In this document: positions 1 through 64,000 of the stretch, one piece after another
Layout of the letters: every line of letters starts with the position of its first letter
Numbering within the stretch: the first letter of the stretch is position 1
From: Phototrophicus methaneseepsis
GTDB taxonomy: Bacteria; Chloroflexota; Anaerolineae; Aggregatilineales; Phototrophicaceae
DNA: 64,000 nucleotides
Direction: 5' to 3'
Assembly (NCBI RefSeq): GCF_015500095.1
Contig: NZ_CP062983.1
Location: forward strand, 1,364,001-1,428,000
Made by a program: the position numbers and the translations under genes
Notes under the pieces: generated by a model
Seen by the model: the letters and a program-made list of their open reading frames with translations, nothing else
Told to the model about the DNA's origin: nothing
Database searches by the model: none

Positions 1-1
1 G

Positions 2-664
2 AATGATCTCTCCGATAGTGCCTGGACCACGTTGATTAACCGCTTTGCCGCGATGATGCGCGATATTGCCCGCCAATGGGCCGGGCGCGGCCTGGTGGAT
101 GTGTGGCAAATCTGGAATGAACAGGACGCCGGACCCAATGCGGTCGCTTCGGTACCTGTGCCGGTCAAACATTACGCACGTATGGTCACAGAGGTGACGC
201 GGGCCATCCGCAGCAGCGACGCTGAGGCCCGTATTATCACAGGCGGCCACACCAGCGGCCCTTACTTTGGCTCCCAATATGCCCGTGATACCATCAGCCA
301 ACTCCCGACAGATGTCCGCCTGGATGGCATCGCTATTCACCCGTATGGGCGTGGCCCCGTCCCTGGGGAGCGCTATACGATCTTCGGCCATATTGATGAT
401 TCCATTGAGGCGTACAGCCAGGTCTACCCGGATCGCCCCTTGTGGATTACGGAATGGGGCGTGCTCGATCATCCTAATGACCCGCCGCAGGATGTCGCCA
501 ACTATGCCACGCACTTTATCAGCTACCTGAAGGCGCGTTACCCTGGGCGTATCGCCACCATGTTATGGTATGCCTGGGCGCAGGGGATGCACAATGGCTA
601 TGGCCTTGTCGACAAGAATGGCAACCCACGCCCTCCGCTGACGGAACGTTTTTTGCAGGCATGA
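2..664 (+). CDS. Glycoside hydrolase, cellulase-like TIM barrel (5' end outside window)
   Basis: The reading frame is open from base 2, so the gene begins before the window; the TTG at position 32 is probably not the true start. The visible 220 residues are the second half of a (beta/alpha)8 clan-A type glycosidase. The segment WQIWNEQD carries an Asn-Glu pair placed like the acid/base of GH5/GH39-type enzymes. WITEWGV places a Glu near the C-terminal end like the nucleophile. IAIHPYG between them is also typical. The exact family and substrate (cellulose, xylan or another beta-glycan) cannot be told from this fragment. The signal peptide, if any, would lie upstream. The protein ends soon after the last barrel strand, with no C-terminal carbohydrate-binding module. 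Confidence 0.8.
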   Translation, partial: NDLSDSAWTTLINRFAAMMRDIARQWAGRGLVDVWQIWNEQDAGPNAVASVPVPVKHYARMVTEVTRAIRSSDAEARIITGGHTSGPYFGSQYARDTISQLPTDVRLDGIAIHPYGRGPVPGERYTIFGHIDDSIEAYSQVYPDRPLWITEWGVLDHPNDPPQDVANYATHFISYLKARYPGRIATMLWYAWAQGMHNGYGLVDKNGNPRPPLTERFLQA

Positions 665-774
665 TTCATCGGATGAGGTACCATCCGGTGTGAGGCTCAT
701 AAAACCCCACTATACATTTCTGGCGGGCAATGCGTTACCCTTGCGCCGGAACCCATCAGCGAACAGGGTAGCTT

Positions 775-1767
775 ATGCGCCGGACTCTCCTTGTCATTGC
801 CAGTATCATCGTCAGCGTTGTGTTTATGTATTTTGTGCTGCGCGATGTGCCCCTTGATGCCGTCCTGGAAAGCGCCCAGCAGGCGAACCCGCTGTGGTTG
901 TTGATCTCTTTCGGCATGATTACGATGACCATTGTAACGCGTGGCATCCGTTGGCGTGGCTTGCTGGATAACCGCATCAGTCAGCGGGATGCATTCTTCA
1001 TCATGTCGGTTACATTTCTGCTCAATCAACTGCCGCTGCGCGCCGGGGAAGTCGCGCGTTCCCTGCTGGCGACAGGGCGCGGCGTGCCTTTGCTGACTGC
1101 TGCTACCAGCATCGTGATTGAACGTATGTTGGATACCTTGCTCGTGGTGCTCTCACTGCTGCTCGCCCTCTCCCAGCTATCGACTGTTCCACCCACCGTC
1201 AGCCAATCCGCGGCTTTGTTTGGTGTATTGGGTGTGATTGCATTTGCCATTCTGCTGGTCTTCGCTCGTTATCCGCAGTTGGCTCACCGCCTGCTGAATA
1301 CGATCTTCAAGATCATCCCGCCCCTGCGCAAATTGCCGCTGGAATCTTTACTGGATAATGTGCTCGATGGCCTCAAACCGTTGACGAACCCGCGCCGCTT
1401 CGCCCATGCCATTAGCTGGACGCTGATCGCCTGGGCTTTTTCCTATGGCGGCATGCTGACGCTGCTGATCGCGCTGAATATCGTCGATGTAGATATGCTC
1501 ATGACGAGCATTTTGGGTGTGTCATTGGCCTCCTTCAGCGTGGCGATTCCGGTCAGCGTGGCCGCGATTGGACCCTTCGAGGCGGCGATTGCTATCACTG
1601 GCGAAATCGTCGGCATGGAGAATATCCAGGCCGTCACCCTGGGGCTGATCGTCCATGGCGTTACCGTCCTCACGTATGTTGTGTGGGGCGTGGTCGGCCT
1701 ATTGGCGATGGGCGTCTCGCTTGGGGATGTGCTGGGCAAGGCTAAGCGGGAAGACCCCAATACCTGA
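775..1767 (+). CDS. Flippase-like integral membrane protein (LPG synthase TM / UPF0104 family)
   Basis: A 330-residue polytopic protein with about eight hydrophobic segments spread over the whole chain. The N-terminal part has the family pattern of a first TM helix, a short loop, a second helix followed by TRGIRWRGLL, and then FLLNQLPLRAGEVARS. This resembles the lysylphosphatidylglycerol synthase transmembrane / AglD-like group (TIGR00374 type). No soluble synthase domain follows, so aminoacyl-lipid synthesis is unlikely. A role in moving a lipid-linked precursor is the usual guess, but it is not shown here. It follows the glycosidase by 110 bases on the same strand and ends at a strong inverted repeat. 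The ATG at 775 begins directly with a TM helix. Confidence 0.8.
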   Translation: MRRTLLVIASIIVSVVFMYFVLRDVPLDAVLESAQQANPLWLLISFGMITMTIVTRGIRWRGLLDNRISQRDAFFIMSVTFLLNQLPLRAGEVARSLLATGRGVPLLTAATSIVIERMLDTLLVVLSLLLALSQLSTVPPTVSQSAALFGVLGVIAFAILLVFARYPQLAHRLLNTIFKIIPPLRKLPLESLLDNVLDGLKPLTNPRRFAHAISWTLIAWAFSYGGMLTLLIALNIVDVDMLMTSILGVSLASFSVAIPVSVAAIGPFEAAIAITGEIVGMENIQAVTLGLIVHGVTVLTYVVWGVVGLLAMGVSLGDVLGKAKREDPNT

Positions 1768-1786
1768 CCCATGCTAAGTACAAAGC

Positions 1787-1813
1787 AATAGACCAGCCAT
1801 TAGCTGGTCTATT
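1787..1813. terminator. Bidirectional terminator hairpin between convergent genes
   Basis: A perfect 11-bp stem (AATAGACCAGC with GCTGGTCTATT) closes a 5-base CATTA loop. It lies between the stop of the plus-strand flippase gene and the stop of the minus-strand membrane gene. There is no long T run, so termination efficiency is uncertain. Confidence 0.7.
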
Positions 1814-1842
1814 CGCATCTATCTCAAAAGCTGTCTCGAACG

Positions 1843-2706
1843 TTATGCTCTGCCTGCTGCATGGATGCGATCATGGCTCCTGGTATCAGGACGGAAGAAG
1901 ATCGGCAGCAGCAAGAGCAAAGGCAAAATTGTGAAGACGATGCCGAATACCAGCAAGTCGGTATCCAGTGATTGACCGTTGATGGCGAAAATAATAGGCG
2001 ATAGCAGCAACCCCACATTCAGCAGCGTGTAGAGCACAATCAACGGCACTGCAAAAGTGATGCCACCTGCTTCGTGGCGTATTAACCGCACCCCGGCAGC
2101 AAGAGATAGCGGGACGATAAAGGCCAGTTCAATGGTCATCAGCGGGTTGGTTGCCCATTCATATGTGATGAAATCTGCTGGTAGGCTGCCACTCGTTGCT
2201 GCTTCGTAGATAATAGGTAGCCAGTGAGCAATCGTGATGGCCGCCATGAAGAACAGGAATCCAGCGGTAGGCCATCGTGGTACGCGCGCTTTGAGTACTT
2301 CTTCTGCTTCATGGGCATCTAATGATGTGTATGTCAGCACAATCGCCCAAAAGCTCACCCCGACAATGGCAATATGCAAAAACGTCACCCATGTGACGAC
2401 CGCGCTAAACGCGAGATACATATAAAGGTAAAACAGTGCGCCAAGCGCACCCAGCGTTACGAGCCTGCCCAGGATCGACCCTCTGGCAGTTCCCCATAAA
2501 CTGATGAGTAAAAACGGTAGGATAGCGACAAGTACGGAGATGTCATTAACGCGCATCCACTCGACAAGCTGCACCGGATCGCGATACAAATCTGTGACGA
2601 AGGCCCCGGCTATTGCGGCGATGAGCGCGAGCAGGAGAGCTAACCAAGCTAACCGCTCTGCCCATACAAGACGATTTTTCGCTGTAATAGGTTTTGTATC
2701 TGACAT
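1843..2706 (-). CDS. Unknown multi-pass membrane protein
   Basis: About 287 residues with seven to eight hydrophobic helices covering nearly the whole chain. A short cytoplasmic-looking loop (SLDAHEAEEVLKARVPRW) sits in the middle, and the tail FFRPDTRSHDRIHAAGRA is basic. I do not recognise the family. Nothing around it gives a pathway: it converges with the flippase gene and stands 130 bases from the SRPBCC gene. I chose the ATG at 2706. A GTG nine bases upstream (2715) is in frame and equally possible, and neither has a strong ribosome-binding site. Confidence 0.65.
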   Translation of the reverse strand: MSDTKPITAKNRLVWAERLAWLALLLALIAAIAGAFVTDLYRDPVQLVEWMRVNDISVLVAILPFLLISLWGTARGSILGRLVTLGALGALFYLYMYLAFSAVVTWVTFLHIAIVGVSFWAIVLTYTSLDAHEAEEVLKARVPRWPTAGFLFFMAAITIAHWLPIIYEAATSGSLPADFITYEWATNPLMTIELAFIVPLSLAAGVRLIRHEAGGITFAVPLIVLYTLLNVGLLLSPIIFAINGQSLDTDLLVFGIVFTILPLLLLLPIFFRPDTRSHDRIHAAGRA

Positions 2707-2839
2707 GATGTTCACTCAGCGACTATGCCGATAGGATCACGCCGGAAAACGGCGTATCTTATCCTGTACACAAAGTAGAGGCGTTGTCTTATGACAAACG
2801 ATGTATCTTTGCGAGCAGGAAATCACATCATGGCAGCCA

Positions 2840-3247
2840 TTAGGTAATCGAATCCTTCAAATCTTCGAGGATACGTGCCCATTGGGCGCGCATGGCTTCG
2901 CGGTGTTGGCTATCTGCCAGCCATTCGTGATGCACGCTGATGCGCGTGCCTGTTTTGGCTGGCGTGATGCGGATTTGAAGCGTGGTGTTCGTGTTCGATC
3001 CTTTAGGCTGCCACTTCATGCGGATCAAGCGCCCTGGTTCATAACTGCGAATTTCGCCCTGGGTGCCATCATCCGTTTCAAATGATGTCCCTGGCCTGTA
3101 GTCGATAGATTCTGGTCCGTCTTCTGGTGGCAGAGCTAAGGCTGATAAGATCATCTGCCATGCTTTGTTTTCTGGGATAGGCAGGGTACGGCTCACACCG
3201 ACTTCCCATCCCTGGCTCTTGGTTTTCCCAACAGGATTTTCTGGCAT
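2840..3247 (-). CDS. SRPBCC / AHSA1-type domain protein
   Basis: A 135-residue single-domain protein of the START/Bet v1-like SRPBCC fold. The N-terminal strand-helix contains VSRTLPIPENKAWQMIL. It is followed by a beta-rich middle (EIRSYEPGRLIRMKWQPKG, TLQIRITPAKTGTRISVHHEWL) and a long C-terminal helix (REAMRAQWARILEDLKDSI). The pattern fits the activator-of-Hsp90-ATPase-like / polyketide-cyclase-like group that binds small hydrophobic ligands. No ligand can be assigned. GAGG lies about 5 bases before the ATG and supports this start. It lies 24 bases downstream of the ridA-like gene on the same strand and may be cotranscribed with it. Confidence 0.75.
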   Translation of the reverse strand: MPENPVGKTKSQGWEVGVSRTLPIPENKAWQMILSALALPPEDGPESIDYRPGTSFETDDGTQGEIRSYEPGRLIRMKWQPKGSNTNTTLQIRITPAKTGTRISVHHEWLADSQHREAMRAQWARILEDLKDSIT

Positions 3248-3271
3248 TTTGCCTCACTTTATAAGGGTATC

Positions 3272-3682
3272 TCACTTTATAGCAGCAACGGCTTCAATCT
3301 CGACGAGCGCCCCTGGGCGTGCAAGGCCTGCCACCAGGATCACCGTCACGATGGGTGGTGCCATTTGCTGCAAGGCTTGCGAAGCCGCATAAGCTGCCTG
3401 CAATGACTGTCCTTGTACAATGTAAATTGTCATCTTAAAGACATCCGCCAGCGTGGCCCCGGCTGCTTCTAGCGCATAGATCACATTTTGCATGGCCTGG
3501 GCGCTCTGGGCGGCGACGTCCTCGTTAACGAGTTCACCATTAGGCAGCACGCCATTTTGCCCACCCACATAGACCAGCTTTGCAGCCGCGGCCACAACGG
3601 CCACCTGTGTAAAAGCCGGGTTCTTGTGCAGCGTATCCGGGTTAATGCGTTCGATCATCACAGAGAGTCCTGGTTTGCTCAT
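3272..3682 (-). CDS. RidA/YjgF family enamine/imine deaminase
   Basis: A small RidA-fold protein. Known members hydrolyse reactive 2-aminoacrylate-type enamines or imines released by PLP enzymes, or have diverged to other roles. The family landmarks are YVGGQNGVLPNGELV near the N-terminus, ALEAAGATLADVFKMTIYI in the middle, and AGLARPGALVEIEAVAAI at the end, whose Arg and Glu match the active-site pair. The longest frame starts at 3682 (136 residues). AGGA is better placed for a GTG/ATG at 3661/3658, which would give the usual length of about 128 residues starting MIERINP. The gene is divergent from the WYL regulator, which may control it. Confidence 0.8.
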   Translation of the reverse strand: MSKPGLSVMIERINPDTLHKNPAFTQVAVVAAAAKLVYVGGQNGVLPNGELVNEDVAAQSAQAMQNVIYALEAAGATLADVFKMTIYIVQGQSLQAAYAASQALQQMAPPIVTVILVAGLARPGALVEIEAVAAIK

Positions 3683-3691
3683 GACGACATG

Positions 3692-3722
3692 TTGACCTCA
3701 CTGTACAATAGGTTCCGGTCAA
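3692..3722. promoter_or_regulatory. Inverted repeat in ridA-like/WYL divergent region
   Basis: TTGACC (3692-3697) and GGTCAA (3717-3722) form an inverted repeat with a 19-base spacer in the 70-base gap between two divergent genes. The half sites are about 25 bases apart centre to centre, consistent with a dimeric regulator contacting two turns. No convincing -35/-10 pair could be fixed. The operator role is an inference. Confidence 0.35.
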
Positions 3723-3752
3723 GATCGGTCCTGAATTGTATGAGAGCTTGCT

Positions 3753-4709
3753 GTGTATCATCCAACGACACGCCTATTCGCTATTCTTGAATTATTGCAA
3801 TCACGCGGACATGTCAGTGCGCAGGAGCTTGCCCAGGCGTTAGAAGTAGAAGAACGCAGTGTACGCCGTTATATCATGATGCTGCGTGATATGGGGATGC
3901 CGATTGAGAGCGAACGAGGCCCCTACGGCGGCTATTTCTTAAAGCCCGGTTACCGTCTGCCACCGATGATGTTTAATCACGAAGAAGTTGCCGCTTTAAT
4001 GGTTGGCTTGTTGTTGATGGGGGAATTGGGGGCGCTGCCTGACCTGGCGATAGAGAGTGCTGCTGCCAAAATTGAGCGTGTCTTACCAGACGATTTGCAT
4101 CGGCGTGCCCGTGCCTTGCGCCAATTTGTCGCCACAGACTTGATGCCTGTTCGTGCTTACGCGGCCCCAGGTGACCGCATGATAGCGCTCAGCCTTGCCG
4201 CCCTGCAATCACGCACGCTTGCTATAACATATGTCGCCGCCAATGGCGACCAGACCCATCGCACCCTTTCGCCCTATGGTGTGGTTTTACATGGGCAGAA
4301 TGGGTACGTATCGGCTTACTGCCATCTGAGGCAGGCGCGCCGCGTCTTTCGCATTGATCGAATCAAGTCGATGGCTGAAAGCGAGATGCCTTATCAGCCT
4401 GCAGATGAGATCGACACGAGGGAGGAAGTGTTATCATCGCTGGCATCCACGCCCGGCCTGTACACTTTTGAGGTACGCATTCATGCGCCGCTGAAAACGG
4501 TAGAGGCGTATGTTCCAGCATCAATGGCGGTGCTGGAATCTACAGATGATGAAACGGATGAAACGCTGATGCGCTGTTACAGCGATGATCCTTACTGGCT
4601 CGCCCGCTATCTGGCCCAGCTTGAATTCCCGTTTACAGTGCTGCAAACAGATGAACTGCGCACAGCACTTAGTGTGCTGGCGCAGCGTTTGCTTGGCAGT
4701 ATAGGATAA
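3753..4709 (+). CDS. YafY-type WYL-domain transcriptional regulator
   Basis: A 318-residue regulator. Residues 5-60 are a DeoR/HTH_11-like winged helix (RLFAILELLQSRGHVSAQEL, then RSVRRYIMMLRDMGMPIES). The wing contains GPYGGYFLKPGYRLPPM, a hallmark of the YafY group. Residues 135-215 form the WYL ligand-sensing domain; its sequence is loose here, and QNGYVSAYCHLRQARRVFRIDRI is the WYL-type core. The C-terminal WCX-like extension follows. Translation starts at GTG 3753, since no ATG fits. WYL regulators commonly act on neighbouring genes, so the ridA-like gene 70 bases away is the natural candidate target. The ligand is unknown. Confidence 0.85.
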   Translation: MYHPTTRLFAILELLQSRGHVSAQELAQALEVEERSVRRYIMMLRDMGMPIESERGPYGGYFLKPGYRLPPMMFNHEEVAALMVGLLLMGELGALPDLAIESAAAKIERVLPDDLHRRARALRQFVATDLMPVRAYAAPGDRMIALSLAALQSRTLAITYVAANGDQTHRTLSPYGVVLHGQNGYVSAYCHLRQARRVFRIDRIKSMAESEMPYQPADEIDTREEVLSSLASTPGLYTFEVRIHAPLKTVEAYVPASMAVLESTDDETDETLMRCYSDDPYWLARYLAQLEFPFTVLQTDELRTALSVLAQRLLGSIG

Positions 4710-4790
4710 CGCTTAGTGGGCTTGCTGTTCTATAGGCTGATTCTTGCCCTATGCAAACGAAGCCCCATATGCCTTCTTGCGATAAGGCGT

Positions 4791-5204
4791 CTACTCGTCA
4801 GAGAGCTTCCAGTGAGAGGGCATATCTGTATGACGCTCCCGTAGTAAGCCGCGTTGGTCCTGCTCCGCTCTGACTTCTTCCAGTGTCAAAGTCGGGTCGT
4901 CACCGCGATTCACTTCTACGGAGAAGGTGTATTGCAAGTACATCTCGCCGGGGTTGTGCTCAGCAAAGTGCGTTTCGAGCGTCTCAACCGAGACAGATTT
5001 TGTCTCCCCGGTCCAGTCATTCGTGACTTCAACATGCGTCAGGCCATGCGCTTTGTCCCAGGACAGCGGCTTAAAATAGGCTGACCTATCGTCCGTTTGC
5101 TTTTCCTGGACTTCTTCTTGTGTGAGCAGTTCCGCCTTGTAGATGAACTTCACAGGCCGATCAAGATAAGTCGTTGTTTCTGCGTGGATGACATAAGACA
5201 ACAT
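4791..5204 (-). CDS. Hypothetical protein, 137 residues
   Basis: A soluble, acidic protein with no recognised family. The first half contains strands around LSYVIHAETTTYLDRPVKFIY. The middle contains LTHVEVTNDWTGETKSVSVETLETHF, and the C-terminus is charged. There is no signal peptide, TM helix or cysteine cluster. AGAGG lies about 9 bases upstream of the ATG at 5204. It sits downstream of tsaD on the same strand, and the 71-base gap contains no terminator, so read-through from tsaD is possible. Confidence 0.6.
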   Translation of the reverse strand: MLSYVIHAETTTYLDRPVKFIYKAELLTQEEVQEKQTDDRSAYFKPLSWDKAHGLTHVEVTNDWTGETKSVSVETLETHFAEHNPGEMYLQYTFSVEVNRGDDPTLTLEEVRAEQDQRGLLRERHTDMPSHWKLSDE

Positions 5205-5275
5205 CGTACTGTACCTCTTAGCTAAAGCGACCGAAGACTTGCTTGTATCTATTATGACACCATGAGCGATTTTCG

Positions 5276-6343
5276 CTACACTTCTTCGTAGAGTCCATTT
5301 GATAGCGGCCAGGTCGGCAGCACATCGAAGCTGAGGTCACTGCGCAGGCCCGCCTCATAGCGGAAGTAACCCGCAGCCGCGATCATAGCGCCATTGTCGG
5401 TGCACAGGTTCAGCGGCGGATAGCGCACGGGTAGGTCTGTCTCTTTGCGCATCTTCTCGCGCAGTAGTTGGTTCGCGCTGACGCCCCCCGCCATGAAAAT
5501 TTCAGTCGCCCCATAAGCCTTGGCTGCACGAGCCGCTTTCTCAACGAGAATATCCGTTACAGCGACCTGGAAGCTGGCGGCCACATCGTTCACGCTGACG
5601 TCACTACGAAGCTGAGCACGTTTCTCAGCGCCCCGGCGGCGGCGACTGCGCGAGCCGCTTGGCGGCACAGTGACTTCGCGGCGCACAGCCGTCTTAAGCC
5701 CGCTGAAGCTGAAGTCATAGCTGCTGTCGCGTAAAGCCCGTGGGAAGTCGTAAGCATGGGCGTTGCCCATCTTGGCGACGCGCTCAATATTCGGCCCACC
5801 GGGGAAGGGTAAATTCAGCAATCGCCCGACCTTATCGAAGGCCTCACCAGCCGCATCGTCAATGGTGCCCCCCAGCCGTTGGTATTGGCCGTGTCCGGTC
5901 ATGAGCAGCAGCTCGCTGTGTCCGCCGCTGACGATCAACACCAGCACCGGGAATTCAGGCTCTGCAAAGGGCTGCGTCAGCCACAGGGAATAGATATGGC
6001 CTTCCAGGTGATTGATGCCTAAAAGGGGCTTGCCACTCATGAGCGCTAACCCTTTAGCGTAGTTGATGCCCACCAGCAGCGAGCCGACCAATCCCGGCCC
6101 TTGCGTCACGGCGATAGCGTCGATCTGCTCATAGGCGATACCAGCGTCGTTCACAGCCTGGTCCACCACGCTGTCGATAGCTTCTACATGGGCACGGGAG
6201 GCCAACTCCGGGAAGACACCCCCGTGCTTGGCGTGCAGGTCAATCTGGCTGGCGACGATGTTGCTGGCGATGGTCTTGCCATCAATCACAACCGCTGCCG
6301 CCGTCTCATCACAGGAAGATTCAATGCCGAGGATATAGGTCAT
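5276..6343 (-). CDS. tsaD: tRNA N6-adenosine threonylcarbamoyltransferase TsaD
   Basis: TsaD (Gcp/YgjD/Kae1 family) transfers the threonylcarbamoyl group to A37 of ANN-reading tRNAs, working with TsaB, TsaE and TsaC made elsewhere. The 355-residue chain opens with the canonical ILGIESSCDETAAAVV. It has the metal-binding pair in HLEGHIYSLW (residues about 113-122), the ASKHA phosphate loop VSGGHSELLL and the late GGVSANQLLREKM motif. An Arg-rich stretch of about 15 extra residues (around SRSRRRRGAEKRAQ) lies between FSGLKTAVRREV and VAASFQVAV, where most homologs have a shorter linker. The start is fixed by the conserved MTYILGIESS. Confidence 0.97.
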   Translation of the reverse strand: MTYILGIESSCDETAAAVVIDGKTIASNIVASQIDLHAKHGGVFPELASRAHVEAIDSVVDQAVNDAGIAYEQIDAIAVTQGPGLVGSLLVGINYAKGLALMSGKPLLGINHLEGHIYSLWLTQPFAEPEFPVLVLIVSGGHSELLLMTGHGQYQRLGGTIDDAAGEAFDKVGRLLNLPFPGGPNIERVAKMGNAHAYDFPRALRDSSYDFSFSGLKTAVRREVTVPPSGSRSRRRRGAEKRAQLRSDVSVNDVAASFQVAVTDILVEKAARAAKAYGATEIFMAGGVSANQLLREKMRKETDLPVRYPPLNLCTDNGAMIAAAGYFRYEAGLRSDLSFDVLPTWPLSNGLYEEV

Positions 6344-6471
6344 AGGGATTTGCAGCTACCAGACTGTTTTCACTGTGGGATAGAATGCCGCTAGTTTACC
6401 AGATTTAGCGCATAAGTATCACCCAAGTAGCTCTGTTGGGTATCACATGCTGGGACCGTACACCTAGTAAT

Positions 6472-6594
6472 ATTCGCATAAATTCTCTTGAGCGCAAGCT
6501 GTTATTGTTGAAAATTCATTCTTCCGGCCCGATGGGGTCGCTGCTCGCCAGCCTGGATATTTCGCGCCAATCCTATCTTAACGAAATATACTAA
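6472..6594 (+). pseudogene. Decayed fragment of an IclR-type regulator gene (N-terminal HTH)
   Basis: This stretch reads LERKLLLLKIHSS...LLASLDISRQSYLNE before a TAA at 6592. It matches the start of the intact regulator at 8291 (VERTLLLLEMLRA...LLASLDISRSSLF). At DNA level 19 bases are identical (CCGGCCCGATGGGGTCGCT, 6524-6542 against 8356-8374). A further 14 bases are identical (AGCCTGGATATTTC, 6550-6563 against 8393-8406). The fragment has lost 11 bases between these blocks and has a compensating frame change before the first. It has no ATG, and nothing resembling the rest of the gene follows. It is best read as a relic of a duplication or of a replaced homolog. It occupies most of the 304-base gap between tsaD and the next gene; the remaining bases are AT-rich with nothing recognisable. 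Confidence 0.75.
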
Positions 6595-6647
6595 TTTACA
6601 TCGATATTATGAAGGTAGTTATCTAGTTCACTGAAAGAATTTCTCTG

Positions 6648-8168
6648 ATGAGACAGTTCGTCGCAACCTTTTTGATAATGATATTAGTGGCAACAACAGC
6701 TATTTTTACGACTGCGCAAGAACCTTGGCTTGTGAAGGAACAATGCATCGGTGACCTTACTTATCCTCTTGTTAGCAAAGGTCACTGGGATTTCCCAGGC
6801 GTCATTATCAGCACCGTTGATATTGATGGCATTCGTGCTGCTCGTGGCGATCAAAATGTAGATTACTGGCTGGCAATGGCCGCACCCGATTCCTACCCGT
6901 TTTCCGGTAGTTTATCGCCTGATGGCTTTTATTTTGCCTTCCCGGTAGGGCATATGGATTACGATGTCAACACCATAGGCAGTGAGATCGCTAGTATTGA
7001 TTATGTGCGCATCGTCCGTACCGATGGGATAACCGATGAAGTCTATCGTTTTCCGGCGTCTGGCCAGGATTTTGTATCGATGGATATCATACCGCCTGGT
7101 TTTGCACCTGTATTGTGGCTTGGTACAGATCGCGTGTACTATCAAAATCAGCAACTCGCCTCAGGCGCAAATATCTACGACTTGGTGCAGGATATTTATC
7201 CGGCTCAATGGCCCTATCAGAATTACCCAGGTGCATTTCTGTCATTTTCACCGAACTTGATGAGAGCATTTCAGTTCGATGAATCCTTAGGCCAATACGA
7301 TGAAATCAGCAGTTACCGCCTCTATGACTTTGAGACAGGCCAACAACTCGATGCGATGTTGCCTCAAAATATAGTCTGGCTGCATGATTCATCTGCGTAC
7401 GTGGCGTCTGATGAGACTGGACTATCGCTCCTGGATGACGATGGCAATCTCCTAGAGGCAATCAGCGCTGATAAAGCTTTGAGCATAGCCGTGTCTCCAG
7501 ATGATGGCAGGATCGCTTATCGGAATCAAGATAACAAGCTGTTCCTGGTGGATTTGGAAGAAAAAGTTGTCTACGATATGTGCTTCTCATTCTCAGAGAA
7601 TACGGAATCGTTTCCTGCAACAGTACAAAATCTTGCATGGTCGCCAGACGGCTTCAATCTCGCCTTTAGCTACGATGGCTATCTTGTTATCCTCGATATG
7701 CGAACGCTAGTGAATCAGGTTATTGATACACGGTCGAGCAGGGTTATCGGTTGGGTACCTCTGGAAGGCGACACAATCGAAACAGTATCGTCAGATTTCT
7801 ACTGGCCGACAGCGACGTTTACGCCGACTCCAACACCTACTTTTACGCCAACCCCGCGTCCTACCATGACTTTGGTGCCGACTGCGACGTTCATGCCGAC
7901 GCCGACTATCGACCCCACTTTACTCAGTTGCCAACTAAATGTGCTTACGGGGGTTAACTTACGCGCTGGGGCTGGCTCAGATACGGAAAAAGTCGGCAGT
8001 GCTGCGGAAGGCTTTCAGCTTGTAGCAACAGCACAACAATTTAACGCGGCTGAAGGATTTACCTATTGGCAACTCAACACAGGCGAATGGATCCGCGAAG
8101 ATTTTGTCCGTGAAGATGATTTATGTCAGGCTCTGCCTCAAGTGGATGTAGAAGCGGCGGGACAGTGA
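6648..8168 (+). CDS. Secreted beta-propeller protein with C-terminal SH3b domain
   Basis: A 506-residue exported protein. Residues 1-24 are a Sec signal peptide (FLIMILVATTAIFTTAQ). Residues 40-385 are a degenerate TolB/WD40-like propeller, with the strands SPDGFYFAFPVG, VSPDDGRIAYRNQDN and AWSPDGFNLAFSYDG each fitting a PD40-type blade. Residues about 390-424 are a Pro-Thr-rich linker of repeated TPTP units, and residues 425-495 are a bacterial SH3 domain (VNLRAGAGSDTEKVGS ... WIREDFV). SH3b domains usually bind peptidoglycan or cell-surface polymers, so it may be retained at the envelope. No enzyme motif is seen. It is a single gene with its own AT-rich upstream region. Confidence 0.75.
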   Translation: MRQFVATFLIMILVATTAIFTTAQEPWLVKEQCIGDLTYPLVSKGHWDFPGVIISTVDIDGIRAARGDQNVDYWLAMAAPDSYPFSGSLSPDGFYFAFPVGHMDYDVNTIGSEIASIDYVRIVRTDGITDEVYRFPASGQDFVSMDIIPPGFAPVLWLGTDRVYYQNQQLASGANIYDLVQDIYPAQWPYQNYPGAFLSFSPNLMRAFQFDESLGQYDEISSYRLYDFETGQQLDAMLPQNIVWLHDSSAYVASDETGLSLLDDDGNLLEAISADKALSIAVSPDDGRIAYRNQDNKLFLVDLEEKVVYDMCFSFSENTESFPATVQNLAWSPDGFNLAFSYDGYLVILDMRTLVNQVIDTRSSRVIGWVPLEGDTIETVSSDFYWPTATFTPTPTPTFTPTPRPTMTLVPTATFMPTPTIDPTLLSCQLNVLTGVNLRAGAGSDTEKVGSAAEGFQLVATAQQFNAAEGFTYWQLNTGEWIREDFVREDDLCQALPQVDVEAAGQ

Positions 8169-8180
8169 ACTGGCTCACAA

Positions 8181-8203
8181 CCTAACCTTATGACGGGGTT
8201 GGG
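8181..8203 (+). terminator. Weak terminator-like hairpin
   Basis: CCTAACC (8181-8187) pairs with GGTTGGG (8197-8203), one pair being G-U, around a 9-base loop. It starts 13 bases after the propeller gene stop. A pyrimidine-rich run follows rather than a clean T tract, so this is only a candidate. Confidence 0.35.
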
Positions 8204-8227
8204 ACCAATCTTCTAACTCCCTCTTGC

Positions 8228-8289
8228 GGATGCGGCTAAAGTTCGGTATTTTGGACCAAAGTCCAAGATAGCAGACTGAAGCCGCATCC
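8228..8289 (+). promoter_or_regulatory. Predicted structured leader or operator of the regulator/ABC operon
   Basis: A perfect 10-bp inverted repeat (GGATGCGGCT, 8228-8237; AGCCGCATCC, 8280-8289) encloses 42 bases. Inside is a second perfect hairpin, TTGGAC-CAAA-GTCCAA (8251-8266). The right arm ends one base before the ATG of the regulator gene at 8291, where a ribosome-binding site would normally sit, and none is visible. As RNA this would form a two-level stem that sequesters the start region. As DNA it could be an operator. It does not match the conserved cores of the FMN (RFN) or TPP riboswitches that I could recall. Confidence 0.55.
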
Positions 8290-8290
8290 T

Positions 8291-9403
8291 ATGCCAGCAC
8301 AAGAGACTATTCCCTCCGTTGAGCGCACGCTGTTACTGCTGGAAATGCTGCGTGCCCGGCCCGATGGGGTCGCTTTACAGGATTTACTTGCAAGCCTGGA
8401 TATTTCCCGCAGTTCGCTCTTTGCGCTGCTGAACACGTTGAAGCACCTGGGCTATGTGGAGCAAGCCGACAAGCGCGGCCATTATTACCCCGGCCCTCGC
8501 TTGCAAGCCTGGAGCCAATCCAGCACCTTCCCACAGCAAGACCAGATTTCCGCCTTCTACCACGAAGCCAATGCCATCACCTGCCAGGAGACGCTTGCCC
8601 TGGCGGTACCTGTGCCGCAGGGGAGCGTCGTCATCGCCCAGGTAGAGAGCCCGCAGCATGTGCGCAGTGTCTACGCCATGGGGCAGGTCCACGACCAGCC
8701 CACGGCCTGTGCCGCCTATGACGTCTTGCACGCGCCCTCGCCAGAGGTGAAGCAGTATGGTTTTGCCCAGCGCTGCGATGATGACAGCGTCGAACTGGCG
8801 CTGCCAGTCTGTGCGGATGGCTCCCGCGCAGATTATGCTTTGCTCTTTAGCGCGCCCGCTTTTCGTATGCATGATGACTTGCTGGATGAAGTGCTGCCGA
8901 TGCTGCGTGAGATGGCTGCTCGCCTGTCTTATCGGCTGGGTGCGCCAGCCTATACACCTTACCAGGCTCAAACAGACCTCAACCCGACCATGCCCATGCA
9001 GCCGGAGCAGATCGACGCCTTTTTACGCGGTCCCTGGACGGCGCGCCTGGCCTGCTTACGCGATGACCAGACGCCGCATGTGGTGCCCGTCTGGCAGCAG
9101 TGGGATGGCCAGAATTTCCATGTCATCGCCTGGCGTGGCTCCCAATGGGCAAATTATGTCATGGCACAGCCCCAGGTATCTATCACCGTGGATGAGCCGT
9201 GGCCGCCTTTCCGCCGGGTGACGGCGCGGGGCGTCGCATATGCCCTGCAACCCCATACCGCAAGCTATGATGGCTTGTTGCAAAGCCTGCATCGTCGCTT
9301 CTTGGGGGACCAGCCTTTTGTGGAAGGTCAACTGCCGATTGCGCAGGCCTTCCGCATAGAGCCGGAAAAAGTACGCGGCTGGCGAGGGATGCCCGTCCGA
9401 TGA
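8291..9403 (+). CDS. IclR-type regulator fused to a PNPOx-like split-barrel domain
   Basis: A 370-residue three-part protein. Residues 5-70 are an IclR-type winged helix (SVERTLLLLEMLRARPDGVA, then LLASLDISRSSLFALLNTL). Residues about 85-220 look like a shortened IclR effector domain (ETLALAVPVPQGSVVIAQVE, then LPMLREMAARLSYRLG). Residues 235-365 are a pyridoxamine-5'-phosphate-oxidase-like split barrel (FLRGPWTARLACLRDDQTPH, VVPVWQQWDGQNFHVIAW, VRGWRGMPVR), a fold that usually binds FMN, F420 or a similar cofactor. The gene overlaps the next ABC ATPase by 4 bases (ATGA), so it is translationally coupled to the importer and probably regulates it. The fused barrel suggests flavin or vitamin sensing, which is an inference. 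A decayed relative of its 5' end lies at 6472-6594. Confidence 0.8.
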   Translation: MPAQETIPSVERTLLLLEMLRARPDGVALQDLLASLDISRSSLFALLNTLKHLGYVEQADKRGHYYPGPRLQAWSQSSTFPQQDQISAFYHEANAITCQETLALAVPVPQGSVVIAQVESPQHVRSVYAMGQVHDQPTACAAYDVLHAPSPEVKQYGFAQRCDDDSVELALPVCADGSRADYALLFSAPAFRMHDDLLDEVLPMLREMAARLSYRLGAPAYTPYQAQTDLNPTMPMQPEQIDAFLRGPWTARLACLRDDQTPHVVPVWQQWDGQNFHVIAWRGSQWANYVMAQPQVSITVDEPWPPFRRVTARGVAYALQPHTASYDGLLQSLHRRFLGDQPFVEGQLPIAQAFRIEPEKVRGWRGMPVR

Positions 9404-10197
9404 GAGTGCAAATAGACGGTCTGAACCATACATTTCAGCAGCGGCCTCCGCTTAGGGCGCTGGATGACATTGCGTTGGATGTCGAGAGTGGCGAGTTCGT
9501 CGCTATGATTGGGCCAAGTGGCTGTGGTAAATCGACGTTGCTGCGTCTGGTAGCTGGCTTAGCCACGCCCACGCAGGGCATGATCTCGCTTGATGATCAG
9601 CCCCCACAGCAGATCGCCAGCGAGAAGCGCATCGCCTGGATGTCGCAGCAGGTGGCGCTGCTGCCCTGGCGCACAGTCCGCACCAATATTGCCCTGGCCC
9701 AACAGATTAATCCACAGCCTAAACGCCGCAGCCGCACAGTGGATGATTTGCTTGATCTGGTTGGCCTGCGAGAATTCGAGGATGCATATCCGTTTACGCT
9801 TTCTGGCGGGATGCAGCAGCGCGTTGCCCTGGCGCGTACATTGGCCCTCGGTGCCGATCTATGGCTGATGGATGAGCCTTTCGCCGCGCTAGACCAGCTC
9901 ACGCGTGATCAACTGGTGGTCGAAGTGTTGGAATACTGGCGTAAGCTGCACCCGACTGTGCTGTGGGTGACGCATCAAATCCAGGAAGCGGTGCTATTAG
10001 CCAACCGTGTGCTGGTGATGACGCCGCGCCCAGCCCATATTTATGCGGATGTGCCCGTTGATTTACCGTACCCGCGTGATGATACCTCGCGCGATTTTCA
10101 GGCGCTTGTACGCCAACTTAGAGAAACCATTGCTGCCGGGATGCAATTTCATCATGACGCTCAAAATCACATCCAAAATGACGGTCAAATTCGATAA
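9400..10197 (+). CDS. ABC transporter ATP-binding protein (SsuB/TauB/ThiZ type)
   Basis: The energy-coupling ATPase of an NMT1/THI5-type importer, 265 residues. Visible motifs are Walker A GPSGCGKST near residue 38, the Q-loop around SQQVALLPW, the signature LSGGMQQRVALART, Walker B LWLMDEPFAALD and the switch His in WVTHQIQEA. The profile is that of the nitrate/sulfonate/pyrimidine-precursor group. It starts inside the stop of the regulator gene and overlaps the permease gene by 44 bases, so the operon is tightly packed. Confidence 0.92.
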   Translation: MRVQIDGLNHTFQQRPPLRALDDIALDVESGEFVAMIGPSGCGKSTLLRLVAGLATPTQGMISLDDQPPQQIASEKRIAWMSQQVALLPWRTVRTNIALAQQINPQPKRRSRTVDDLLDLVGLREFEDAYPFTLSGGMQQRVALARTLALGADLWLMDEPFAALDQLTRDQLVVEVLEYWRKLHPTVLWVTHQIQEAVLLANRVLVMTPRPAHIYADVPVDLPYPRDDTSRDFQALVRQLRETIAAGMQFHHDAQNHIQNDGQIR

Positions 10198-10942
10198 CAA
10201 TCTCTTGGTGACGATTGCGTTGATCGTGGGGCTGCTTGCCCTGTGGGAAGGCATCGTCACGCTGCAACAGATTCCTGTTTATATCGTGCCTGCGCCCAGC
10301 CGCGTGCTGACCACCTTGTTTAACAATCTGGGCTACTTCGCAGATGCCCTGCTGGTCACCGTGAGCGAAGCGCTGATTGGCTTGTTTATAGGCACGTCTG
10401 TGGGCGTGTTGTTGGCGAGCCTGCTTTCACTGCGCCCGAATCTGGAACGCGGCATTATGACGCTGGCGGTCTTCGTGAAGTCCACACCGCTGGTGGCGAT
10501 TGCCCCTCTGCTCACGATCTGGCTGGGCTTTGGTATGGCACCCAAGATTATCCTGACGGCTTTGCTGACCTTCTTCCCGGTGCTGGTGAATGTCTTCAGC
10601 GGCCTCAGCCGCGCTGATGTGGCCCTGCTGGATACCTTGCGTTCCTGGCATGCCAGCCGATGGGAGATTTTCTGGCATGTGCGCATGCCAGGTGCGCTGC
10701 CATATTTGTTTGCCGCCCTCAAAATTAGCGGTCCACTCTCCTTAATTGGGGCTGTGGTCGCGGAATGGACAGGGGCTTCTCAGGGAATAGGCAAAGCGAT
10801 GTGGCTGGCGTATAGCAACCTCAATATGCCATATCTCTTCGCCGCGATCTTCATTCTGGCGTTCGTCGGCCAATTTGTCTACAGCATCACCCTATGGCTG
10901 GAACGTCGTTTCGTCTTCTGGCAGCCCGTGGCGGAGGCCTAA
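10154..10942 (+). CDS. ABC transporter permease (BPD_transp_1, NMT1/THI5-type system)
   Basis: The membrane subunit, about 262 residues and six TM helices from this start. The EAA-type cytoplasmic loop that docks on the ATPase is visible as LLDTLRSWHASRWEIFWHVRMPGALPYL. The frame is open further upstream, within the ATPase gene. I prefer the ATG at 10154 (MTLKITSKMTVKF) because it places the first TM helix about 20 residues in; an ATG at 10178 is also possible. The sequence belongs with SsuC/ThiX/RibX-type permeases. The substrate cannot be read from it. Confidence 0.88.
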   Translation: MTLKITSKMTVKFDNNLLVTIALIVGLLALWEGIVTLQQIPVYIVPAPSRVLTTLFNNLGYFADALLVTVSEALIGLFIGTSVGVLLASLLSLRPNLERGIMTLAVFVKSTPLVAIAPLLTIWLGFGMAPKIILTALLTFFPVLVNVFSGLSRADVALLDTLRSWHASRWEIFWHVRMPGALPYLFAALKISGPLSLIGAVVAEWTGASQGIGKAMWLAYSNLNMPYLFAAIFILAFVGQFVYSITLWLERRFVFWQPVAEA

Positions 10943-11050
10943 TTCCGTTTTTCTTAAAGATGTGTCGTGGTACGGCGTGCTGAGCCACTTTGAATCGCAC
11001 CTGCGGGCTACGTCACGGATTTCATTCATTCAACGCTCTAAGGAGTTTGT

Positions 11051-12115
11051 ATGCACACTCGCTCTCGTCTGTTATTTTTCGTCGTCGTGCTGGCCTTAGC
11101 GCTGGCAGTCGTGCCCACCTTCTCCCAGGAAGATGCACCGGAAGAACCCGCCGAGTTAACGCCCTTCACGTTTATGGCAGGCTATATTCCCCAGGCGAAT
11201 TTGCCTTTTGTTGGTGTGTATGTCGCTAAGGAAATGGGCTATTTTGAAGAAGAAGGCCTTGATGTGATGATCGAGCATGCGACCGGGGGCGGACACTTGC
11301 AGTTGGTCACGACGGGCGAGGTCCAGGTGACGACACAGGACGCCGCTGTGTTGCTGCAACGTGTCGCAGACCCCGGCCTGCCGTTGGTTTCGCTCGCACT
11401 GATCGGGCAGCGGGGACAGCAGGCCTTTGCTGCATTGGCGGATTCTGGCATGGAAACGCCCGCTGATTGGGCGGGGCATATCGTTGGCTATAAAGGCACG
11501 CCCCCGCCGGATCTGTTCGCGCTGCTGGATGTCTTTGACCTGACAGAGGATGATATTGAACTTGTTGATGTTGGCTACGATCCGCGTATCCTGACGGAGG
11601 GCCGCGTGGATGTGTACCCGTTGTTCCGCTCCAATGAGCCAGATACGATCGCGAGTTGGGGCTATGACATCACCCTGTGGGATGCGGCAGATTATGGTGT
11701 GCCGACCCTGGGCCTGACCTATGTGACCAGCCAGCAAACATTAGCTGAGCAGCCAGAGGCTTTGACGGGCTTCTTACGAGCTGCACTGCGTGGCATCGAA
11801 TACGCCACAGAAAACCCGGATGAGGCTATCGAGATAACGCTCACCTATGCCGGGCCGGAGGCAGATCCTGACCATCAACGCTTTATGCTGGAAAGTGAAC
11901 TGCAAGATGCACAGAGCGATTTCACAGAAGCTTATGGCGTGGGCTGGCAAACGCTCGAACAATGGCAATCGCTGGCGGATATGCTGGCGACCTACGACAT
12001 CACCGTACCAGAAGACGTCGAGAGCGTTTTCACAACGGATATGCTTGCAGCGATCTATGATGTGGATGTGGACGCCTTGGAAGCAGAAGCAACAGCAACA
12101 GAAGAGAGCGAATAA
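11051..12115 (+). CDS. ABC transporter substrate-binding protein, NMT1/THI5-like
   Basis: An exported binding protein of 354 residues. A signal peptide occupies residues 1-25 (LLFFVVVLALALAVVPTFSQ) and an acidic linker follows. The NMT1/THI5 fold starts at TFMAGYIPQANLPFVGVYVA and continues with KEMGYFEEEGLDV, the family landmark. Relatives bind pyrimidine precursors of thiamine, sulfonates, nitrate or, in Chloroflexota, possibly riboflavin (RibY). The ligand here is undetermined. AAGGAG lies 7 bases before the ATG. A 108-base gap separates it from the permease gene. It is the last gene of the operon, with a strong terminator 10 bases after the stop. The Glu/Thr-rich tail is unstructured. Confidence 0.88.
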   Translation: MHTRSRLLFFVVVLALALAVVPTFSQEDAPEEPAELTPFTFMAGYIPQANLPFVGVYVAKEMGYFEEEGLDVMIEHATGGGHLQLVTTGEVQVTTQDAAVLLQRVADPGLPLVSLALIGQRGQQAFAALADSGMETPADWAGHIVGYKGTPPPDLFALLDVFDLTEDDIELVDVGYDPRILTEGRVDVYPLFRSNEPDTIASWGYDITLWDAADYGVPTLGLTYVTSQQTLAEQPEALTGFLRAALRGIEYATENPDEAIEITLTYAGPEADPDHQRFMLESELQDAQSDFTEAYGVGWQTLEQWQSLADMLATYDITVPEDVESVFTTDMLAAIYDVDVDALEAEATATEESE

Positions 12116-12124
12116 CGGCTAAGT

Positions 12125-12155
12125 AAGAGGGGCACCCTATGACGTGCCCCTCTTT
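12125..12155. terminator. Strong terminator after the NMT1/THI5-type ABC operon
   Basis: An 11-bp perfect stem (AAGAGGGGCAC, 12125-12135, with GTGCCCCTCTT, 12144-12154) has an 8-base loop. It is A-rich on the left and T-rich on the right, so it can serve both the plus-strand operon and the converging minus-strand gene. Confidence 0.85.
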
Positions 12156-12165
12156 ACATAATAGG

Positions 12166-12588
12166 CTACGAATCCGGGTTGGTCGCCTTCATATGATCAA
12201 CGGATTTCTTCACTAATTCGCGCAGTACATCCAGATCAATATCCTCGACCTTATTGATATACAGGCAGGATTTCCCCGTTTTATGCTTGCCGATTTTGCT
12301 CATAAGGTCATCGTAATCATCGAAGCCAGCCATAATATACAGTGAGAGATTTTGCTTGCGTGGCGCAAACCCGGCCAGCATCCAATCGCCTTCACGCCCA
12401 CTGGCGTAGCGATAATGATAGCTGCCGAATCCAATAATGCTTTCGCCCCACATCACAGCTTCTTCCCCCGTGACCTCTTCCATCAGTTCCAATATGGTAA
12501 ACGCATCTTCGCGCCGCTTTTCATTCTCAACCTGAGATAAAAACGTGCGTACATCGCCATCATGGGGTTGTGTTTTGATCTCTGCCAT
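12166..12588 (-). CDS. DUF1801 domain protein (YdhG-like)
   Basis: A 140-residue soluble protein with the DUF1801 pattern. It has an N-terminal helical region, then EEAVMWGESIIGFGSYHYRY, then a beta part with LAGFAPRKQNLSLYIMAGF. The C-terminal lysine-rich segment is GKHKTGKSCLYINKVEDIDL, followed by a final helix. The fold is related to YdhG/frataxin-like proteins and its biochemical role is not known. A second, different DUF1801 gene lies at 45547. The gene converges with the ABC operon. Confidence 0.85.
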   Translation of the reverse strand: MAEIKTQPHDGDVRTFLSQVENEKRREDAFTILELMEEVTGEEAVMWGESIIGFGSYHYRYASGREGDWMLAGFAPRKQNLSLYIMAGFDDYDDLMSKIGKHKTGKSCLYINKVEDIDLDVLRELVKKSVDHMKATNPDS

Positions 12589-12679
12589 TACGGTTTGCCC
12601 TCTCTATGCCAACATAAACAGCGTAGCACAGATATTCTAATTTTCAAAGCAGACTCGTTACAGCGTATGTGATGCACCC

Positions 12680-13384
12680 TCATTCATAATACGCCGGCAG
12701 CTTTTTCAGCCCCTCCCACTGTTCTGGATCATGCCCAAAAATTACCTGCTCGATATGTTCCCGTTCCACCAGATCGAGCAATTTCACTGTACTGGCGTGG
12801 ATTGCTTCGGCATCCGGGTCGCTGCCGTCGTCCTGTAGGTCACGGGTAAAACCCTCGCTGAAAGGCACAGCATCAACCGTTAATAAAATGGTCCCCGTTT
12901 TGGGCAGCCGCACCAGCACCGACTGATGCCCCGGCACATGCCCGCTTGTCTCGATCAGTTCTAGCCCTGGCAGCAGCTCCGTGTCCCCGTCCACGAGTCG
13001 TATCCTCTCGATTGGCTGATCCCATTCAGAACGAATGGGCGCGTAGCGTTTGTTGCTCGCCGCATCCAGATGATGCAGACGCTGAACAACATACTGCGCC
13101 TTTGTGAATGCTGCGTGTCTTCCGGCATGGTCGCCATCGTAATGTGTCGAAATAACGGTATCAATATCTTCTGGTTTTAAGCCAATGCTCGCCAATTGTT
13201 CGATGACATCCCGCCCATTCTCGAACTCGGATTCCTCTTCAGGTATCACTTCCGGTAGACCACTATCAATCAGAATATTCTTACCGTCATCCGTTTGCAC
13301 CAGATAGCACACAACCGGAATGTGATATTCCGGCATGGACCCAACCTGCATCAGATAAAGCCGCTTCACAGCATTCTGGCTCAT
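12680..13384 (-). CDS. Metallo-beta-lactamase-fold hydrolase, AHL-lactonase-like
   Basis: A 234-residue MBL-fold protein closest in layout to N-acyl homoserine lactonase-like enzymes: LYLMQVGSMPEYHIPVVCYLVQ, then ILIDSGLP. The metal site reads STHYDGDHAGRHA, that is HxDxDH. The middle His of the usual HxHxDH is Asp. Further ligands are in SGHVPGHQSVL, LLTVDAVPF and VIFGHDPEQW. The substrate is unknown, and lactonase activity is only suggested by family. GGAG lies 7 bases before the ATG. It stands between a DUF1801 gene and the glycosyltransferase block without obvious linkage. Confidence 0.82.
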   Translation of the reverse strand: MSQNAVKRLYLMQVGSMPEYHIPVVCYLVQTDDGKNILIDSGLPEVIPEEESEFENGRDVIEQLASIGLKPEDIDTVISTHYDGDHAGRHAAFTKAQYVVQRLHHLDAASNKRYAPIRSEWDQPIERIRLVDGDTELLPGLELIETSGHVPGHQSVLVRLPKTGTILLTVDAVPFSEGFTRDLQDDGSDPDAEAIHASTVKLLDLVEREHIEQVIFGHDPEQWEGLKKLPAYYE

Positions 13385-13549
13385 AATCTACTCCCAGAGA
13401 TTGAAACATATATTCTATTATAGTGAGGGTAGCGGTTGTAAGGAAGTGGGACGAGGAAAAAGAATATAAATAAGCGTAAATCAGGGGCATGCTTCGTTGC
13501 GGCAGTCTTGATCGCTCATAAAACCATGACGCCACCTTCAAAGCGGAGA

Positions 13550-14884
13550 CTAGGCGCGGGGTTGCCGGGCCTTTTGCCACAGCATCGCCAGTGGGACGGC
13601 AGCCAACATCCAGAAAGCGATCTGTGTTGGGAAGACGTAGCGCGGCAGGGCAATGAGGACGCTGTGCAGCAGGGTCGTATACAGGATGAAGCCACCTAAC
13701 ACCGTCATGACCTGCCAGCGACGGCGTGCGAACCACATGCCCGCCAACCCGAGCAAGATGCCGCCAAAGTGAAAACCATACATGAGCGCTTTCAGCCAGA
13801 AGTGATCGCCCTGAGTGACAGCGCCTAATCCGGCCAGCGTGCGATCATTGCACCACCAATCCGTTACAAGCTGTCGCAAGCTCTCGCCACCAAGGGTCGT
13901 TGTTCCAGCCGGTGTCAGATAAGCATCGGCTAGTTCACGAACACGCAGGGTGATATACCCGCCAAAATCGTCCGCGATGGCTTCAACGGCGGCTTCGCCC
14001 GGTGTCGTCCCTTCGAGCTGAGCGTCATTTTCGTGGGGTGCGCCATCCGTTGTGACGGCACCGCGCCAAAAAGCAGGTGTGAACTGGTCTGAGACGATCA
14101 CAAAGCGCTGATATAGCACCCAGTTGTGCGCTGTCCATGTGCCGATCATTAGCCCATAAGCTGCCAACAAAACGAGCGCGCCGCGCCACCATCGCGCTCG
14201 ACTGATGAGCAGCATATGGAAGACAATGCCCACCGGGAACAACAGCAGCACCGCCCGTGTCAGCGTCCCCAGGCCGAACACAGCCCCAATCAGCAGCAGG
14301 ACAGGCCAGCGTGGGCGCTCGTTTAAGGCAAACTGGGGCACGACGTAATCAACATAGAGCCAGATGGCCGCGAAGACGAAGAAAATATAGCTCGATTCCG
14401 TCAGAATATGGCCTGCTTCTCGGATGAGTTCGGGATTAATCGCCAGGGCGAATGCGGCGATGAGGCCTGCGGCTTCGCTGTGTATCCGTCGCCCGACGCG
14501 ATAGCCAAACCAGCAAACAGCCGTACCCATCACAGCCTGCATGACCCAGATACCTGTAATTGCTGCGGCGGGCGGCAGCGCCATTTGCCACCAGCCCACC
14601 AGGTAGAGATAGAGCGGCGGCGTGGGGAGGGCTTTACTGAGGAACGGCAGCACATAATACTGATCTTCGAAAGCGACCCATAAGCGCCCTGCTACCTTGC
14701 CACTCGTTAACCCTATGCCATTAATCAGATACCAGACAGTATCCCCACCATCGATGAGATAGGCATTCAACGGGGGCAAACCCAGCACATAGATCAGCCG
14801 CAGCCCCAATGCCAGGAGCAATACACCCCATATCCAGCGGGAGTAGGTGCGTGGGAAGTCGTGGGCCGGATTAGTCGCTTGCAT
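13550..14884 (-). CDS. GT39-type membrane glycosyltransferase
   Basis: A multi-pass protein of 444 residues from the ATG at 14884 (MQATNPAHDF), which overlaps the 3' end of the upstream GT39 gene by 14 bases. The frame is open further upstream, but that part lies within the neighbour and is not coding-like. The N-terminus has a TM helix followed by the loop NAYLIDGGDTVWYLINGIGL, whose acidic pair takes the place of the catalytic Asp region of ArnT/PMT-type enzymes. About ten more helices follow. Such enzymes use polyprenyl-phosphate sugars on the outer face of the membrane. The acceptor is unknown. It is translationally coupled to its upstream relative, suggesting a joint glycan step. Confidence 0.82.
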   Translation of the reverse strand: MQATNPAHDFPRTYSRWIWGVLLLALGLRLIYVLGLPPLNAYLIDGGDTVWYLINGIGLTSGKVAGRLWVAFEDQYYVLPFLSKALPTPPLYLYLVGWWQMALPPAAAITGIWVMQAVMGTAVCWFGYRVGRRIHSEAAGLIAAFALAINPELIREAGHILTESSYIFFVFAAIWLYVDYVVPQFALNERPRWPVLLLIGAVFGLGTLTRAVLLLFPVGIVFHMLLISRARWWRGALVLLAAYGLMIGTWTAHNWVLYQRFVIVSDQFTPAFWRGAVTTDGAPHENDAQLEGTTPGEAAVEAIADDFGGYITLRVRELADAYLTPAGTTTLGGESLRQLVTDWWCNDRTLAGLGAVTQGDHFWLKALMYGFHFGGILLGLAGMWFARRRWQVMTVLGGFILYTTLLHSVLIALPRYVFPTQIAFWMLAAVPLAMLWQKARQPRA

Positions 14885-16460
14885 CGGCAGTATCAGGATG
14901 GATGGCATACAGTTCGATAGGGGACTGGCTTCCGCGGGGGATCGCTGCTGCCAGTTCGAAGTGCGGGTCTGGCTCAGCACGCCCCCCATAGAAAGCATCC
15001 AGGTCAGACCATGCTGTCGGCAGCATCACATAATCAATCGCGTATCGCTCGGCAGCGGCGAGGACGTCCTCTATGCTGTGATAGGGTACGACCACGCTGC
15101 GAATACCATAGTAGCGCAGCATGAAGGGGTCCTGTGCCATCAGCTGGATGTCACCGTCGCCAGTGATATCGGGCAGGGCAAGGGCTGTCTCTGAGATGTC
15201 TTTCATAGAGGCATAATAGGCATCGTTGAAGGCCGTATCCAGCCGCACTGTATCCCAGGCCAGGGCTGCGCTCCATATGACGATCAAAACTGCCGTCATC
15301 ACTTGCCAACGAGGATTGCTCACCGCGGTATGGATGGCATAAGCGGCGATTGGCAGCAGCATTGGCAGCAGGCTGACGTAAGCCGTTCTAAAGCTGCCAG
15401 CCTGGTTGTAATATGGCAAAAGGAAAGGATAGACGACCAGTGTCACCAGCAGCACGATTAACACAGGGGCCACAGGCAGACCATGCGCGAGGTCTCGCTG
15501 TTGGATCATCAACAGGATACCCCCTGCGATGAGTAAGGGCAGCACAGGCGATGCAAAGGTCGCCATTTGCTTAAAAGACGCTGCCAGTTCGAATAAGCGC
15601 TTGCTGATGATGGCCCCAATGCCCTGGTCCAGCCAGGTATTGACGGTAATAGGGTCGTCGTAAGTATAGACTTCTTCGTAAGTCGTCATCAGCATGACCT
15701 TCGTGGTGGCGCTGGTGCCAAGCTCGCCCAATACCTCGATATTACGTATCAGCCAGGGGGCCACTGTGAGCAGAGCCACCACAGGCACCAGCACTATCCG
15801 CAGCCAGTGCACCCGATAACCATAATAGCTACCCCAGCGCGCCACAATGAATACCATCAATACAATCATAGGTGCCAGTAAAAGGGCATCGTTGCGATTG
15901 AGATACGCCAGCCCGATGCATAAACCACATAACGCATATTGCCACCAACGCCCGTGCCGCAGGGCAGCGATCAGGGCGAGCATGGCACCACCATAACACC
16001 AGATTTGTGGCAGCGTCGTTAGCGGCCTCAAAGACTGCCATACGATCTCTGGGATAGCCACAGATAGCGCCGCCGCAATCAGTGATGTGCGGATGTCCAG
16101 CGTCATCTGGCGGGCAGCAGCATAGACGAGCAGCGGCAGCGCGGCCCCCATCAGGACAAAAGGCAGTATCGCGGCCCAGTGATTGATGCCAAACAGGCTC
16201 ATGCTTGCGGCGACGAGGGTCCCGGTTAAAGGCATCCAATGATCCGTCGGATGCTCGATTTGCGCTGGCATCGTATTGTAGTGCCAAACATAATCAATGC
16301 TGTAGCCATGACCCCCGACGAGCCGCGTGCCCAGGTTGTAATAATGCAGGGCGTCGTGCAGGCCAGGGTTGTGCACCATCGGCATCAGCGAGAGCCGCAG
16401 CAGCAGCGCCAACCCACAGATGAGCAGCAGGATGCCATGATGTTTTTGCAGACGGGGCAA
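14871..16460 (-). CDS. GT39-type (PMT_2) membrane glycosyltransferase
   Basis: A 529-residue protein with an N-terminal TM helix, then the extracytoplasmic loop HNPGLHDALHYYNLGTRLVG, where an Asp takes the catalytic place of PMT/ArnT-type enzymes. About ten further helices follow, then a soluble C-terminal domain from about residue 410. The start is TTG at 16460, supported by GGAGG 6 bases upstream. No ATG in the N-terminal region precedes the first helix. It probably transfers a sugar from a polyprenyl carrier to a surface glycan or protein. It is the first of two overlapping GT39 genes, downstream of the Ser/Thr kinase gene. Confidence 0.85.
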   Translation of the reverse strand: MPRLQKHHGILLLICGLALLLRLSLMPMVHNPGLHDALHYYNLGTRLVGGHGYSIDYVWHYNTMPAQIEHPTDHWMPLTGTLVAASMSLFGINHWAAILPFVLMGAALPLLVYAAARQMTLDIRTSLIAAALSVAIPEIVWQSLRPLTTLPQIWCYGGAMLALIAALRHGRWWQYALCGLCIGLAYLNRNDALLLAPMIVLMVFIVARWGSYYGYRVHWLRIVLVPVVALLTVAPWLIRNIEVLGELGTSATTKVMLMTTYEEVYTYDDPITVNTWLDQGIGAIISKRLFELAASFKQMATFASPVLPLLIAGGILLMIQQRDLAHGLPVAPVLIVLLVTLVVYPFLLPYYNQAGSFRTAYVSLLPMLLPIAAYAIHTAVSNPRWQVMTAVLIVIWSAALAWDTVRLDTAFNDAYYASMKDISETALALPDITGDGDIQLMAQDPFMLRYYGIRSVVVPYHSIEDVLAAAERYAIDYVMLPTAWSDLDAFYGGRAEPDPHFELAAAIPRGSQSPIELYAIHPDTADASD

Positions 16461-16585
16461 CTGTTGCCTCCAGAAAGTGGCTGATACTGGAAATCTATTG
16501 TAACGTGGGCGGATTATAAGCGAGGGCGCAGCAGCCCGTAAACAGTCAGTCGGATGATCGGTGGTTGTGCTTCTTGTGGCGTCGC

Positions 16586-18832
16586 CTACTCGCTGCGCGG
16601 CGGTATCCAGGAGGCATATCCGCCGCCAGTGGACGTAATCTGCTGCACATTGCTGCCATCTGCCAGCATGAGGAAGAGCTGGTCATCGCCCGTGACGTTG
16701 GAGCTAAAGACGATATATTGGCCGTCGGGGCTGTAGTTGGCGGCCCAATCACTGCCTGCGCTGTCGTAGAGCAGCCGCGCATTGGTTCCGTCCACATCCA
16801 TGACGTAGATGGCGTTGTTGACGCCATTATAAGAGATATACATGATCTGCTCGCCATCTGGCCGGAACACGGGCGAGCCATCGCGGACGTTGTTGTTCGT
16901 CAGCATCTGCACTTCGTTGGTTTCCGTATCCAACAAAGCGATTTCCCAGGTTGATGCATCCAGGGAAGCGGGACCCGTCGTAAACACGATATAGCGGCCA
17001 TCTGGGCTGTAACGGGCATGGCTGTTGCGCTGCCGATTGCTGAAGACCAGCTCTGTTTCGGTCCCATCGAAGCGCGTGCGATACAGATCATACAAACCAT
17101 CACCACGCACATCAGAGGAATAGAGAATCCATTCGCCATCTGGCGACCACGCCGCGAGGTAATCCGTGTAACTATTGTTGGTGATGCGCTGGCGCTGTCC
17201 CCCGGCCCGGTTGACGACGAAGATGTCATTATCGCCGTCCGCGTCCGACTGATAGGCGATCCACAGGCCATTGGGCGATGCCTGCGGGAACGTGTTATCG
17301 CTGGGGTCGTTTGTGAGCTGTGTTTCGATCCAGTTTTCCAGGTTTAAAGAGACAATCTCAAAAGATTGCTCATCCTCACCCCGGCGATCCGCAAAGATGA
17401 TGGTTCCCGTCACCCCTGTAAGTGCAGGGCGCAGCGTCGGCGTGCCGCGTACACCCACTGGTGCAAAGATGCTCTCCGTTGAAGTGGGCGTCAGGGCAGC
17501 GAGGCGTGCGTCAGCGGTTAACGTCGCTTGATTATCCGCGTCACGTGCTTCGAGCGTTTGTTGTGCCGCGCGCTCTGTCGCATTCAAGGTTGGCAGGGGT
17601 TCTGCTGTGACGGGGGCTGATGCGGTGATATTTGCACCGATGAGAGCCTCTTGAGTTGGATTGGCGCCGATGCCATCGTTTGTTGTGATGAACAGCAGCA
17701 GGGCAATCGCACCCAGGGCAACCAGAGCAGCCAATAGCCCGCAGCCAATGGCCCCACCCATGAAGACGCTCATCAATGGGTTGCTTTTGCGGCGCTGCTT
17801 CAGGCGGGCCATACGCCCGGAAGGCACCTGCGCCATGCTGCCGCTACTCTGGGCGACAGGGTACTGCCCCGGTGTGTTGCCCATGGGTAAGGAAAGCGGC
17901 CCTTGCTGATGGGGCTGGTAAGGCTGCTGGATCGATTGACCAATAGGGGGCCCTTGCGATGGGTGCATCATGGGCAGGTTTGGCTCTGTATCCAGCGCTT
18001 TCTCTGGATGCTCAACGGCCATTCTCAGCGCTTCGTAAAGCTGGACCGCTGTATCATAGCGGTCATCGGCCTTTTTGCTGAGCGATTTCAGAATGACTTT
18101 TTCAACGACAGAGCTCACTGCCGGGTTGATGCTGGTTGGCCGGGGTGGTGGTGTCGTCACCTGCATGACGGCGATGCTGTACGGCGTCTCACTCTCGAAC
18201 GGTCGGCGGCCTGTGATCATTTCGAAGATCATCACGCCCAACGCATAGACATCGCTGCGGCCATCGAGCGGCTTGCCCTGGGCTTGCTCCGGGGACATAT
18301 AACTCGGCGTGCCGACGACGCCCTGCGTCGTGATCGCGCTGACGCCTTCGCCAGCTAAACGCGCAATGCCAAAATCTGTGATGAACGCGCCGCCGTCGTC
18401 ATCAAGCAGCACATTACTTGGTTTAAAGTCGCGGTGCAGGACATCCTTAGTATGGGCGTAATCTAGCGCCGGGGCGACCTGCGCCACAATATTGAGCACC
18501 TGCTCTGGTGGCATCGGCCCATCGAGCAGCAAATCATCCACAGACCCGGCAGGCATATAGCGCATGACGATATAGGGCATACCTTCATGTTCGCCATAAT
18601 CATAAACCGGGATGATGTTGCGGTGTTCCAGCTTGCTGACAATAGCGACTTCTCGCTCGAAGCGCTGTAGGTAGGTGTCGTCATTGGCGAACTGCTGTGG
18701 CAGCACTTTCAAGGCGACCTGCCGGTTCATCGACTGTTGGCGCGCTAGATAGACGGTCGCCATCCCACCACGTCCGATGACGCGCTGGACCTCGTAACCG
18801 CCAATTGTTTTACCGATGAACTCGTCTGCCAT
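16586..18832 (-). CDS. Membrane Ser/Thr protein kinase with extracellular TolB-like propeller
   Basis: A 748-residue receptor kinase. Residues 12-275 are a Hanks-type kinase: the glycine loop IGRGGMATVYLAR, the lysine in VALKVL, HRDFKPSN, the DFG in ITDFGIARL and the activation segment TPSYMSPEQ. Residues 285-345 are Pro/Gln-rich. A single TM helix follows at about 358-385. Then comes a Thr/Ala-rich linker, and residues 470-745 form a six-bladed TolB/PD40 propeller (repeated YSPDGRYIVF, FRPDGEQIMYIS and YSPDGQYIVFSS). The propeller takes the place of PASTA repeats and may sense an envelope ligand. It lies inside a glycosyltransferase block on the same strand, so control of surface glycan assembly is plausible but not shown. 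Confidence 0.93.
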   Translation of the reverse strand: MADEFIGKTIGGYEVQRVIGRGGMATVYLARQQSMNRQVALKVLPQQFANDDTYLQRFEREVAIVSKLEHRNIIPVYDYGEHEGMPYIVMRYMPAGSVDDLLLDGPMPPEQVLNIVAQVAPALDYAHTKDVLHRDFKPSNVLLDDDGGAFITDFGIARLAGEGVSAITTQGVVGTPSYMSPEQAQGKPLDGRSDVYALGVMIFEMITGRRPFESETPYSIAVMQVTTPPPRPTSINPAVSSVVEKVILKSLSKKADDRYDTAVQLYEALRMAVEHPEKALDTEPNLPMMHPSQGPPIGQSIQQPYQPHQQGPLSLPMGNTPGQYPVAQSSGSMAQVPSGRMARLKQRRKSNPLMSVFMGGAIGCGLLAALVALGAIALLLFITTNDGIGANPTQEALIGANITASAPVTAEPLPTLNATERAAQQTLEARDADNQATLTADARLAALTPTSTESIFAPVGVRGTPTLRPALTGVTGTIIFADRRGEDEQSFEIVSLNLENWIETQLTNDPSDNTFPQASPNGLWIAYQSDADGDNDIFVVNRAGGQRQRITNNSYTDYLAAWSPDGEWILYSSDVRGDGLYDLYRTRFDGTETELVFSNRQRNSHARYSPDGRYIVFTTGPASLDASTWEIALLDTETNEVQMLTNNNVRDGSPVFRPDGEQIMYISYNGVNNAIYVMDVDGTNARLLYDSAGSDWAANYSPDGQYIVFSSNVTGDDQLFLMLADGSNVQQITSTGGGYASWIPPRSE

Positions 18833-18912
18833 GCTAAACCTGCTGCCAGTGAATTAAGCCGATTATAGTGCATGGGCGGTATGCGAACAACGGGAGTATT
18901 CCAGGATAAATT

Positions 18913-19380
18913 TCAGTTATTCGGGGTGATATGGTCCTGTATCCAATCAAAATGGGTTTGCAGGTGGTCTGAGGCGCCTGTTTCAGTAAGGCCACGTAAG
19001 TAAAGTGAGGTATCATTCAGCGTGATAGTCTCCTCTATCGCGGCCACAACGTCATCATCATATGGCATTGCGCGCACCTGGATATGTAAGTCATCATCCG
19101 GGCTGATGAATGAAAACCATGCTGGTGTGCCAGCCACATTCAGCTTCACGACGCGCCAGCCCCGTGGATAGCCCACTGTGAAATCGCCAGCGTTGATCGT
19201 ATCTTCATCAATGGTAATGGAGGCACCGGGTGTGTGGGCCAACTGCGGCGGCACCTGTGCCGGGACGCACGCGGCCAGCAACAGCAGGACAGCATAGAAA
19301 GCAAATACCGTGAACCTATGTCGTTTCGGGGTATGAGATGCTGTGCTCTGGTGCTGATAATGCATAGAGATTGTCTCCAT
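18913..19380 (-). CDS. Predicted lipoprotein of unknown function
   Basis: A 155-residue protein with a basic N-terminus, a hydrophobic helix and a lipobox LLAAC (cysteine near residue 38), so it should be lipid-anchored on the outer face of the membrane. The mature part starts with VPAQVPPQLAHTPG and holds a compact alpha/beta domain, including GDFTVGYPRGWRVVKL, similar in outline to PsbP/DUF1795-type domains. No function is assigned. The ATG at 19380 is 3 bases from the preceding glycosyltransferase stop, with AGGA in that gene's last codons. The ATG at 19365 (MHYQHQ) with GGAG upstream is equally good. Confidence 0.7.
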   Translation of the reverse strand: METISMHYQHQSTASHTPKRHRFTVFAFYAVLLLLAACVPAQVPPQLAHTPGASITIDEDTINAGDFTVGYPRGWRVVKLNVAGTPAWFSFISPDDDLHIQVRAMPYDDDVVAAIEETITLNDTSLYLRGLTETGASDHLQTHFDWIQDHITPNN

Positions 19381-19383
19381 AAG

Positions 19384-20523
19384 CTATCCTTTACGCCCAT
19401 ATTGCGACAATAAAGCCTCATACAGGGCGAAGGTGTCATCCAGCACACGCCGCAGCGAATATTCCGCCTGGGCGATTTCACGCCCGCGTGTGCCCATCTG
19501 AGCGCGTTGAGCGGAGTCGTTAATAAGCGTTTGCGTGGCGCTGATCAGTGCATCCAGAACACCGGGCGGGACCAGCAGGCCGTTTTCGCCATCATGGACA
19601 ATCTCCCGGCAGCCGGGTGTATCCGTTGTGATGATGGCTCGCCCACAAGCTGCCGCTTCGATCAACACCCTGGGCACGCCTTCGCCATAGGTCGAGGGCA
19701 AACAGACGATATTCACGCTGGCGAATACATCCGGCATATCGTCGCGCTTCCCCCACCATTCGATAGCGCCTTCTGTCTGCCATGTCGCCATCTGCTCAGG
19801 GGATACCGCATGCGGGCTGGATGGCTCTGGGTAGCCTGCGACGACAAAACGCGCTTTGCCCTGTAAGCGACGTGCGAGTTCTACGAAGGTACCCAGCCCT
19901 TTACTCCATAACAGCCGCCCTGCGAAGAGCACCACGGGTAAATCGTCCGGCTCAGGCTGAGGCTTGAATGTATCCATATCGACGCCGCTGCCTTTGATGA
20001 GCGTCGTCCGCGACTGCGGCAGCAGCCCCATCTGCACAAAGCGCTGTTGATCATCTGGATTCTGGAAGATCATGCGGGTGTTGTGACCAGCCAGGGCCAG
20101 CCGGAACAGTGGCTTGACAAACTGCCGGACGATGCGCATTTTAGGCGTTTGCGAGATGAAGACATAACCCAGGCCACTCATCGCGCTGACGACGGCTGGC
20201 ACGTGGGCTGTTTTGGCAGCAATACCCCCATAGAGCACGGGCTTTATGCTCACCTGGTGCACCAGATCAGGTTGTAATCGGCGGTAGAGTTGATAGAGTG
20301 CTGTCACAGTTTGTACTTCCGCCAGGGGGTTGGTCCCGTGCTGGCTGAGCGGCAGCGGATAATAGGGTAACCCGGTGGCTTTGATGCTAGCAACGTTCGC
20401 TTCGTCAGCATCCGATGTGGTGACATGGACGTCATAACCGCGCTCGCGTGCTGCCAGGGCGAGCGGTAAGCGGTGTGTCATGAAGAAGCGCGGGATATTG
20501 ACGACGTAGAGAATGCGTGCCAT
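19384..20523 (-). CDS. Glycosyltransferase family 4
   Basis: A 379-residue GT-B enzyme of the GT4 type. The N-terminal Rossmann half has MARILYVVNIPRFFMTHRLPL and VHQVSIKPVLYGGIAAK. The C-terminal half has VVLFAGRLLWSKGLGTFVEL and the nucleotide-sugar EX7E motif in GEGVPRVLIEAAACG. It uses an activated sugar on the cytoplasmic face, typically building capsule, O-antigen-like or exopolysaccharide chains. It starts 11 bases after the next GT4 gene and ends 3 bases before the lipoprotein gene, all on one strand, so they form one transcription unit. Confidence 0.9.
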   Translation of the reverse strand: MARILYVVNIPRFFMTHRLPLALAARERGYDVHVTTSDADEANVASIKATGLPYYPLPLSQHGTNPLAEVQTVTALYQLYRRLQPDLVHQVSIKPVLYGGIAAKTAHVPAVVSAMSGLGYVFISQTPKMRIVRQFVKPLFRLALAGHNTRMIFQNPDDQQRFVQMGLLPQSRTTLIKGSGVDMDTFKPQPEPDDLPVVLFAGRLLWSKGLGTFVELARRLQGKARFVVAGYPEPSSPHAVSPEQMATWQTEGAIEWWGKRDDMPDVFASVNIVCLPSTYGEGVPRVLIEAAACGRAIITTDTPGCREIVHDGENGLLVPPGVLDALISATQTLINDSAQRAQMGTRGREIAQAEYSLRRVLDDTFALYEALLSQYGRKG

Positions 20524-20534
20524 GTGCGACCTTA

Positions 20535-21752
20535 TCAGTGGGATGATAGGGGTTCTTTTGTCTCTACCGGGAAGGTGACGCCTTTTTTGGCGAGCAGGCC
20601 CCGGTACAGGCTGTCGAGGTCTTGCGCCAACCGTTCCACGGCGTAGCGGTTCACCATGGCTTCGCGGGCTGGCTGCGGATCATAATCTGTTTGTAAGGTA
20701 TGCACGATGGCCTCTGCCAGTGCTTGCGGATCATTGGGCGAGACAAGCGCGCCTAATCGGCCCCCATCCAGTAAATCAGGAATGCCGCCCACATGCGTTG
20801 CTACTACCGGGCAGCCCGCGGCCAGTGCTTCGATCAGAGGCAGTGGTGTACCTTCGTTATGGCTGCTGTTGACCAGCAGGTCCATATCGGAATAAGCCGC
20901 TGCGACGTCTTCAATCCAACTGGTGAAGGTGATGTGTCCCTCCAGGCCAAGCGCCTGTGCGCGACGTTCCAGCATGGGGCGTTGTTCGCCATCCCCGATG
21001 ATGACGAAATGGGCATCCGGCACCGTGACTTTCACGATCTGGGCTGCCTGTAAAAAAAGAGCGTGGTTCTTTACCGGGAGGAGCTGCCCGATAATGCCAA
21101 TGAGGGGCACGTTATCCGGGATGCCATAAGCCTCGCGGAAGTGCCCACGATGCCGCTTCATCTGGGTATAGGGTGTCAAGTCCAGGCCCAATGGCAGCAC
21201 GATAATACGCTGCTTGCGGGTAATAGGATACGACTCCGTAAGCTGACGCCGCAGGCCCTCGCTCAAGGTAATGATGCTATCTGAAAGGCGCGCGCCAAAG
21301 CGCTCCAATAAGATGAAAATGCTCGTTGTGACGCGATTATAGTATCCCTCGAAGGGATAGACATGCAGCGTGTGCACGATAACGGGTACGCCAGCAATCC
21401 GCGCCGCCAATCGTCCCAGAAAGCCAGCCGTCGTCGTATGCGTATGGACGATGTGCGGCTGATAGGTGCGCATCATATCGGCCAACTCTCGCACCAGCGA
21501 TACCAAGGTTAGCGGGTTGAGCGTCTGTGTAAGCCCTGGCATAACGACGGGCTCCACACCATAGGATGCGGCCCGTTCCATGACATCGGTTTCTTCTGAC
21601 GGAGGGTTGCCCCCGATGAGTTGGGTCTCGTAACCATAATCGCGCATCTTGGCGGAAAGTAAAACGGCTTGTAAGACAGGTCCGTTGATGCGTAGGCGTG
21701 TCGTTAGCCGCATCATGCGGATTGTCGGTTTTGTCGATACGGGATCGCTCAC
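20535..21752 (-). CDS. Glycosyltransferase family 4
   Basis: A 405-residue GT4-type retaining transferase. The landmarks are VHTHTTTAGFLGRLAARIAG in the acceptor half, LIGIIGQLLPVKNHALFLQA at the donor-half start, and the EX7E stretch NEGTPLPLIEALAAG followed by VVATHVGGIPDLL. The start is GTG at 21752; no nearby ATG suits, and the ribosome-binding site is weak. It is the first gene of the glycan unit, followed within 11 bases by another GT4 gene. The sugar and acceptor are unknown. The conserved GT4 motif makes the enzyme class secure. Confidence 0.9.
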   Translation of the reverse strand: MSDPVSTKPTIRMMRLTTRLRINGPVLQAVLLSAKMRDYGYETQLIGGNPPSEETDVMERAASYGVEPVVMPGLTQTLNPLTLVSLVRELADMMRTYQPHIVHTHTTTAGFLGRLAARIAGVPVIVHTLHVYPFEGYYNRVTTSIFILLERFGARLSDSIITLSEGLRRQLTESYPITRKQRIIVLPLGLDLTPYTQMKRHRGHFREAYGIPDNVPLIGIIGQLLPVKNHALFLQAAQIVKVTVPDAHFVIIGDGEQRPMLERRAQALGLEGHITFTSWIEDVAAAYSDMDLLVNSSHNEGTPLPLIEALAAGCPVVATHVGGIPDLLDGGRLGALVSPNDPQALAEAIVHTLQTDYDPQPAREAMVNRYAVERLAQDLDSLYRGLLAKKGVTFPVETKEPLSSH

Positions 21753-21799
21753 GATTTGGGGGCCTTCATAAACAGGCAGTTAAACATATAAGGCTTTAA

Positions 21800-21820
21800 A
21801 CAGGTCTGTTGATGACCTGT
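21800..21820 (-). terminator. Hairpin terminator downstream of the MaoC gene
   Basis: ACAGGTC (21800-21806) pairs with GACCTGT (21814-21820) around a 7-base loop. Read on the minus strand the stem is followed by TTTAAAG, a short T run. It lies between the MaoC stop and the GT4 start, separating the two units. Confidence 0.5.
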
Positions 21821-21853
21821 GTCCACGACATACAGGGATTGAGCAAATGAGGC

Positions 21854-22333
21854 TCATTCCGGTTCATGTTCTGCATTGTCTACCAGAGGGCGCTTTAAGA
21901 ACAGGGCCGACCGCGTCACTTCGATACAAATTTCGTCATGTTGATTGCGTCCGATGTGTTTCATGGTCACGATGCCACAGTCCGGGCGCGATTGGCTCTC
22001 ACGGGCCGCGATGATTTCCGTTTCAACGTAGATCGTATCGCCATGGAAGAGAGGATTGGGGTGTTTGATGGCTTCATAGCCCAGGTTGGCGATGATCGTT
22101 CCGGCTGTGAGGTCGCCCACTGTAATGCCGACCACCACGCCCAGCGTGAAGATACCATTCACAATGCGCTGCCCAAAGGGCGTCTGAGCGGCGAAGTGCT
22201 CATCAATGTGCAAGGGTTGGGTGTTCATGGTCAGGCTGCTAAAGAGGACGTTATCCATCTCGGTGAGGGTGCGCCCCAGGGCATGTTTGATGTGCATGCC
22301 AAGGGGTAAGTCTTCATAATATTTACCGGGCAT
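21854..22333 (-). CDS. MaoC-like hot-dog hydratase
   Basis: A 159-residue MaoC-family protein. The Asp/His pair typical of R-specific enoyl-CoA hydratases is seen in PLHIDEHFA, followed by FGQRIVNGIFTLGVVVGI. This is the arrangement of stand-alone hydratases acting on enoyl- or mesaconyl-type CoA thioesters. I placed the start at ATG 22333 because GGAGGG lies 5 bases upstream; a longer frame begins at 22345. It is preceded on the same strand by a methyltransferase and a TetR regulator, but no other acyl-CoA enzyme is adjacent, so the pathway is unclear. A CoA-transferase occurs at 47417. Confidence 0.88.
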   Translation of the reverse strand: MPGKYYEDLPLGMHIKHALGRTLTEMDNVLFSSLTMNTQPLHIDEHFAAQTPFGQRIVNGIFTLGVVVGITVGDLTAGTIIANLGYEAIKHPNPLFHGDTIYVETEIIAARESQSRPDCGIVTMKHIGRNQHDEICIEVTRSALFLKRPLVDNAEHEPE

Positions 22334-22421
22334 GGTTCCCTCCATTTAAAAATAAACTCTATTTGGTTTGTCTATTTATCTTTGAGTATGACGCACGAGT
22401 GGACTGAAGACGATATACGAT

Positions 22422-23282
22422 CTACCTACGGATCATTTGCACTGGGTCCGTGCAAACAAAAGCGCCCATCAGGCTCGGAGAACGCAAGACGCCATCGCGG
22501 TCAATGATCGCCTGTGCCAGTTGTTCAACGACCTCTGGCAGCGCCTGTTTCACTGCTTCCGCGATATCATGACGTGCAAGCACATTGCGGTAGCGCCCTA
22601 TCGTATTGTAAGTGGCGCGCATCTCAGCCGCATTATAGATCAATGCTTCGTCTTCATAATAAAACGCCTTTACTGTGCGAAATTGGGTTGCTAGCAAGTC
22701 AGCCCCGTTTTCCATAGAGAACGGCGAGGATGGTTCTGGTTCATACGCAATACCCATACGGTCCAGCGCCTGATAATGCAATGCAACGACGGTGGCCGTA
22801 ATCTTATCGCTATTCGTCGTTGCGAGCAGGGTGCCATCTGGCTTAAGAACACGAGCCAATTCGCGCACGCCGCGCAGCCTATCCGCCACATGATATAAAA
22901 CCTTGTTCGCCATCACGATATTAAATTTTTGTTGCGCAAATGGGAGTGATTCAATATTGCAAACAGTGGTTTTTAGTATGATGGCCCGTTGACGGGCTTC
23001 CTCCTGCGAAGTTAGCAACATACCTTCGGAAATATCCGTTAGAACAGCATCTTTTACATCAATTTGCCCCTGATCTATGAGTGACCAGAGATAGCGTCCC
23101 CAGCCGCCACCTGCATCAAGCACAGTCGAACCAGACCAATTTGGGATGAGATTAAGCGTCCAATGAACATATTGATGCCCTGCTAGCCGATGCTTCTCAC
23201 GTAGATAATAGCCGTTGCTGTAATAATGTTGACCCGTGGCAAGCATGTGCGTGGTGATAATGTCTGTATCTTGGTTAGACAT
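22422..23282 (-). CDS. Class I SAM-dependent methyltransferase
   Basis: A 286-residue Rossmann methyltransferase. Motif I is VLDAGGGWGRYLW near residue 55, the acidic end of strand 2 is in VLTDISEGML, motif IV is around FNIVMANKVLYHV, and the following helix has LARVLKPDGTLLATTNS. The layout is like UbiE/Methyltransf_11 enzymes acting on small molecules. The substrate is unknown. It lies 35 bases downstream of the TetR gene on the same strand, so that regulator may control it. Confidence 0.88.
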   Translation of the reverse strand: MSNQDTDIITTHMLATGQHYYSNGYYLREKHRLAGHQYVHWTLNLIPNWSGSTVLDAGGGWGRYLWSLIDQGQIDVKDAVLTDISEGMLLTSQEEARQRAIILKTTVCNIESLPFAQQKFNIVMANKVLYHVADRLRGVRELARVLKPDGTLLATTNSDKITATVVALHYQALDRMGIAYEPEPSSPFSMENGADLLATQFRTVKAFYYEDEALIYNAAEMRATYNTIGRYRNVLARHDIAEAVKQALPEVVEQLAQAIIDRDGVLRSPSLMGAFVCTDPVQMIRR

Positions 23283-23317
23283 CAGGATATTCCAGGTTAT
23301 TCAAAAAGGCGTTATCT

Positions 23318-23908
23318 CTATCTCGCTAGGAAGGCATCCAGCGTATTCAGCAAGCCGGTTACGATGCGGTCGAGTTCATAGCCCTGTAAATCTCGCTGAT
23401 ATTTGATGATGCGCACATCCGTCATGATATAGAGCGTATCAGCCAGATAGCCAATATCCCCCGTGACGTCAATTTGCCGCAGCAGGCCGATGATCGTCTG
23501 GCGCCACCACGCATGGGCCGGATGACCGAGCATATCACCATTACCAACAATAGACGCTTCACTTAATAGGGCGATGTGCTGGTCGACATAGTAAACGGCA
23601 GCGCGCAAGAACCAACGCAGATGCGTAATGGCCTCGCCCCCACGCCGCAGTTGTGCAAATGTCTCTTCCTGAAAGCCCAACATCGCTTCATCGAGCAAGG
23701 CATGGCACAGCTCCGCTTTATCGCTAAAGTGCCGATAAAGCGTGCCCTTACCCACGCCCGCCTCTTGCGCAATGGCGGACATCGTCACCGCATCGACCCC
23801 TTCTTCTCTAAAGAGACGGGTAGCTGTCGTCAACAGCAGGTTGCGGTTACGCGCTGCATCAGCCCGCACGGGCTTATCAGTTGTGAGTAGAATCATGTCG
23901 TCGTTCAT
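23318..23908 (-). CDS. TetR/AcrR family transcriptional regulator
   Basis: A 196-residue regulator. Residues 18-65 are the TetR helix-turn-helix (LLLTTATRLFREEGVDAVTM, then IAQEAGVGKGTLYRHFSDKA). The rest is an all-helical ligand and dimer domain without recognised specificity. The start at 23908 lacks a clear ribosome-binding site, and an ATG at 23896 is in frame. It stands 35 bases before the methyltransferase gene and 54 bases after the concanavalin-like gene, all on the minus strand. Confidence 0.9.
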   Translation of the reverse strand: MNDDMILLTTDKPVRADAARNRNLLLTTATRLFREEGVDAVTMSAIAQEAGVGKGTLYRHFSDKAELCHALLDEAMLGFQEETFAQLRRGGEAITHLRWFLRAAVYYVDQHIALLSEASIVGNGDMLGHPAHAWWRQTIIGLLRQIDVTGDIGYLADTLYIMTDVRIIKYQRDLQGYELDRIVTGLLNTLDAFLAR

Positions 23909-23962
23909 ATGTTTAGTATAGCATGAACAAGGGATGCAGCTTCATAGAAATATGTCTGATAT

Positions 23963-24718
23963 TTAGCGTTTTTCCAGGTTGATATGTTCAATCGTGAGGG
24001 ATTGAGAGGCTTCAACGGGCGTGACGCCGAAGTTGAATTGCCCCTGCGGCGTGACGATGGCATATTGGTTATCAACCCACACGATGAAGCCGAGTGACGT
24101 ATGCGGTACCTGCTTGGTATGGAGCACCACCTGCCCATCCACGCGGAATGTCGCTTCATCTGGCAGCCAGTCCAGGGTATAGGTATGGGGTGCCGCCAGC
24201 AAATCGCGGCTCAAAGCGGCTTCCGAGACGCCCAGGGCCTGTTGCCCAATGGGCCACAGGCTTCGGTACAGGGCCGGGATGCGCATCAATAAGAAACCAG
24301 GTAGGGCCACTGGTAGCATCGCCAGGAACTGCCAGCGCTGCGCATTAAATGTCGCCGCTTTGAAGCCATCCCCCGGCACATCGAGCGCCAGTGCCATATT
24401 ATTCGGTGGCGCGCCGAAGAAGAACCATAACGCCTGAGGCAGCCTGAAACGCCGTTGCCCCGGTTGAAATGGATAATTCCAGAAGCCGAAGCCCGCCGTA
24501 CCCACTTGCAGCGAGGTTTCACTATAAGCGGTGATCGTCATCGTAAGCGGGGGCCGCAGCGTGAAATCGCGTTCTTGTGGGTCATAATCGGTCAGTTGTG
24601 CATCACTGTAACCTTGTGCGCCTGGCTCAATCACCAGATGTACCCGATTATCTTGCTGATTGATGCTCGCGTGGCCGATTTCTGTAGGGTGGAGTCCCCA
24701 ATAGCTGGATAAAGTCAT
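23963..24718 (-). CDS. Hypothetical protein with concanavalin-like (GH16-type) outline
   Basis: A 251-residue, mostly beta protein. The stretch TSLQVGTAGFGFWNYPF and the C-terminal HTYTLDWLPDEATFRVDGQ, then VLHTKQVPHTSLGFIVWVDN, resemble the jelly-roll of GH16 and related concanavalin-like domains. In that family the W-x-P-x-x-x-x-F-x-V-D-G segment is the standard strand pair. The acidic ExDxxE catalytic motif of GH16 is not visible, so it is likely a binding or inactive relative. There is no signal peptide. It starts 12 bases after the DNA glycosylase stop, so the two are cotranscribed. Confidence 0.6.
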   Translation of the reverse strand: MTLSSYWGLHPTEIGHASINQQDNRVHLVIEPGAQGYSDAQLTDYDPQERDFTLRPPLTMTITAYSETSLQVGTAGFGFWNYPFQPGQRRFRLPQALWFFFGAPPNNMALALDVPGDGFKAATFNAQRWQFLAMLPVALPGFLLMRIPALYRSLWPIGQQALGVSEAALSRDLLAAPHTYTLDWLPDEATFRVDGQVVLHTKQVPHTSLGFIVWVDNQYAIVTPQGQFNFGVTPVEASQSLTIEHINLEKR

Positions 24719-24730
24719 GTGTCGTATGCC

Positions 24731-25585
24731 TTAATCGGACATAATGTCCATCCACATAGCCAGTCCCTGATGCAGGCCGAACTGCCCATAATAGGCTTTG
24801 ATTTCCTGATCTGTGGCGGTTTCGCTGCCTGTGACGCGCTTATAGGCGGCACGGCATTCTGTATCAATGGCGAGGCGGTCAAAATGACCAAGCAAGCGGA
24901 CCATCGTCCCTGCGGCATAATTGCCAAAGCCCTTCAGCCCTAGTACCACCTGATAGATCGCCTCAGAGGGTAACTGTCGCCAGCTTTCAACATCGAGTTC
25001 ACCATGCGCAATGCGCTTCGCCAGCTCATGCAGGTAGGCTGTACGGTACCCTGCCCGGATAGCCGTCTGTAAATCATCTTCGTTCATCGCCGCGATACGC
25101 TCCGGCGTAGGGAAGGCGTGTGCATCCCCCAGGGCATCCCCCAATTGGCACAAACGCGCGTTCATCGCGATGGTTTGCCGCCATGTGGTATTGGTGGTCA
25201 GGAGCGTCTTTGCCAGGTCTTCCCATACCGTTGGGCCGACGAGCAACCGACCTGCACAGGCGGTCGCCAGCCATTGATAACGTGTATGCTGGCCCAGAGC
25301 AGCATACGCCGCCGACATATCCCAGTCCATGCTGAGCATCTGGCGGATGTCTTGCTCAATGGCGATCATTTGCGTGGCGCTCAGTCGCTCAACAGTTGGC
25401 GTCAGCGTAATGCCCCCAGGATGCATAAACAGATCCAGCAGCGTGCCATCTGCCAGTTGATGGATACGCCGCAAAACGCCGCCCTCTGCATCCCACATGA
25501 ACGGAGCGAGCGACCGCCAGCCATGGCTATCCACGACAGAGCGGAAGTTAAAACCCTGTGGTACGGGCGTTGTGAGCATCAACAT
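24731..25585 (-). CDS. HhH-GPD family DNA glycosylase (AlkA/OGG-like)
   Basis: A 284-residue base-excision repair glycosylase. The N-terminal 100 residues form an OGG_N/TBP-like domain. The catalytic helical domain follows (VGPTVWEDLAKTLLTTNTTW). The helix-hairpin-helix is LGLKGFGNYAAGTM and the catalytic Asp lies in RLAIDTECRAAYK. The lysine used by bifunctional OGG enzymes in the hairpin is replaced (GFGNYAA), so a monofunctional glycosylase acting on alkylated bases is more likely. It is the first gene of the local unit. Confidence 0.85.
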   Translation of the reverse strand: MLMLTTPVPQGFNFRSVVDSHGWRSLAPFMWDAEGGVLRRIHQLADGTLLDLFMHPGGITLTPTVERLSATQMIAIEQDIRQMLSMDWDMSAAYAALGQHTRYQWLATACAGRLLVGPTVWEDLAKTLLTTNTTWRQTIAMNARLCQLGDALGDAHAFPTPERIAAMNEDDLQTAIRAGYRTAYLHELAKRIAHGELDVESWRQLPSEAIYQVVLGLKGFGNYAAGTMVRLLGHFDRLAIDTECRAAYKRVTGSETATDQEIKAYYGQFGLHQGLAMWMDIMSD

Positions 25586-25655
25586 AAGGCATCATTCTGT
25601 GTGATTATTATCGCCATTTTTAGTCTACCATCGTTTGCTGCAAGCCACATAGAAC

Positions 25656-25679
25656 GCCCTAAAAACACGTTTTTAGGGC
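25656..25679. promoter_or_regulatory. Perfect hairpin in divergent region
   Basis: GCCCTAAAAA (25656-25665) and TTTTTAGGGC (25670-25679) form a 10-bp perfect stem with a CACG loop. It lies 71 bases upstream of the glycosylase gene and about 170 bases upstream of the plus-strand PPC gene. No gene ends here, so an operator or attenuator is as likely as a terminator. Confidence 0.4.
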
Positions 25680-25778
25680 CGTTATTATGAGCGTTACTCT
25701 ATTTAATAGATGTCCATTACACGCTATTTGACGCGAAATATAAAAATATATAAATGTTTTGTGAAAAAGCGCGCAATT

Positions 25779-25809
25779 TTAACATAACGAAATATTTCTG
25801 TAGTACAAT
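25779..25809 (+). promoter_or_regulatory. Predicted sigma-70-type promoter of the PPC gene
   Basis: TTAACA (25779-25784) as -35 and TACAAT (25804-25809) as -10 have a 19-base spacer in very AT-rich DNA. Transcription would begin near 25816, which favours translation from the GTG at 25848 over the ATG at 25824. Confidence 0.5.
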
Positions 25810-25847
25810 GTCCTCGTTCGATAATGAATATCTCAATGAGGAAAACA

Positions 25848-26741
25848 GTGAAAGCAATCCTTCGTCCATTTATCTTGTCGGTAATCATTCTGATGTTTGC
25901 AACAACCAGCTTTGCGCAAGACCTTGTGAGCAACCCTGTAGCGCCTTCCACTTTGGATGACGTTGAGAGCGGTATCAACACAAGCATTGATCTGTCTATG
26001 TTGGTCAACAATGGTGTGGTAACAGGCTCCTTCCAGGGTGACGTCACAGCGCGCCTCTATTATTTCAATGGCAGCGCTGGTGATGTGGTGACAATTTCCA
26101 TGATTCAACAGAGCAATGACCTGGACCCTTACATCGTTTTGCTTGGCTCATTGGGCGAAGTTATCGCCGTCGATGATAACAGTGGCGAGGTCAATTTATC
26201 TGCTCAGATTCGTAATGTGGTGTTACCGGTGAGCGGGAGTTACTTTGTGATGGTGACAACGCCGCAATCCCTGAGCGGTGATGTCGCTATTACGACGGTT
26301 AGCGATAGTGAACTAGGTTATCTTGTGAGCCTTTCTGGTGCGACAACCCCGACCGATGTCGTCAACTTCGACCCAGATACCTACGCTGTCTATACAGGCA
26401 ACATCGCTACGGACGACATCGTCGATGGTTACAGCAGTGCGCAGGAACCTGTCTTCTACTTCCTCTACGATGGGATTGGTGGCGACTCCGTAAACCTGAA
26501 CCTGACCAGCGGTGATTTTGATACGGCTTTGCATGTGTTTGGCAACGGAGGCGACCGCCTGTTTGTCAACAATGACGCCAACGGGACCAACAGTGCTGTA
26601 GAAAACTTCAACATCCCTGAAACAAGCCAGTATCTCATCTTTGCGACGGATGCACGCTTTGAAGAAGCCCTGCTTGCCGATGGCAACTACAGAGGGGGTA
26701 ACTTCACACTCTCCATCAGCCGCCCTGGTGCGAGCGTCTAA
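25848..26741 (+). CDS. Secreted protein with two PPC (pre-peptidase C-terminal) domains
   Basis: An exported protein of about 297 residues. The signal peptide contains FILSVIILMFATTSFAQ. Two PPC-type beta-sandwich domains follow. The first (roughly residues 40-145) contains RLYYFNGSAGDVVTISM and DPYIVLLGSLGEVIAVDDNS. The second (roughly 190-295) contains PVFYFLYDGIGGDSVNLNLT and DTALHVFGNGGDRLFVNNDA. PPC domains usually accompany secreted peptidases, but no catalytic domain is present here. The start is GTG 25848, with GAGGA 5 bases upstream; ATGs at 25836 and 25824 are in frame alternatives. Confidence 0.8.
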   Translation: MKAILRPFILSVIILMFATTSFAQDLVSNPVAPSTLDDVESGINTSIDLSMLVNNGVVTGSFQGDVTARLYYFNGSAGDVVTISMIQQSNDLDPYIVLLGSLGEVIAVDDNSGEVNLSAQIRNVVLPVSGSYFVMVTTPQSLSGDVAITTVSDSELGYLVSLSGATTPTDVVNFDPDTYAVYTGNIATDDIVDGYSSAQEPVFYFLYDGIGGDSVNLNLTSGDFDTALHVFGNGGDRLFVNNDANGTNSAVENFNIPETSQYLIFATDARFEEALLADGNYRGGNFTLSISRPGASV

Positions 26742-26766
26742 CAACGTCGACGGTAACAAAGTAAGC

Positions 26767-26798
26767 AAAAAAGCAGGCCCATATGGACCTGCTTTTTT
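26767..26798. terminator. Strong bidirectional terminator
   Basis: AAAAAAGCAGG (26767-26777) pairs with CCTGCTTTTTT (26788-26798), and CC/GG pairs extend it inside the loop after one mismatch. A and T tracts on either side serve both the plus-strand PPC gene and the converging ychF gene. Confidence 0.9.
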
Positions 26799-26837
26799 AT
26801 TTGTTATAGATCGTGGTGAACTTCTGCCGATGAGCCA

Positions 26838-27917
26838 TTAGCCACTGTGGCGGAACACCATCACATCGCCATCTTGCACGACGTATTCTTTACTCTCCAG
26901 GCGCATCTTACCCGCAGATTTCACAGCCGCTTCGCTGCCCAACGTCACCAAATCCGTGTAAGGCGTCACTTCTGCCCGGATGAAGCCCTTTTGAATATCG
27001 CCATGGATAGCTCCGGCAGCCTCAAAGGCTGTTGCCCCTACCGGGATGGTCCAGGCGCGGACTTCTTTTTCGCCCGCCGTCAGGAAGGAGTGAATACTCA
27101 CCAGCTCATAAGAGAGTTTGACGACGCGCGAGGCGCTCAGTTCTGTGATGCCGTATTCTTCCATGAACATCTCGGCATCTTCAGCATCCAATTGGGCCAG
27201 GTCTGCTTCTAGCGCGGCTTGCAGGGCGATATGATTAGCCCGCTTATAATCATAGCTGACCTGATCATCACCCGGTTTACGCTCATCGCCCAGGTTCAGC
27301 ACAATCAGGACGGGCTTCAACGTCATAAAGCCGAAGCCGCCAATCATCTTGCGCTGTTTATCTGTGATTTCCAGGTCGCGCAGCGGGTGGCCTTGGTCGA
27401 GATGGGCCTTGAATGTTTCCATCAGGGGCTTCTCGTCCATCAAGTTCTGGTCAGCGCGCTTGCCTTTTAGCTTAAGCTCGGATTCAATCTTCTCCAGGCG
27501 ATTTTCTACCGCGACGAGATCCAGCAGCAGCAGCTCGCTGTCGAGTGTTTCCAGGTCGCGCTGAGGGTCCACCGTCTGGTAAGGATGGGGCACTGTGGGG
27601 CTTTCGAAGGCGCGTATAACGTGCACGAAGCCATCCACCTGTGAGAGTTCATTACGCAGTGGCCCCGCCATACCCCCTTCGCCGATGCCCTTATCCAGGC
27701 CGCCGATGTCGGTATATGTAATGGTCGCGTAGACTTTCTTCTTCGCGTCATACATGTCTTCCAGCACGTCGAGCCGCTCATCGGGCACATTGACGACGGC
27801 GGTATTCACATGAAATTGACCGCTGGAGACAGCGCTCGTCTCGTAGTCACCGCCTGTTAAGGCGTTGAACAACGTTGTTTTCCCGCTGTTGGGCAAGCCA
27901 ATAATGCCTAAACGCAT
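26838..27917 (-). CDS. ychF: Ribosome-binding ATPase/GTPase YchF (OLA1)
   Basis: YchF is a universally conserved P-loop NTPase of the Obg-like group that binds ribosomes and hydrolyses ATP. G1 is LPNSGKTTLF right at the start and switch-II/G3 is TDIGGLDKG. The coiled-coil arm spans residues about 125-205. The C-terminal TGS domain runs from around AWTIPVGATAFEAAGAIHGD to YVVQDGDVMVFRHSG. I chose ATG 27917 (MRLGIIGLPNSGK) to give the normal 359-residue length. The frame extends 45 bases upstream without homology. Confidence 0.95.
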   Translation of the reverse strand: MRLGIIGLPNSGKTTLFNALTGGDYETSAVSSGQFHVNTAVVNVPDERLDVLEDMYDAKKKVYATITYTDIGGLDKGIGEGGMAGPLRNELSQVDGFVHVIRAFESPTVPHPYQTVDPQRDLETLDSELLLLDLVAVENRLEKIESELKLKGKRADQNLMDEKPLMETFKAHLDQGHPLRDLEITDKQRKMIGGFGFMTLKPVLIVLNLGDERKPGDDQVSYDYKRANHIALQAALEADLAQLDAEDAEMFMEEYGITELSASRVVKLSYELVSIHSFLTAGEKEVRAWTIPVGATAFEAAGAIHGDIQKGFIRAEVTPYTDLVTLGSEAAVKSAGKMRLESKEYVVQDGDVMVFRHSG

Positions 27918-27970
27918 GGGTCTTATTATCCCTTGTCTGATAGCTGATTTGCATGAAGGCACTCAGTATA

Positions 27971-28023
27971 AAGGCAAGTGCCTGCCTTGTCAGCGGTCAG
28001 GGCAGGCGTTTAACGGCCTGACC
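27971..28023 (-). terminator. Two adjacent hairpins, possible terminator of the AEC gene
   Basis: AAGGCA/TGCCTT (27971-27976 with 27983-27988) and GGTCAGG/CCTGACC (27995-28001 with 28017-28023) lie between the AEC stop and ychF. On the minus strand the distal hairpin is followed by TTTAT. Termination is plausible but the T run is short. Confidence 0.45.
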
Positions 28024-28068
28024 AGTGCAAAAATGGGCCTGCAAGCTGCAAATTCGCGTGATATGCGC

Positions 28069-28998
28069 CTATTGCATCAGGATCGTAAACAGAATGCTCA
28101 GCGAGAGGGCACTGCCGACCGTCGTCAACAAAATCACTGGTGTGACGAAATCCGCATCGCTGCCATATTCATGAGAGAGCACTGCGGAGTTCACGGCGGT
28201 TGGCATACTCATGACCAGCATCAATACCAGGAAGGCCGTCCCGTTGACGTGCGTCAAGCGTGTAATCAGGAAGACGACGAACGGTGGCAGGAAAAGCCGC
28301 GACACAGACGCCAGCACAATCGCGCGGATATAAGCCGGGGAGAGCTGCTTCACGGTAATGCGGCTGAGCTGGACGCCCAACAGCAAGACAAGAATCGGCA
28401 CAGCGCCATTACTCAGCACTTCGACAGTGCGCAGTAAAGGCAGGGGCACCGGGATATGCGTCAGATTGAAGAAGAAGCCCAACGCAGTCGCATAGGGCAG
28501 CGGGTTTTTAACGATATTTTTGAGGCCCTCTAACGCGCTCGATGATCCAGAAGATGCGATATAAATACCGAGCGTATTCGTCACAATCGCGGAGAAGACC
28601 ACAATAATCGTCGCGTACTTCATGCCAGCATCGCCAATAGCGAATTCCACAAACGGCAGGCCGAAGTTGCCTGTATTGGTTAGCAGGACAGTCAGCACAA
28701 AGGCGCTGCGCGTCTTCGGCCCCAGTTCGGGTTGTAATCGGGCCATATTCCAGCCCAAAAAGGCCATTGTCGAGAGCGTCAGGACGACGGTTAGCCCGAT
28801 AGGGATAATCTCACTAAGCTGGATGCTGCTGGTGGCGATACTTTCGAAGACCAGGGGTGGCAGAAACACATACAGGGAGATGCGGGCCAGCGTGCGTGGA
28901 TCAGGATGAAATTTATGCCCAAACCAGGCGCCGACAGCAACGCAAAGCAAGATCGGTGTAATCGTATTGAAAGCTGTATTCAGCACTTCTGCAATCAT
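28069..28998 (-). CDS. AEC family transporter (auxin efflux carrier fold)
   Basis: A 309-residue membrane protein with about ten TM helices in two halves. The characteristic start is VLNTAFNTITPILLCVAVGAWF, and the loop YVFLPPLVFESIAT is family-typical. The middle NTGNFGLPFVEFAIGD carries the N-x-G-N-x-G-L-P motif of the AEC crossover helix. The second half has LLLGVQLSRI and the ending MSMPTAVNSAVLSHEYGSDA. Bacterial members export or exchange small organic acids such as malate, and the cargo here is unknown. The divergence of neighbouring functions gives no clue. Confidence 0.9.
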   Translation of the reverse strand: MIAEVLNTAFNTITPILLCVAVGAWFGHKFHPDPRTLARISLYVFLPPLVFESIATSSIQLSEIIPIGLTVVLTLSTMAFLGWNMARLQPELGPKTRSAFVLTVLLTNTGNFGLPFVEFAIGDAGMKYATIIVVFSAIVTNTLGIYIASSGSSSALEGLKNIVKNPLPYATALGFFFNLTHIPVPLPLLRTVEVLSNGAVPILVLLLGVQLSRITVKQLSPAYIRAIVLASVSRLFLPPFVVFLITRLTHVNGTAFLVLMLVMSMPTAVNSAVLSHEYGSDADFVTPVILLTTVGSALSLSILFTILMQ

Positions 28999-29002
28999 GG
29001 CT

Positions 29003-29086
29003 TTATTGCTTTGCTCCTAGGGGGGTGCTGCTGCGTCGGGAGATGAGTAACCGTTGGCGTCGATGAAGGGGAGCGGTTGCTTGCAT
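29003..29086 (-). other. Possible 27-codon leader peptide upstream of the AEC gene
   Basis: A small frame starting MQATAPLHRRQRLLIS, rich in Arg, ends at a TAA 4 bases before the AEC start codon. AGGA lies about 8 bases before its ATG. Its close apposition could allow translational coupling. With only 27 codons it may be chance. The rest of the 289-base gap from the AEC gene to livF holds only the Liv terminator. Confidence 0.25.
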
Positions 29087-29242
29087 GGGGTTGTCCTGCT
29101 TTTGTCGCTTACTGGTCGATAGATGCTGTATCAAACCCCCTGAGTATATCCCATTCACTTGCACAGAACTGTGTACAAACTGGCTAATTGGCCTTATAAC
29201 GCCATCGTGATAACAGCCTATATCGTGGTCTCTGTTCGTAAT

Positions 29243-29267
29243 AAAAAAGCACGGCTCTTGCCGTGCT
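29243..29267 (-). terminator. Rho-independent terminator of the Liv operon
   Basis: On the minus strand AGCACGGC-AAGA-GCCGTGCT forms an 8-bp perfect stem with a 4-base loop, followed by TTTTTAT. It lies 20 bases past the livF stop. Confidence 0.9.
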
Positions 29268-29287
29268 CTTATCGTCAGCCGCGCTAT

Positions 29288-29992
29288 CTACCCCAGATAA
29301 GCAGATAAGATTGCTGGATCAGAGCGAAGTTCTTCAGCCGTACCCTGGTTCACGATCTGCCCCCGATCCAGTACATAGACGTAATCGGCAATTTGTAGGG
29401 CTTTACGGGCGTTTTGCTCCACCAACAGGATGGGGATACCCTGTGCTTTGATCTCTGCAATGATCTGGAAGACTTCGTTCACCAGTAGCGGGGCTAGCCC
29501 CATACTCGGTTCATCCAGCATGAGCAAACGCGGGCGCATCATCAGAGCACGCCCGACAGCCAGCATTTGCTGCTCGCCCCCACTGAGTAAACCGGCTTTT
29601 TGCGTACGTCGTTCATTCAATCGTGGGAAGCGTGTGAAGATATTTGCCAGGTCTTCGTCGATCTTCTCGCCACGGCGGATGTGCGTGCCGATAGTCAGGT
29701 TTTCCATAACGGACATATTCGCGATGAGCTGGCGGCCTTCTGGCACCTGGATGAGGCGCAGCTTCGTCACGCGGTCTGCTCGCCATCCTGTGATGTCCTG
29801 GCCCATAAAGCGTACACTGCCACTGACAGGCTTGAGCAATCCCGTAATGGTGTTGATCGTGGTGCTTTTGCCTGCGCCATTGGCACCGATCAACGTCACA
29901 ACCTGGCCTTCTTCGACCATAAAGGAGATGCCGCGCAGGGCTTTGATCGCCCCATAATTGGTTTGCAGGTTTTCGACTTCTAATAACGCCAT
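29288..29992 (-). CDS. livF: Branched-chain amino-acid ABC transporter ATP-binding protein LivF
   Basis: The smaller of the two Liv ATPases, 234 residues. It has the opening LEVENLQTNYGAIKALRGIS, Walker A GANGAGKST, signature LSGGEQQMLAVGRALM, Walker B LLMLDEPSMGL and switch His/Gln in LLVEQNARKAL. The standard C-terminus VLDRGQIVNQGTAEEL is present. It is the last gene of the operon, with a terminator 20 bases downstream, and lies 84 bases after livG. Together with LivG it powers uptake of branched-chain amino acids or related amides. Confidence 0.93.
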   Translation of the reverse strand: MALLEVENLQTNYGAIKALRGISFMVEEGQVVTLIGANGAGKSTTINTITGLLKPVSGSVRFMGQDITGWRADRVTKLRLIQVPEGRQLIANMSVMENLTIGTHIRRGEKIDEDLANIFTRFPRLNERRTQKAGLLSGGEQQMLAVGRALMMRPRLLMLDEPSMGLAPLLVNEVFQIIAEIKAQGIPILLVEQNARKALQIADYVYVLDRGQIVNQGTAEELRSDPAILSAYLG

Positions 29993-30076
29993 ACGTGCTC
30001 GCTCTCGTGATGATGCCGGGGTGATGCCCGATAACGGGTGCTGCCGCCCTGGCAGATGCAGGTGGGCACAACCGGC

Positions 30077-30850
30077 CTATATCAATTCACTATCTTCTTT
30101 GCCGAGGTAGGCTTCTACAACGATGGGATTATCACGGATTTCCGCCGGGGTGCCATGGGCGATGATCTTGCCAAAGTTCAATACATACACCTCGTCACAG
30201 ACCTGATGAATCAGCGACATATCATGTTCAATCACCAGCACGGATAAATCATGGTGCGATTGCATCAGCATCAGGATTTGATCGCCCAGCGCGCGCGTTT
30301 CAGTCGGGTTCATCCCCGCGGTGGGTTCATCCAGCAGCAGCAGGCGTGGCTCTGTGGCAAAGGCACGGGCCATCTCCAAACGACGCTGATCGCCATAAGG
30401 CAGGCTCTCCGCCGGGGCCTCGGCTACATCCTGCAAGCGAAATTGGTCTAACAGAGCGTCAGCTTCAGCTTCAAATTGGTGTGTCTCTCGCCGGAAAGCA
30501 GGGGTATAGAAGATCGACGAGAGGATGCTGGATGTGCCCCGTTTGTGCTGCGCGACCATGAGATTTTCACGCGTGGTCATCTCGCCAAACAGGTGAATAT
30601 TCTGGTATGTGCGCGCGATGCCTAACCGGGTGACTTTATGAGGTGGCATCTTTTGAATAGACATGCCATCGAAGTGAATCGTCCCGCTCGTAGGATGGTC
30701 CAGCCCACTGATGACGTTAATGAGCGTCGTCTTGCCCGCGCCATTGGGGCCAATCAAGCCCACGACGCGCCCATCCGGCACCGTAATCGTCACATCAGAG
30801 AGCGCTTGCAACCCACCGAAGCGGCGCGAGACATCTTGTAACTTAAGCAT
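30077..30850 (-). CDS. livG: Branched-chain amino-acid ABC transporter ATP-binding protein LivG
   Basis: The larger Liv ATPase, 257 residues. Its motifs are Walker A GPNGAGKTTLINVISG, the family loop RLGIARTYQNIHLFGEMTTR, signature LPYGDQRRLEMARAFA, Walker B LLLLDEPTAGMN and the His in VLVIEHDMSLI. LivG differs from LivF in its insertion around FRRETHQFEAEADALLDQF, which is present here. It overlaps the 3' end of livM by 8 bases. Confidence 0.93.
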   Translation of the reverse strand: MLKLQDVSRRFGGLQALSDVTITVPDGRVVGLIGPNGAGKTTLINVISGLDHPTSGTIHFDGMSIQKMPPHKVTRLGIARTYQNIHLFGEMTTRENLMVAQHKRGTSSILSSIFYTPAFRRETHQFEAEADALLDQFRLQDVAEAPAESLPYGDQRRLEMARAFATEPRLLLLDEPTAGMNPTETRALGDQILMLMQSHHDLSVLVIEHDMSLIHQVCDEVYVLNFGKIIAHGTPAEIRDNPIVVEAYLGKEDSELI

Positions 30851-31832
30851 CGACAGGGTCCTCCTCTGCGGCTGTAAGGGCTGGTTCGCGCTTTACATAA
30901 CGCCGCCAGACCTGCTGCAAGCCTTTGGGGTTCACCAGCCCACCCGGCAAGAACAGAATCGTTCCCAACAGAATAGCCCCTGTGACCACGCCGCGATACT
31001 GGCTGGAAAAACGCAAAATTTCCGGCAGCGCTGTTAAAACCATGCCACCGACGATAGGCCCCAGCCACGTGGACGTCCCACCCAGGACCGCATAAGCCAG
31101 AATATCGACAGTCTTGGCGAAGTCGAAGGCATTCGGCACGATGATGCGCGTCAGATGCCCATTGAATGCGCCTGCTGCCCCAGCCAGAATAGCGCTGAGG
31201 ATAAAGACCATATTTTTGACGTAGACGACGTTGATACCTAAATTTGATGCTGCACGTTCATCCTGACGAACGGCTGACATTGCCCGCCCAAAACGGGAGT
31301 GGTGCAGCCGGATAATGAGAAACACAGCGACAATCAGGAAGATGATGAGCATCCATGTTTCCGTTAGCTGGGGCACATTTTTGATGCCACGCGCGCCATT
31401 GAGCAATTCAAAGCGCACGCGTTCCCCATTGCTGAATAGCTCCAGTATGCTCTCGACCATCTTGTCGAAGTTGAGCGCAATAATGCGGATGACTTCGCCA
31501 AAGCCAATGGTCGCAATGGCGAGGTAAATATCTTTGAGGCGCAGCGTTGGCAAGCCAATGGGGATCGCAACCAGCGCGCACACTGTCATGGCTATCAGCA
31601 TCGCGATGCCCAACGGCACATCAAATTGTGTCGTCAGCACAACAGAGACATAAGCGCCAATCGCCATAAAGCCTGCATTCGCCAGCGAGAGCATGCCTGT
31701 GTAGAGCGTCAGGTAAACGCTGAGGCCCAATATCGCGCTGACGAGCATAAACTGAAAGACGGGTTCGGTGATGCCAATCGGACGCAGGACCTGAATCAAA
31801 GCATCGATGAGGAGGTTCATGCCATCGATCAT
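30843..31832 (-). CDS. livM: Branched-chain amino-acid ABC transporter permease LivM
   Basis: A 329-residue permease with about nine TM helices. The LivM signature stretch is GRAMSAVRQDERAASNLGIN, followed by NMVFILSAILAGAAGAFNG. VLGGTSTWLGPIVGGMVLTA lies near the end. The charged tail (REPALTAAEEDPVDA) overlaps the livG start. The frame starts at 31832, and an ATG at 31820 (MNLLIDAL) is an alternative. It is 3 bases from the livH stop. Confidence 0.92.
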   Translation of the reverse strand: MIDGMNLLIDALIQVLRPIGITEPVFQFMLVSAILGLSVYLTLYTGMLSLANAGFMAIGAYVSVVLTTQFDVPLGIAMLIAMTVCALVAIPIGLPTLRLKDIYLAIATIGFGEVIRIIALNFDKMVESILELFSNGERVRFELLNGARGIKNVPQLTETWMLIIFLIVAVFLIIRLHHSRFGRAMSAVRQDERAASNLGINVVYVKNMVFILSAILAGAAGAFNGHLTRIIVPNAFDFAKTVDILAYAVLGGTSTWLGPIVGGMVLTALPEILRFSSQYRGVVTGAILLGTILFLPGGLVNPKGLQQVWRRYVKREPALTAAEEDPVDA

Positions 31833-31835
31833 GCG

Positions 31836-32759
31836 CTATGCCCTCGTGTTTTCTGGTTGGCCGAGCAGCCCTTGTGGGCGCACCAGCAATACCACAAATA
31901 AGAGCACAAACACAATCGCATTGCTATAACTGCTGCCTCCGGCGGCGATGCTGATCGTTTGTAAGGCCGCTACGATGAAGCCTCCAAGAACGGCCCCCTG
32001 TATACTGCCCATGCCACCCAACACAATGGCCGTCAGGCCCACCAGCGCGACATTCTCACCGATGAAGGGGTCTACCTTGCGGAAGGCCACGCCGTACAAC
32101 ATCCCCGCCATCCCGCCGAAGATGCCCGCCAGGAAGAACGTCAGCACGAAAATACGGCTAACGGGAATGCCGAGTAGGCTGGCAATGCGCTCGCTGAAGG
32201 CGACGGCGCGCATATGCTGGCCGATTTGCGTCCGGGTGACCATGTATTGCAGCAAGACCATCGTCACCAGCGCAATCACCAGGATGACAATACGAATCGG
32301 TTGGATGCGTAAGCCAATATCATCCAGCACAATCGTCTCTGTAGACATGCCAGGGAATAGAACCAGGTCCAGCGGATAATAAGCCTCGGTCCGGTTATAG
32401 ATCTGCTGGAACAATAACTGGGCGATGTTGACCAGCAAAATCGAGGCACCAATGCTGCTGATGAGCTGGGAAATACGGGCAGCGTTCCGTCGTCGCAATG
32501 GCCGGAATGCAATGAATTCCAGCAGCACGCTCAGTAATCCGCCGCCGAGAGCCCCGAGTAACAGGGCAAGGAGAGGTGGCAGTTGCCACTGTTCCACTGC
32601 GAGTAAGCCAATGAAGGCCCCCCACATGAAGATCGCGCTGTGGGCCAGGTTGAGCACCCCCAACACGCTGAAAACCAGCGCATACCCCAGCGCGAACAAC
32701 GCATATATCGCACCAAGCAAGATTGCGTTGACCGTTTGTTGTAAGAAGATTGATTCCAT
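31836..32759 (-). CDS. livH: Branched-chain amino-acid ABC transporter permease LivH
   Basis: A 307-residue permease from the ATG at 32759 (MESIFLQQTVNAIL), which puts the first TM helix in the usual place. The open frame extends 30 bases upstream without homology. LivH landmarks are YALVFSVLGVLNLAHSAIFM, the cytoplasmic loop GQHMRAVAFSERIASLLGIP and VLGGMGSIQGAVLGGFIVAA. Together with LivM it forms the membrane channel. It is 67 bases downstream of the binding-protein gene. Confidence 0.93.
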   Translation of the reverse strand: MESIFLQQTVNAILLGAIYALFALGYALVFSVLGVLNLAHSAIFMWGAFIGLLAVEQWQLPPLLALLLGALGGGLLSVLLEFIAFRPLRRRNAARISQLISSIGASILLVNIAQLLFQQIYNRTEAYYPLDLVLFPGMSTETIVLDDIGLRIQPIRIVILVIALVTMVLLQYMVTRTQIGQHMRAVAFSERIASLLGIPVSRIFVLTFFLAGIFGGMAGMLYGVAFRKVDPFIGENVALVGLTAIVLGGMGSIQGAVLGGFIVAALQTISIAAGGSSYSNAIVFVLLFVVLLVRPQGLLGQPENTRA

Positions 32760-32826
32760 GCGGGTTACGTGTGAAAAGGGGCGCAGCAAACCACGCCCCT
32801 GTATCCTATATACACATCAATACGGG

Positions 32827-34047
32827 TTATTCAGATTCTTCCATGTCTTCTGCGCCCAAAACTGCGAAAGCACCATCTTGCACAATCTGCACAACAGGAT
32901 CATGGATTGGATCACGTGTTTCTGAGAATGAGAACGTGCCTAATGGTGTTTCCAGGTCTGTGATAGCGGCCAGCGCATCGCGTATGTCGCTGCGTTCTGC
33001 GGAGTTCGCACAGCGGATTGCCGTTGCGAACAGCCACGCGCCTGTGTAAGCCTGGGTCGCAAATTGATCTGGGGCATTGCCATAGGCTTCTTCATAAGCT
33101 GTTTCGTAGGCTTCGCTGTACGGGTTGGTGCTGGCGACATTCCATGCTGCACCGACGATCACACCTTCGGATGCCTCGCCCGTTTGCTCGATGGTATCCG
33201 GTGAGTTAAAGCCATTACCACCAATGATTGCGCCTTCAAAGCCTAAATCGCGGGCCTGGATGATGATCTGGACAGCCTCCGCGGATAGAGCGCTGACAAT
33301 GAGGGCATCCGGGTCATTATTGAGCAGGTTCGTCAATTGGGCGCTGAAATCGACATCTTCGCGGGAGAAGGTTTCTTCGCCAACGATCTCAATGCCGTTT
33401 TCGTCCAGCGCTTCGATGAAGACATCATACCCACTCAGTGTGAAGTCATCATCATCGCCATACAGCACGCCGACGCGCTCCAGGCCGAGGATTTCTACGG
33501 ATTGGGCAATCGTGCCAGGGATAACAGATGCTTCTGGCAGGCTGTCGCGGAAGACGAAGTCACCCATATCTGTGATGCCAATCGCGGTGTTACTGGTCCC
33601 CATCACAGGGGTACCATTTTCCTGGGCGATAGGATCTGCGGAGAATGCTTCTGTAGAGAGGGTCGGCCCAAGCACGGCGACAACGCCATCTTCTTCAACG
33701 AGTTTGGTCATCGCGTTGATGGCCTGTTCCGCATCACCTGCGGAATCTTCGAAGATCGCTGTCAGGGTTGTGCCTTCACCCAGGTAAGCAGACCCGTTGA
33801 TTTCTTCAAGCGCCAGTTGGACAGCTTGTTGTTGTGGGCCACCATAGACGGAAATCGGGCCGGAAAGGCTGTAAATCACGCCGAGATTGATTTCTTCTGG
33901 CAAATTATCGGGCGTTTCACAGGTTTCCCAGGCACCCATTTGTACCTCGTCCATAGCCTCGTCCGTTGCATCATCCTGTGCAAGGACTGCCACAGGGAAC
34001 AGAAGCAAGAGTACGAGCACAAATGCACAACACTTTCGGGTATTCAT
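32827..34047 (-). CDS. Branched-chain amino-acid-type ABC substrate-binding protein (LivJ/K-like)
   Basis: A 406-residue exported binding protein and first gene of the Liv operon. The signal peptide is CAFVLVLLLLFPVAVLAQ, followed by an acidic spacer. The periplasmic-binding type I fold starts at INLGVIYSLSGPISVYGGP. VAVLGPTLSTEAFSADPIA and AILGGNGFNS-like segments match the ligand cleft of LivJ/AmiC relatives. These also bind amides, urea or aromatic acids, so the ligand is not certain. A very strong AGGAAGGA lies before the ATG. Confidence 0.9.
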   Translation of the reverse strand: MNTRKCCAFVLVLLLLFPVAVLAQDDATDEAMDEVQMGAWETCETPDNLPEEINLGVIYSLSGPISVYGGPQQQAVQLALEEINGSAYLGEGTTLTAIFEDSAGDAEQAINAMTKLVEEDGVVAVLGPTLSTEAFSADPIAQENGTPVMGTSNTAIGITDMGDFVFRDSLPEASVIPGTIAQSVEILGLERVGVLYGDDDDFTLSGYDVFIEALDENGIEIVGEETFSREDVDFSAQLTNLLNNDPDALIVSALSAEAVQIIIQARDLGFEGAIIGGNGFNSPDTIEQTGEASEGVIVGAAWNVASTNPYSEAYETAYEEAYGNAPDQFATQAYTGAWLFATAIRCANSAERSDIRDALAAITDLETPLGTFSFSETRDPIHDPVVQIVQDGAFAVLGAEDMEESE

Positions 34048-34074
34048 GGCAGTTCCTTCCTAAAAAATTTAGTT

Positions 34075-34084
34075 GGTATATACC
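34075..34084. promoter_or_regulatory. 10-bp palindrome upstream of the Liv binding-protein gene
   Basis: GGTATATACC is a perfect palindrome 28 bases before the start codon, in the predicted leader or promoter. It may be an operator; there is no independent support. Confidence 0.3.
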
Positions 34085-34216
34085 GCCAAGTAAGTTTAAC
34101 AGCCGCTACAGAATGTGCAATAAAGTAGACTTAGAGTTGGATGACGATAGTCGATAGAACGGGTTGATGGCGGCAGCTGTGTCGATAAGAGGGCGGTTGT
34201 TATCCTATCTGCAATA

Positions 34217-34248
34217 ATTATACAACAGACAAGAAAACGCATCTTGTC
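34217..34248 (-). promoter_or_regulatory. Possible promoter element and hairpin between kinase operon and Liv operon
   Basis: The 370-base gap 34048-34417 has a minus-strand TATAAT at 34217-34222, without a good -35. Directly upstream is a 7-bp hairpin GACAAGA/TCTTGTC (34228-34234 with 34242-34248). The hairpin could end the kinase transcript. The TATAAT could start a Liv transcript with a leader of about 160 bases. I see no gene in the rest of the gap. Confidence 0.35.
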
Positions 34249-34417
34249 GTCTAGGGGAATACTGTCTGATATGCCACTCGTGCGCTGGCAATCAGGCAAA
34301 TGATGCAGATGAAAGTGAGCAATGGCCGTGCTATAAAGCCTATGTTGCAGCGTTTAATCAAGCATGTTCTGATCGTGCAATGAGTGCATGTAGGGCAATT
34401 GATGTAGCCATCAATGG

Positions 34418-36511
34418 CTAGCGGGCATAAGCAGGCAGACAGACGGTAAATGTGGTCCCCTTGCCTTCAATGCCTTCACTTTCAACGTGAATATGACCAT
34501 TGTGACGGTCAATCACTTCCTTAGCGATTGCGAGCCCCAGGCCTGTGCCGGGTACCTGCGACTTGCGCCCGGCTTTACCCCGATAAAAGCGCTCAAATAA
34601 CTGAGAAAGTTCATCTTCTGTGATGCCTGGGCCTGTATCACGAATGCTGAAGCAAACGAACGCTTCCTCAGATTCCACCCGTTTAAAGGTACGCACGACG
34701 ATAGAGCCACCTTCAGGCGTGTAGTTGATAGCATTATTCACCAGGATGCCCAACACCTGTTCCATCAGACCATAGTCAGCCTGGGTTGTGAGGATACTCT
34801 CGCTGCACTCATAAGATAAATTGAGCTTATTCTCCTGCGCGAGCAGCATACGATCTTCAAGATACTGCACGATGAGGTTATTGAGGTCAAACCGGATCGG
34901 CTCAAGCTGCGTGCGGCCCTGATCCAACCGGGAGAGCCGCAGCAAATCCTCAAGCATATATTTCAGGCGCATTGTCTCGCGGTCCATGACCTTGAGATGT
35001 TTGGTCAGGTTTTCTGGCGTGCGGGCCAGCAGGTTCTGCCGCATGAGCAGGCTTGTTAGAGGTGTGCGCAACTCGTGGGATACATTGGATACAAACTCAT
35101 CCTTCGCGCGGCTAAGTGCGACCAGTCGCTCGTTCGCAGCCTGGAGCTCTGCAGTGCGCTCTTCAACGCGTACTTCAAGCTCAATCGCATGGTAAGCGAT
35201 GGCTTCGTGTAAGCGGGCCTGCTGAATGGCAATCGCGAGCTGCAAAGCCAGCTCATAGGCAATATCAATTTGCTCGCCGCCGAAGACTGTCGCATTCTCC
35301 GCGCCAAAGATCATGAAGCCTATCAGCTCGCCCTGGAAGATGAGCGGGATATTCAACAGGGTATTGATGTTTTCCAGGCCAAGCTCATGTAGATGGGCGC
35401 GCATTCGCGGATGTGCGGCGGTATCCTCGATGATGAAAGGGGCGCTGTTTTCAAGCACGCTCATGACTTCCGGGATTTCATAAATCATGTTGAAGGGAAA
35501 GCCCGTTTCATCAATGAGATTTTCGTTGTGATAAGCCGCCAATAGGTCCGGCTCGTTGGTTTCGGAATCAATAATCGTGACACCTGCCACGAGATACGGA
35601 ATCAACATGCGGACGTGATGCAGCGCTGCCTGGGTGATCTTTTCTGCTGAACGTGCGGAAAGGATGGCCTTATCTACTTCGTGTAAGATGGTGAGCCGCT
35701 CTGCGAAGTTCTGTAACACTTCTTCTGTGGATTTGCGCTCTGTGATGTCGCGCATAATAGCCTGTATGGCCCACTGTTTCCCTTCGCGGTTGAGGTTCGC
35801 CAGATGGATTTCCAGCCAGCGCGTATCGCCATGGAGATGGCGCAGTTTTGCTTCAAATCGCGCTGTTTTTTGGTCAGATAATAAATTAGTGAAATACGGA
35901 AGATAGTCGTCATTAGCTGCTTTTTTCAGCAGGTCCAGGTCCAACGTCGTCACGGGCTGGCTGATGAGTTCGTAACGCTTCAACCCTGTGAGGCTCTCAA
36001 CAGCGGGGTTGCAGTCGATAATCTCTCCGTTTAGGCCAATAATGACAATGGCTTCTGGCGATGATTCGAACAGAATGCGATACTGCTGTTCGCTCTCGAT
36101 GAGCGTCTGCTCGGACTTTTTACGGTCACGGCGTATATGGGCCTCGCGCAATTCACGCTGGATGGCAGGCAGCAGGCGCGCGAGATTATCCTTCATGAGG
36201 TAATCATGGGCACCTGCACGCATGGCTTCTACGGCCAGTTCCTCACCAATCGTGCCAGAGACGACGATAAAGGGAATCTCCAAGCCACTTTTCGAAAAAA
36301 TCGAGAGCGCATCTAGGCCAGAAAATTGTGGCATTTGATAATCGGAGATAACGATATCCCAGTCGTTTTCTTCCAGAGCAGCGCGCATTGCACTCGCTGA
36401 TTCAACTTGCCGATAGATGGGATCATACCCACCTTTGCGCAAGTGGCGCATCAACAATAATGCATCGTCTTCAGAGTCTTCAGCTAATAGAATGCGTAAC
36501 GGATTACTCAT
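34418..36511 (-). CDS. Hybrid sensor: receiver-PAS-GAF-histidine kinase
   Basis: A 697-residue cytoplasmic histidine kinase. Residues 5-122 are a receiver with phospho-acceptor Asp in VISDYQMPQFSG. Residues 140-255 are a PAS domain (ILFESSPEAIVIIGLNGEII) and residues about 285-430 a GAF domain. A coiled coil follows. The HisKA helix contains VSNVSHELRTPL, and the ATPase domain has the N-box NNAINYTPEGG, G1 DTGPGITEDE and G2 GTGLGLAIAKE. There are no TM helices. The N-terminal receiver suggests its kinase output is set by an upstream phosphoryl donor. It overlaps the small receiver gene by 4 bases. Confidence 0.92.
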   Translation of the reverse strand: MSNPLRILLAEDSEDDALLLMRHLRKGGYDPIYRQVESASAMRAALEENDWDIVISDYQMPQFSGLDALSIFSKSGLEIPFIVVSGTIGEELAVEAMRAGAHDYLMKDNLARLLPAIQRELREAHIRRDRKKSEQTLIESEQQYRILFESSPEAIVIIGLNGEIIDCNPAVESLTGLKRYELISQPVTTLDLDLLKKAANDDYLPYFTNLLSDQKTARFEAKLRHLHGDTRWLEIHLANLNREGKQWAIQAIMRDITERKSTEEVLQNFAERLTILHEVDKAILSARSAEKITQAALHHVRMLIPYLVAGVTIIDSETNEPDLLAAYHNENLIDETGFPFNMIYEIPEVMSVLENSAPFIIEDTAAHPRMRAHLHELGLENINTLLNIPLIFQGELIGFMIFGAENATVFGGEQIDIAYELALQLAIAIQQARLHEAIAYHAIELEVRVEERTAELQAANERLVALSRAKDEFVSNVSHELRTPLTSLLMRQNLLARTPENLTKHLKVMDRETMRLKYMLEDLLRLSRLDQGRTQLEPIRFDLNNLIVQYLEDRMLLAQENKLNLSYECSESILTTQADYGLMEQVLGILVNNAINYTPEGGSIVVRTFKRVESEEAFVCFSIRDTGPGITEDELSQLFERFYRGKAGRKSQVPGTGLGLAIAKEVIDRHNGHIHVESEGIEGKGTTFTVCLPAYAR

Positions 36512-36948
36512 TCCAATTCCTCAGGTGGTTCATTCAGGATGAGCCAGTATAGACCCAATTGGCTGACAGCGTTGGCGAATTGATGGAAATCAACTGGTTT
36601 TCGTACATAGCTATTTGCGCCGAGCTCATAGCTTTCTACGATATCTCGCTCTTCGTCAGATGATGTGAGCATCACCACAGGGACCAATCGGGTGCGGTTA
36701 TTCGCTCGTACTTTACGCAGAACTTCTAATCCATCGACGCGTGGTAACTTCACATCTAGCAAAATAAGCTGTGGCAAGGGTTGGGGTACATCTGCACTGA
36801 ACAAATAGTCTAGCGCTTCGACACCATCCATCGCGATATCAATGTCGTTTACAATGTTGTGCTTCCGGAAGGCCCGTTGGATGAGCAGTTGATCATCCGA
36901 GCTGTCCTCAACGAGAAGTATTTTCCCAGCCTTCATTCCCTTGTACAT
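36508..36948 (-). CDS. Single-domain response regulator (Rcp1/CheY-like)
   Basis: A 146-residue receiver without an output domain. ILLVEDSSDDQLLIQRAF gives the acidic pocket, the phospho-acceptor Asp is in LILLDVKLPRVDG, and the conserved Thr/Lys are in VVMLTSSDEE and NSYVRKPVDFHQF. The Rcp1-like C-terminal helix extension is present. Rcp1-type proteins shuttle phosphate from PAS or phytochrome-type kinases. Its place between the two kinase genes (12 bases after one, overlapping the other) fits a relay between them. The start is at 36948 or at ATG 36936. Confidence 0.92.
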   Translation of the reverse strand: MYKGMKAGKILLVEDSSDDQLLIQRAFRKHNIVNDIDIAMDGVEALDYLFSADVPQPLPQLILLDVKLPRVDGLEVLRKVRANNRTRLVPVVMLTSSDEERDIVESYELGANSYVRKPVDFHQFANAVSQLGLYWLILNEPPEELE

Positions 36949-36960
36949 CCTATAACAATT

Positions 36961-39693
36961 CTATGACAACGTGAAATAAAATGTCGCGCCTTCGTTGATT
37001 TTTGCATCAACCCACACTTTACCCCCATGCCGATCAATGATCCGCTTCACAGTCGCTAAGCCGATGCCTGTTCCCTCAAAGTCATCATCGGAGTGAAGCC
37101 GTTGAAAGGCATTAAAGAGCTTGTTCATATACTGCATATCAAAACCAGCTCCGTTGTCTGATACATAATACACGCTTTCTTCAGCTGGTTTTCGCTTGAA
37201 CTCAATGATTGCCTGTTCTTCGTTGCTTGTGAACTTCCACGCATTGTTCAACAGGTTCATCATCATCACTTTAAGCAGGCGTGCATCCCCCTGGACGATG
37301 ATATGATTGTCAATCACCGTCTTGACATTGCGCTGCGGCTCCTGCTCCTGTAGTTCCTCAAAGATTCCTTGTGCCATCTCACTCAGATTGACCTCAGCCA
37401 GCCGCATTTCCTGCCGCGTCACTCTAGAGAGTTTAAGTAGGTCATCAATGAGTTGGCCCATATTTTGGCTGGCAGCACGTAACCTCGTGAGGTAGTGCTG
37501 TCCCATCGGGTCCAATGTATCGAGATTATCTTCCAGCAAGGCCTGGCTAAAGCCGTCTATCGCGCGTAAGGGTGCGCGTAAGTCGTGCGAGACAGAGTAG
37601 GCGAAGGTTTCTAGCTCTGCATTGGCTGCCTTAAGCTGAGCCGTGCGCCTTGTCACTTCTTCTTCCAGATGCTTCTGGGCTGATTTCGCTACGAGTTCCC
37701 CCTGTTTGCGATCCGTAATATCGCGGATGATCGAGCAGTTTAGTTCAATATCATCAAACTTGATGTAATTTGCCGTGACCTCAACCGGAATCCCACGCCC
37801 GCCCTTGGTTTGTATCTCTGTTTCCCAACGTAATGACCCCATTGCCTTTAGCTGATCCCATATTTTTTTACTTGAAATCGTTTGAAAGGTCAGATTCATA
37901 TCAATTATGGGCAGGCCCAACAGTTCATCATAAGTGTAGTCGAACATGGTGCAGGCTGCTTTGTTGGCACGAATGATGACTCCATTTGCATCCATCCAAC
38001 AAACCGCATCTGAGACGTTTTCCACAGCAAAATTGATGAGTTGTAATGTACGGTTTGCTTCTTTGCGTTCAGTCACATCACGTGATGAATACAGCACATA
38101 ACGGCATACATCCGGCGGGTCGAAGATGGGCGTTAGCACGACTTCGGTGTATACATGGCCCCCAGGTAAGTCGAAGTTATTCTCGTAGTAGACGGCCTCG
38201 CCTGTCTGGATGACTTGCTGATACTTCTGGAGCGTATAAGCCAGCTTTTCTGGATTAAGTTTGATGATATCTCTTAAATAAACTTCTAGAGGTGTGTTAA
38301 CAATTTCTTGTTGATCCAGATCAAGCCCAAATGATTGGAGGGATTGAATATAACGATCATTGAGTTGTGTAAGGTACAGCGTGCCATCTGGCTCCACACT
38401 GGCAAGCGACATATTGTCGTTATTCTGGTTGAAAATGACCGTGAGCTGGCTTTCTCTGTCCCGTAAGGACTCAATAGCCTGCTGCCGTTCTGTCACGTCC
38501 CGGACGAAAGAGCAAATATATTCTTTTTCCTCGTAAATAATGTAATTGGCTGAAATTTCTACGGGGATTATTCGGCCATCTTTCGCCTTATACTCACTCT
38601 GGAAGAGCGATATTAAGTAAGTTTCATTTCGCCTTTTATCCCAATCGCCACTCCACAGATTAAAATCATAAGAGACATCAACCTGTTTAAGGGGCATGCC
38701 GATTAATTCTTCTCGGGTATAGCCGAGCATCTCGCTTGTCGCTGCGTTGACATCCGTAATGCGTTTATCATAGTCAACCCAGATGACAGCATCCGAAGCC
38801 GTCTCCACGGCGAAGCTGTTCAGAATAAGCGCTTCTTCAAGGCGCTTTTGTTGGGTCGCATCTCGCAACAGCCATGCACGCGCTTTTAGGACCCCATCTT
38901 CCATAAGAGGATAGCTCGTTCGTTCCAGGACAATGCCATTGGCGAGCTCGAGATAATCGTAAGTTCGCTCCGTACTTTGATACAGGTTGATGACAGAATT
39001 TCTTGCTGTATCCGGGTCTTTCAGGCGTGTTTGGACTGTTTCCCAGACCTGACCTCGCCCAATCAGCATTTTATCTTCTGGGAGGTCAAATAATTCTGCA
39101 AACCGACTCGTATATTGCAGGATTTGCCCCTCGCTGGACACAATAATCAGCCCTAAATTGGATACGTCCAACGCGGATTCAAGCAGGCTGTCAATTTCAG
39201 TGATGTTCCGTTCTTTTTGCGTCTCTGGTTGTATTTCTGGCTCATCCGCTTGCGGCGTTGTTTCTGTGTTTAGAACATCGTTCTTTAGCGCGTCGTTACC
39301 CTTATAGATCGTATGGGTGCCAAGCATACGCACGGGTTGGTCCTCATCCCAGTGGGTGACCTTGCCAATAGAAAGCACCTTGAGCCAGCTATCGGTAAGC
39401 GTGCGCTGTTGATGTTCAATGACGAATTCCGATTGATGACCATGCTGACAAGCTGCATAAGCCTCTGCCAATGTCTGGTGTTGATCAGGATGGACGCGCT
39501 GCAGCCATGCATCTATCGACTCCTTAAAGTCTGATAGTTCATAACCGAGCTGCGCCGCATAATCACCGTGAACCTCTATTTCCCCGGTCACTAAATTCAG
39601 GTCAAATAGCACCTGCCAGGGGATGGCACGATCCATATGCAGGTTCACTTTATTTTGCTGCGCTTGGCTGATAGGTTCAGGTTGTGATCTCAT
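36961..39693 (-). CDS. Multi-PAS sensor histidine kinase
   Basis: A 910-residue soluble kinase with four to five PAS/PAC units. The first is a PAS_3-like unit at about residues 25-120, and later units begin with repeated motifs such as NSFAVETASDAVIWVDYD and NFAVENVSDAVCWMDANG. A coiled coil follows, then a HisKA with YSVSHDLRAPLRAIDGFSQA, the type found in phytochrome-like kinases that partner Rcp1 receivers. The ATPase domain has NNAWKFTSNEEQ, DNGAGFDMQY and GTGIGLATVKRI. No TM helix or chromophore domain is seen, so the PAS domains must do the sensing. It is the first gene of a three-gene operon. Confidence 0.92.
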   Translation of the reverse strand: MRSQPEPISQAQQNKVNLHMDRAIPWQVLFDLNLVTGEIEVHGDYAAQLGYELSDFKESIDAWLQRVHPDQHQTLAEAYAACQHGHQSEFVIEHQQRTLTDSWLKVLSIGKVTHWDEDQPVRMLGTHTIYKGNDALKNDVLNTETTPQADEPEIQPETQKERNITEIDSLLESALDVSNLGLIIVSSEGQILQYTSRFAELFDLPEDKMLIGRGQVWETVQTRLKDPDTARNSVINLYQSTERTYDYLELANGIVLERTSYPLMEDGVLKARAWLLRDATQQKRLEEALILNSFAVETASDAVIWVDYDKRITDVNAATSEMLGYTREELIGMPLKQVDVSYDFNLWSGDWDKRRNETYLISLFQSEYKAKDGRIIPVEISANYIIYEEKEYICSFVRDVTERQQAIESLRDRESQLTVIFNQNNDNMSLASVEPDGTLYLTQLNDRYIQSLQSFGLDLDQQEIVNTPLEVYLRDIIKLNPEKLAYTLQKYQQVIQTGEAVYYENNFDLPGGHVYTEVVLTPIFDPPDVCRYVLYSSRDVTERKEANRTLQLINFAVENVSDAVCWMDANGVIIRANKAACTMFDYTYDELLGLPIIDMNLTFQTISSKKIWDQLKAMGSLRWETEIQTKGGRGIPVEVTANYIKFDDIELNCSIIRDITDRKQGELVAKSAQKHLEEEVTRRTAQLKAANAELETFAYSVSHDLRAPLRAIDGFSQALLEDNLDTLDPMGQHYLTRLRAASQNMGQLIDDLLKLSRVTRQEMRLAEVNLSEMAQGIFEELQEQEPQRNVKTVIDNHIIVQGDARLLKVMMMNLLNNAWKFTSNEEQAIIEFKRKPAEESVYYVSDNGAGFDMQYMNKLFNAFQRLHSDDDFEGTGIGLATVKRIIDRHGGKVWVDAKINEGATFYFTLS

Positions 39694-39970
39694 CCAGGTA
39701 TAGCCTATAACTTATTTGGGCTATAAATAAATCTAGTTATTTCATCATACGCCAGGTTTATAAGTCGTTCATGTTTTTTATCTATTAATAATTAATTTTA
39801 GATTTCCTCAGTGAACATCATACAGTGTTAGTTGAGATAATATTAATTCTAACATCGGATATGGATAATAAAAGTTAGGTTTGTACATTTAGAGGGCAAA
39901 AAATCCCTTCAATTTGTCGATCAAAGCTCAATATGGGTCTGTAATATATGCAACTTGTTAAACGAAAAGC

Positions 39971-40063
39971 GTCTATAAATTAACATCAGTTTTTTATAAG
40001 TTCACAATGAGCCAAGCAGCATAGAATACAAATGTCTATAAAATAATGTAGGTGACTTATAAG
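39971..40063 (+). repeat. Two-copy 30-bp direct repeat with 63-bp period
   Basis: Copy A (39971-40000) and copy B (40034-40063) agree at 22 of 30 positions. Both start GTCTATAAA and end TTATAAG. The 63-base period equals six helical turns, so both copies face the same side of the DNA. This suggests paired regulator sites, but it has not been tested. Confidence 0.5.
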
Positions 40064-40117
40064 CTCTTTTGCTGAAAAACGAGAGAACGTCGCAGGTTAG
40101 GGCCTCTCAAACTCACT

Positions 40118-40171
40118 ATGCTTCATTGCTGAATGCCGTTGGCTAGCATTGAACAAGATGCCATGAAGCAT
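40118..40171 (+). promoter_or_regulatory. Nested inverted repeats upstream of the ScyD-like gene
   Basis: ATGCTTCAT (40118-40126) and ATGAAGCAT (40163-40171) form a 9-bp perfect outer stem. Inside, AATGC (40132-40136) and GCATT (40146-40150) form a second one. The structure ends 57 bases before the ATG at 40229 and may be part of its leader RNA. Confidence 0.35.
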
Positions 40172-40228
40172 GACCTGGAGCTTATTAAGGCACTATCATT
40201 TCACGTCATAGTAGAGAGGGACTGAATA

Positions 40229-41422
40229 ATGTGGGTTCGTTTTGTTTTGTGTACCTTACTGACGCTTGTTCTGGCAGGTGCTGTTGTTGCCCAGGAAGAT
40301 ATGCCCCCTATGCCAGAGCTCGATGGTGAAATTGTTGCCGATGGCCTTAACGGCCCCATGGGGTTGGACATTGATGCAGATGGTAATCTGCTGATTGTGG
40401 ATAGCGGCACAGGCGGCGAAGAAACGATAGAGTATGCCGACCCCACCACTTTTGAAGTTAGCACGGTGCCATATGGCAATACATCACGTGTGATTAAGTT
40501 GATGCCAGATGGTACGCAGGAAGAAATCATGACGTTGGCCTCAGTCATAACAGGACAGGACGCCGTTGGTGGTGCCCGTGTAGCCACGCTTGATGGCACG
40601 ATCTACGTAACGGTTGGCGGCTGGCAAATCAGCAGCGGCGAGACGGTCAGCCTGCCGAACTATACAGCTGTTGTGACGCCGGGGGCCGATGGTGAAGTGC
40701 AGACGGTGGCCGACATGTGGGCCTTCGAGCTGGAGAACAACCCGGATGGCACCGATAACGTGGAATCACACCCTTACGATATAGAAGCTGGCCCGGATGG
40801 TATGCTTTACGTCGCGGACGCTGCCGCCAATGACTTGCTGCGTGTGGACCCGATGTCTGGCGAGGTTGAATTGGTCGCTGTCTTTGATGCGCTGCCGGGT
40901 GTTTTCCCACAGCCTTTCCGCAACAATGAACTGGTCGCGGACCCCGTCCCAACCGGCGTTGCCTTCGATAGCGCGGGTAACATCTTCGTCTCATTCTTAT
41001 CCGGTGCGCCGTTTATTCCGGGTAATGCCAAAGTCGTCCAGGTGGCGCAGGATGGTACTGTCGCGGACTTCGCCCCTGGCCTGACCATGTTGACGGACCT
41101 CATCACAGGCCCGGATGGGATGCTCTATGCAACGCAGTTCAGCGTCTACACAGAAGAAGGCCCCATGCCGAATTCAGGCGCGATCCTTCGCATTATGGAA
41201 GATGGCACAACAGAAGTGGTGAAGGAAGGCCTGCCATTCCTCACCGCCATTACTTTTAACGAGGCTGGTGATGCCTTTGTCGCGATTAATGGCATTCCCA
41301 TTCCTGGGGCGGGCATGATCGTTCGTTACAATGGCCTGACTGAAATTGCCGGGGAACCTATGGGGATGCCCGGTATGCAAGAAGACATGGGCGAAGCAAC
41401 GGAAGAAGCCGCACAAGGCTAA
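40229..41422 (+). CDS. Exported ScyD/ScyE-like NHL-type propeller protein
   Basis: A 397-residue secreted protein. A signal peptide lies at residues 1-21 (FVLCTLLTLVLAGAVVAQ). A propeller of SMP-30/NHL-like repeats follows: DGLNGPMGLDIDADGNLLIV, LYVADAAANDLLRV, PTGVAFDSAGNIFVSFLSG and LITGPDGMLYATQFSV. This is the pattern of the ScyD/ScyE group, named from cyanobacterial scytonemin clusters but widespread without them. No other scytonemin genes are here, so that pathway is not implied. A Met/Glu-rich tail ends the chain. GAGAGGGA lies 8 bases before the ATG. Confidence 0.8.
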   Translation: MWVRFVLCTLLTLVLAGAVVAQEDMPPMPELDGEIVADGLNGPMGLDIDADGNLLIVDSGTGGEETIEYADPTTFEVSTVPYGNTSRVIKLMPDGTQEEIMTLASVITGQDAVGGARVATLDGTIYVTVGGWQISSGETVSLPNYTAVVTPGADGEVQTVADMWAFELENNPDGTDNVESHPYDIEAGPDGMLYVADAAANDLLRVDPMSGEVELVAVFDALPGVFPQPFRNNELVADPVPTGVAFDSAGNIFVSFLSGAPFIPGNAKVVQVAQDGTVADFAPGLTMLTDLITGPDGMLYATQFSVYTEEGPMPNSGAILRIMEDGTTEVVKEGLPFLTAITFNEAGDAFVAINGIPIPGAGMIVRYNGLTEIAGEPMGMPGMQEDMGEATEEAAQG

Positions 41423-41438
41423 CCCCAACACGGGCCGG

Positions 41439-41465
41439 AGGACCGCCTCAGGGCGGTCCTTTTTG
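41439..41465 (+). terminator. Rho-independent terminator
   Basis: AGGACCGCC (41439-41447) and GGCGGTCCT (41452-41460) form a 9-bp perfect stem with a 4-base loop, followed by TTTTT. It ends the ScyD-like gene transcript. Confidence 0.92.
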
Positions 41466-41534
41466 CTTGAATATCTAATCTCTTTTGTAGACCTGTGTAG
41501 ATGGCTTTTTTAATCCATTTGAAGGCGCACAATC

Positions 41535-41978
41535 ATGATGAAGACTATATTTGGCCTGTGCCTCATCAGCTTCTTGTTGGCGGGGTGTCTCCCTGCCGAT
41601 GTGATGACGAAGTTGGGCCTTTTACAATCATCACAATCCACTCAGCCGAGCATTGACGAGGCCCTTCTCGAAGAAGGGCGTGCATCCTATTTGCATAATT
41701 ATTGCGGCTCCTGCCATCAATTGACGGCAGCCAATACGCGCGGCACTTTTGGGCCATCACACGATCATATCGGGACCATCGCCGCTGAGCGCGTCACCAC
41801 GGAGGGATATACGGGTACTGCAACGACCGCAGAGGGCTATCTAAGAGAAAGTTTGTTGGACCCCCTCGTCTACAGCGCCCCCGGTTACGAAGCCACCAAT
41901 CATCATATGCCCGCTTATACGCATCTGCCGGATGAAGAAATTGACGCCCTGGTTTATTTCTTGCTACATCAAGAATAA
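41535..41978 (+). CDS. Lipoprotein c-type cytochrome
   Basis: A 147-residue exported monohaem cytochrome c. The lipobox LLAGC places the lipid-anchored Cys at residue 18. The haem-binding CGSCH is at residues 57-61. NHHMPAYTHLPDEEIDALVY supplies the likely axial Met and the C-terminal helix. This is a class I cytochrome c that should act as an electron carrier or as a small domain partner of an oxidase or dehydrogenase on the outer face of the membrane. The partner is not in the window. It is 66 bases upstream of the YceI gene. Confidence 0.9.
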   Translation: MMKTIFGLCLISFLLAGCLPADVMTKLGLLQSSQSTQPSIDEALLEEGRASYLHNYCGSCHQLTAANTRGTFGPSHDHIGTIAAERVTTEGYTGTATTAEGYLRESLLDPLVYSAPGYEATNHHMPAYTHLPDEEIDALVYFLLHQE

Positions 41979-42052
41979 CTTGCCAGACGCCACAGCCTAC
42001 GCTATACATGCCTGATGGTGAACTGCGTTATGTTGAATGAGGGATGGCGTTG

Positions 42053-42940
42053 ATGCAAAATTTCCGTCTGGTGATCATTGCGATACTGGGCATCGCCCTT
42101 GGGCTGGTCATTGGCTTTTTGGGGACCTTCTGGGTCATCAGGGGTGGGCCGCGCACCACCTACACGCCTATTACAGCCCCCACGCTGGACCTCAACGCTC
42201 AGCCAACACTAGACCCTACCCAGGCCGTGATGGCTGTGACGTCAGTGGCCCTACTCAACGCTGAAAATGCGAATTTGCACGCGACGATTGCAGCGCTAGA
42301 GTCACTCCTTGGCGGGGCCGCAACACAACCGCCTATCGTTGCGACCGAAGCCCCGACCCTGACGCAGTCGCCCGCAGCAGGAGACGCCAGCCAGCGCGCG
42401 CTGTATCGCATCAACAGTTCTCAATCAGAAGTTCGCTTTTCTGTTGAAGAAGAACGCAACGGCACCCGTGCCGATGTGGTGGGGACGACAGACCAGCTTG
42501 CGGGCGATGTCATTGTCGATCGCCTGAACCCGGTTAACTCCCAAATTGGCACCATCCGCATGAGTGCCCGCGCCCTGACGACAGGGGATGCTGCCCGTGA
42601 TGTCGTCCTGCGGGAGCAAATCTTCCGTTCCGCACAGGATGCTTATGAATTTATCGAATTTGTGCCAACGGCTGTCACTGGCTTGCCGGAGACGATTTAT
42701 CTCGCGCAGACATACACATTCCAGGTCACAGGCAATCTGACCATTCTGGATACCACGCGAGAAACGATCTTTAACGTCCAGGCACAAATGCCGATAGAAT
42801 CTCAATTCAACGGCACAGCGACCGCGACAATCACCTGGTTCGACTGGGGTATAAATGTCCCCAGTGTGCCGGGGATTACAGACGTTGCCGCACAAGCCAA
42901 CCTGGTGATTAACTTCGTCGCCAATCGCGTGAATTCATAG
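42053..42940 (+). CDS. Membrane-anchored YceI-domain protein
   Basis: A 295-residue protein with one N-terminal TM helix (LVIIAILGIALGLVIGFLGT) and a Thr/Pro/Ala-rich linker. A short coiled-coil-like stretch (LLNAENANLHATIAALESLL) comes next. From residue about 115 there is a YceI beta-barrel: YRINSSQSEVRFSVEEE, then VDRLNPVNSQIGTIRMSARA, with the ending ITWFDWGINVPSVPG. YceI domains bind isoprenoid or quinone-like lipids, and the outside-facing barrel lies next to a cytochrome c gene. I moved the start to ATG 42053, as GAGGG at 42039-42043 is well spaced for it and too close for ATG 42044. Confidence 0.85.
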   Translation: MQNFRLVIIAILGIALGLVIGFLGTFWVIRGGPRTTYTPITAPTLDLNAQPTLDPTQAVMAVTSVALLNAENANLHATIAALESLLGGAATQPPIVATEAPTLTQSPAAGDASQRALYRINSSQSEVRFSVEEERNGTRADVVGTTDQLAGDVIVDRLNPVNSQIGTIRMSARALTTGDAARDVVLREQIFRSAQDAYEFIEFVPTAVTGLPETIYLAQTYTFQVTGNLTILDTTRETIFNVQAQMPIESQFNGTATATITWFDWGINVPSVPGITDVAAQANLVINFVANRVNS

Positions 42941-42955
42941 CGAGACAAAGTCGCC

Positions 42956-43708
42956 CTAGACGCTGCAAAGGTCGTAGGCTTGCTTCATGCTGGTGATAGG
43001 GTCATTCAATGGGATGAATTCCTGCCCCAAGAAGCCGTCATAGCCTGTTTCCTGGATGGCGCGCACGATAGGCGGGTAATTGATTTCCTGTGTTTCGTCA
43101 ATCTCGTGGCGACCAGGGCAGCCCGCTGTGTGATAATGGCCGATGATCTGATGATGAGCGTTGATGGTGCTGATAATATCGCCTTCCATCACCTGCATAT
43201 GGTAGATGTCATAGAGCACTTTCACGGCAGGGGACCCCACAGATTTGCAAACATCGACGCACCATTGCGCGGAATCGCCCATGTAATCCGGGTGATCGAC
43301 TTTGCTATTTAGCGTCTCCAGCAAGAGCAGTACGCCAGCATCTTCTGCCACCGGGGCGATCTTCGACAGCGTTTCTGCCGCGATTTCCGCTCCCAGGGCA
43401 TCATCCATATCGCGACGGTTGCCACTGAAACACACCAGTGACCGAATCTGCCATTGGGCCGCGACCTGGATATTTTCAGTCAGTTGTTTGAGGATAGCGT
43501 CGGCATTTTCCCGGCGATTCAAGCCGTCTTCAATGGGGCTGTGCCCGTTTGCCGTGACGATCGTTAAGCCGAGGTCATGCACAGTCTGGTAATATTCAGA
43601 TGGCACGAGTTCGACACCTTCATAGCCTGCTTCTGCACTGGCCTGTAAGAAAGCGGGTACATCCATACCCGTATTCGCATAGCACCACCACACATTAGAT
43701 TGTTTCAT
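42956..43708 (-). CDS. Hydroxypyruvate-isomerase-like sugar isomerase/epimerase
   Basis: A 250-residue TIM-barrel isomerase of the AP endonuclease-2 / Hyi group. Metal and acid-base residues are visible in LLLETLNSKVDHPDYMG, LYDIYHMQVMEGD, GHYHTAGCPGRHEID and GFLGQEFIP. The YHMQxMEGD and AGxPGRHE segments are typical of hydroxypyruvate isomerase-like proteins. Related 2-keto sugar epimerases cannot be excluded. It follows the BMP-type ABC ATPase gene by 48 bases on the same strand and may process the imported sugar or nucleoside. Confidence 0.85.
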   Translation of the reverse strand: MKQSNVWWCYANTGMDVPAFLQASAEAGYEGVELVPSEYYQTVHDLGLTIVTANGHSPIEDGLNRRENADAILKQLTENIQVAAQWQIRSLVCFSGNRRDMDDALGAEIAAETLSKIAPVAEDAGVLLLLETLNSKVDHPDYMGDSAQWCVDVCKSVGSPAVKVLYDIYHMQVMEGDIISTINAHHQIIGHYHTAGCPGRHEIDETQEINYPPIVRAIQETGYDGFLGQEFIPLNDPITSMKQAYDLCSV

Positions 43709-43756
43709 AAACCCATTTTCTCCAAGAATGATGTATCGTCATTGCATTTTCCAGCA

Positions 43757-45232
43757 TCAGGCGTGATTGAACTCGCCGCCGATCATATGGCCCAATTCAT
43801 CAATGTTTGTGTCGGCGACGTTGGTCACTTCATGCACACGTCCAGCATAAAAGACCAGGATGCGGTCGCTATACGTGACCAATTCTTCCAACTCCGCACT
43901 GCTAAAGATAATCGCTGTACCCGATTCGCGCCGCGCTAGTAGCTGTTGCCAGATCCAGTTCGCGCTCTCAACATCCAGGCCTCGTGTGGGTTGCTCCAGT
44001 ACCAGTAGTTGCGGCGCGTCAGGCAGCAAAGCCATCAAGACGCGCTGTTGATTGCCACCTGATAGCTGTTCGATATGATCGCCAGGACGTCCCCGGATCG
44101 CATAATGGTCGATCTGTTGGGTCATACGTTGACGAGCCGCGGGCCATTGGATAATCGGCTTATGATCCATCACCAGCGCCATATGTTCTGTGAGCGTCAA
44201 CCCGGCGACGAGGCCCTCTTCAATACGCCCCGCCGCGCCAAAGACCACCTGCCGCGTCAGATAATCACGATAATGCTTGCCGGTCATATCCGCCCCGTTA
44301 AGCAGGATACGCCCGCCATGTGTTGGCTCCAGGCCTGCACACGCCCGCATGAACAGCGTCTGACCGCTGCCATCCAGCCCCGCCAGCCCAATGACCTCGC
44401 CAGCACGTACAGACAGGTTCAGGTTGGGCATATCCAGGCGCGTATCGCGCAGATGCACATCTCTCAGCGAGAAGACAACATCGCCAATAGGGGCCGGGGC
44501 TCGTTCTGGCTTGGGTAGTTCCCCGCCGAACATGAGCGCGACCAGTTCCTGCGTCGTGGCGGGCATCTCTTTTGCACCGACGAGTTCCCCCGCACGTAGG
44601 ACGATGACTTCATCACACAATGCGATGACATCTTCCAGTTTATGGCTGACGAGCAGCACAATCATGCCATCGTCATGGGCCAATTCTCGCAAGGCATTGA
44701 ACAGAGCGTCTTTCTGTTCCGCGCTAATGCCCGTCGTCGGCTCATCGAGGATGAGCGTGCGCACACCCAGGGCCAGCAAACGCACCATCTCTAATTGTTG
44801 GCGTTGGGCAATGCTCAGCGCATCAATGGGCATTTCTGGCGGCAGATCAAAGCCGAAGCGCTGGCTATACTCGGCCAACTGCTTCTTGAAATAATCGCGG
44901 CTCTTCCTGAAGAATAAGCCACCCGGCTGCCCATAGCTAAAGTTCTCTAAGACGGTGAACGCGCCTACATCAAGCGGGTCCTGCTGCAACATACCGATAC
45001 CGCTGCCAATTGCCGCTAAGGGGCCGTTGGTGCTGACTGGCTTGCCATCAATGCGGATCTCGCCACTGGTGGCAGGTTGATAGCCGGAGAGGATTTTCAT
45101 CAACGTGGATTTCCCCGCGCCGTTCTCTCCCAGTACGCCGATGATGCGCCCTTCGTTAAAGGTCACAGTGATGTCGTTGTTCGCATGGACAGGCCCAAAG
45201 CGTTTGTGGATATGCAGCAGTTCAATGTTCAT
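43757..45232 (-). CDS. Duplicated ATP-binding protein of a BMP-type nucleoside/sugar ABC importer
   Basis: A 491-residue fusion of two ABC ATPase domains, as in RbsA/NupO-like proteins. The first half has Walker A GENGAGKSTLMK, signature LSIAQRQQLEMVRLLALG and Walker B TLILDEPTTGIS. In the second half Walker A has decayed to GLDGSGQTLF, which is usual in this family, while the signature LSGGNQQRVLMALL remains. It likely works with the BMP-type binding protein at 45964-47229. No permease gene is beside either one, so these must lie elsewhere. Confidence 0.9.
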   Translation of the reverse strand: MNIELLHIHKRFGPVHANNDITVTFNEGRIIGVLGENGAGKSTLMKILSGYQPATSGEIRIDGKPVSTNGPLAAIGSGIGMLQQDPLDVGAFTVLENFSYGQPGGLFFRKSRDYFKKQLAEYSQRFGFDLPPEMPIDALSIAQRQQLEMVRLLALGVRTLILDEPTTGISAEQKDALFNALRELAHDDGMIVLLVSHKLEDVIALCDEVIVLRAGELVGAKEMPATTQELVALMFGGELPKPERAPAPIGDVVFSLRDVHLRDTRLDMPNLNLSVRAGEVIGLAGLDGSGQTLFMRACAGLEPTHGGRILLNGADMTGKHYRDYLTRQVVFGAAGRIEEGLVAGLTLTEHMALVMDHKPIIQWPAARQRMTQQIDHYAIRGRPGDHIEQLSGGNQQRVLMALLPDAPQLLVLEQPTRGLDVESANWIWQQLLARRESGTAIIFSSAELEELVTYSDRILVFYAGRVHEVTNVADTNIDELGHMIGGEFNHA

Positions 45233-45494
45233 AGGTGTTCCTTTAGCTGGAAGGCAGCGACACGTCGTTACAAAGTTTTAAAGGGAACCAACATCTGCTT
45301 TAAATAGATGCTCTCATTCAAAATGGGTAGATCTCAGGCGACCTCTTGCATGTCTCATCATGGCGATTTTGCGACTATCAGAGGCCCATTATGTGACTAT
45401 AGCGTGAATGGGGCAAAAGGTCGAAAGAAATGCTGGATTGATCGAAGTCTGGCTGTCTCGCTTTGTTCAATACCGGATGTCCAGGATCATGTAA
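45233..45494. other. Gap between ABC ATPase gene and DUF1801 gene
   Basis: Most of the 314-base divergent gap. I see no gene or clear hairpin. A short AT-rich stretch near 45285-45330 could hold the ABC ATPase promoter, but no good -35/-10 pair stands out. Confidence 0.4.
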
Positions 45495-45531
45495 AATGAG
45501 GGGATCGATACATAATGAGGCTATCGATACA
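45495..45531 (+). repeat. Tandem 18-base repeat in front of the DUF1801 gene
   Basis: AATGAGGGGATCGATACA (45495-45512) and AATGAGGCTATCGATACA (45514-45531) match at 16 of 18 positions with a 19-base period. The second copy ends 1 base before AAGGAG (45533-45538). The location suggests a regulator site or a translational control element. Confidence 0.55.
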
Positions 45532-45546
45532 CAAGGAGATTGTGCC

Positions 45547-45897
45547 ATGAGCGAGGCGATTAAGGATTTTATTGAAAGTATCAACCAGGACTGGCAAGCC
45601 AAGGTTTGTCGCCAGCTTGATCAGACGATTCGGGAAGCCATTCCTGATGTTGAAGCACGCATTCAGTACAAAAAGCCCCACTACCTGAAAAATGGGAAGT
45701 ATGCCGCTGTGTACGGTACGGCCAAAGGCTGGGTGAGCTTCACCATCTTTAACGCCACGAGTCTTCAGCCGCCATCAGATCGATTTGAAGCTTCGGAAAA
45801 TGGCGACCGTATCACCCTGAAAATTCTTGAGAATCAAGATGTGGATTATGCGCAGTTGGGGCAAATGCTGAAGGAAGCGGCTGCTACGATCGGCTAG
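45547..45897 (+). CDS. DUF1801 domain protein
   Basis: A 116-residue protein from ATG 45547, chosen for AAGGAG 8 bases upstream. It has the DUF1801 layout with an N-terminal helix (KDFIESINQDWQAKVCRQLD), then ARIQYKKPHYLKNGKYAAVY, GWVSFTIFNATSL and a C-terminal helix. It is distinct in sequence from the DUF1801 protein at 12166. It sits on the opposite strand between the two parts of a BMP-type transporter, perhaps inserted there. Its function is unknown. Confidence 0.8.
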   Translation: MSEAIKDFIESINQDWQAKVCRQLDQTIREAIPDVEARIQYKKPHYLKNGKYAAVYGTAKGWVSFTIFNATSLQPPSDRFEASENGDRITLKILENQDVDYAQLGQMLKEAAATIG

Positions 45898-45909
45898 CCT
45901 GCATTAACG

Positions 45910-45942
45910 CAACAAGGGCACAGCATAGCCGCGCCCTTGTTG
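45910..45942. terminator. Bidirectional hairpin between convergent genes
   Basis: CAACAAGGGC (45910-45919) pairs perfectly with GCCCTTGTTG (45933-45942) around a 13-base loop. It lies between the DUF1801 stop and the BMP-type gene stop. There is no T run. Confidence 0.55.
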
Positions 45943-45963
45943 ATGAACTTATAGAACGATGCT

Positions 45964-47229
45964 TTACTCGCTCAGGGTGCTGTCGCCAGTGATGCCTTCC
46001 AGCAATTGCGGCAGGTACCAGATTGCCAACGGATCAACGAATTCGCCTTCTTCTGCCAGGACAGTGCCGTCCTGATAGTTCAGAGGGCCTTCCCACAGGA
46101 AGAATGCTTCATTGTCTTCTGCTTCAAAAGCGGCGATTTCAGCGATGAAGCTTTCCAGGCTGGCGGCGGCTTCTTCGCTCAGAGCGGGGCCATTTTCCCA
46201 ACCGACAGCGCTGGTATCTGCGGCATTGATGTCTGCCCAATCCGGTCCTAGCCATTCCCAGGTCGGTTCGAACTCACCCGCCATGACTTCTTGGACGAAT
46301 TCCAGATAAGACGGACCCCAGTTGAAGTAGGGGATACCCAGGCACGCATCCGGTGCGGTTTCGCAAGCGCCCACATAGTCGTACGGGATCGCATAGACAT
46401 TGTCACCCTGTTCGCGGCGCTGGCCTGCGACAATCAGTGCATCTTGCGGGTCAATACCGCTGATGACGACATCGCTGCCCGTATCGAAGAAGGTGTTCGT
46501 CACCTGTGCCGGGTCGAGGGTGTCGGGGGTCGGGATCCAGTAGCCAATCCAGATCACTTCAAAGCCCAGGGCTGCCGGGTCGCCACCTGCATAATTTTCG
46601 TAGCAGTACTTGGCACCCAGGTAGGCACTGGCAACCAGACGGCGTGTTTCAGCATTGGTCAGCGGGCCAAGGTAGCTGATTTTACCCGTTTCAGTGGTCA
46701 GCGCTGCGGCGCAGCCAGCAATCATCTTGCCGTATTCCATCTCGCCCATGATGTTGGCGAAGTTCTCCGGAGCAGCTTCTGCTTCGACAGCTTCGTACAG
46801 GTCAGGGAAAATATCGGCTGGTGATTGGCCCAGTGCCGCACTGCCCGTTGCATGGACAAACGCCACTTCCGGGTATTCAGCGGCTGCTTCTAATGTATCG
46901 GGTTCAAATTCATCGGAGGTGGTGAAGATGAGTTGTGCGCCTTCATCAACCATGCTTTCGACCACATCCATCAGGGTGGTCTGCGGGTTCACAGCCGGGT
47001 TGAGGTTTTCAAAGACGATTTGGCGGGCGGTGATGCCTTCTTCCGCCAGTTTTTCGATGACGTATTCACCGGCTTCATAATGGGCCTGGCTCCAACCCTG
47101 GTCGGAACTCGGACCGACTAAAATCATACCAAAAACGAATTCATCATCTTGTGCAGCGGCTGGTGCGATGACCAACACGCCGACCAGCAGAACGATTACT
47201 CCTAAAAACCATTTACGGGCTGCGTACAT
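45964..47229 (-). CDS. BMP family ABC substrate-binding protein
   Basis: A 421-residue exported binding protein of the basic-membrane-protein / Med / nucleoside type. Its signal peptide is FLGVIVLLVGVLVIAPAAA. The family start is FVFGMILVGPSSDQGWSQAH, with further landmarks LIFTTSDEFEPDTLEAA and VISGIDPQDALIVAGQR. Relatives bind nucleosides or autoinducer-like purine compounds, and the ligand here is unknown. Its ATPase is 0.7 kb away beyond an opposite-strand gene, and no permease is present. Confidence 0.9.
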   Translation of the reverse strand: MYAARKWFLGVIVLLVGVLVIAPAAAQDDEFVFGMILVGPSSDQGWSQAHYEAGEYVIEKLAEEGITARQIVFENLNPAVNPQTTLMDVVESMVDEGAQLIFTTSDEFEPDTLEAAAEYPEVAFVHATGSAALGQSPADIFPDLYEAVEAEAAPENFANIMGEMEYGKMIAGCAAALTTETGKISYLGPLTNAETRRLVASAYLGAKYCYENYAGGDPAALGFEVIWIGYWIPTPDTLDPAQVTNTFFDTGSDVVISGIDPQDALIVAGQRREQGDNVYAIPYDYVGACETAPDACLGIPYFNWGPSYLEFVQEVMAGEFEPTWEWLGPDWADINAADTSAVGWENGPALSEEAAASLESFIAEIAAFEAEDNEAFFLWEGPLNYQDGTVLAEEGEFVDPLAIWYLPQLLEGITGDSTLSE

Positions 47230-47416
47230 GGTTGCTCCTTATGGTCTATGTAAGTGACGCCCACAGTTTAACAAACCCGTAAATACCCGCAAGCCATAAA
47301 ACATACAAAAATCATTGTGATTTTTATGTAAGGTGTGGTGCGCAGCTTATGACACTATTGAAGTTTGGAGAAAGTACAATACGACTCTCGTTTTACAAAG
47401 AGGTATTCACCTTGTC

Positions 47417-48559
47417 TCAATGAGAGACAGCTTCTAGTTCCGCGAGGATCTCTGATGTATGTTCGCCTAGTTTAGGCGCGCGACCCGTATTGGTACGGCT
47501 TGCCCCGCTGATGTGAATAGGGCTGCCGGGCACAGTGAGCAGATGTTCATCGTCAACTTGCACTTTAAGCAGCATATCGCGTGCTTCTAGCTGGGCGTCC
47601 GTCGCCAATTCATCAATTGTCCGAATAGGCCCGGACGGAATTTGTGCTTCCTGTAACAGCTTCAGCGCTGTTTCTGTAGGATGGTGTGCCAGCCAATCAG
47701 CGATTAATGAGCGTAACTGATTATAGTTTTGCAGCCGTAGCTCGTTATTGGCAAATTCAGGCCGATTTATATGCTCGCCCACAAGGGAAACGAACCGCTG
47801 CCACAAACGATTATTCCCAATCGCAAGCACAACCCACCCATCCATAACTTCAAATGCATCAAAAGGAGCAATCGCGGCATCCGTATTGCCTTGTCTGTCG
47901 GGGACTTGCTGTGTTGCGCTATAAGTAGCCAGTGTATTTTCCAGGATAGCAAAGACCGAATCGACCATCGCTACATCAACGTAGGCGCCCTCTCCCATTT
48001 TTTCCCTGCGAAACAAAGCCCCCAAGATGCCGACAGCAGCGGTTAAGCCGCTGATGGCGTCGGCAATAGCCGGGCCTGTTTTTAAAGGCATTTGTGGGAG
48101 CCCTGTCAGGCTCATTAAACCGCTAGCTGCCTGAGCAACAATGTCATAACAACCTAAGTGGGCTTTATCGCCAAACTGCCCGTACCCGCTAATGCTGGCA
48201 TACACCAGCCGGGGATTTAGCTCTCTGAGCACAGGATAATCCAGCCCGTAACGGGCCATCTGCCCGACTCGGAAATTTTCGACAACAATGTCAAAGTGGG
48301 GCGTCAACTGGCGTAAAATTTGCTGCCCGTGTTCAGAGCGATAATCAATCGCAATGGATTTCTTGCCCCGGTTCAGCGTTTCGAAGTAACCGCTAGTATC
48401 ACCGATGATTGGCCCATAGAGGCGGCTATCATCCCCATATTCAGGATGCTCTACTTTGACGACCTCCGCTCCCATATCCGCAAAAAGGAGTGTGGTATAA
48501 GGACCGCTAAAGATGCGTGTAAAATCCAAAACACGAACATGTTCCAGGGGGCGGCTCAT
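47417..48559 (-). CDS. CaiB/BaiF family (class III) CoA-transferase
   Basis: A 380-residue family III CoA-transferase. The opening is PLEHVRVLDFTRIFSGPYTT, then LLFADMGAEVVKVEHPEYGD. The catalytic Asp lies in YVDVAMVDSVFAILE. The C-terminal half has HPTETALKLLQEAQIPSGPI and the ending APKLGEHTSEILAEL. It moves CoA between carboxylic acids such as formyl, succinyl, carnitine or aromatic acids. The acid is not identifiable. Its start overlaps the stop of the GNAT gene by 4 bases. Confidence 0.9.
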   Translation of the reverse strand: MSRPLEHVRVLDFTRIFSGPYTTLLFADMGAEVVKVEHPEYGDDSRLYGPIIGDTSGYFETLNRGKKSIAIDYRSEHGQQILRQLTPHFDIVVENFRVGQMARYGLDYPVLRELNPRLVYASISGYGQFGDKAHLGCYDIVAQAASGLMSLTGLPQMPLKTGPAIADAISGLTAAVGILGALFRREKMGEGAYVDVAMVDSVFAILENTLATYSATQQVPDRQGNTDAAIAPFDAFEVMDGWVVLAIGNNRLWQRFVSLVGEHINRPEFANNELRLQNYNQLRSLIADWLAHHPTETALKLLQEAQIPSGPIRTIDELATDAQLEARDMLLKVQVDDEHLLTVPGSPIHISGASRTNTGRAPKLGEHTSEILAELEAVSH

Positions 48560-49500
48560 AGAATATCACCTCCGATGAAGTGCCAGGAGTTGAAATCAAA
48601 TGAGTAAATTGGCTGGTCTTGTCCTAAGTGCTTCAAGGTGAGGTAGTAAGGGTTTCTGGTATAGGGTTGCCGGAAGAGGGGTTGCATCGTTGCTAAGGCT
48701 TTTCGAACTGGATGGGCTGGTGTTAAGAGCGCCTGAACGATTAACGCCCCTTTTTTGCGGATAGCCCCCATCCATTGCGCGATTAAGCCGCGCAAATCCG
48801 CCCCCCAGGCATCAAGCAAAGCCACGCATGGAATGCCAAGTATTTGTATGTCGCGATAGACAACGATACCTTGAATTTGACCCGCTTCTTCCCAGATACC
48901 ATATTGGTATTTTCGGAAGGGATGGGCAGCATAGCGGCTTATAAAAGTATCCGGCGTTTTCAGAAATGCGATGCCATTCTGTCGAATATCTAGCTGGCAT
49001 GCATCGTTGAATCCCTGTTCAGACCCTGGCAAATGATCGCATAGCTGAATGTTCGGATGGGGTGATGCTTGCAATAAACCGATAACAGGTTGCATCTGCC
49101 CGATGACCTGATAACCATAGCTTTTGCTGTTTCGGTCGACACGGACCCCATCTGCGTTGGAAAAACCAAGTCCCATCATGCCGCCTTGCTGTTGCACACT
49201 ATCATAAACAGGTGCAGCAACGTGCTTGATCAATCCGCGCCCCCGATAATCGGGATGCACCGCCATATTCATGCTCATCCCCGCTTTGTAAAGGGTGTCG
49301 TAGGCATATACTGACCGAATTAAGCATGTATATTGCGCAACAAGTTGGTTGTCTTCCCATGCGCCCCAAGCTACCAGGTTGCCCAGCTTATTGAGCCAGT
49401 GCAGCAAAGCGACCATCTCCGCTTCTGTCCGATGAAAACAAAGAGCTAGTAAGGTCGCCCATGCATTCACATCTTGGAATGTAAGCGGTGCGATCTGCAT
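48556..49500 (-). CDS. GNAT family N-acetyltransferase
   Basis: A 314-residue protein. The N-terminal GNAT domain has the acetyl-CoA loop MNMAVHPDYRGRGLIKHVAA. The C-terminal part is a second, degenerate acyltransferase-like half, ending PIYSFDFNSWHFIGGDIL. Such two-half GNATs are common next to polysaccharide genes, but here it is coupled to the CoA-transferase gene by a 4-base overlap. The acceptor substrate is unknown. The start is set by MQIAPLTFQDV, a normal GNAT opening. Confidence 0.82.
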   Translation of the reverse strand: MQIAPLTFQDVNAWATLLALCFHRTEAEMVALLHWLNKLGNLVAWGAWEDNQLVAQYTCLIRSVYAYDTLYKAGMSMNMAVHPDYRGRGLIKHVAAPVYDSVQQQGGMMGLGFSNADGVRVDRNSKSYGYQVIGQMQPVIGLLQASPHPNIQLCDHLPGSEQGFNDACQLDIRQNGIAFLKTPDTFISRYAAHPFRKYQYGIWEEAGQIQGIVVYRDIQILGIPCVALLDAWGADLRGLIAQWMGAIRKKGALIVQALLTPAHPVRKALATMQPLFRQPYTRNPYYLTLKHLGQDQPIYSFDFNSWHFIGGDIL

Positions 49501-49609
49501 ATGAATCTCATTGTGCTATAAATCTCATTATTGAGGATAGTAACATAGCAAATATATACCCGCAGAACGATCACCGCACTGGCACCCTATGCCCAACCTA
49601 CGTAGGAAG

Positions 49610-51592
49610 CTAAGAATTATCTCTGACTTCAATCGTAGCGAGTTCATAGTAATCACCTGTACCCACAGGCAGGCGGTTGTTGGGTGGGTTGGCATCATAC
49701 AGGCCAATGATGAGCGTATAACCCTCACCCGGTATAAGCCCATCGGGGATCGCCAGGGCGTGGCGGTCGATGACAGTCTCGCCCGGTTGCCAGAGCGTGG
49801 TCAATTGTAGTCCTGCGCCGGGTTCGCTGTCGCGTTGGGCGGCGAGGGTGCCATCTGGATTCAGCAATTGCACAAAGACTTTGTAGCGTGTTTCTAGTGG
49901 CGCATCCGTAACCCACTCAAGCTGGACCTGGAGTGCATCGCCAGGGCTGACCTCTGTACTGCTGAGGCCATAGCGTGCCAATGTGATGTGTTCGCCAAAG
50001 GCCACATTAGCTTCGTCCAGTTCATCTAATGTCACCGGGGCCACGTAACGCACCAGCCGCATATCATCAATCCACTGGTCGCTAATCTCATAAGCTTGGG
50101 CGTCGAGCGTGCCTTCGACGATGTTATCGGGGTCCCGCTCATCAGTGCCATAATACACGGCGAAGATGCGCGGATGCTCGCTCAGAATACGGTCAATATC
50201 GCCAATGGTGTCGTTGCTAATGGGCAGCGGATAAACAGGGGCATCCCCCGTGTAGTAATAATTGAAGATTTCTGCCACGCCTGGGGCGCTAACGATGATG
50301 CCATCTCCAGGTCGTAAATCGTGCTCAACCTGCGCGGCTAAGCCGCGATAATCATCTCGCTGGTAGGCCGGGGCATTGTAGAGTGGGTCCAGGCCACGCG
50401 CCATGGTGATCATCAGCGCCACTGCTGTAAAAACGCCTGCGAACCGGGGCACATATCGCAGGGGCGGACGTTGCTCTCTGGGGCGTAGATGCCACAAAAC
50501 ACCGACCCCACGCCCCATCCACAGCGCGACGGCGATCTGTGTGGGCGTTAAAAAGCGCAAGTAGCGCGTGTTGAGTTGCATCACCATGAAGAAGAAGAAT
50601 GTCGCCACGACCCAGACAATGGGCAGCAGCAAGCGCCACCAATCTCGTCCATCTCGTTTGCCCAATCCACGCACACTCAACAGTCCGAAGATCATCACCA
50701 GATAGACGGCGACGCCCATCCCGCCCATGTGGTCTTCAAACGTGGTGCCGAAGGTAACCACACCCTGGAACTGGCGAATGAATACTTCTAATGGTTCTGC
50801 TTCTGCCAGTGCCGGGTTGCCATGCCCGCCAATCTGACGGATCGCTATGGGCAGCCAGGGCAAAAATAGGGCCAGCGTCACCAGGTTAGCGGCTGTATAG
50901 CTGAGGAGGGCACGCAGGGTGCGATGCATGCCAGTACGTGCGCGTATCTCACGCCATGCGAGCCACCCCAACCAGAGCACAGCCATGATACCCTGTACCA
51001 CCATCACCAGCGGATAATAATAGTGGGTATACATGCCCACGCTGTTGATGAGCGCGAGTGCCGCGGTCCATCTGACCGTGACATGACGAGGTTGGGGCTG
51101 TGCCTGCTCTGTGCTCAGGTGATCCACAAAACGCAAGAAGACGTACATGCTCAACGCAGCGACCAGCGCTAACATGCTGTACATACGCGCTTCCTGAGCG
51201 TAATAGATGCTGAAGGTATTAAATGTGACGAAACCCGCCGCGGCCAATGCAGCCACACGCCCGAATAAGCGCCGCCCCAGGGCGTAGGTAACGGCCACGC
51301 TGAGCACGCTCAAAAAGGCGCTGAATATTCGCAGCGCGAATTCACTATGCCCGGCGACATCCTCCCACAGGGAGATCAGCACGAAGTACCCCGGCACATG
51401 AATATTCAATTGCATGGTTTCGATCAATGTGGGGATGTCCCGCATAGAGCGGCCCACGGTGGTGCCTTCGTCATACCACAACGACTGCACCTCAATGTTA
51501 TGAAAGCGTACGGCACATGCGATGAGCAATAAAAGAACAAGCGCGCTCCATAGCAGCGCGCGAGTACGAGATTGTGGGGTGAATCGAGTCAT
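49610..51592 (-). CDS. GT39-type membrane glycosyltransferase with C-terminal beta-sandwich
   Basis: A 660-residue protein. A TM helix is followed by the loop NIEVQSLWYDEGTTVGRSMR, where Asp-Glu is the catalytic acidic pair of PMT_2/ArnT-like transferases (the W-x-D-E motif). Nine to ten TM helices follow, then a soluble loop from about residue 400. The last 130 residues (LEWVTDAPLETRYKVFVQLL, then GEGYTLIIGLYDANPP) form a beta-sandwich often found at the end of these Chloroflexota proteins. It is likely to add polyprenyl-linked sugars outside the cell. It is a third GT39 gene of the window, separate from the main block. Confidence 0.85.
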   Translation of the reverse strand: MTRFTPQSRTRALLWSALVLLLLIACAVRFHNIEVQSLWYDEGTTVGRSMRDIPTLIETMQLNIHVPGYFVLISLWEDVAGHSEFALRIFSAFLSVLSVAVTYALGRRLFGRVAALAAAGFVTFNTFSIYYAQEARMYSMLALVAALSMYVFLRFVDHLSTEQAQPQPRHVTVRWTAALALINSVGMYTHYYYPLVMVVQGIMAVLWLGWLAWREIRARTGMHRTLRALLSYTAANLVTLALFLPWLPIAIRQIGGHGNPALAEAEPLEVFIRQFQGVVTFGTTFEDHMGGMGVAVYLVMIFGLLSVRGLGKRDGRDWWRLLLPIVWVVATFFFFMVMQLNTRYLRFLTPTQIAVALWMGRGVGVLWHLRPREQRPPLRYVPRFAGVFTAVALMITMARGLDPLYNAPAYQRDDYRGLAAQVEHDLRPGDGIIVSAPGVAEIFNYYYTGDAPVYPLPISNDTIGDIDRILSEHPRIFAVYYGTDERDPDNIVEGTLDAQAYEISDQWIDDMRLVRYVAPVTLDELDEANVAFGEHITLARYGLSSTEVSPGDALQVQLEWVTDAPLETRYKVFVQLLNPDGTLAAQRDSEPGAGLQLTTLWQPGETVIDRHALAIPDGLIPGEGYTLIIGLYDANPPNNRLPVGTGDYYELATIEVRDNS

Positions 51593-51624
51593 AGGGGGAC
51601 TGCCACGAACGTCGGCTGGCTGGA

Positions 51625-51834
51625 TTATGCGCGACGCAGCTCCGCCAGTTCTTGTTCTAGTTCAGCACGGCGCTTGGCCGCTGCCTGCCGCGCGTTAATC
51701 AAGGCTGTGGTGTAATGATCGCGCAAATTGGCTTTGAATTCATCACCGCTGACGGGAGAAAATAATGTGACCAGCACCCATCCGGCTGCGGCACCCAATC
51801 CAAACCCGGTTAGTAGACTCAGCAAACGGCGCAT
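51625..51834 (-). CDS. Small YtxH-like membrane protein
   Basis: A 69-residue protein with one N-terminal hydrophobic segment rich in Gly and Ala (LTGFGLGAAAGWVLVTLFSP). The motif SGDEFKANLRDHYTTALINA and a charged helix to the end match the YtxH / gas-vesicle GvpP-like group of small envelope proteins. The function is unknown. It lies 32 bases upstream of the GT39 gene and may be in the same transcript. Confidence 0.7.
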   Translation of the reverse strand: MRRLLSLLTGFGLGAAAGWVLVTLFSPVSGDEFKANLRDHYTTALINARQAAAKRRAELEQELAELRRA

Positions 51835-51948
51835 ATTCGTCCTCTCTGGCTGCGGTTCAGGTTCATCATACTGTTTTCAGGGGGCCTTTGCCAGTGCTTT
51901 GTCACCCCTGCTCCCAGGTCCTTTACGTCAAATTCGGCCATATCGTTG

Positions 51949-53001
51949 CTATGTGAGCGGGTCAATCAGTCGATCTTCGCTCATTGGCACAGGGCCGCGT
52001 AAGGCGACTGTGAGCGACGTTGTGGGCAACCAGGGCCGGATTTGCAGCATCTGTGTGATCGGGCCGCGTGGGTCATAATTGGCGACCAGGTTGCTGCCGC
52101 GCTCTCGCCATTCATAGCGGACCGTTTGCCAGAGATAGCGGCCTGCTGCGGCCTGCCCTGGGGCAAACCAGAGCTTTCTCGTTTCCAGGTTGCGCAGATT
52201 ATAATCCGCTGGAATGACGTTCAGGAACACATTCGCGAATTTAATCATCGCTGGTGCTGATGCGATATGCAGCGACATCAGGCGGCCTTCTTCTTTGATG
52301 CCCATCCCCGCCAGCAAGCGCCCTGTACGATCAACCGCCACAATATAGTGATGGACAGGCGTATCCAGCGGGGTTGTCTCTAACCAATGGTGCAGACTTT
52401 CCGCTGTTTGGGGGCGGTAAAAATTCGCATCTTTATAAAAGTCATTGAGATGGGCTGCAACGGCTGGCAATTCTTCCGGCTTTACCTGTCGCACAGTCAC
52501 ATCTGGGTTGGCCTGGGGTGGCTGCGAGCGCATCGGCACCGGGCAGACGACGATCTTCCCGCTGATCTGGGAAGCCCATTTTTTGGCACTTGCCATGGAG
52601 GCGAGGTTGCCCTGCTGAATATCGGCCAGCAAGAGCGTCTCTTTGCCGCTGCGCTCAATCGCCCGTTGGAAGCCCCACTGAGCCAGCGCCCCGGCAATGC
52701 CACGTTTGCGGTAATCTGGGTGCACCATTAGCCCACTGAGCAAGGCATAAGGATAGACTTTGCCTTCAAATTGGCAGGTCCCAAAGCTGACGTGCGCCGC
52801 ACCGGCTAATCCCTCATAACCTGGGATTTCTGCAACGACGCCGATAATGTCGCCGTGACGCATTTTATAGACATCATATGCCGGAACATGGAAGTGCGGG
52901 TTGATGGCGATACGGCCACTATCAGGACTTTGCTCTGTAAGCACAGCCAGCGCGACGCTATCACCAGACGTCATTTCACGAATAGAGAACTCTTGCGGCA
53001 T
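51949..53001 (-). CDS. GNAT family N-acetyltransferase, two-domain
   Basis: A 350-residue protein. Residues 5-155 are a GNAT domain (SIREMTSGDSVALAVLTEQS; MVHPDYRKRGIAGALAQWGF; LADIQQGNLASMASAKKWA). Residues 170-345 are a second GNAT-like half lacking a clear acetyl-CoA loop (VRQVKPEELPAVAAHLNDFY, LLAGMGIKEEGRLMSLHI). The acceptor is unknown. It starts a minus-strand unit and is divergent from the methyltransferase gene. Confidence 0.8.
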   Translation of the reverse strand: MPQEFSIREMTSGDSVALAVLTEQSPDSGRIAINPHFHVPAYDVYKMRHGDIIGVVAEIPGYEGLAGAAHVSFGTCQFEGKVYPYALLSGLMVHPDYRKRGIAGALAQWGFQRAIERSGKETLLLADIQQGNLASMASAKKWASQISGKIVVCPVPMRSQPPQANPDVTVRQVKPEELPAVAAHLNDFYKDANFYRPQTAESLHHWLETTPLDTPVHHYIVAVDRTGRLLAGMGIKEEGRLMSLHIASAPAMIKFANVFLNVIPADYNLRNLETRKLWFAPGQAAAGRYLWQTVRYEWRERGSNLVANYDPRGPITQMLQIRPWLPTTSLTVALRGPVPMSEDRLIDPLT

Positions 53002-53078
53002 AGCAACCTTCTACGAGAACTCTAAGAAAATATTGAGGATTAGATTATAGCTTGCATGGGACTATTTCCTCAAACATA

Positions 53079-53139
53079 TTGTGCTAGGCTCTGTGATAAG
53101 CTATGAATGCTCGTTTGGACAATTTGTACAATACGAGCA
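53079..53139 (+). promoter_or_regulatory. Predicted promoter with overlapping 32-base imperfect palindrome
   Basis: TTGTGC (53079-53084) as -35, a 17-base spacer and TATGAA (53102-53107) as -10 face the methyltransferase gene. The predicted start near 53113 falls inside a palindrome. TGCTCGT (53108-53114) pairs with ACGAGCA (53133-53139), with a further inner arm TTGGACA/TGTACAA around ATT having one mismatch. It would suit an operator or the first hairpin of the leader. Confidence 0.45.
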
Positions 53140-53243
53140 ACAGATGAAATGAAGTGCGACGCAGGCTTGTTGCCCAACATGCTTTTCTCATAAATATCCG
53201 AAGATACTGGTGCCGTGGGGTGCCAGGGTTATTGGAGTACATC

Positions 53244-53816
53244 ATGGGCTACTATAACGATGAGAAAAATGTCGCAGCATATATCGAGATGGCGGATGGC
53301 TATATTGGGCATGCGTTAATCAACACCTTGGAGCAATACATTCCTGATGGCTCTACTGTGCTGGAATTAGGCATGGGGCCAGGGACCGATTTACTGCTGC
53401 TGGCACAATATTACCGTGTCACAGGCTCGGATTTTGCTGAGCCATTTTTGCATCGCTTCCGCAGGCAACATCCAGATATTGATTTGATGCTGCTTGATGC
53501 TGTCACGCTGGAGACGAACCGCACCTTCGATGCTATCTATTCCAATAAAGTCCTCTATCATCTGACGCCAGCAGAACTCCGGCAGTCTTTTACGGAGCAG
53601 CTACGTCTATTGAAGCCAGGGGGCATCGCGCTGCATTCCTTCTGGTATGGGGAAAAGCCCAGTGAAGAGATGAACGAACTTCATTTTGAGTATCACACGT
53701 ACGATACGCTGCGCGACCTGATCGATCCGCGCTTTAGCTTGCAAGAAGTGGGGCGCTATGGCGAGATTGAGCCAGATGACTCGCTCTTTATCGTGCTCAA
53801 AAAACGCTTTATGTAA
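53244..53816 (+). CDS. Class I SAM-dependent methyltransferase
   Basis: A 190-residue methyltransferase from ATG 53244, chosen because GGAG lies 7 bases upstream; the frame is open further back without homology. Motif I is VLELGMGPGTDLLLLAQ, with the acidic strand-2 end in GSDFAEPFLHRF. YSNKVLYHLTPAELRQSFTE and LLKPGGIALHSFWYG are the usual later elements. The substrate is unknown. It has its own promoter region and terminator, so it is a single-gene unit. Confidence 0.88.
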   Translation: MGYYNDEKNVAAYIEMADGYIGHALINTLEQYIPDGSTVLELGMGPGTDLLLLAQYYRVTGSDFAEPFLHRFRRQHPDIDLMLLDAVTLETNRTFDAIYSNKVLYHLTPAELRQSFTEQLRLLKPGGIALHSFWYGEKPSEEMNELHFEYHTYDTLRDLIDPRFSLQEVGRYGEIEPDDSLFIVLKKRFM

Positions 53817-53877
53817 TGCGACCTGGGCAGTGTGTGGGGTGTTAAGCCGCTCAAAGCGGTGTGAATAGCGGAACAAT

Positions 53878-53904
53878 AAGGCCAGGATGCCCTGGCCTTT
53901 CTGT
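53878..53904 (+). terminator. Terminator of the methyltransferase gene
   Basis: AAGGCCAGG (53878-53886) pairs with CCTGGCCTT (53891-53899) around ATGC, followed by a short T-rich run. A smaller CCGCT/AGCGG hairpin precedes it at about 53847-53859. Confidence 0.8.
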
Positions 53905-54007
53905 TTGTAATCTGTGCATAATAGGGCTGCCTTACGAATACGCTTTTACAAATAAGCTTTTACGCATAGGCTCTACGGAAATAACGCATCAGGCAGATAT
54001 AGCACCT

Positions 54008-54796
54008 ATGAGCAGCCCGGATACCCAACAAACGGATCAACAAACAGAATCCGCTACCCCTAATTTGTTGCAATGGATCGGCCTCCCTCAGGCAGAGCCG
54101 CCCTGGTCTCTGTTAGATGCTGCCCTGGCTTTGTTCGCCCTCATGGTGGCGATGACCATTATCGCGACGGCGATTGCTCTCAATGTATCCGGCACAGATG
54201 CCAGCACCACGCCGCCCAGGGACGCGTTCTTACTGGGATGGGCTGTTGCGGGTTTTATTACTGTCGCCTTTGTGTTGATTCGCTGGCGGCGCACGCCGGA
54301 GATGTGGCAGGCGATGCGTATGGTCAGCCCGCGGCTGGGCCTGCCTATCGTCGCCTTAATGGGCGTGGCGGCTGCGTTCGCTATTGATCTGGCCGTTGGC
54401 ACGGGTAATGGGGCTGTGCAGCCTGTAGCGATCTTTTATGGCCTTGGCTCTGCCAGCAATCAATGGCTTCTGGCGGCTGTCTTCGCTGTGGTGGCTCAGC
54501 CCGTTGCGGAAGGGCTGGTCTTCTTTGGGGTGCTGCAGGCGCGCCTACGGGCGAGTTTTGGCGCCTGGCCTGGTTACCTCCTGACGATTGTTTTGTTCAC
54601 AGCCTACCATGCGCTGATCTTCGGCGCACAGCTTCCGGATCGGGCTGCACTGTGGTATGGCGTGGTGTATCCGGCTCTGGTCGCAGCCTTTTTAGGAGCA
54701 ATGCGTATCCGCCTGGGTTCGACTCTGGCAGTGATTATTGCTTACGCTGCCATGGGGATCACAACCGTTCTGGCCGGGTTGGCGCTCATAGGTTAA
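54008..54796 (+). CDS. CPBP-like membrane protease family protein (degenerate motif)
   Basis: A 262-residue protein from ATG 54008 with about seven TM helices. The upstream frame runs into a terminator and is not used. The C-terminal half resembles the CPBP (CAAX protease / bacteriocin-processing) domain: QPVAEGLVFFGVLQARLR, then LFTAYHALIFG. Typical CPBP proteins have EExxxR and FxxxH. Here the first motif has only one Glu and no Arg at the usual distance, while FTAYH keeps the His. It may be inactive or have a different role. The start has no strong ribosome-binding site. Confidence 0.7.
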   Translation: MSSPDTQQTDQQTESATPNLLQWIGLPQAEPPWSLLDAALALFALMVAMTIIATAIALNVSGTDASTTPPRDAFLLGWAVAGFITVAFVLIRWRRTPEMWQAMRMVSPRLGLPIVALMGVAAAFAIDLAVGTGNGAVQPVAIFYGLGSASNQWLLAAVFAVVAQPVAEGLVFFGVLQARLRASFGAWPGYLLTIVLFTAYHALIFGAQLPDRAALWYGVVYPALVAAFLGAMRIRLGSTLAVIIAYAAMGITTVLAGLALIG

Positions 54797-54947
54797 GACA
54801 CCCCCGACACGTGTTCAAAAATAGATCATCTTCTTGCTAAACATTAAGCAACGCTTTAGGTTGATTCGTTGTATAGTACACGGATTGTCTGATTACAGCC
54901 CGCTCGTGCTGTGTAATGGTCGCTTGTGACCGCTTCTGAGGAGAAGA

Positions 54948-56189
54948 ATGTCCATTACACTCTCTAACCCCTCGCTTCGTCGTACAACACATGCCAACTT
55001 TCACCATCTGGTCATGGATATCGCCTGGTTCGGCCTTGCATTGGCCGCCTCATCACGCTTTGCACAATTTTATGCCATTCGACTAGGAGCGACGGCGATT
55101 GAACTGGGCTGGTTAGCTTCACTGCCAGCACTTGTCCTGGTATTCGCTACAACTTTTAGCCAGTGGTGGCGAGGACGTTATCATAGCAGTGTGAACGCCT
55201 TATGGTGGCCGAGCATTGCTTTTCGTACCGTTTTCTTGCTCCCGGCGTTTGCCCCGTTCTTCCCTGCGACGCTGCGCGTCCCGTGGTTGATTGTGGCTGC
55301 GACGGTCCCTGCTGTGGCACAGGGCGTTTCATCGGCGCTTTTCGTCGTCGCCATGCGCGAAACGCTGCTGCCGGAACAACTGACATCTAATTTTGCCCGC
55401 CGGGCAATCTGGCAAAATATCACCATTACGATTGGCGTGCTTGGCTTTGGCCTGCTGCTAGAGACGCTGCCTTTCCCGCTGAATTATCAGATTATGTTCG
55501 TCATGGCGTTTGGCTTCTCATTGGTGAGCCAGTGGCACATTATGCGCCTTAAGCCCATCGTGCCAGAAGATAAGCCGGAACCCCAGCGCTATAATCTGAC
55601 GCGCCGCTTGCGTGATGATCGCTTTCAATCTGTGGCACTGGTGACACTGGCCTCTTATATTGGCTTCCATGCCATTATTGCCGTAATTCCACTGCATCTG
55701 GAACAAAACCTGGGTGCGACAGAGGGCTTTATGGCTGTTTTTAGCATGGTGGAATTGTTGACTGCCGCGTTTGCTGCCACGCGTATGGAGTGGATGGTGA
55801 ATCGCTTTGGCAATCGTACGGTGATCGCCATCGGCATGGGTGGGACGGCGATTGCCGCGCTCATCCTGGGCCTGGCCCCCACCTTGTGGCTGACGCTGCC
55901 CGCTGCCGCCTTCACGGGGGCTTCCTGGACGTTTACCTCGATTGCTGTACTGGGGTTCTTCGCAGCCCGCACAGAAGCCAATGACGTCAATGCTTCTACG
56001 ATTTATCACCAGATTCTATTCCTGGCGATGTTCATTGGCCCGATGATTGGTAGTGCGCTTGTCGCGATTGGCCTGCCTATTGCAAGTGTCGTCGTTGTTG
56101 GGGCGGGTATCCGTTTGCTATCAGCGGGCATTGTTCATCGTGGCCTGTCGCTCTTTGGCAAGCCACGCGTCGTCGTTAAGCGTAAATAG
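54948..56189 (+). CDS. MFS transporter
   Basis: A 413-residue major facilitator with 12 predicted TM helices. The first loop follows SRFAQFYAIRLGATAIELGW. The long cytoplasmic linker between the halves is RLKPIVPEDKPEPQRYNLTR. The group looks like small exporters of sugars or drugs, and no substrate motif is recognised. GAGGAG directly precedes the start. It is a single-gene unit closed by a strong terminator. Confidence 0.88.
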   Translation: MSITLSNPSLRRTTHANFHHLVMDIAWFGLALAASSRFAQFYAIRLGATAIELGWLASLPALVLVFATTFSQWWRGRYHSSVNALWWPSIAFRTVFLLPAFAPFFPATLRVPWLIVAATVPAVAQGVSSALFVVAMRETLLPEQLTSNFARRAIWQNITITIGVLGFGLLLETLPFPLNYQIMFVMAFGFSLVSQWHIMRLKPIVPEDKPEPQRYNLTRRLRDDRFQSVALVTLASYIGFHAIIAVIPLHLEQNLGATEGFMAVFSMVELLTAAFAATRMEWMVNRFGNRTVIAIGMGGTAIAALILGLAPTLWLTLPAAAFTGASWTFTSIAVLGFFAARTEANDVNASTIYHQILFLAMFIGPMIGSALVAIGLPIASVVVVGAGIRLLSAGIVHRGLSLFGKPRVVVKRK

Positions 56190-56216
56190 CGCCACTTAGG
56201 CAGATCGTTGATGCTA

Positions 56217-56243
56217 AAAAAGCCGCCCGTAAGGCGGCTTTTT
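56217..56243 (+). terminator. Rho-independent terminator
   Basis: AAAAAGCCGCC (56217-56227) and GGCGGCTTTTT (56233-56243) form an 11-bp stem around CGTAA with a T run. It ends the MFS gene transcript. Confidence 0.93.
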
Positions 56244-56365
56244 GTGTTCTGCGACCAGATACCACGTCATATGCTCACCTGCTAGACTCGCTTCATATGC
56301 CTCTTCTAATAAAAGCCGTGTACACTCAGGGCCATGTCAAAGGTCTGTAAACAAGGAAGTGCATA

Positions 56366-57433
56366 ATGGTCGAGGCATTTGCTGAAAATCGCTGGATGCT
56401 CTATGGTGCGACAGGATTTACGGGGACACTCGTCGCGGAAGAAGCCGTCAAACGGGGGCACAGCCCCATCCTGGCAGGCCGCAATGCTGAAAAGTTGCGT
56501 TCCCTGGCGCGCCGCCTTGGCTTGAAATATGTCGCCTTCGACCTGGATGATGTCAATACGATTGCACGCCACATCGCGGATATTGATGTCGTCTACCATG
56601 CTGCCGGGCCGTTTATCTTCACTAGCGATTCTATGATTCATGCTTGCCTGGCGACGCATACGCACTATCTCGATATTTCCGGTGAATTAGCTGTCTTCGA
56701 AAACACATTTAGCTATGATGAAGCTGCCCGTCGCAATCGTATCGCGCTCATCAGCGGGGTTGGCTTTGATGTCGTCCCGACAGATTGCCTGGTTGCTTAT
56801 GTGGCCCGCCATATCAGCGCCCCCAGCACCCTAGAAGTCGGCATTGGGGACTTCGGCAATGGTCTGAGTGCGGGTACATTTAAATCCACACTGGAGATCC
56901 TCCCCAACGGCAATACCGTCCGGCGAGACGGTAAATTGCAATCTGCTCCTTTCTCTAGCAAGGAAATCCCTATGCCTGGTGGGCTGACAAAAGCGCTCAG
57001 CGTGCCGTGGGGGGATGTCGCCACAGCCTATCGCACGACGGGCATCCGCAATATCACGGCCTATATGGCGCTGCCCGGCCCTGTGGTCACATTGGCGCAG
57101 GCCCTGGGGCCGCTCTTTAGCACCCTGACGAAGAATGCCCTGTTTCGGCGCAGCTTAAGCCTCATCGGGGATCGTCTCTTTACAGGCCCGACAGAAGCTA
57201 AGCGAGAGACGCAGCAGGTATTTATCTGGGCACGTGCGACGAACCCGGCGGGTGAATCCAAAGAGGCGTGGCTCGTCACGCCAGAAGCGTATCGCTTCAC
57301 GGCGGAAATCGCGATAGAAGCCATTGAGCGGACTCTGAGCCAGCAGCCATTCGGCGCCCTCACCCCATCACTGGCCTTTGGTGAAGATTTTGTGCTGGCT
57401 GTACCGGGCGTCGAGCGGGCCGACACGTTGTAA
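56366..57433 (+). CDS. Saccharopine dehydrogenase-like NAD(P)-binding protein
   Basis: A 355-residue protein of the saccharopine-reductase / trans-acting enoyl-reductase type. The Rossmann start WMLYGATGFTGTLVAEEAVK has the GxTGxxG loop, followed by ILAGRNAEKLRSLARRLGL. VDVVYHAAGPF and THYLDISGELAVFEN are the standard following segments. Relatives reduce lysine-pathway imines or lipid enoyl chains. No partner gene is adjacent, so the substrate is open. It converges with the citrate synthase gene. Confidence 0.85.
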   Translation: MVEAFAENRWMLYGATGFTGTLVAEEAVKRGHSPILAGRNAEKLRSLARRLGLKYVAFDLDDVNTIARHIADIDVVYHAAGPFIFTSDSMIHACLATHTHYLDISGELAVFENTFSYDEAARRNRIALISGVGFDVVPTDCLVAYVARHISAPSTLEVGIGDFGNGLSAGTFKSTLEILPNGNTVRRDGKLQSAPFSSKEIPMPGGLTKALSVPWGDVATAYRTTGIRNITAYMALPGPVVTLAQALGPLFSTLTKNALFRRSLSLIGDRLFTGPTEAKRETQQVFIWARATNPAGESKEAWLVTPEAYRFTAEIAIEAIERTLSQQPFGALTPSLAFGEDFVLAVPGVERADTL

Positions 57434-57490
57434 GCATATGCTCAGTGCTATTGTTTTTGCTGGCCTTTCCCTGGCGGATTCGTCACCTGT

Positions 57491-58633
57491 TTAATCACGC
57501 TCTGTGATAGGCACCCAGCGGCGTTCTGTTTCGCCGGTGTACTGCGCCAGGGGCCGGATAATGCGCCCGCTTGCGTAGTGCTCCAGGGCATGGGCCGTCC
57601 AACCACCGACGCGCGAAATGGCAAAGGTCGGGCTGAATAAATCTGTGGGCAGGCCAATGCCGTGCAGCACCAGCGCTGTATAGAATTCTACATTGGTCTT
57701 CAGGCTGCGCCCTGGCTTGTATTCTTCCAGTAGATCAAGCGCAACTTGTTCCACATGGCGCACCAGCGCATAAAATTCGGCTCGTTCACCCACGAAGAAG
57801 CGTTCCGCTGCTGCATTGAGCACATCCGCGCGCGGGTCCCGCACTTTATAGACACGATGCCCGAAGCCCATCAGTCGCTCGCCACGTTCCAGCTTGGCCC
57901 GGATGACGGGTTCGGCATTTTCTGGCGTGCCGATCTCAAAGACCATATCGAGCGCAGGGCCGGGTGCACCGCCATGCAGCGGCCCCTTGAGTGCGCCAAT
58001 GGCACCCACCACAGCCGCGATCATATCTGACTGCGTAGAAGCAATGACGCGGGCTGTAAAGGTGCTGGCATTAAACCCATGGTCGATCACGGTATTGAGG
58101 TACGTTTCCAGCGCACGCACTGCGTCCGCATCTGGCACATCCCCCGTGAGCATATACAGGTAGTTGGCCGCGTGGCTTAGGTCCGCACGTGGCGCGATGA
58201 GAGCCTCACCCTGAAGCAGCCGCCAGTAACTCGCCACAATGGTTGGGAAAGCCGCCACGGCCACCTGTGCCGCGGCCTGTGCATCAGCGGCATCGACGAC
58301 GAGGTTGAGCGTGCCCGCCGCCATGCGTAGTGCATCCATGACGGGCTGCTTTTGGGCAGCGGCGGCGCGCAAAATATCTTCTGCGATAGGGGGCAGGGCG
58401 CGTTTTTCAGCCAGCTCTGCTTTAAAAGTTGCCAGTTCAACAGCCGTTGGCAGGCGATCATGCCATAGCAAATAAACCATCTCTTCAAAAGTCGCATAGG
58501 GCGCGATGCGCTCCAGCCAATACCCTGCAATGACAAGCACCCCGCGCTGCCCATCCGGGCGGCTCAGTCGCGTTTCTGCGGCGATGACGCCCTGCAAACC
58601 GGGTCGCATAATCGTCTCTAGTTCCATAACCAT
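57491..58633 (-). CDS. Citrate synthase / 2-methylcitrate synthase family
   Basis: A 380-residue citrate synthase-like enzyme condensing acetyl- or propionyl-CoA with oxaloacetate. Catalytic His residues are in LKGPLHGGAPGPALDM and GFGHRVYKVRDPRADVL. The C-terminal block is RVGGWTAHALEHYASGRIIRP. The stretch where E. coli GltA has catalytic Asp in NVDFYSG reads NVEFYTALVLHG, so Glu replaces Asp. The length is typical of type I bacterial enzymes. GGAG is 7 bases before ATG 58633, and the promoter at 58699-58728 would give a leader of about 60 bases. Confidence 0.9.
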   Translation of the reverse strand: MVMELETIMRPGLQGVIAAETRLSRPDGQRGVLVIAGYWLERIAPYATFEEMVYLLWHDRLPTAVELATFKAELAEKRALPPIAEDILRAAAAQKQPVMDALRMAAGTLNLVVDAADAQAAAQVAVAAFPTIVASYWRLLQGEALIAPRADLSHAANYLYMLTGDVPDADAVRALETYLNTVIDHGFNASTFTARVIASTQSDMIAAVVGAIGALKGPLHGGAPGPALDMVFEIGTPENAEPVIRAKLERGERLMGFGHRVYKVRDPRADVLNAAAERFFVGERAEFYALVRHVEQVALDLLEEYKPGRSLKTNVEFYTALVLHGIGLPTDLFSPTFAISRVGGWTAHALEHYASGRIIRPLAQYTGETERRWVPITERD

Positions 58634-58698
58634 TTTTATCTCCTATTTGAGCACTTTTAATTGCTGCCAACGTGCTGTCGTCGATCACTCTTAGCCAT

Positions 58699-58728
58699 AC
58701 TGTAGCGTGTTATCGTAAATATTGTCAA
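58699..58728 (-). promoter_or_regulatory. Sigma-70-type promoter of the citrate synthase gene
   Basis: On the minus strand a perfect TTGACA (58728-58723) is followed by an 18-base spacer and TACAGT (58704-58699). The start would be about 58692. It is among the clearest promoters in the window. Confidence 0.75.
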
Positions 58729-58730
58729 CG

Positions 58731-58746
58731 TTGATTAAAAAATCAA
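58731..58746. promoter_or_regulatory. 16-base palindrome in the citrate synthase/NUDIX divergent region
   Basis: TTGATT-AAAA-AATCAA lies 2 bases outside the -35 of the citrate synthase promoter. A plus-strand TATAAT (58773-58778) on the NUDIX side is 26 bases away. The site is placed to regulate both directions. Confidence 0.5.
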
Positions 58747-58859
58747 TATAAGTATTCGCCTGTGCACGGGCGTATAATCACAAATATGCCTGTGCCGCCT
58801 CTCCGTGACTCGTGAGGGCAGCATCCGCAATTGATCCATACCACTCCGTAGGAGCCAAC

Positions 58860-59504
58860 ATGGCTGAATCTTCGTCCCCCTCGCAATTACCCAACTGGCT
58901 GGATTGGACGCGACGTTTACAAGCGATTGCCCAGATCGGCCTGACGTATGCCCAGGATGTTTACGACCGTGAGCGCTACGAGCAAATCCGTGAGCTTGCC
59001 TGTGAAATCGCTGCTCAGCATACCGGTGGCGATGCCGCGCAAATCCTGGCACTGTACGCCCAGGAAGAAGGCTATATGACGCCTAAAGTGGATGTGCGCG
59101 GTGTGGTCTTCAATGAAAATGAGGAAATCTTACTCGTGAGAGAAGTTAGCGATGGCCTATGGACGCTGCCGGGTGGTTGGGCCGATGTGCATGATACGCC
59201 GTCGCGGGCTGTCGAGCGCGAAATTTGGGAAGAAAGCGGTTATGAAGCCCGCGCTGTGAAGCTGTTGGCCGCCTACGACCGGGATACACAGGGTCACCCG
59301 CCGTTACCTTATTCGGTCTATAAACTGTTCTTCTTGTGCGAAGTTCAAGGCGGCAGCGCCCAAGTCAGCCATGAAACCAGTGAAGTCGCCTTCTTCGGCA
59401 AAGACGCTATCCCGCCGCTTTCGTTGGGGCGCGTCAATGAGCGGCAGATCGCACGTTTTTATGAGCACCTCGCGCAGCCTGATTTGCCAACGGATTTTGA
59501 CTGA
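58860..59504 (+). CDS. NUDIX hydrolase with N-terminal domain (first of tandem pair)
   Basis: A 214-residue enzyme from ATG 58860 (AGGAG 7 bases upstream). Residues 1-75 are the helical NUDIX_N-type domain ([30 protein letters not shown]). The NUDIX box is [20 protein letters not shown] followed by ESGY, in which the first Glu of the consensus is Asp; REIWEE keeps the metal-binding Glu residues. Such enzymes usually hydrolyse ADP-ribose or related nucleoside diphosphates. Its stop codon overlaps the ATG of the next gene. Confidence 0.9.
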
Positions 59505-60127
59505 TGGCGGCATCCCAGAACGATTGGGCAGAGCGTCTACGTGTTATCGCTGCTGAGGGCCTTGCAGCATCTGCTAGCCTCGCCAATGACGAACACAACT
59601 TTGACCGTGAGCGCTACCAGCAGGTGCTGGCATTGGCGGACCGGATCGAAAAGGAGTTGCCCGGCCCGTCTGAGCCGCTGCGCCTGCCAGAGACAGCGCC
59701 ACAGACGCCTAAAACAGGTGTGCGTGGTGCTGCCTTCCGCGATGGTCAACTGCTGCTAATCCGGCATTGTGAAAGCGGCTTATGGTCGTTACCGGGTGGC
59801 TTTGCAGATGCAGAGGATACGCCGACGCAGATGATCGTCCGAGAATTTGCGGAAGAAACAGGCTTTGCCATCCGGCCAATCAAGCTCTTTGCAGTCTATG
59901 CGCGCAACAGCCATCCGCATGCCTACTCGCCCAATGAATTCCACATGTTCTTCTTCATCTGCGAGATTATCAGTGGGGCATGGCAGCCGAACCAGGAAAC
60001 GTGTGACCTGGGTTTCTTCGCTGAAGAGGCCCTCCCGCCCCTGGATCCTATGACCGTCACGCCCTATCAGATCAGCCGATGTTTTGCCCACGCTCGCCAT
60101 GCGCTCCTACCGACGGAGTTTGATTAG
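59504..60127 (+). CDS. NUDIX hydrolase with N-terminal domain (second of tandem pair)
   Basis: A 207-residue paralog of the upstream gene. It starts with the same N-terminal domain (NDWAERLRVIAAEGLAASAS, NFDRERYQQVLALADRI). The NUDIX box is GGFADAEDTPTQMIVREFAE followed by ETGF, with Asp in the same place. Both proteins end LPTDFD or LPTEFD, so the pair arose by tandem duplication and then diverged. The TGATG overlap couples their translation. Confidence 0.9.
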   Translation: MAASQNDWAERLRVIAAEGLAASASLANDEHNFDRERYQQVLALADRIEKELPGPSEPLRLPETAPQTPKTGVRGAAFRDGQLLLIRHCESGLWSLPGGFADAEDTPTQMIVREFAEETGFAIRPIKLFAVYARNSHPHAYSPNEFHMFFFICEIISGAWQPNQETCDLGFFAEEALPPLDPMTVTPYQISRCFAHARHALLPTEFD

Positions 60128-60221
60128 TCCCTCTGTGATTTTCCACAAATGCCTGATTCGCCTACAATGAAGGTCATGATTACAGTGAATTGTTCCCTGT
60201 ATCGCAAGGCTAAGGTGAAGG

Positions 60222-60911
60222 ATGTTAAAAAGAACGCTAAGCCGCCAGGGCTGGGCAGAACTGCTCTATCTGGTCGTTGGGATTGTGTTGGGCTTGCTCA
60301 TCAATACGTTATTGGAGTCCGTTGGGCCGCCAAACTATCACGACCTGCTGCGTGATCTGCTGCCGGAGGCGGTTGGTATCACGTTTACAGTTCTCATTCT
60401 GGATAGGCTCAACGCCGCCCGCGAAGAACGCCAGCTCAAAGATCAACTTATCCGGCGCGCTCACAGCCGCTATAACCATACCGCTCTTGAAGCAATTGAA
60501 GATATGCGCGTATTGGGCTATCTGGAAGATGGCCTATTGGCAGCGCGTGAACTGCGCGGCAGCAATTGGCACAGCGCCAACCTCTATAAAGCAGACCTGG
60601 AAGAGTGTGACCTGACCAATGCGGTGCTCAAAAAGGCGGATTTTGTCTATGCTAATCTCAAAGGGGCTAAGGTAGCCGAGCAGCAGCTCATGCACACTGA
60701 GACGATGTATGGCGCGACGATGCCCGACGGTAGCCGTTACGATGGCCGCTATAACTTGCCAGGCGATGCGGCTTTCGCAAAACGTAGTGAAGTCGATACT
60801 GGCTCGCCGGAAGATATGGCGCGCTGGTATGGTGTTTCTCTGGAGCGTTATCTGAAGGGGCAGCAATGGGCCAAACAGCATTTACCACGTTATCAGCAAC
60901 CGGAGGGATGA
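60222..60911 (+). CDS. Membrane protein with short pentapeptide-repeat region
   Basis: A 229-residue protein. It has one or two N-terminal TM helices (LLYLVVGIVLGLLINTLLES; LLPEAVGITFTVLILDRL), a basic helix (AAREERQLKDQLIRR), and then a run of pentapeptide-like repeats (LRGSNWHSANLYKADLEECD, LTNAVLKKADFVYANLKGA). The C-terminal tail of about 60 residues is not recognised. The function is unknown; pentapeptide segments usually form a right-handed helix used for binding. AAGG-type sequences precede the ATG. The next gene starts 6 bases after its stop. Confidence 0.7.
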   Translation: MLKRTLSRQGWAELLYLVVGIVLGLLINTLLESVGPPNYHDLLRDLLPEAVGITFTVLILDRLNAAREERQLKDQLIRRAHSRYNHTALEAIEDMRVLGYLEDGLLAARELRGSNWHSANLYKADLEECDLTNAVLKKADFVYANLKGAKVAEQQLMHTETMYGATMPDGSRYDGRYNLPGDAAFAKRSEVDTGSPEDMARWYGVSLERYLKGQQWAKQHLPRYQQPEG

Positions 60912-60917
60912 AGCGCG

Positions 60918-61463
60918 ATGCGACAAACCTTTTATATCCATGAGGATTTATGGGGTGTGGTAACGCTGACACCGACGGAGAATAAGTCCCAATTTGATGA
61001 GGTCCGTGCCCAACTCGCACAGCACGACCGCGAGCATTGGACGGGGTCCGGCTGGAATGAGCTTTTCTTCCTGCCGGATGAGCATTTCCCGCTGGCTCGG
61101 CGGGCAATCCCTTATTCGCAGTTGTTTGACCATTTTCAGCCAGCGTTTTATGGTCTGCGGCTGATTTTAGAGGGCGATAGTTTGCCCACTGGTACAAGGG
61201 CCGTGAATGAATTTGCCCTGCACTGCCCGGACTTCGGCACATTGTATGGCTTGCATCGTAAGATAGATGGCATCCTGACGCAGCTTCACTTCGCGGAAGA
61301 AGACGAAATGCGCTTATCGGAGGCCGCGCTTCATCTGCTGCATGGTTTCGGCCAGCAGCATCGCTTGATGCTCTTTGACGGGTACCTGCGCGAATGCGCC
61401 AACCTCGCCAACCTACAGGAACTACGTCAGTATTTTGAAGGCAACCTGCCCGGGCCCGCTTAG
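60918..61463 (+). CDS. Hypothetical protein, 181 residues
   Basis: A soluble alpha/beta protein without a known family. It starts RQTFYIHEDLWGVVTLTPTE. The middle has GWNELFFLPDEHFPLARRAI and the C-terminus has helices around LHLLHGFGQQHRLMLFDGYL. No signal peptide or TM segment is seen. It starts 6 bases after the pentapeptide gene stop, so the two are probably cotranscribed. A physical link to that membrane protein is possible. Confidence 0.65.
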   Translation: MRQTFYIHEDLWGVVTLTPTENKSQFDEVRAQLAQHDREHWTGSGWNELFFLPDEHFPLARRAIPYSQLFDHFQPAFYGLRLILEGDSLPTGTRAVNEFALHCPDFGTLYGLHRKIDGILTQLHFAEEDEMRLSEAALHLLHGFGQQHRLMLFDGYLRECANLANLQELRQYFEGNLPGPA

Positions 61464-61571
61464 TATCTATTGGTGACGTCATCAACAGGGCTTTATCAAA
61501 GCCGAAAACAAAAATATTCAAACGGAAACGAATAAGACGTATTAAAAACAGACTGATTGTTCATTTTTCTT

Positions 61572-61614
61572 CATAGAATGTTGCATTCTGTGTTTTCCAG
61601 CGGCGCGCTATAAT
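61572..61614 (+). promoter_or_regulatory. Predicted promoter region of the methionine aminopeptidase gene
   Basis: TATAAT (61609-61614) is a good -10, though no matching -35 is seen. A perfect palindrome AGAATG-TTG-CATTCT (61575-61589), extended by CA/TG at 61572-61592, covers the -35 area and may be an operator or activator site. Confidence 0.5.
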
Positions 61615-61685
61615 GGCCCACAATCAATCCTGTTTAGTTGTTGAATCCATTTCTTCAACATCGAGATCAATGTGAGGAGTTTAGC

Positions 61686-62441
61686 GTGGTTGTCAGAAAC
61701 CAGCGCGATTTAGAAGGCCTGATGCGCATTGGCCAGATTTGTGGCCTGACCTTACAACATATGCTCAAGCATGTAGAGCCAGGGATCACCACCCATGAGC
61801 TTGACCGCATCGGCGAAGAATTTTTGAAGAAGCACAACGCTGCTTCCGCACCGATCACAGCCTATAACTATCCTGGGTGGACGTGCATCAGCATCAATGA
61901 CGAAGCGGCGCACGGCATCCCTGGGAACCGCAAAGTGCAGCCCGGTGATATTGTGAACGTGGATGTCTCTGCTGTGTTAGAAGGTTACTGGGGCGATACA
62001 GGCGCTAGCATCATCGTCCCGCCTGTTTCGCCACGTCTGGAGCGCCTCACGGAGTGGACGCGCAAGGCGCTCAATGCCGGGATCGCAGCCGCTAAAGAAG
62101 GCGATCCTGTTTATGAGATTGGGCGTGCTGTGCATCAGGTTGCTAGGGAAGGCGGCTATACGATCATCAAGGAGCTGGGGGGGCATGGCGTCGGCCTGAA
62201 CATCCATGAAGGCCCCACTGTGCATAACTTCATGAATCGGCGTGCCAAGCAAAAGATGGTCGATGGCCTTGTGATTACCATTGAGCCGTTCCTGAACCTG
62301 GGCAAAGGCAAAATCTATACAGAGGACGATGGTTGGACGCTGCGCACCCGTGATGGCAGCATCTCCTGCCAGTATGAACACACGGTCATTATCAACGGCA
62401 ATGACCCGATCCTCGCGACGAAAGTAGAAGGCTCGCATTAA
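61686..62441 (+). CDS. map: Methionine aminopeptidase type I
   Basis: The enzyme removes the initiator Met from nascent proteins. It is 251 residues long from GTG 61686, chosen because GAGGAG lies 6 bases upstream; an upstream TTG frame (61638) lacks a ribosome-binding site. The five metal ligands are visible: Asp in VNVDVSAVLEG, Asp in YWGDTGAS, His in GGHGVGLNIHEGP, Glu in VITIEPFLN and Glu in CQYEHTVII. The core matches type Ia enzymes. No other translation gene is beside it. Confidence 0.95.
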   Translation: MVVRNQRDLEGLMRIGQICGLTLQHMLKHVEPGITTHELDRIGEEFLKKHNAASAPITAYNYPGWTCISINDEAAHGIPGNRKVQPGDIVNVDVSAVLEGYWGDTGASIIVPPVSPRLERLTEWTRKALNAGIAAAKEGDPVYEIGRAVHQVAREGGYTIIKELGGHGVGLNIHEGPTVHNFMNRRAKQKMVDGLVITIEPFLNLGKGKIYTEDDGWTLRTRDGSISCQYEHTVIINGNDPILATKVEGSH

Positions 62442-62486
62442 TCGGGTAGGCGCTCGGCCATAGATAGAAAAATAGGTAGAGAAATA

Positions 62487-62524
62487 AAAAGGGACTCCGT
62501 ATCGCGCTGAGTCCCTTTTGTTTT
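62487..62524. terminator. Strong terminator between convergent genes
   Basis: AAAAGGGACTC (62487-62497) pairs with GAGTCCCTTTT (62509-62519) around an 11-base loop, followed by GTTTTT. It serves map and possibly the converging aminotransferase gene. Confidence 0.9.
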
Positions 62525-62540
62525 TATGCTGGATTATGTT

Positions 62541-63746
62541 TTATAGGGCCTGTACAGCTGCAGCCATGCGTTCCAGCGCTTCCGTAAGGACCTCCCGTGG
62601 GCAGGCAAAATTCAGGCGGACGTATTTGTTCATGGCGGGGCTGCTGCCGAAGAAGTTCCCGCCGTTCATACCCACGCGCGCATGCTTCAGGAAGAAGCTC
62701 TGCGCATCCTGATCGCCCAAATCCAGGTCCGTGCAGTCAATCCACAGCAAATAGGTGGCAGATGGCTGGGTCGTCTTGACGCCCGGCATATGAGCCTTGA
62801 TATAGTCACGGGCGAAATTGCGATTATCTTGCAGGTACGCTAGCACAGCTTCCAGCCATTCGCCGCCATGTTGGTAGGCTGCCAGGGCCGCTTCATAGGC
62901 GAAGATGTTCAACGTCGCGCCACCCCAACCATAAGCATGCATATGGGATGCTGCCGCGACGAAGCGCTCTCGTATGGCTTTGTTCTGGATGATGGCGAAG
63001 GAGCCTTGCAGCCCTGCCAAGTTGAACGTCTTGCTGGGGGCCATCAGTGTGATCGTGCGCTGGCTGATTTCTGGCGAGAGCGAAGCGGTAGGAGTGTGTT
63101 TATTGCCGTCCATCAGCAGGTCGCAATGAATTTCATCGGAGCAGATGATGATATTGTGGCGTTCGCAAATATCCGCGATTTGTTGAATTTCTTCTTTGCT
63201 GTAGATGCGTCCGGCGGGGTTGTGCGGGTTGCAGAAGTAAAGCATGGACGTCTGCTTCGTGATGGCTGCCTCAAAGGCGACCGGGTCAAATTCATAGTGG
63301 AAGGTGTAGGCATCATCCTGCACGTAATCCAGGTCAACCGATTGTACGAAGCGCCCGCGTTCCGGCGGCACATTCAAAAACGGCCCATAAACGGGCGTCT
63401 GGGTCAGGACACCATCGCCGGCTTTACCCTCCGCATCTGCGGCAATCATCAACCCGGTGACGAGGCCAGGGATCAGGATGACTTCTTCCGGCTTCACCTC
63501 CCAATCATAGAGATTGCTCATCCGGGCGCAGATGGTCTCAATCAGTTCATTGGATTGGCTTGTATAGCCAAAAACACCGTGTTCCACACGGGCATGCAGG
63601 GCTTCTAGCACAGCAGGAGCCGCCTTAAAGTCCATATCAGCGACCCATAACGGCAGTACATCCTCATCATAGATGGACCACTTCGAACTACGTTGAGCGC
63701 GATGATTCAGGCGGGTGTCAAAGTCGTACAAATGCGTAGCGGTCAT
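62541..63746 (-). CDS. MalY/PatB-type PLP-dependent aminotransferase/C-S lyase
   Basis: A 401-residue fold-type I PLP enzyme. MalY-type landmarks are the opening YDFDTRLNHRAQRSSKWSIY and LPLWVADMDFKAAPAVLEAL. The cofactor stretch FCNPHNPAGRIYSKEEI is present, and SDEIHCDLLM supplies the Asp. The Schiff-base Lys is in APSKTFNLAGLQ. RLNFACPREVL near the end holds the carboxylate-binding Arg. Relatives have cystathionine beta-lyase or aminotransferase activity, and some also regulate. The ATG at 63746 is the normal start. Confidence 0.93.
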   Translation of the reverse strand: MTATHLYDFDTRLNHRAQRSSKWSIYDEDVLPLWVADMDFKAAPAVLEALHARVEHGVFGYTSQSNELIETICARMSNLYDWEVKPEEVILIPGLVTGLMIAADAEGKAGDGVLTQTPVYGPFLNVPPERGRFVQSVDLDYVQDDAYTFHYEFDPVAFEAAITKQTSMLYFCNPHNPAGRIYSKEEIQQIADICERHNIIICSDEIHCDLLMDGNKHTPTASLSPEISQRTITLMAPSKTFNLAGLQGSFAIIQNKAIRERFVAAASHMHAYGWGGATLNIFAYEAALAAYQHGGEWLEAVLAYLQDNRNFARDYIKAHMPGVKTTQPSATYLLWIDCTDLDLGDQDAQSFFLKHARVGMNGGNFFGSSPAMNKYVRLNFACPREVLTEALERMAAAVQAL

Positions 63747-64000
63747 AAAGCAGCGTCCTCATGATGATAGGTACGGATAGCATATGGAACAGCAAATGGG
63801 ATAAACATATGTCACCACAACATGGTCTTACAACATGTAACCACAAATCGAACGAGATCGTCAGGGTGAAGATAAAACGGTCCTTAGCCTAGCGCAGCCA
63901 GGGGCCATACGCAATAAACCAATAGAGCTTATGCCCATAACCAGATGCGCCACCCATACCAGATTATCCACCGTTGAACGGATGTCGTGCTGTGGAAATG
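63747..64000. other. Upstream region of the MalY-type gene
   Basis: This 254-base end of the window holds the aminotransferase promoter region. CATATG occurs twice, but I cannot place a convincing -35/-10 pair. A minus-strand frame from the window edge to a stop at 63861 is open for about 45 codons and could be the tail of a neighbouring gene, but it has no recognisable sequence. Confidence 0.3.

What the first reader, a model, noticed from the sequence alone, without database searches (positions are those of the whole stretch)
6472..6594. Decayed copy of the IclR-type regulator 5' end, 1.8 kb upstream of the intact gene
Identical blocks of 19 and 14 bases, and conserved peptide LLASLDIS, link this intergenic stretch to the gene at 8291. 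An 11-base loss and frame changes show decay. It records an earlier duplication or a former regulator at the locus, and a gene finder would not report it.
Basis: seen in the sequence. Interest (0 to 1): 0.5.

Follow-up and report, generated by a model that had tools for sequence, protein, structure and literature searches.

The report
Decayed partial copy of regulator gene
A stretch of about 80 bases between two genes is a worn-down partial copy of the DNA-binding part of a regulator gene lying 1.8 kb downstream; it is an ordinary gene fossil, useful mainly as a trace of how this variable stretch of the chromosome was put together.

Summary
Window 6488-6567 aligns with 8319-8410 at 69 of 79 ungapped positions, in direct orientation, 1,831 bp apart. 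Apart from itself, the intergenic stretch has one genomic hit below E 0.4: this gene (E 3.5e-8). The match covers codons 10-40 of the regulator, the core of its IclR-type helix-turn-helix. Extension towards the start codon or downstream is not significant, and no remnant of the gene body was found. Indels of +1, -2 and -11 shift the middle block out of frame and then restore it; the frame ends at a stop at 6592-6594 and has no Pfam match. The intact gene is an IclR-HTH/PNPOx-like fusion heading an ABC-transporter operon. At E <= 1e-12 it is the only full-length match in 98 family genomes, while 39 of 396 class genomes matched at E <= 1e-20. In the one other genus member held, homology after tsaD stops about 83 bp before the fragment. 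Best reading: a pseudogene fragment of a second copy, at the left edge of a lineage-variable segment. Truncated duplication versus former full regulator cannot be decided. Low interest.

The parts
6488..6567 (+). decayed partial copy of the regulator's HTH-coding stretch (codons 10-40)
   Evidence: 69 of 79 aligned bases identical to 8319-8410, with indels of +1, -2 and -11; E = 3.5e-8 in the own genome
6409..6594 (+). 61-codon stop-to-stop frame that contains ERKLLLL and LLASLDIS; not proposed as a gene
   Evidence: no Pfam match even at E <= 10, no NCBIfam match
8291..9403 (+). intact parent or sister gene: IclR-type HTH fused to a PNPOx-like domain
   Evidence: Pfam HTH_IclR E 1.2e-11 and PNPOx_N E 5.6e-12
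8319..8410 (+). segment of the intact gene that is repeated at 6488-6567
8251..8266 (.). palindrome TTGGAC-CAAA-GTCCAA upstream of the intact gene, possible operator; no comparable copy found upstream of the fragment
   Evidence: only exact match in the own genome; form YTGGAYN4RTCCAR upstream of 7 of 19 distinct orthologues, no shuffle control for that count
6648..8168 (+). propeller-like gene lying between the two copies
   Evidence: open frame; no Pfam match; weak TolB-propeller match, 19.2 bits, far below that model's cut-off
5276..6343 (-). tsaD, conserved left anchor
Evidence: 90% identical protein in the same-genus genome G001; flanking homology ends at about 6405.
9400..12115 (+). ABC transporter genes (ATPase, permease, NMT1/THI5-like binding protein) behind the intact regulator
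   Evidence: a permease homologue in the downstream flank in 19 of 19 distinct orthologue loci examined

Best explanation
The stretch is a non-functional remnant of a second copy of the regulator gene's HTH-coding part, in direct orientation 1.8 kb upstream of the intact copy, with the propeller-like gene between them. Shown: homology, limits and frameshifts. Inferred: the copy arose when this lineage-variable segment was assembled next to tsaD, or later by a local duplication, was truncated, and has since drifted under no constraint on its protein.
For: Score 68 against a shuffle maximum of 29 in 1000. The only significant genome-wide partner is the gene 1.8 kb away. It scores 68 against this gene and at most 32 against 20 orthologue loci (19 distinct), which suggests that it split from this lineage's own gene (alignment scores only, no tree). 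It shares the S of LLASLDIS with the gene; by eye in the list, 1 of 19 distinct orthologues (L081) has S there. Frameshifted middle block, and a stop codon ending 27 bases after the match. No Pfam match of the open frame. Neither strand of 6440-6647 folds better than shuffles: z +0.95, 166 of 200 at least as good on the plus strand; z +1.75, 194 of 200 on the minus strand. Two Rfam matches, E 0.09 and 0.15, both far below gathering scores, neither over the fragment. The flank shared with G001 ends at about 6405, so the fragment lies inside the variable segment.
Against: The net indel is a multiple of three and the surrounding frame stays open for 61 codons. Synonymous changes are somewhat over-represented: 6 of 10, P = 0.08, or 7 of 11, P = 0.035, depending on where the gap is placed. 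Both could mean that it was once, or still is, translated. No relative carrying the fragment was found, so loss of constraint cannot be tested directly.
Confidence: 0.85

Rival explanations
1. It is the last piece of a formerly complete second regulator (paralogue or displaced allele) that stood next to tsaD and evolved as a working gene for a while before it was broken, perhaps when the propeller-like gene arrived by one-sided recombination at the regulator. This is a sub-case of the best explanation.
For: Weak excess of synonymous changes; both copies in the same orientation upstream of one operon; the regulator is sporadic in the class (39 of 396 genomes at E <= 1e-20), so repeated arrival is possible.
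Against: No trace above chance of codons beyond 40, of the PNPOx part or of the transporter genes between 6344 and 8290; no operator-like palindrome upstream of the fragment.
Confidence: 0.35
2. The fragment makes a short peptide (for example 20 residues from the ATG at 6532 to the stop ending at 6594) that interferes with the regulator.
For: Open frame and in-frame LLASLDIS.
Against: No Shine-Dalgarno-like stretch visible in the 20 bases before 6532 (reading); no Pfam match; only a short piece of an HTH would be made.
Confidence: 0.03
3. The fragment is transcribed from the minus strand and its RNA pairs with the regulator mRNA over the 19- and 14-base identical blocks, as a pseudogene-derived antisense RNA.
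For: A promoter-like site on the minus strand at 6613-6585 points into the fragment.
Against: Promoter-like sites are at chance level (2 found, 1.2 expected); no terminator-like site in 6250-6750; the minus strand folds no better than shuffles.
Confidence: 0.03
4. Chance similarity or convergence of two HTH coding stretches.
For: HTH codons recur in genomes (10 PF09339 matches in the own genome).
Against: E = 3.5e-8 at the DNA level with no second significant partner genome-wide; shuffles never came near; the 19-base identical block lies out of frame in the copy.
Confidence: 0.005

Closest known systems
Bacterial pseudogene fragments and truncated gene duplicates (general class; recalled, no paper read)
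   Same: Partial, frameshifted, direct-orientation copy beside its intact source, in a lineage-variable segment
   Different: Nothing distinctive; only about 80 bases are recognisable
IclR-family transcription regulators (intact copy 8291-9403)
   Same: HTH_IclR domain by Pfam
   Different: The IclR_C effector domain is only marginal (19.3 bits, cut-off 24) and a PNPOx-like domain follows at the C-terminus

Membership tests
Pseudogene remnant of the gene at 8291 | Significant DNA homology to the intact gene | tested here: met
Pseudogene remnant of the gene at 8291 | Coding capacity destroyed (frameshifts, truncation) | tested here: met
   indels of +1, -2 and -11; similarity ends at codon 40 of 370; stop codon ending at 6594
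Pseudogene remnant of the gene at 8291 | No purifying selection on the remaining codons | tested here: inconclusive
   6 of 10 or 7 of 11 changes synonymous, P = 0.08 or 0.035; no relative with the fragment found
Complete former regulator gene | Traces of start, promoter/operator or gene body | tested here: not met
   no significant upstream or downstream extension, no body remnant above chance, no operator-like palindrome; such traces could have decayed past recognition
IclR family (for the fragment) | HTH_IclR domain match in a translated frame | tested here: not met
   the 61-codon frame has no Pfam match at E <= 10; also not among the 10 PF09339 places of the own genome, where 150 of 179 candidates were scored
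IclR family (for the gene 8291-9403) | N-terminal HTH_IclR and C-terminal IclR_C | tested here: inconclusive
   HTH met (E 1.2e-11); IclR_C 19.3 bits, below its cut-off of 24
Structured or catalogued RNA | Rfam match or unusually stable fold | tested here: not met

The most novel reading that the evidence does not exclude
The fossil has been kept as a regulatory element: a minus-strand RNA or a short peptide from the partial copy tunes the intact IclR-PNPOx regulator in trans through its identical blocks.
Probability: 0.03. Interest if true: 0.5.

Novelty: new member of a known kind. Interest (0 to 1): 0.1.

Why it matters
By itself little: it is a good example of a short gene fossil, and it marks the left edge of a segment gained or exchanged next to tsaD. 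It also points to a sporadic IclR-PNPOx/ABC cassette, some of whose members share an upstream palindrome; that deserves more attention than the fossil.

Tried and rejected
Upstream homology beyond 6488: extension reached by 21 of 120 and 43 of 300 shuffles, rejected. Downstream homology beyond 6567: reached by 61 of 300 shuffles, rejected (one search had tested this from an ill-placed anchor). Further remnants of regulator, ATPase, permease or binding protein in 6344-8290: only chance-level matches. A decayed operator upstream of the fragment: best 4 mismatches, reached by 154 of 500 shuffles. A regulon of the palindrome: allowing 2 mismatches the own genome has 112 places, fewer than the 244 of the reversed control pattern, so no enrichment. 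RNA: no credible Rfam match or stable fold. A second copy of their own 5' end upstream of the orthologues: 19 of 20 loci had enough upstream sequence (L064 too short); matches, where present, were short, best E 0.023 in a tiny search space. The fragment in the flanks held of propeller-gene homologues: none at E <= 1 in L082-L088. Two literature searches (no paper; 17 papers, 10 listed, I saw titles and abstract starts only) gave nothing on this locus or on the fusion regulator; no paper was opened. The codon count had an off-by-one error in its blocks; one search replaces it.

Full report
Observation. Local alignment of 6344-6648 with 8169-8900 joins 6488-6567 to 8319-8410: 79 aligned bases, 69 identical, with indels of +1, -2 and -11 (6+5 or one gap of 11 by gap costs). 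The score of 68 compares with a maximum of 29 in 1000 dinucleotide shuffles and 27 for the best other place in the window. In the whole 5.63 Mb genome the intergenic stretch hits itself, the gene (E = 3.5e-8) and three places at E = 0.42. Comparing the window with itself by blastn (word 11) gives this as the only repeat pair at E <= 1e-3.

Limits. The match covers codons 10-40 of the 370-codon gene. A permissive alignment runs further on both sides, but these extensions do not beat shuffles: upstream 21 of 120 and 43 of 300 do as well, downstream 61 of 300. No other part of the regulator or of the transporter genes is found in 6344-8290 above chance.

Decay. ERKLLLL and LLASLDIS share a frame. 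RPDGVA between them lies in another frame, because +1 and -2 shift it and -11 shifts it back. The frame is open from 6409 to 6594 without a convincing start, and its translation has no Pfam match even at E <= 10. Of the substitutions 6 of 10 (P = 0.08) or 7 of 11 (P = 0.035, other gap placement) would be synonymous in the gene. That is a weak hint that the two copies parted while still coding, and not enough to build on.

Origin. The intact gene is an IclR-type HTH followed by a PNPOx-like domain. Behind it lie an ABC ATPase, a permease and an NMT1/THI5-like binding protein. Relatives are sporadic in the class: 39 of 396 genomes matched at E <= 1e-20, counting the own genome; some of these matches are partial, and at most 5 candidates per genome were scored. 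In the window's family only the own genome has a full-length match at E <= 1e-12 (1 of 98; the 23 other matches begin at residue 188 or later, i.e. mainly the PNPOx part). At E <= 1e-5, in 40 relatives, HTH-only and PNPOx-only matches also appear, none full-length. A permease homologue lies in the roughly 1.5 kb behind the regulator in 19 of 19 distinct loci examined, drawn from 38 other class genomes with a match. The fragment scores 68 against this gene and at most 32 against the 20 orthologue loci, which suggests that it came from this lineage's gene and not from a distant relative.

Setting. Only one other genome of the genus is held (G001). Its tsaD is 90% identical and the flank stays alignable to about window 6405. 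Beyond that, in the 14 kb of G001 fetched, blastn at E <= 1e-5 finds nothing more until the gene at 13550-14998. The fragment, the propeller-like gene and the transporter genes thus lie in one lineage-variable segment, with the fragment about 83 bases inside its left edge. I did not look at the tsaD neighbourhood in the other 96 family genomes. The propeller-like gene is sporadic too: 10 of 98 family genomes, the own included, match at E <= 1e-10 with at most 15 candidates scored per genome, and one match besides itself is near full length (46% identity). No similarity to the fragment was found in the flanks held of its homologues L082-L088.

Function. The fragment has no operator-like palindrome upstream, no Rfam match near a gathering score, no fold better than shuffles on either strand, and promoter-like sites at chance level. 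A working role is not excluded, but nothing speaks for it beyond an open frame and one weak minus-strand promoter-like site.

Verdict. Observation confirmed; interpretation as a decayed copy supported. The choice between truncated duplication and remnant of a former full regulator stays open, with the lack of any other remnant favouring the former and the codon pattern weakly favouring the latter. It is an ordinary kind of gene fossil.

Noticed in passing
window 8291-9403: The intact regulator joins an IclR-type HTH to a C-terminal PNPOx-like (flavin/F420-type) domain and sits next to an NMT1/THI5-type ABC transporter; 39 of 396 class genomes matched at E <= 1e-20. It may be a cofactor-sensing regulator of uptake of a vitamin-like compound (inference).
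   Followed up: partly
window 8251-8266: Perfect palindrome TTGGAC-CAAA-GTCCAA just upstream of the regulator, the only exact copy in the genome; the form YTGGAYN4RTCCAR occurs within at most 200 nt upstream in 7 of 19 distinct orthologues, four of them from one genus label (L075-L078). Candidate autoregulatory operator.
   Followed up: partly
window 6406-13550: Variable segment between conserved tsaD and a conserved glycosyltransferase-like gene (label from reading, no call); the same-genus genome G001 carries different genes there.
   Followed up: partly
window 6421-6441: Inverted repeat ACCCAA-N9-TTGGGT between tsaD and the fragment, seen by eye; not tested.
   Followed up: no
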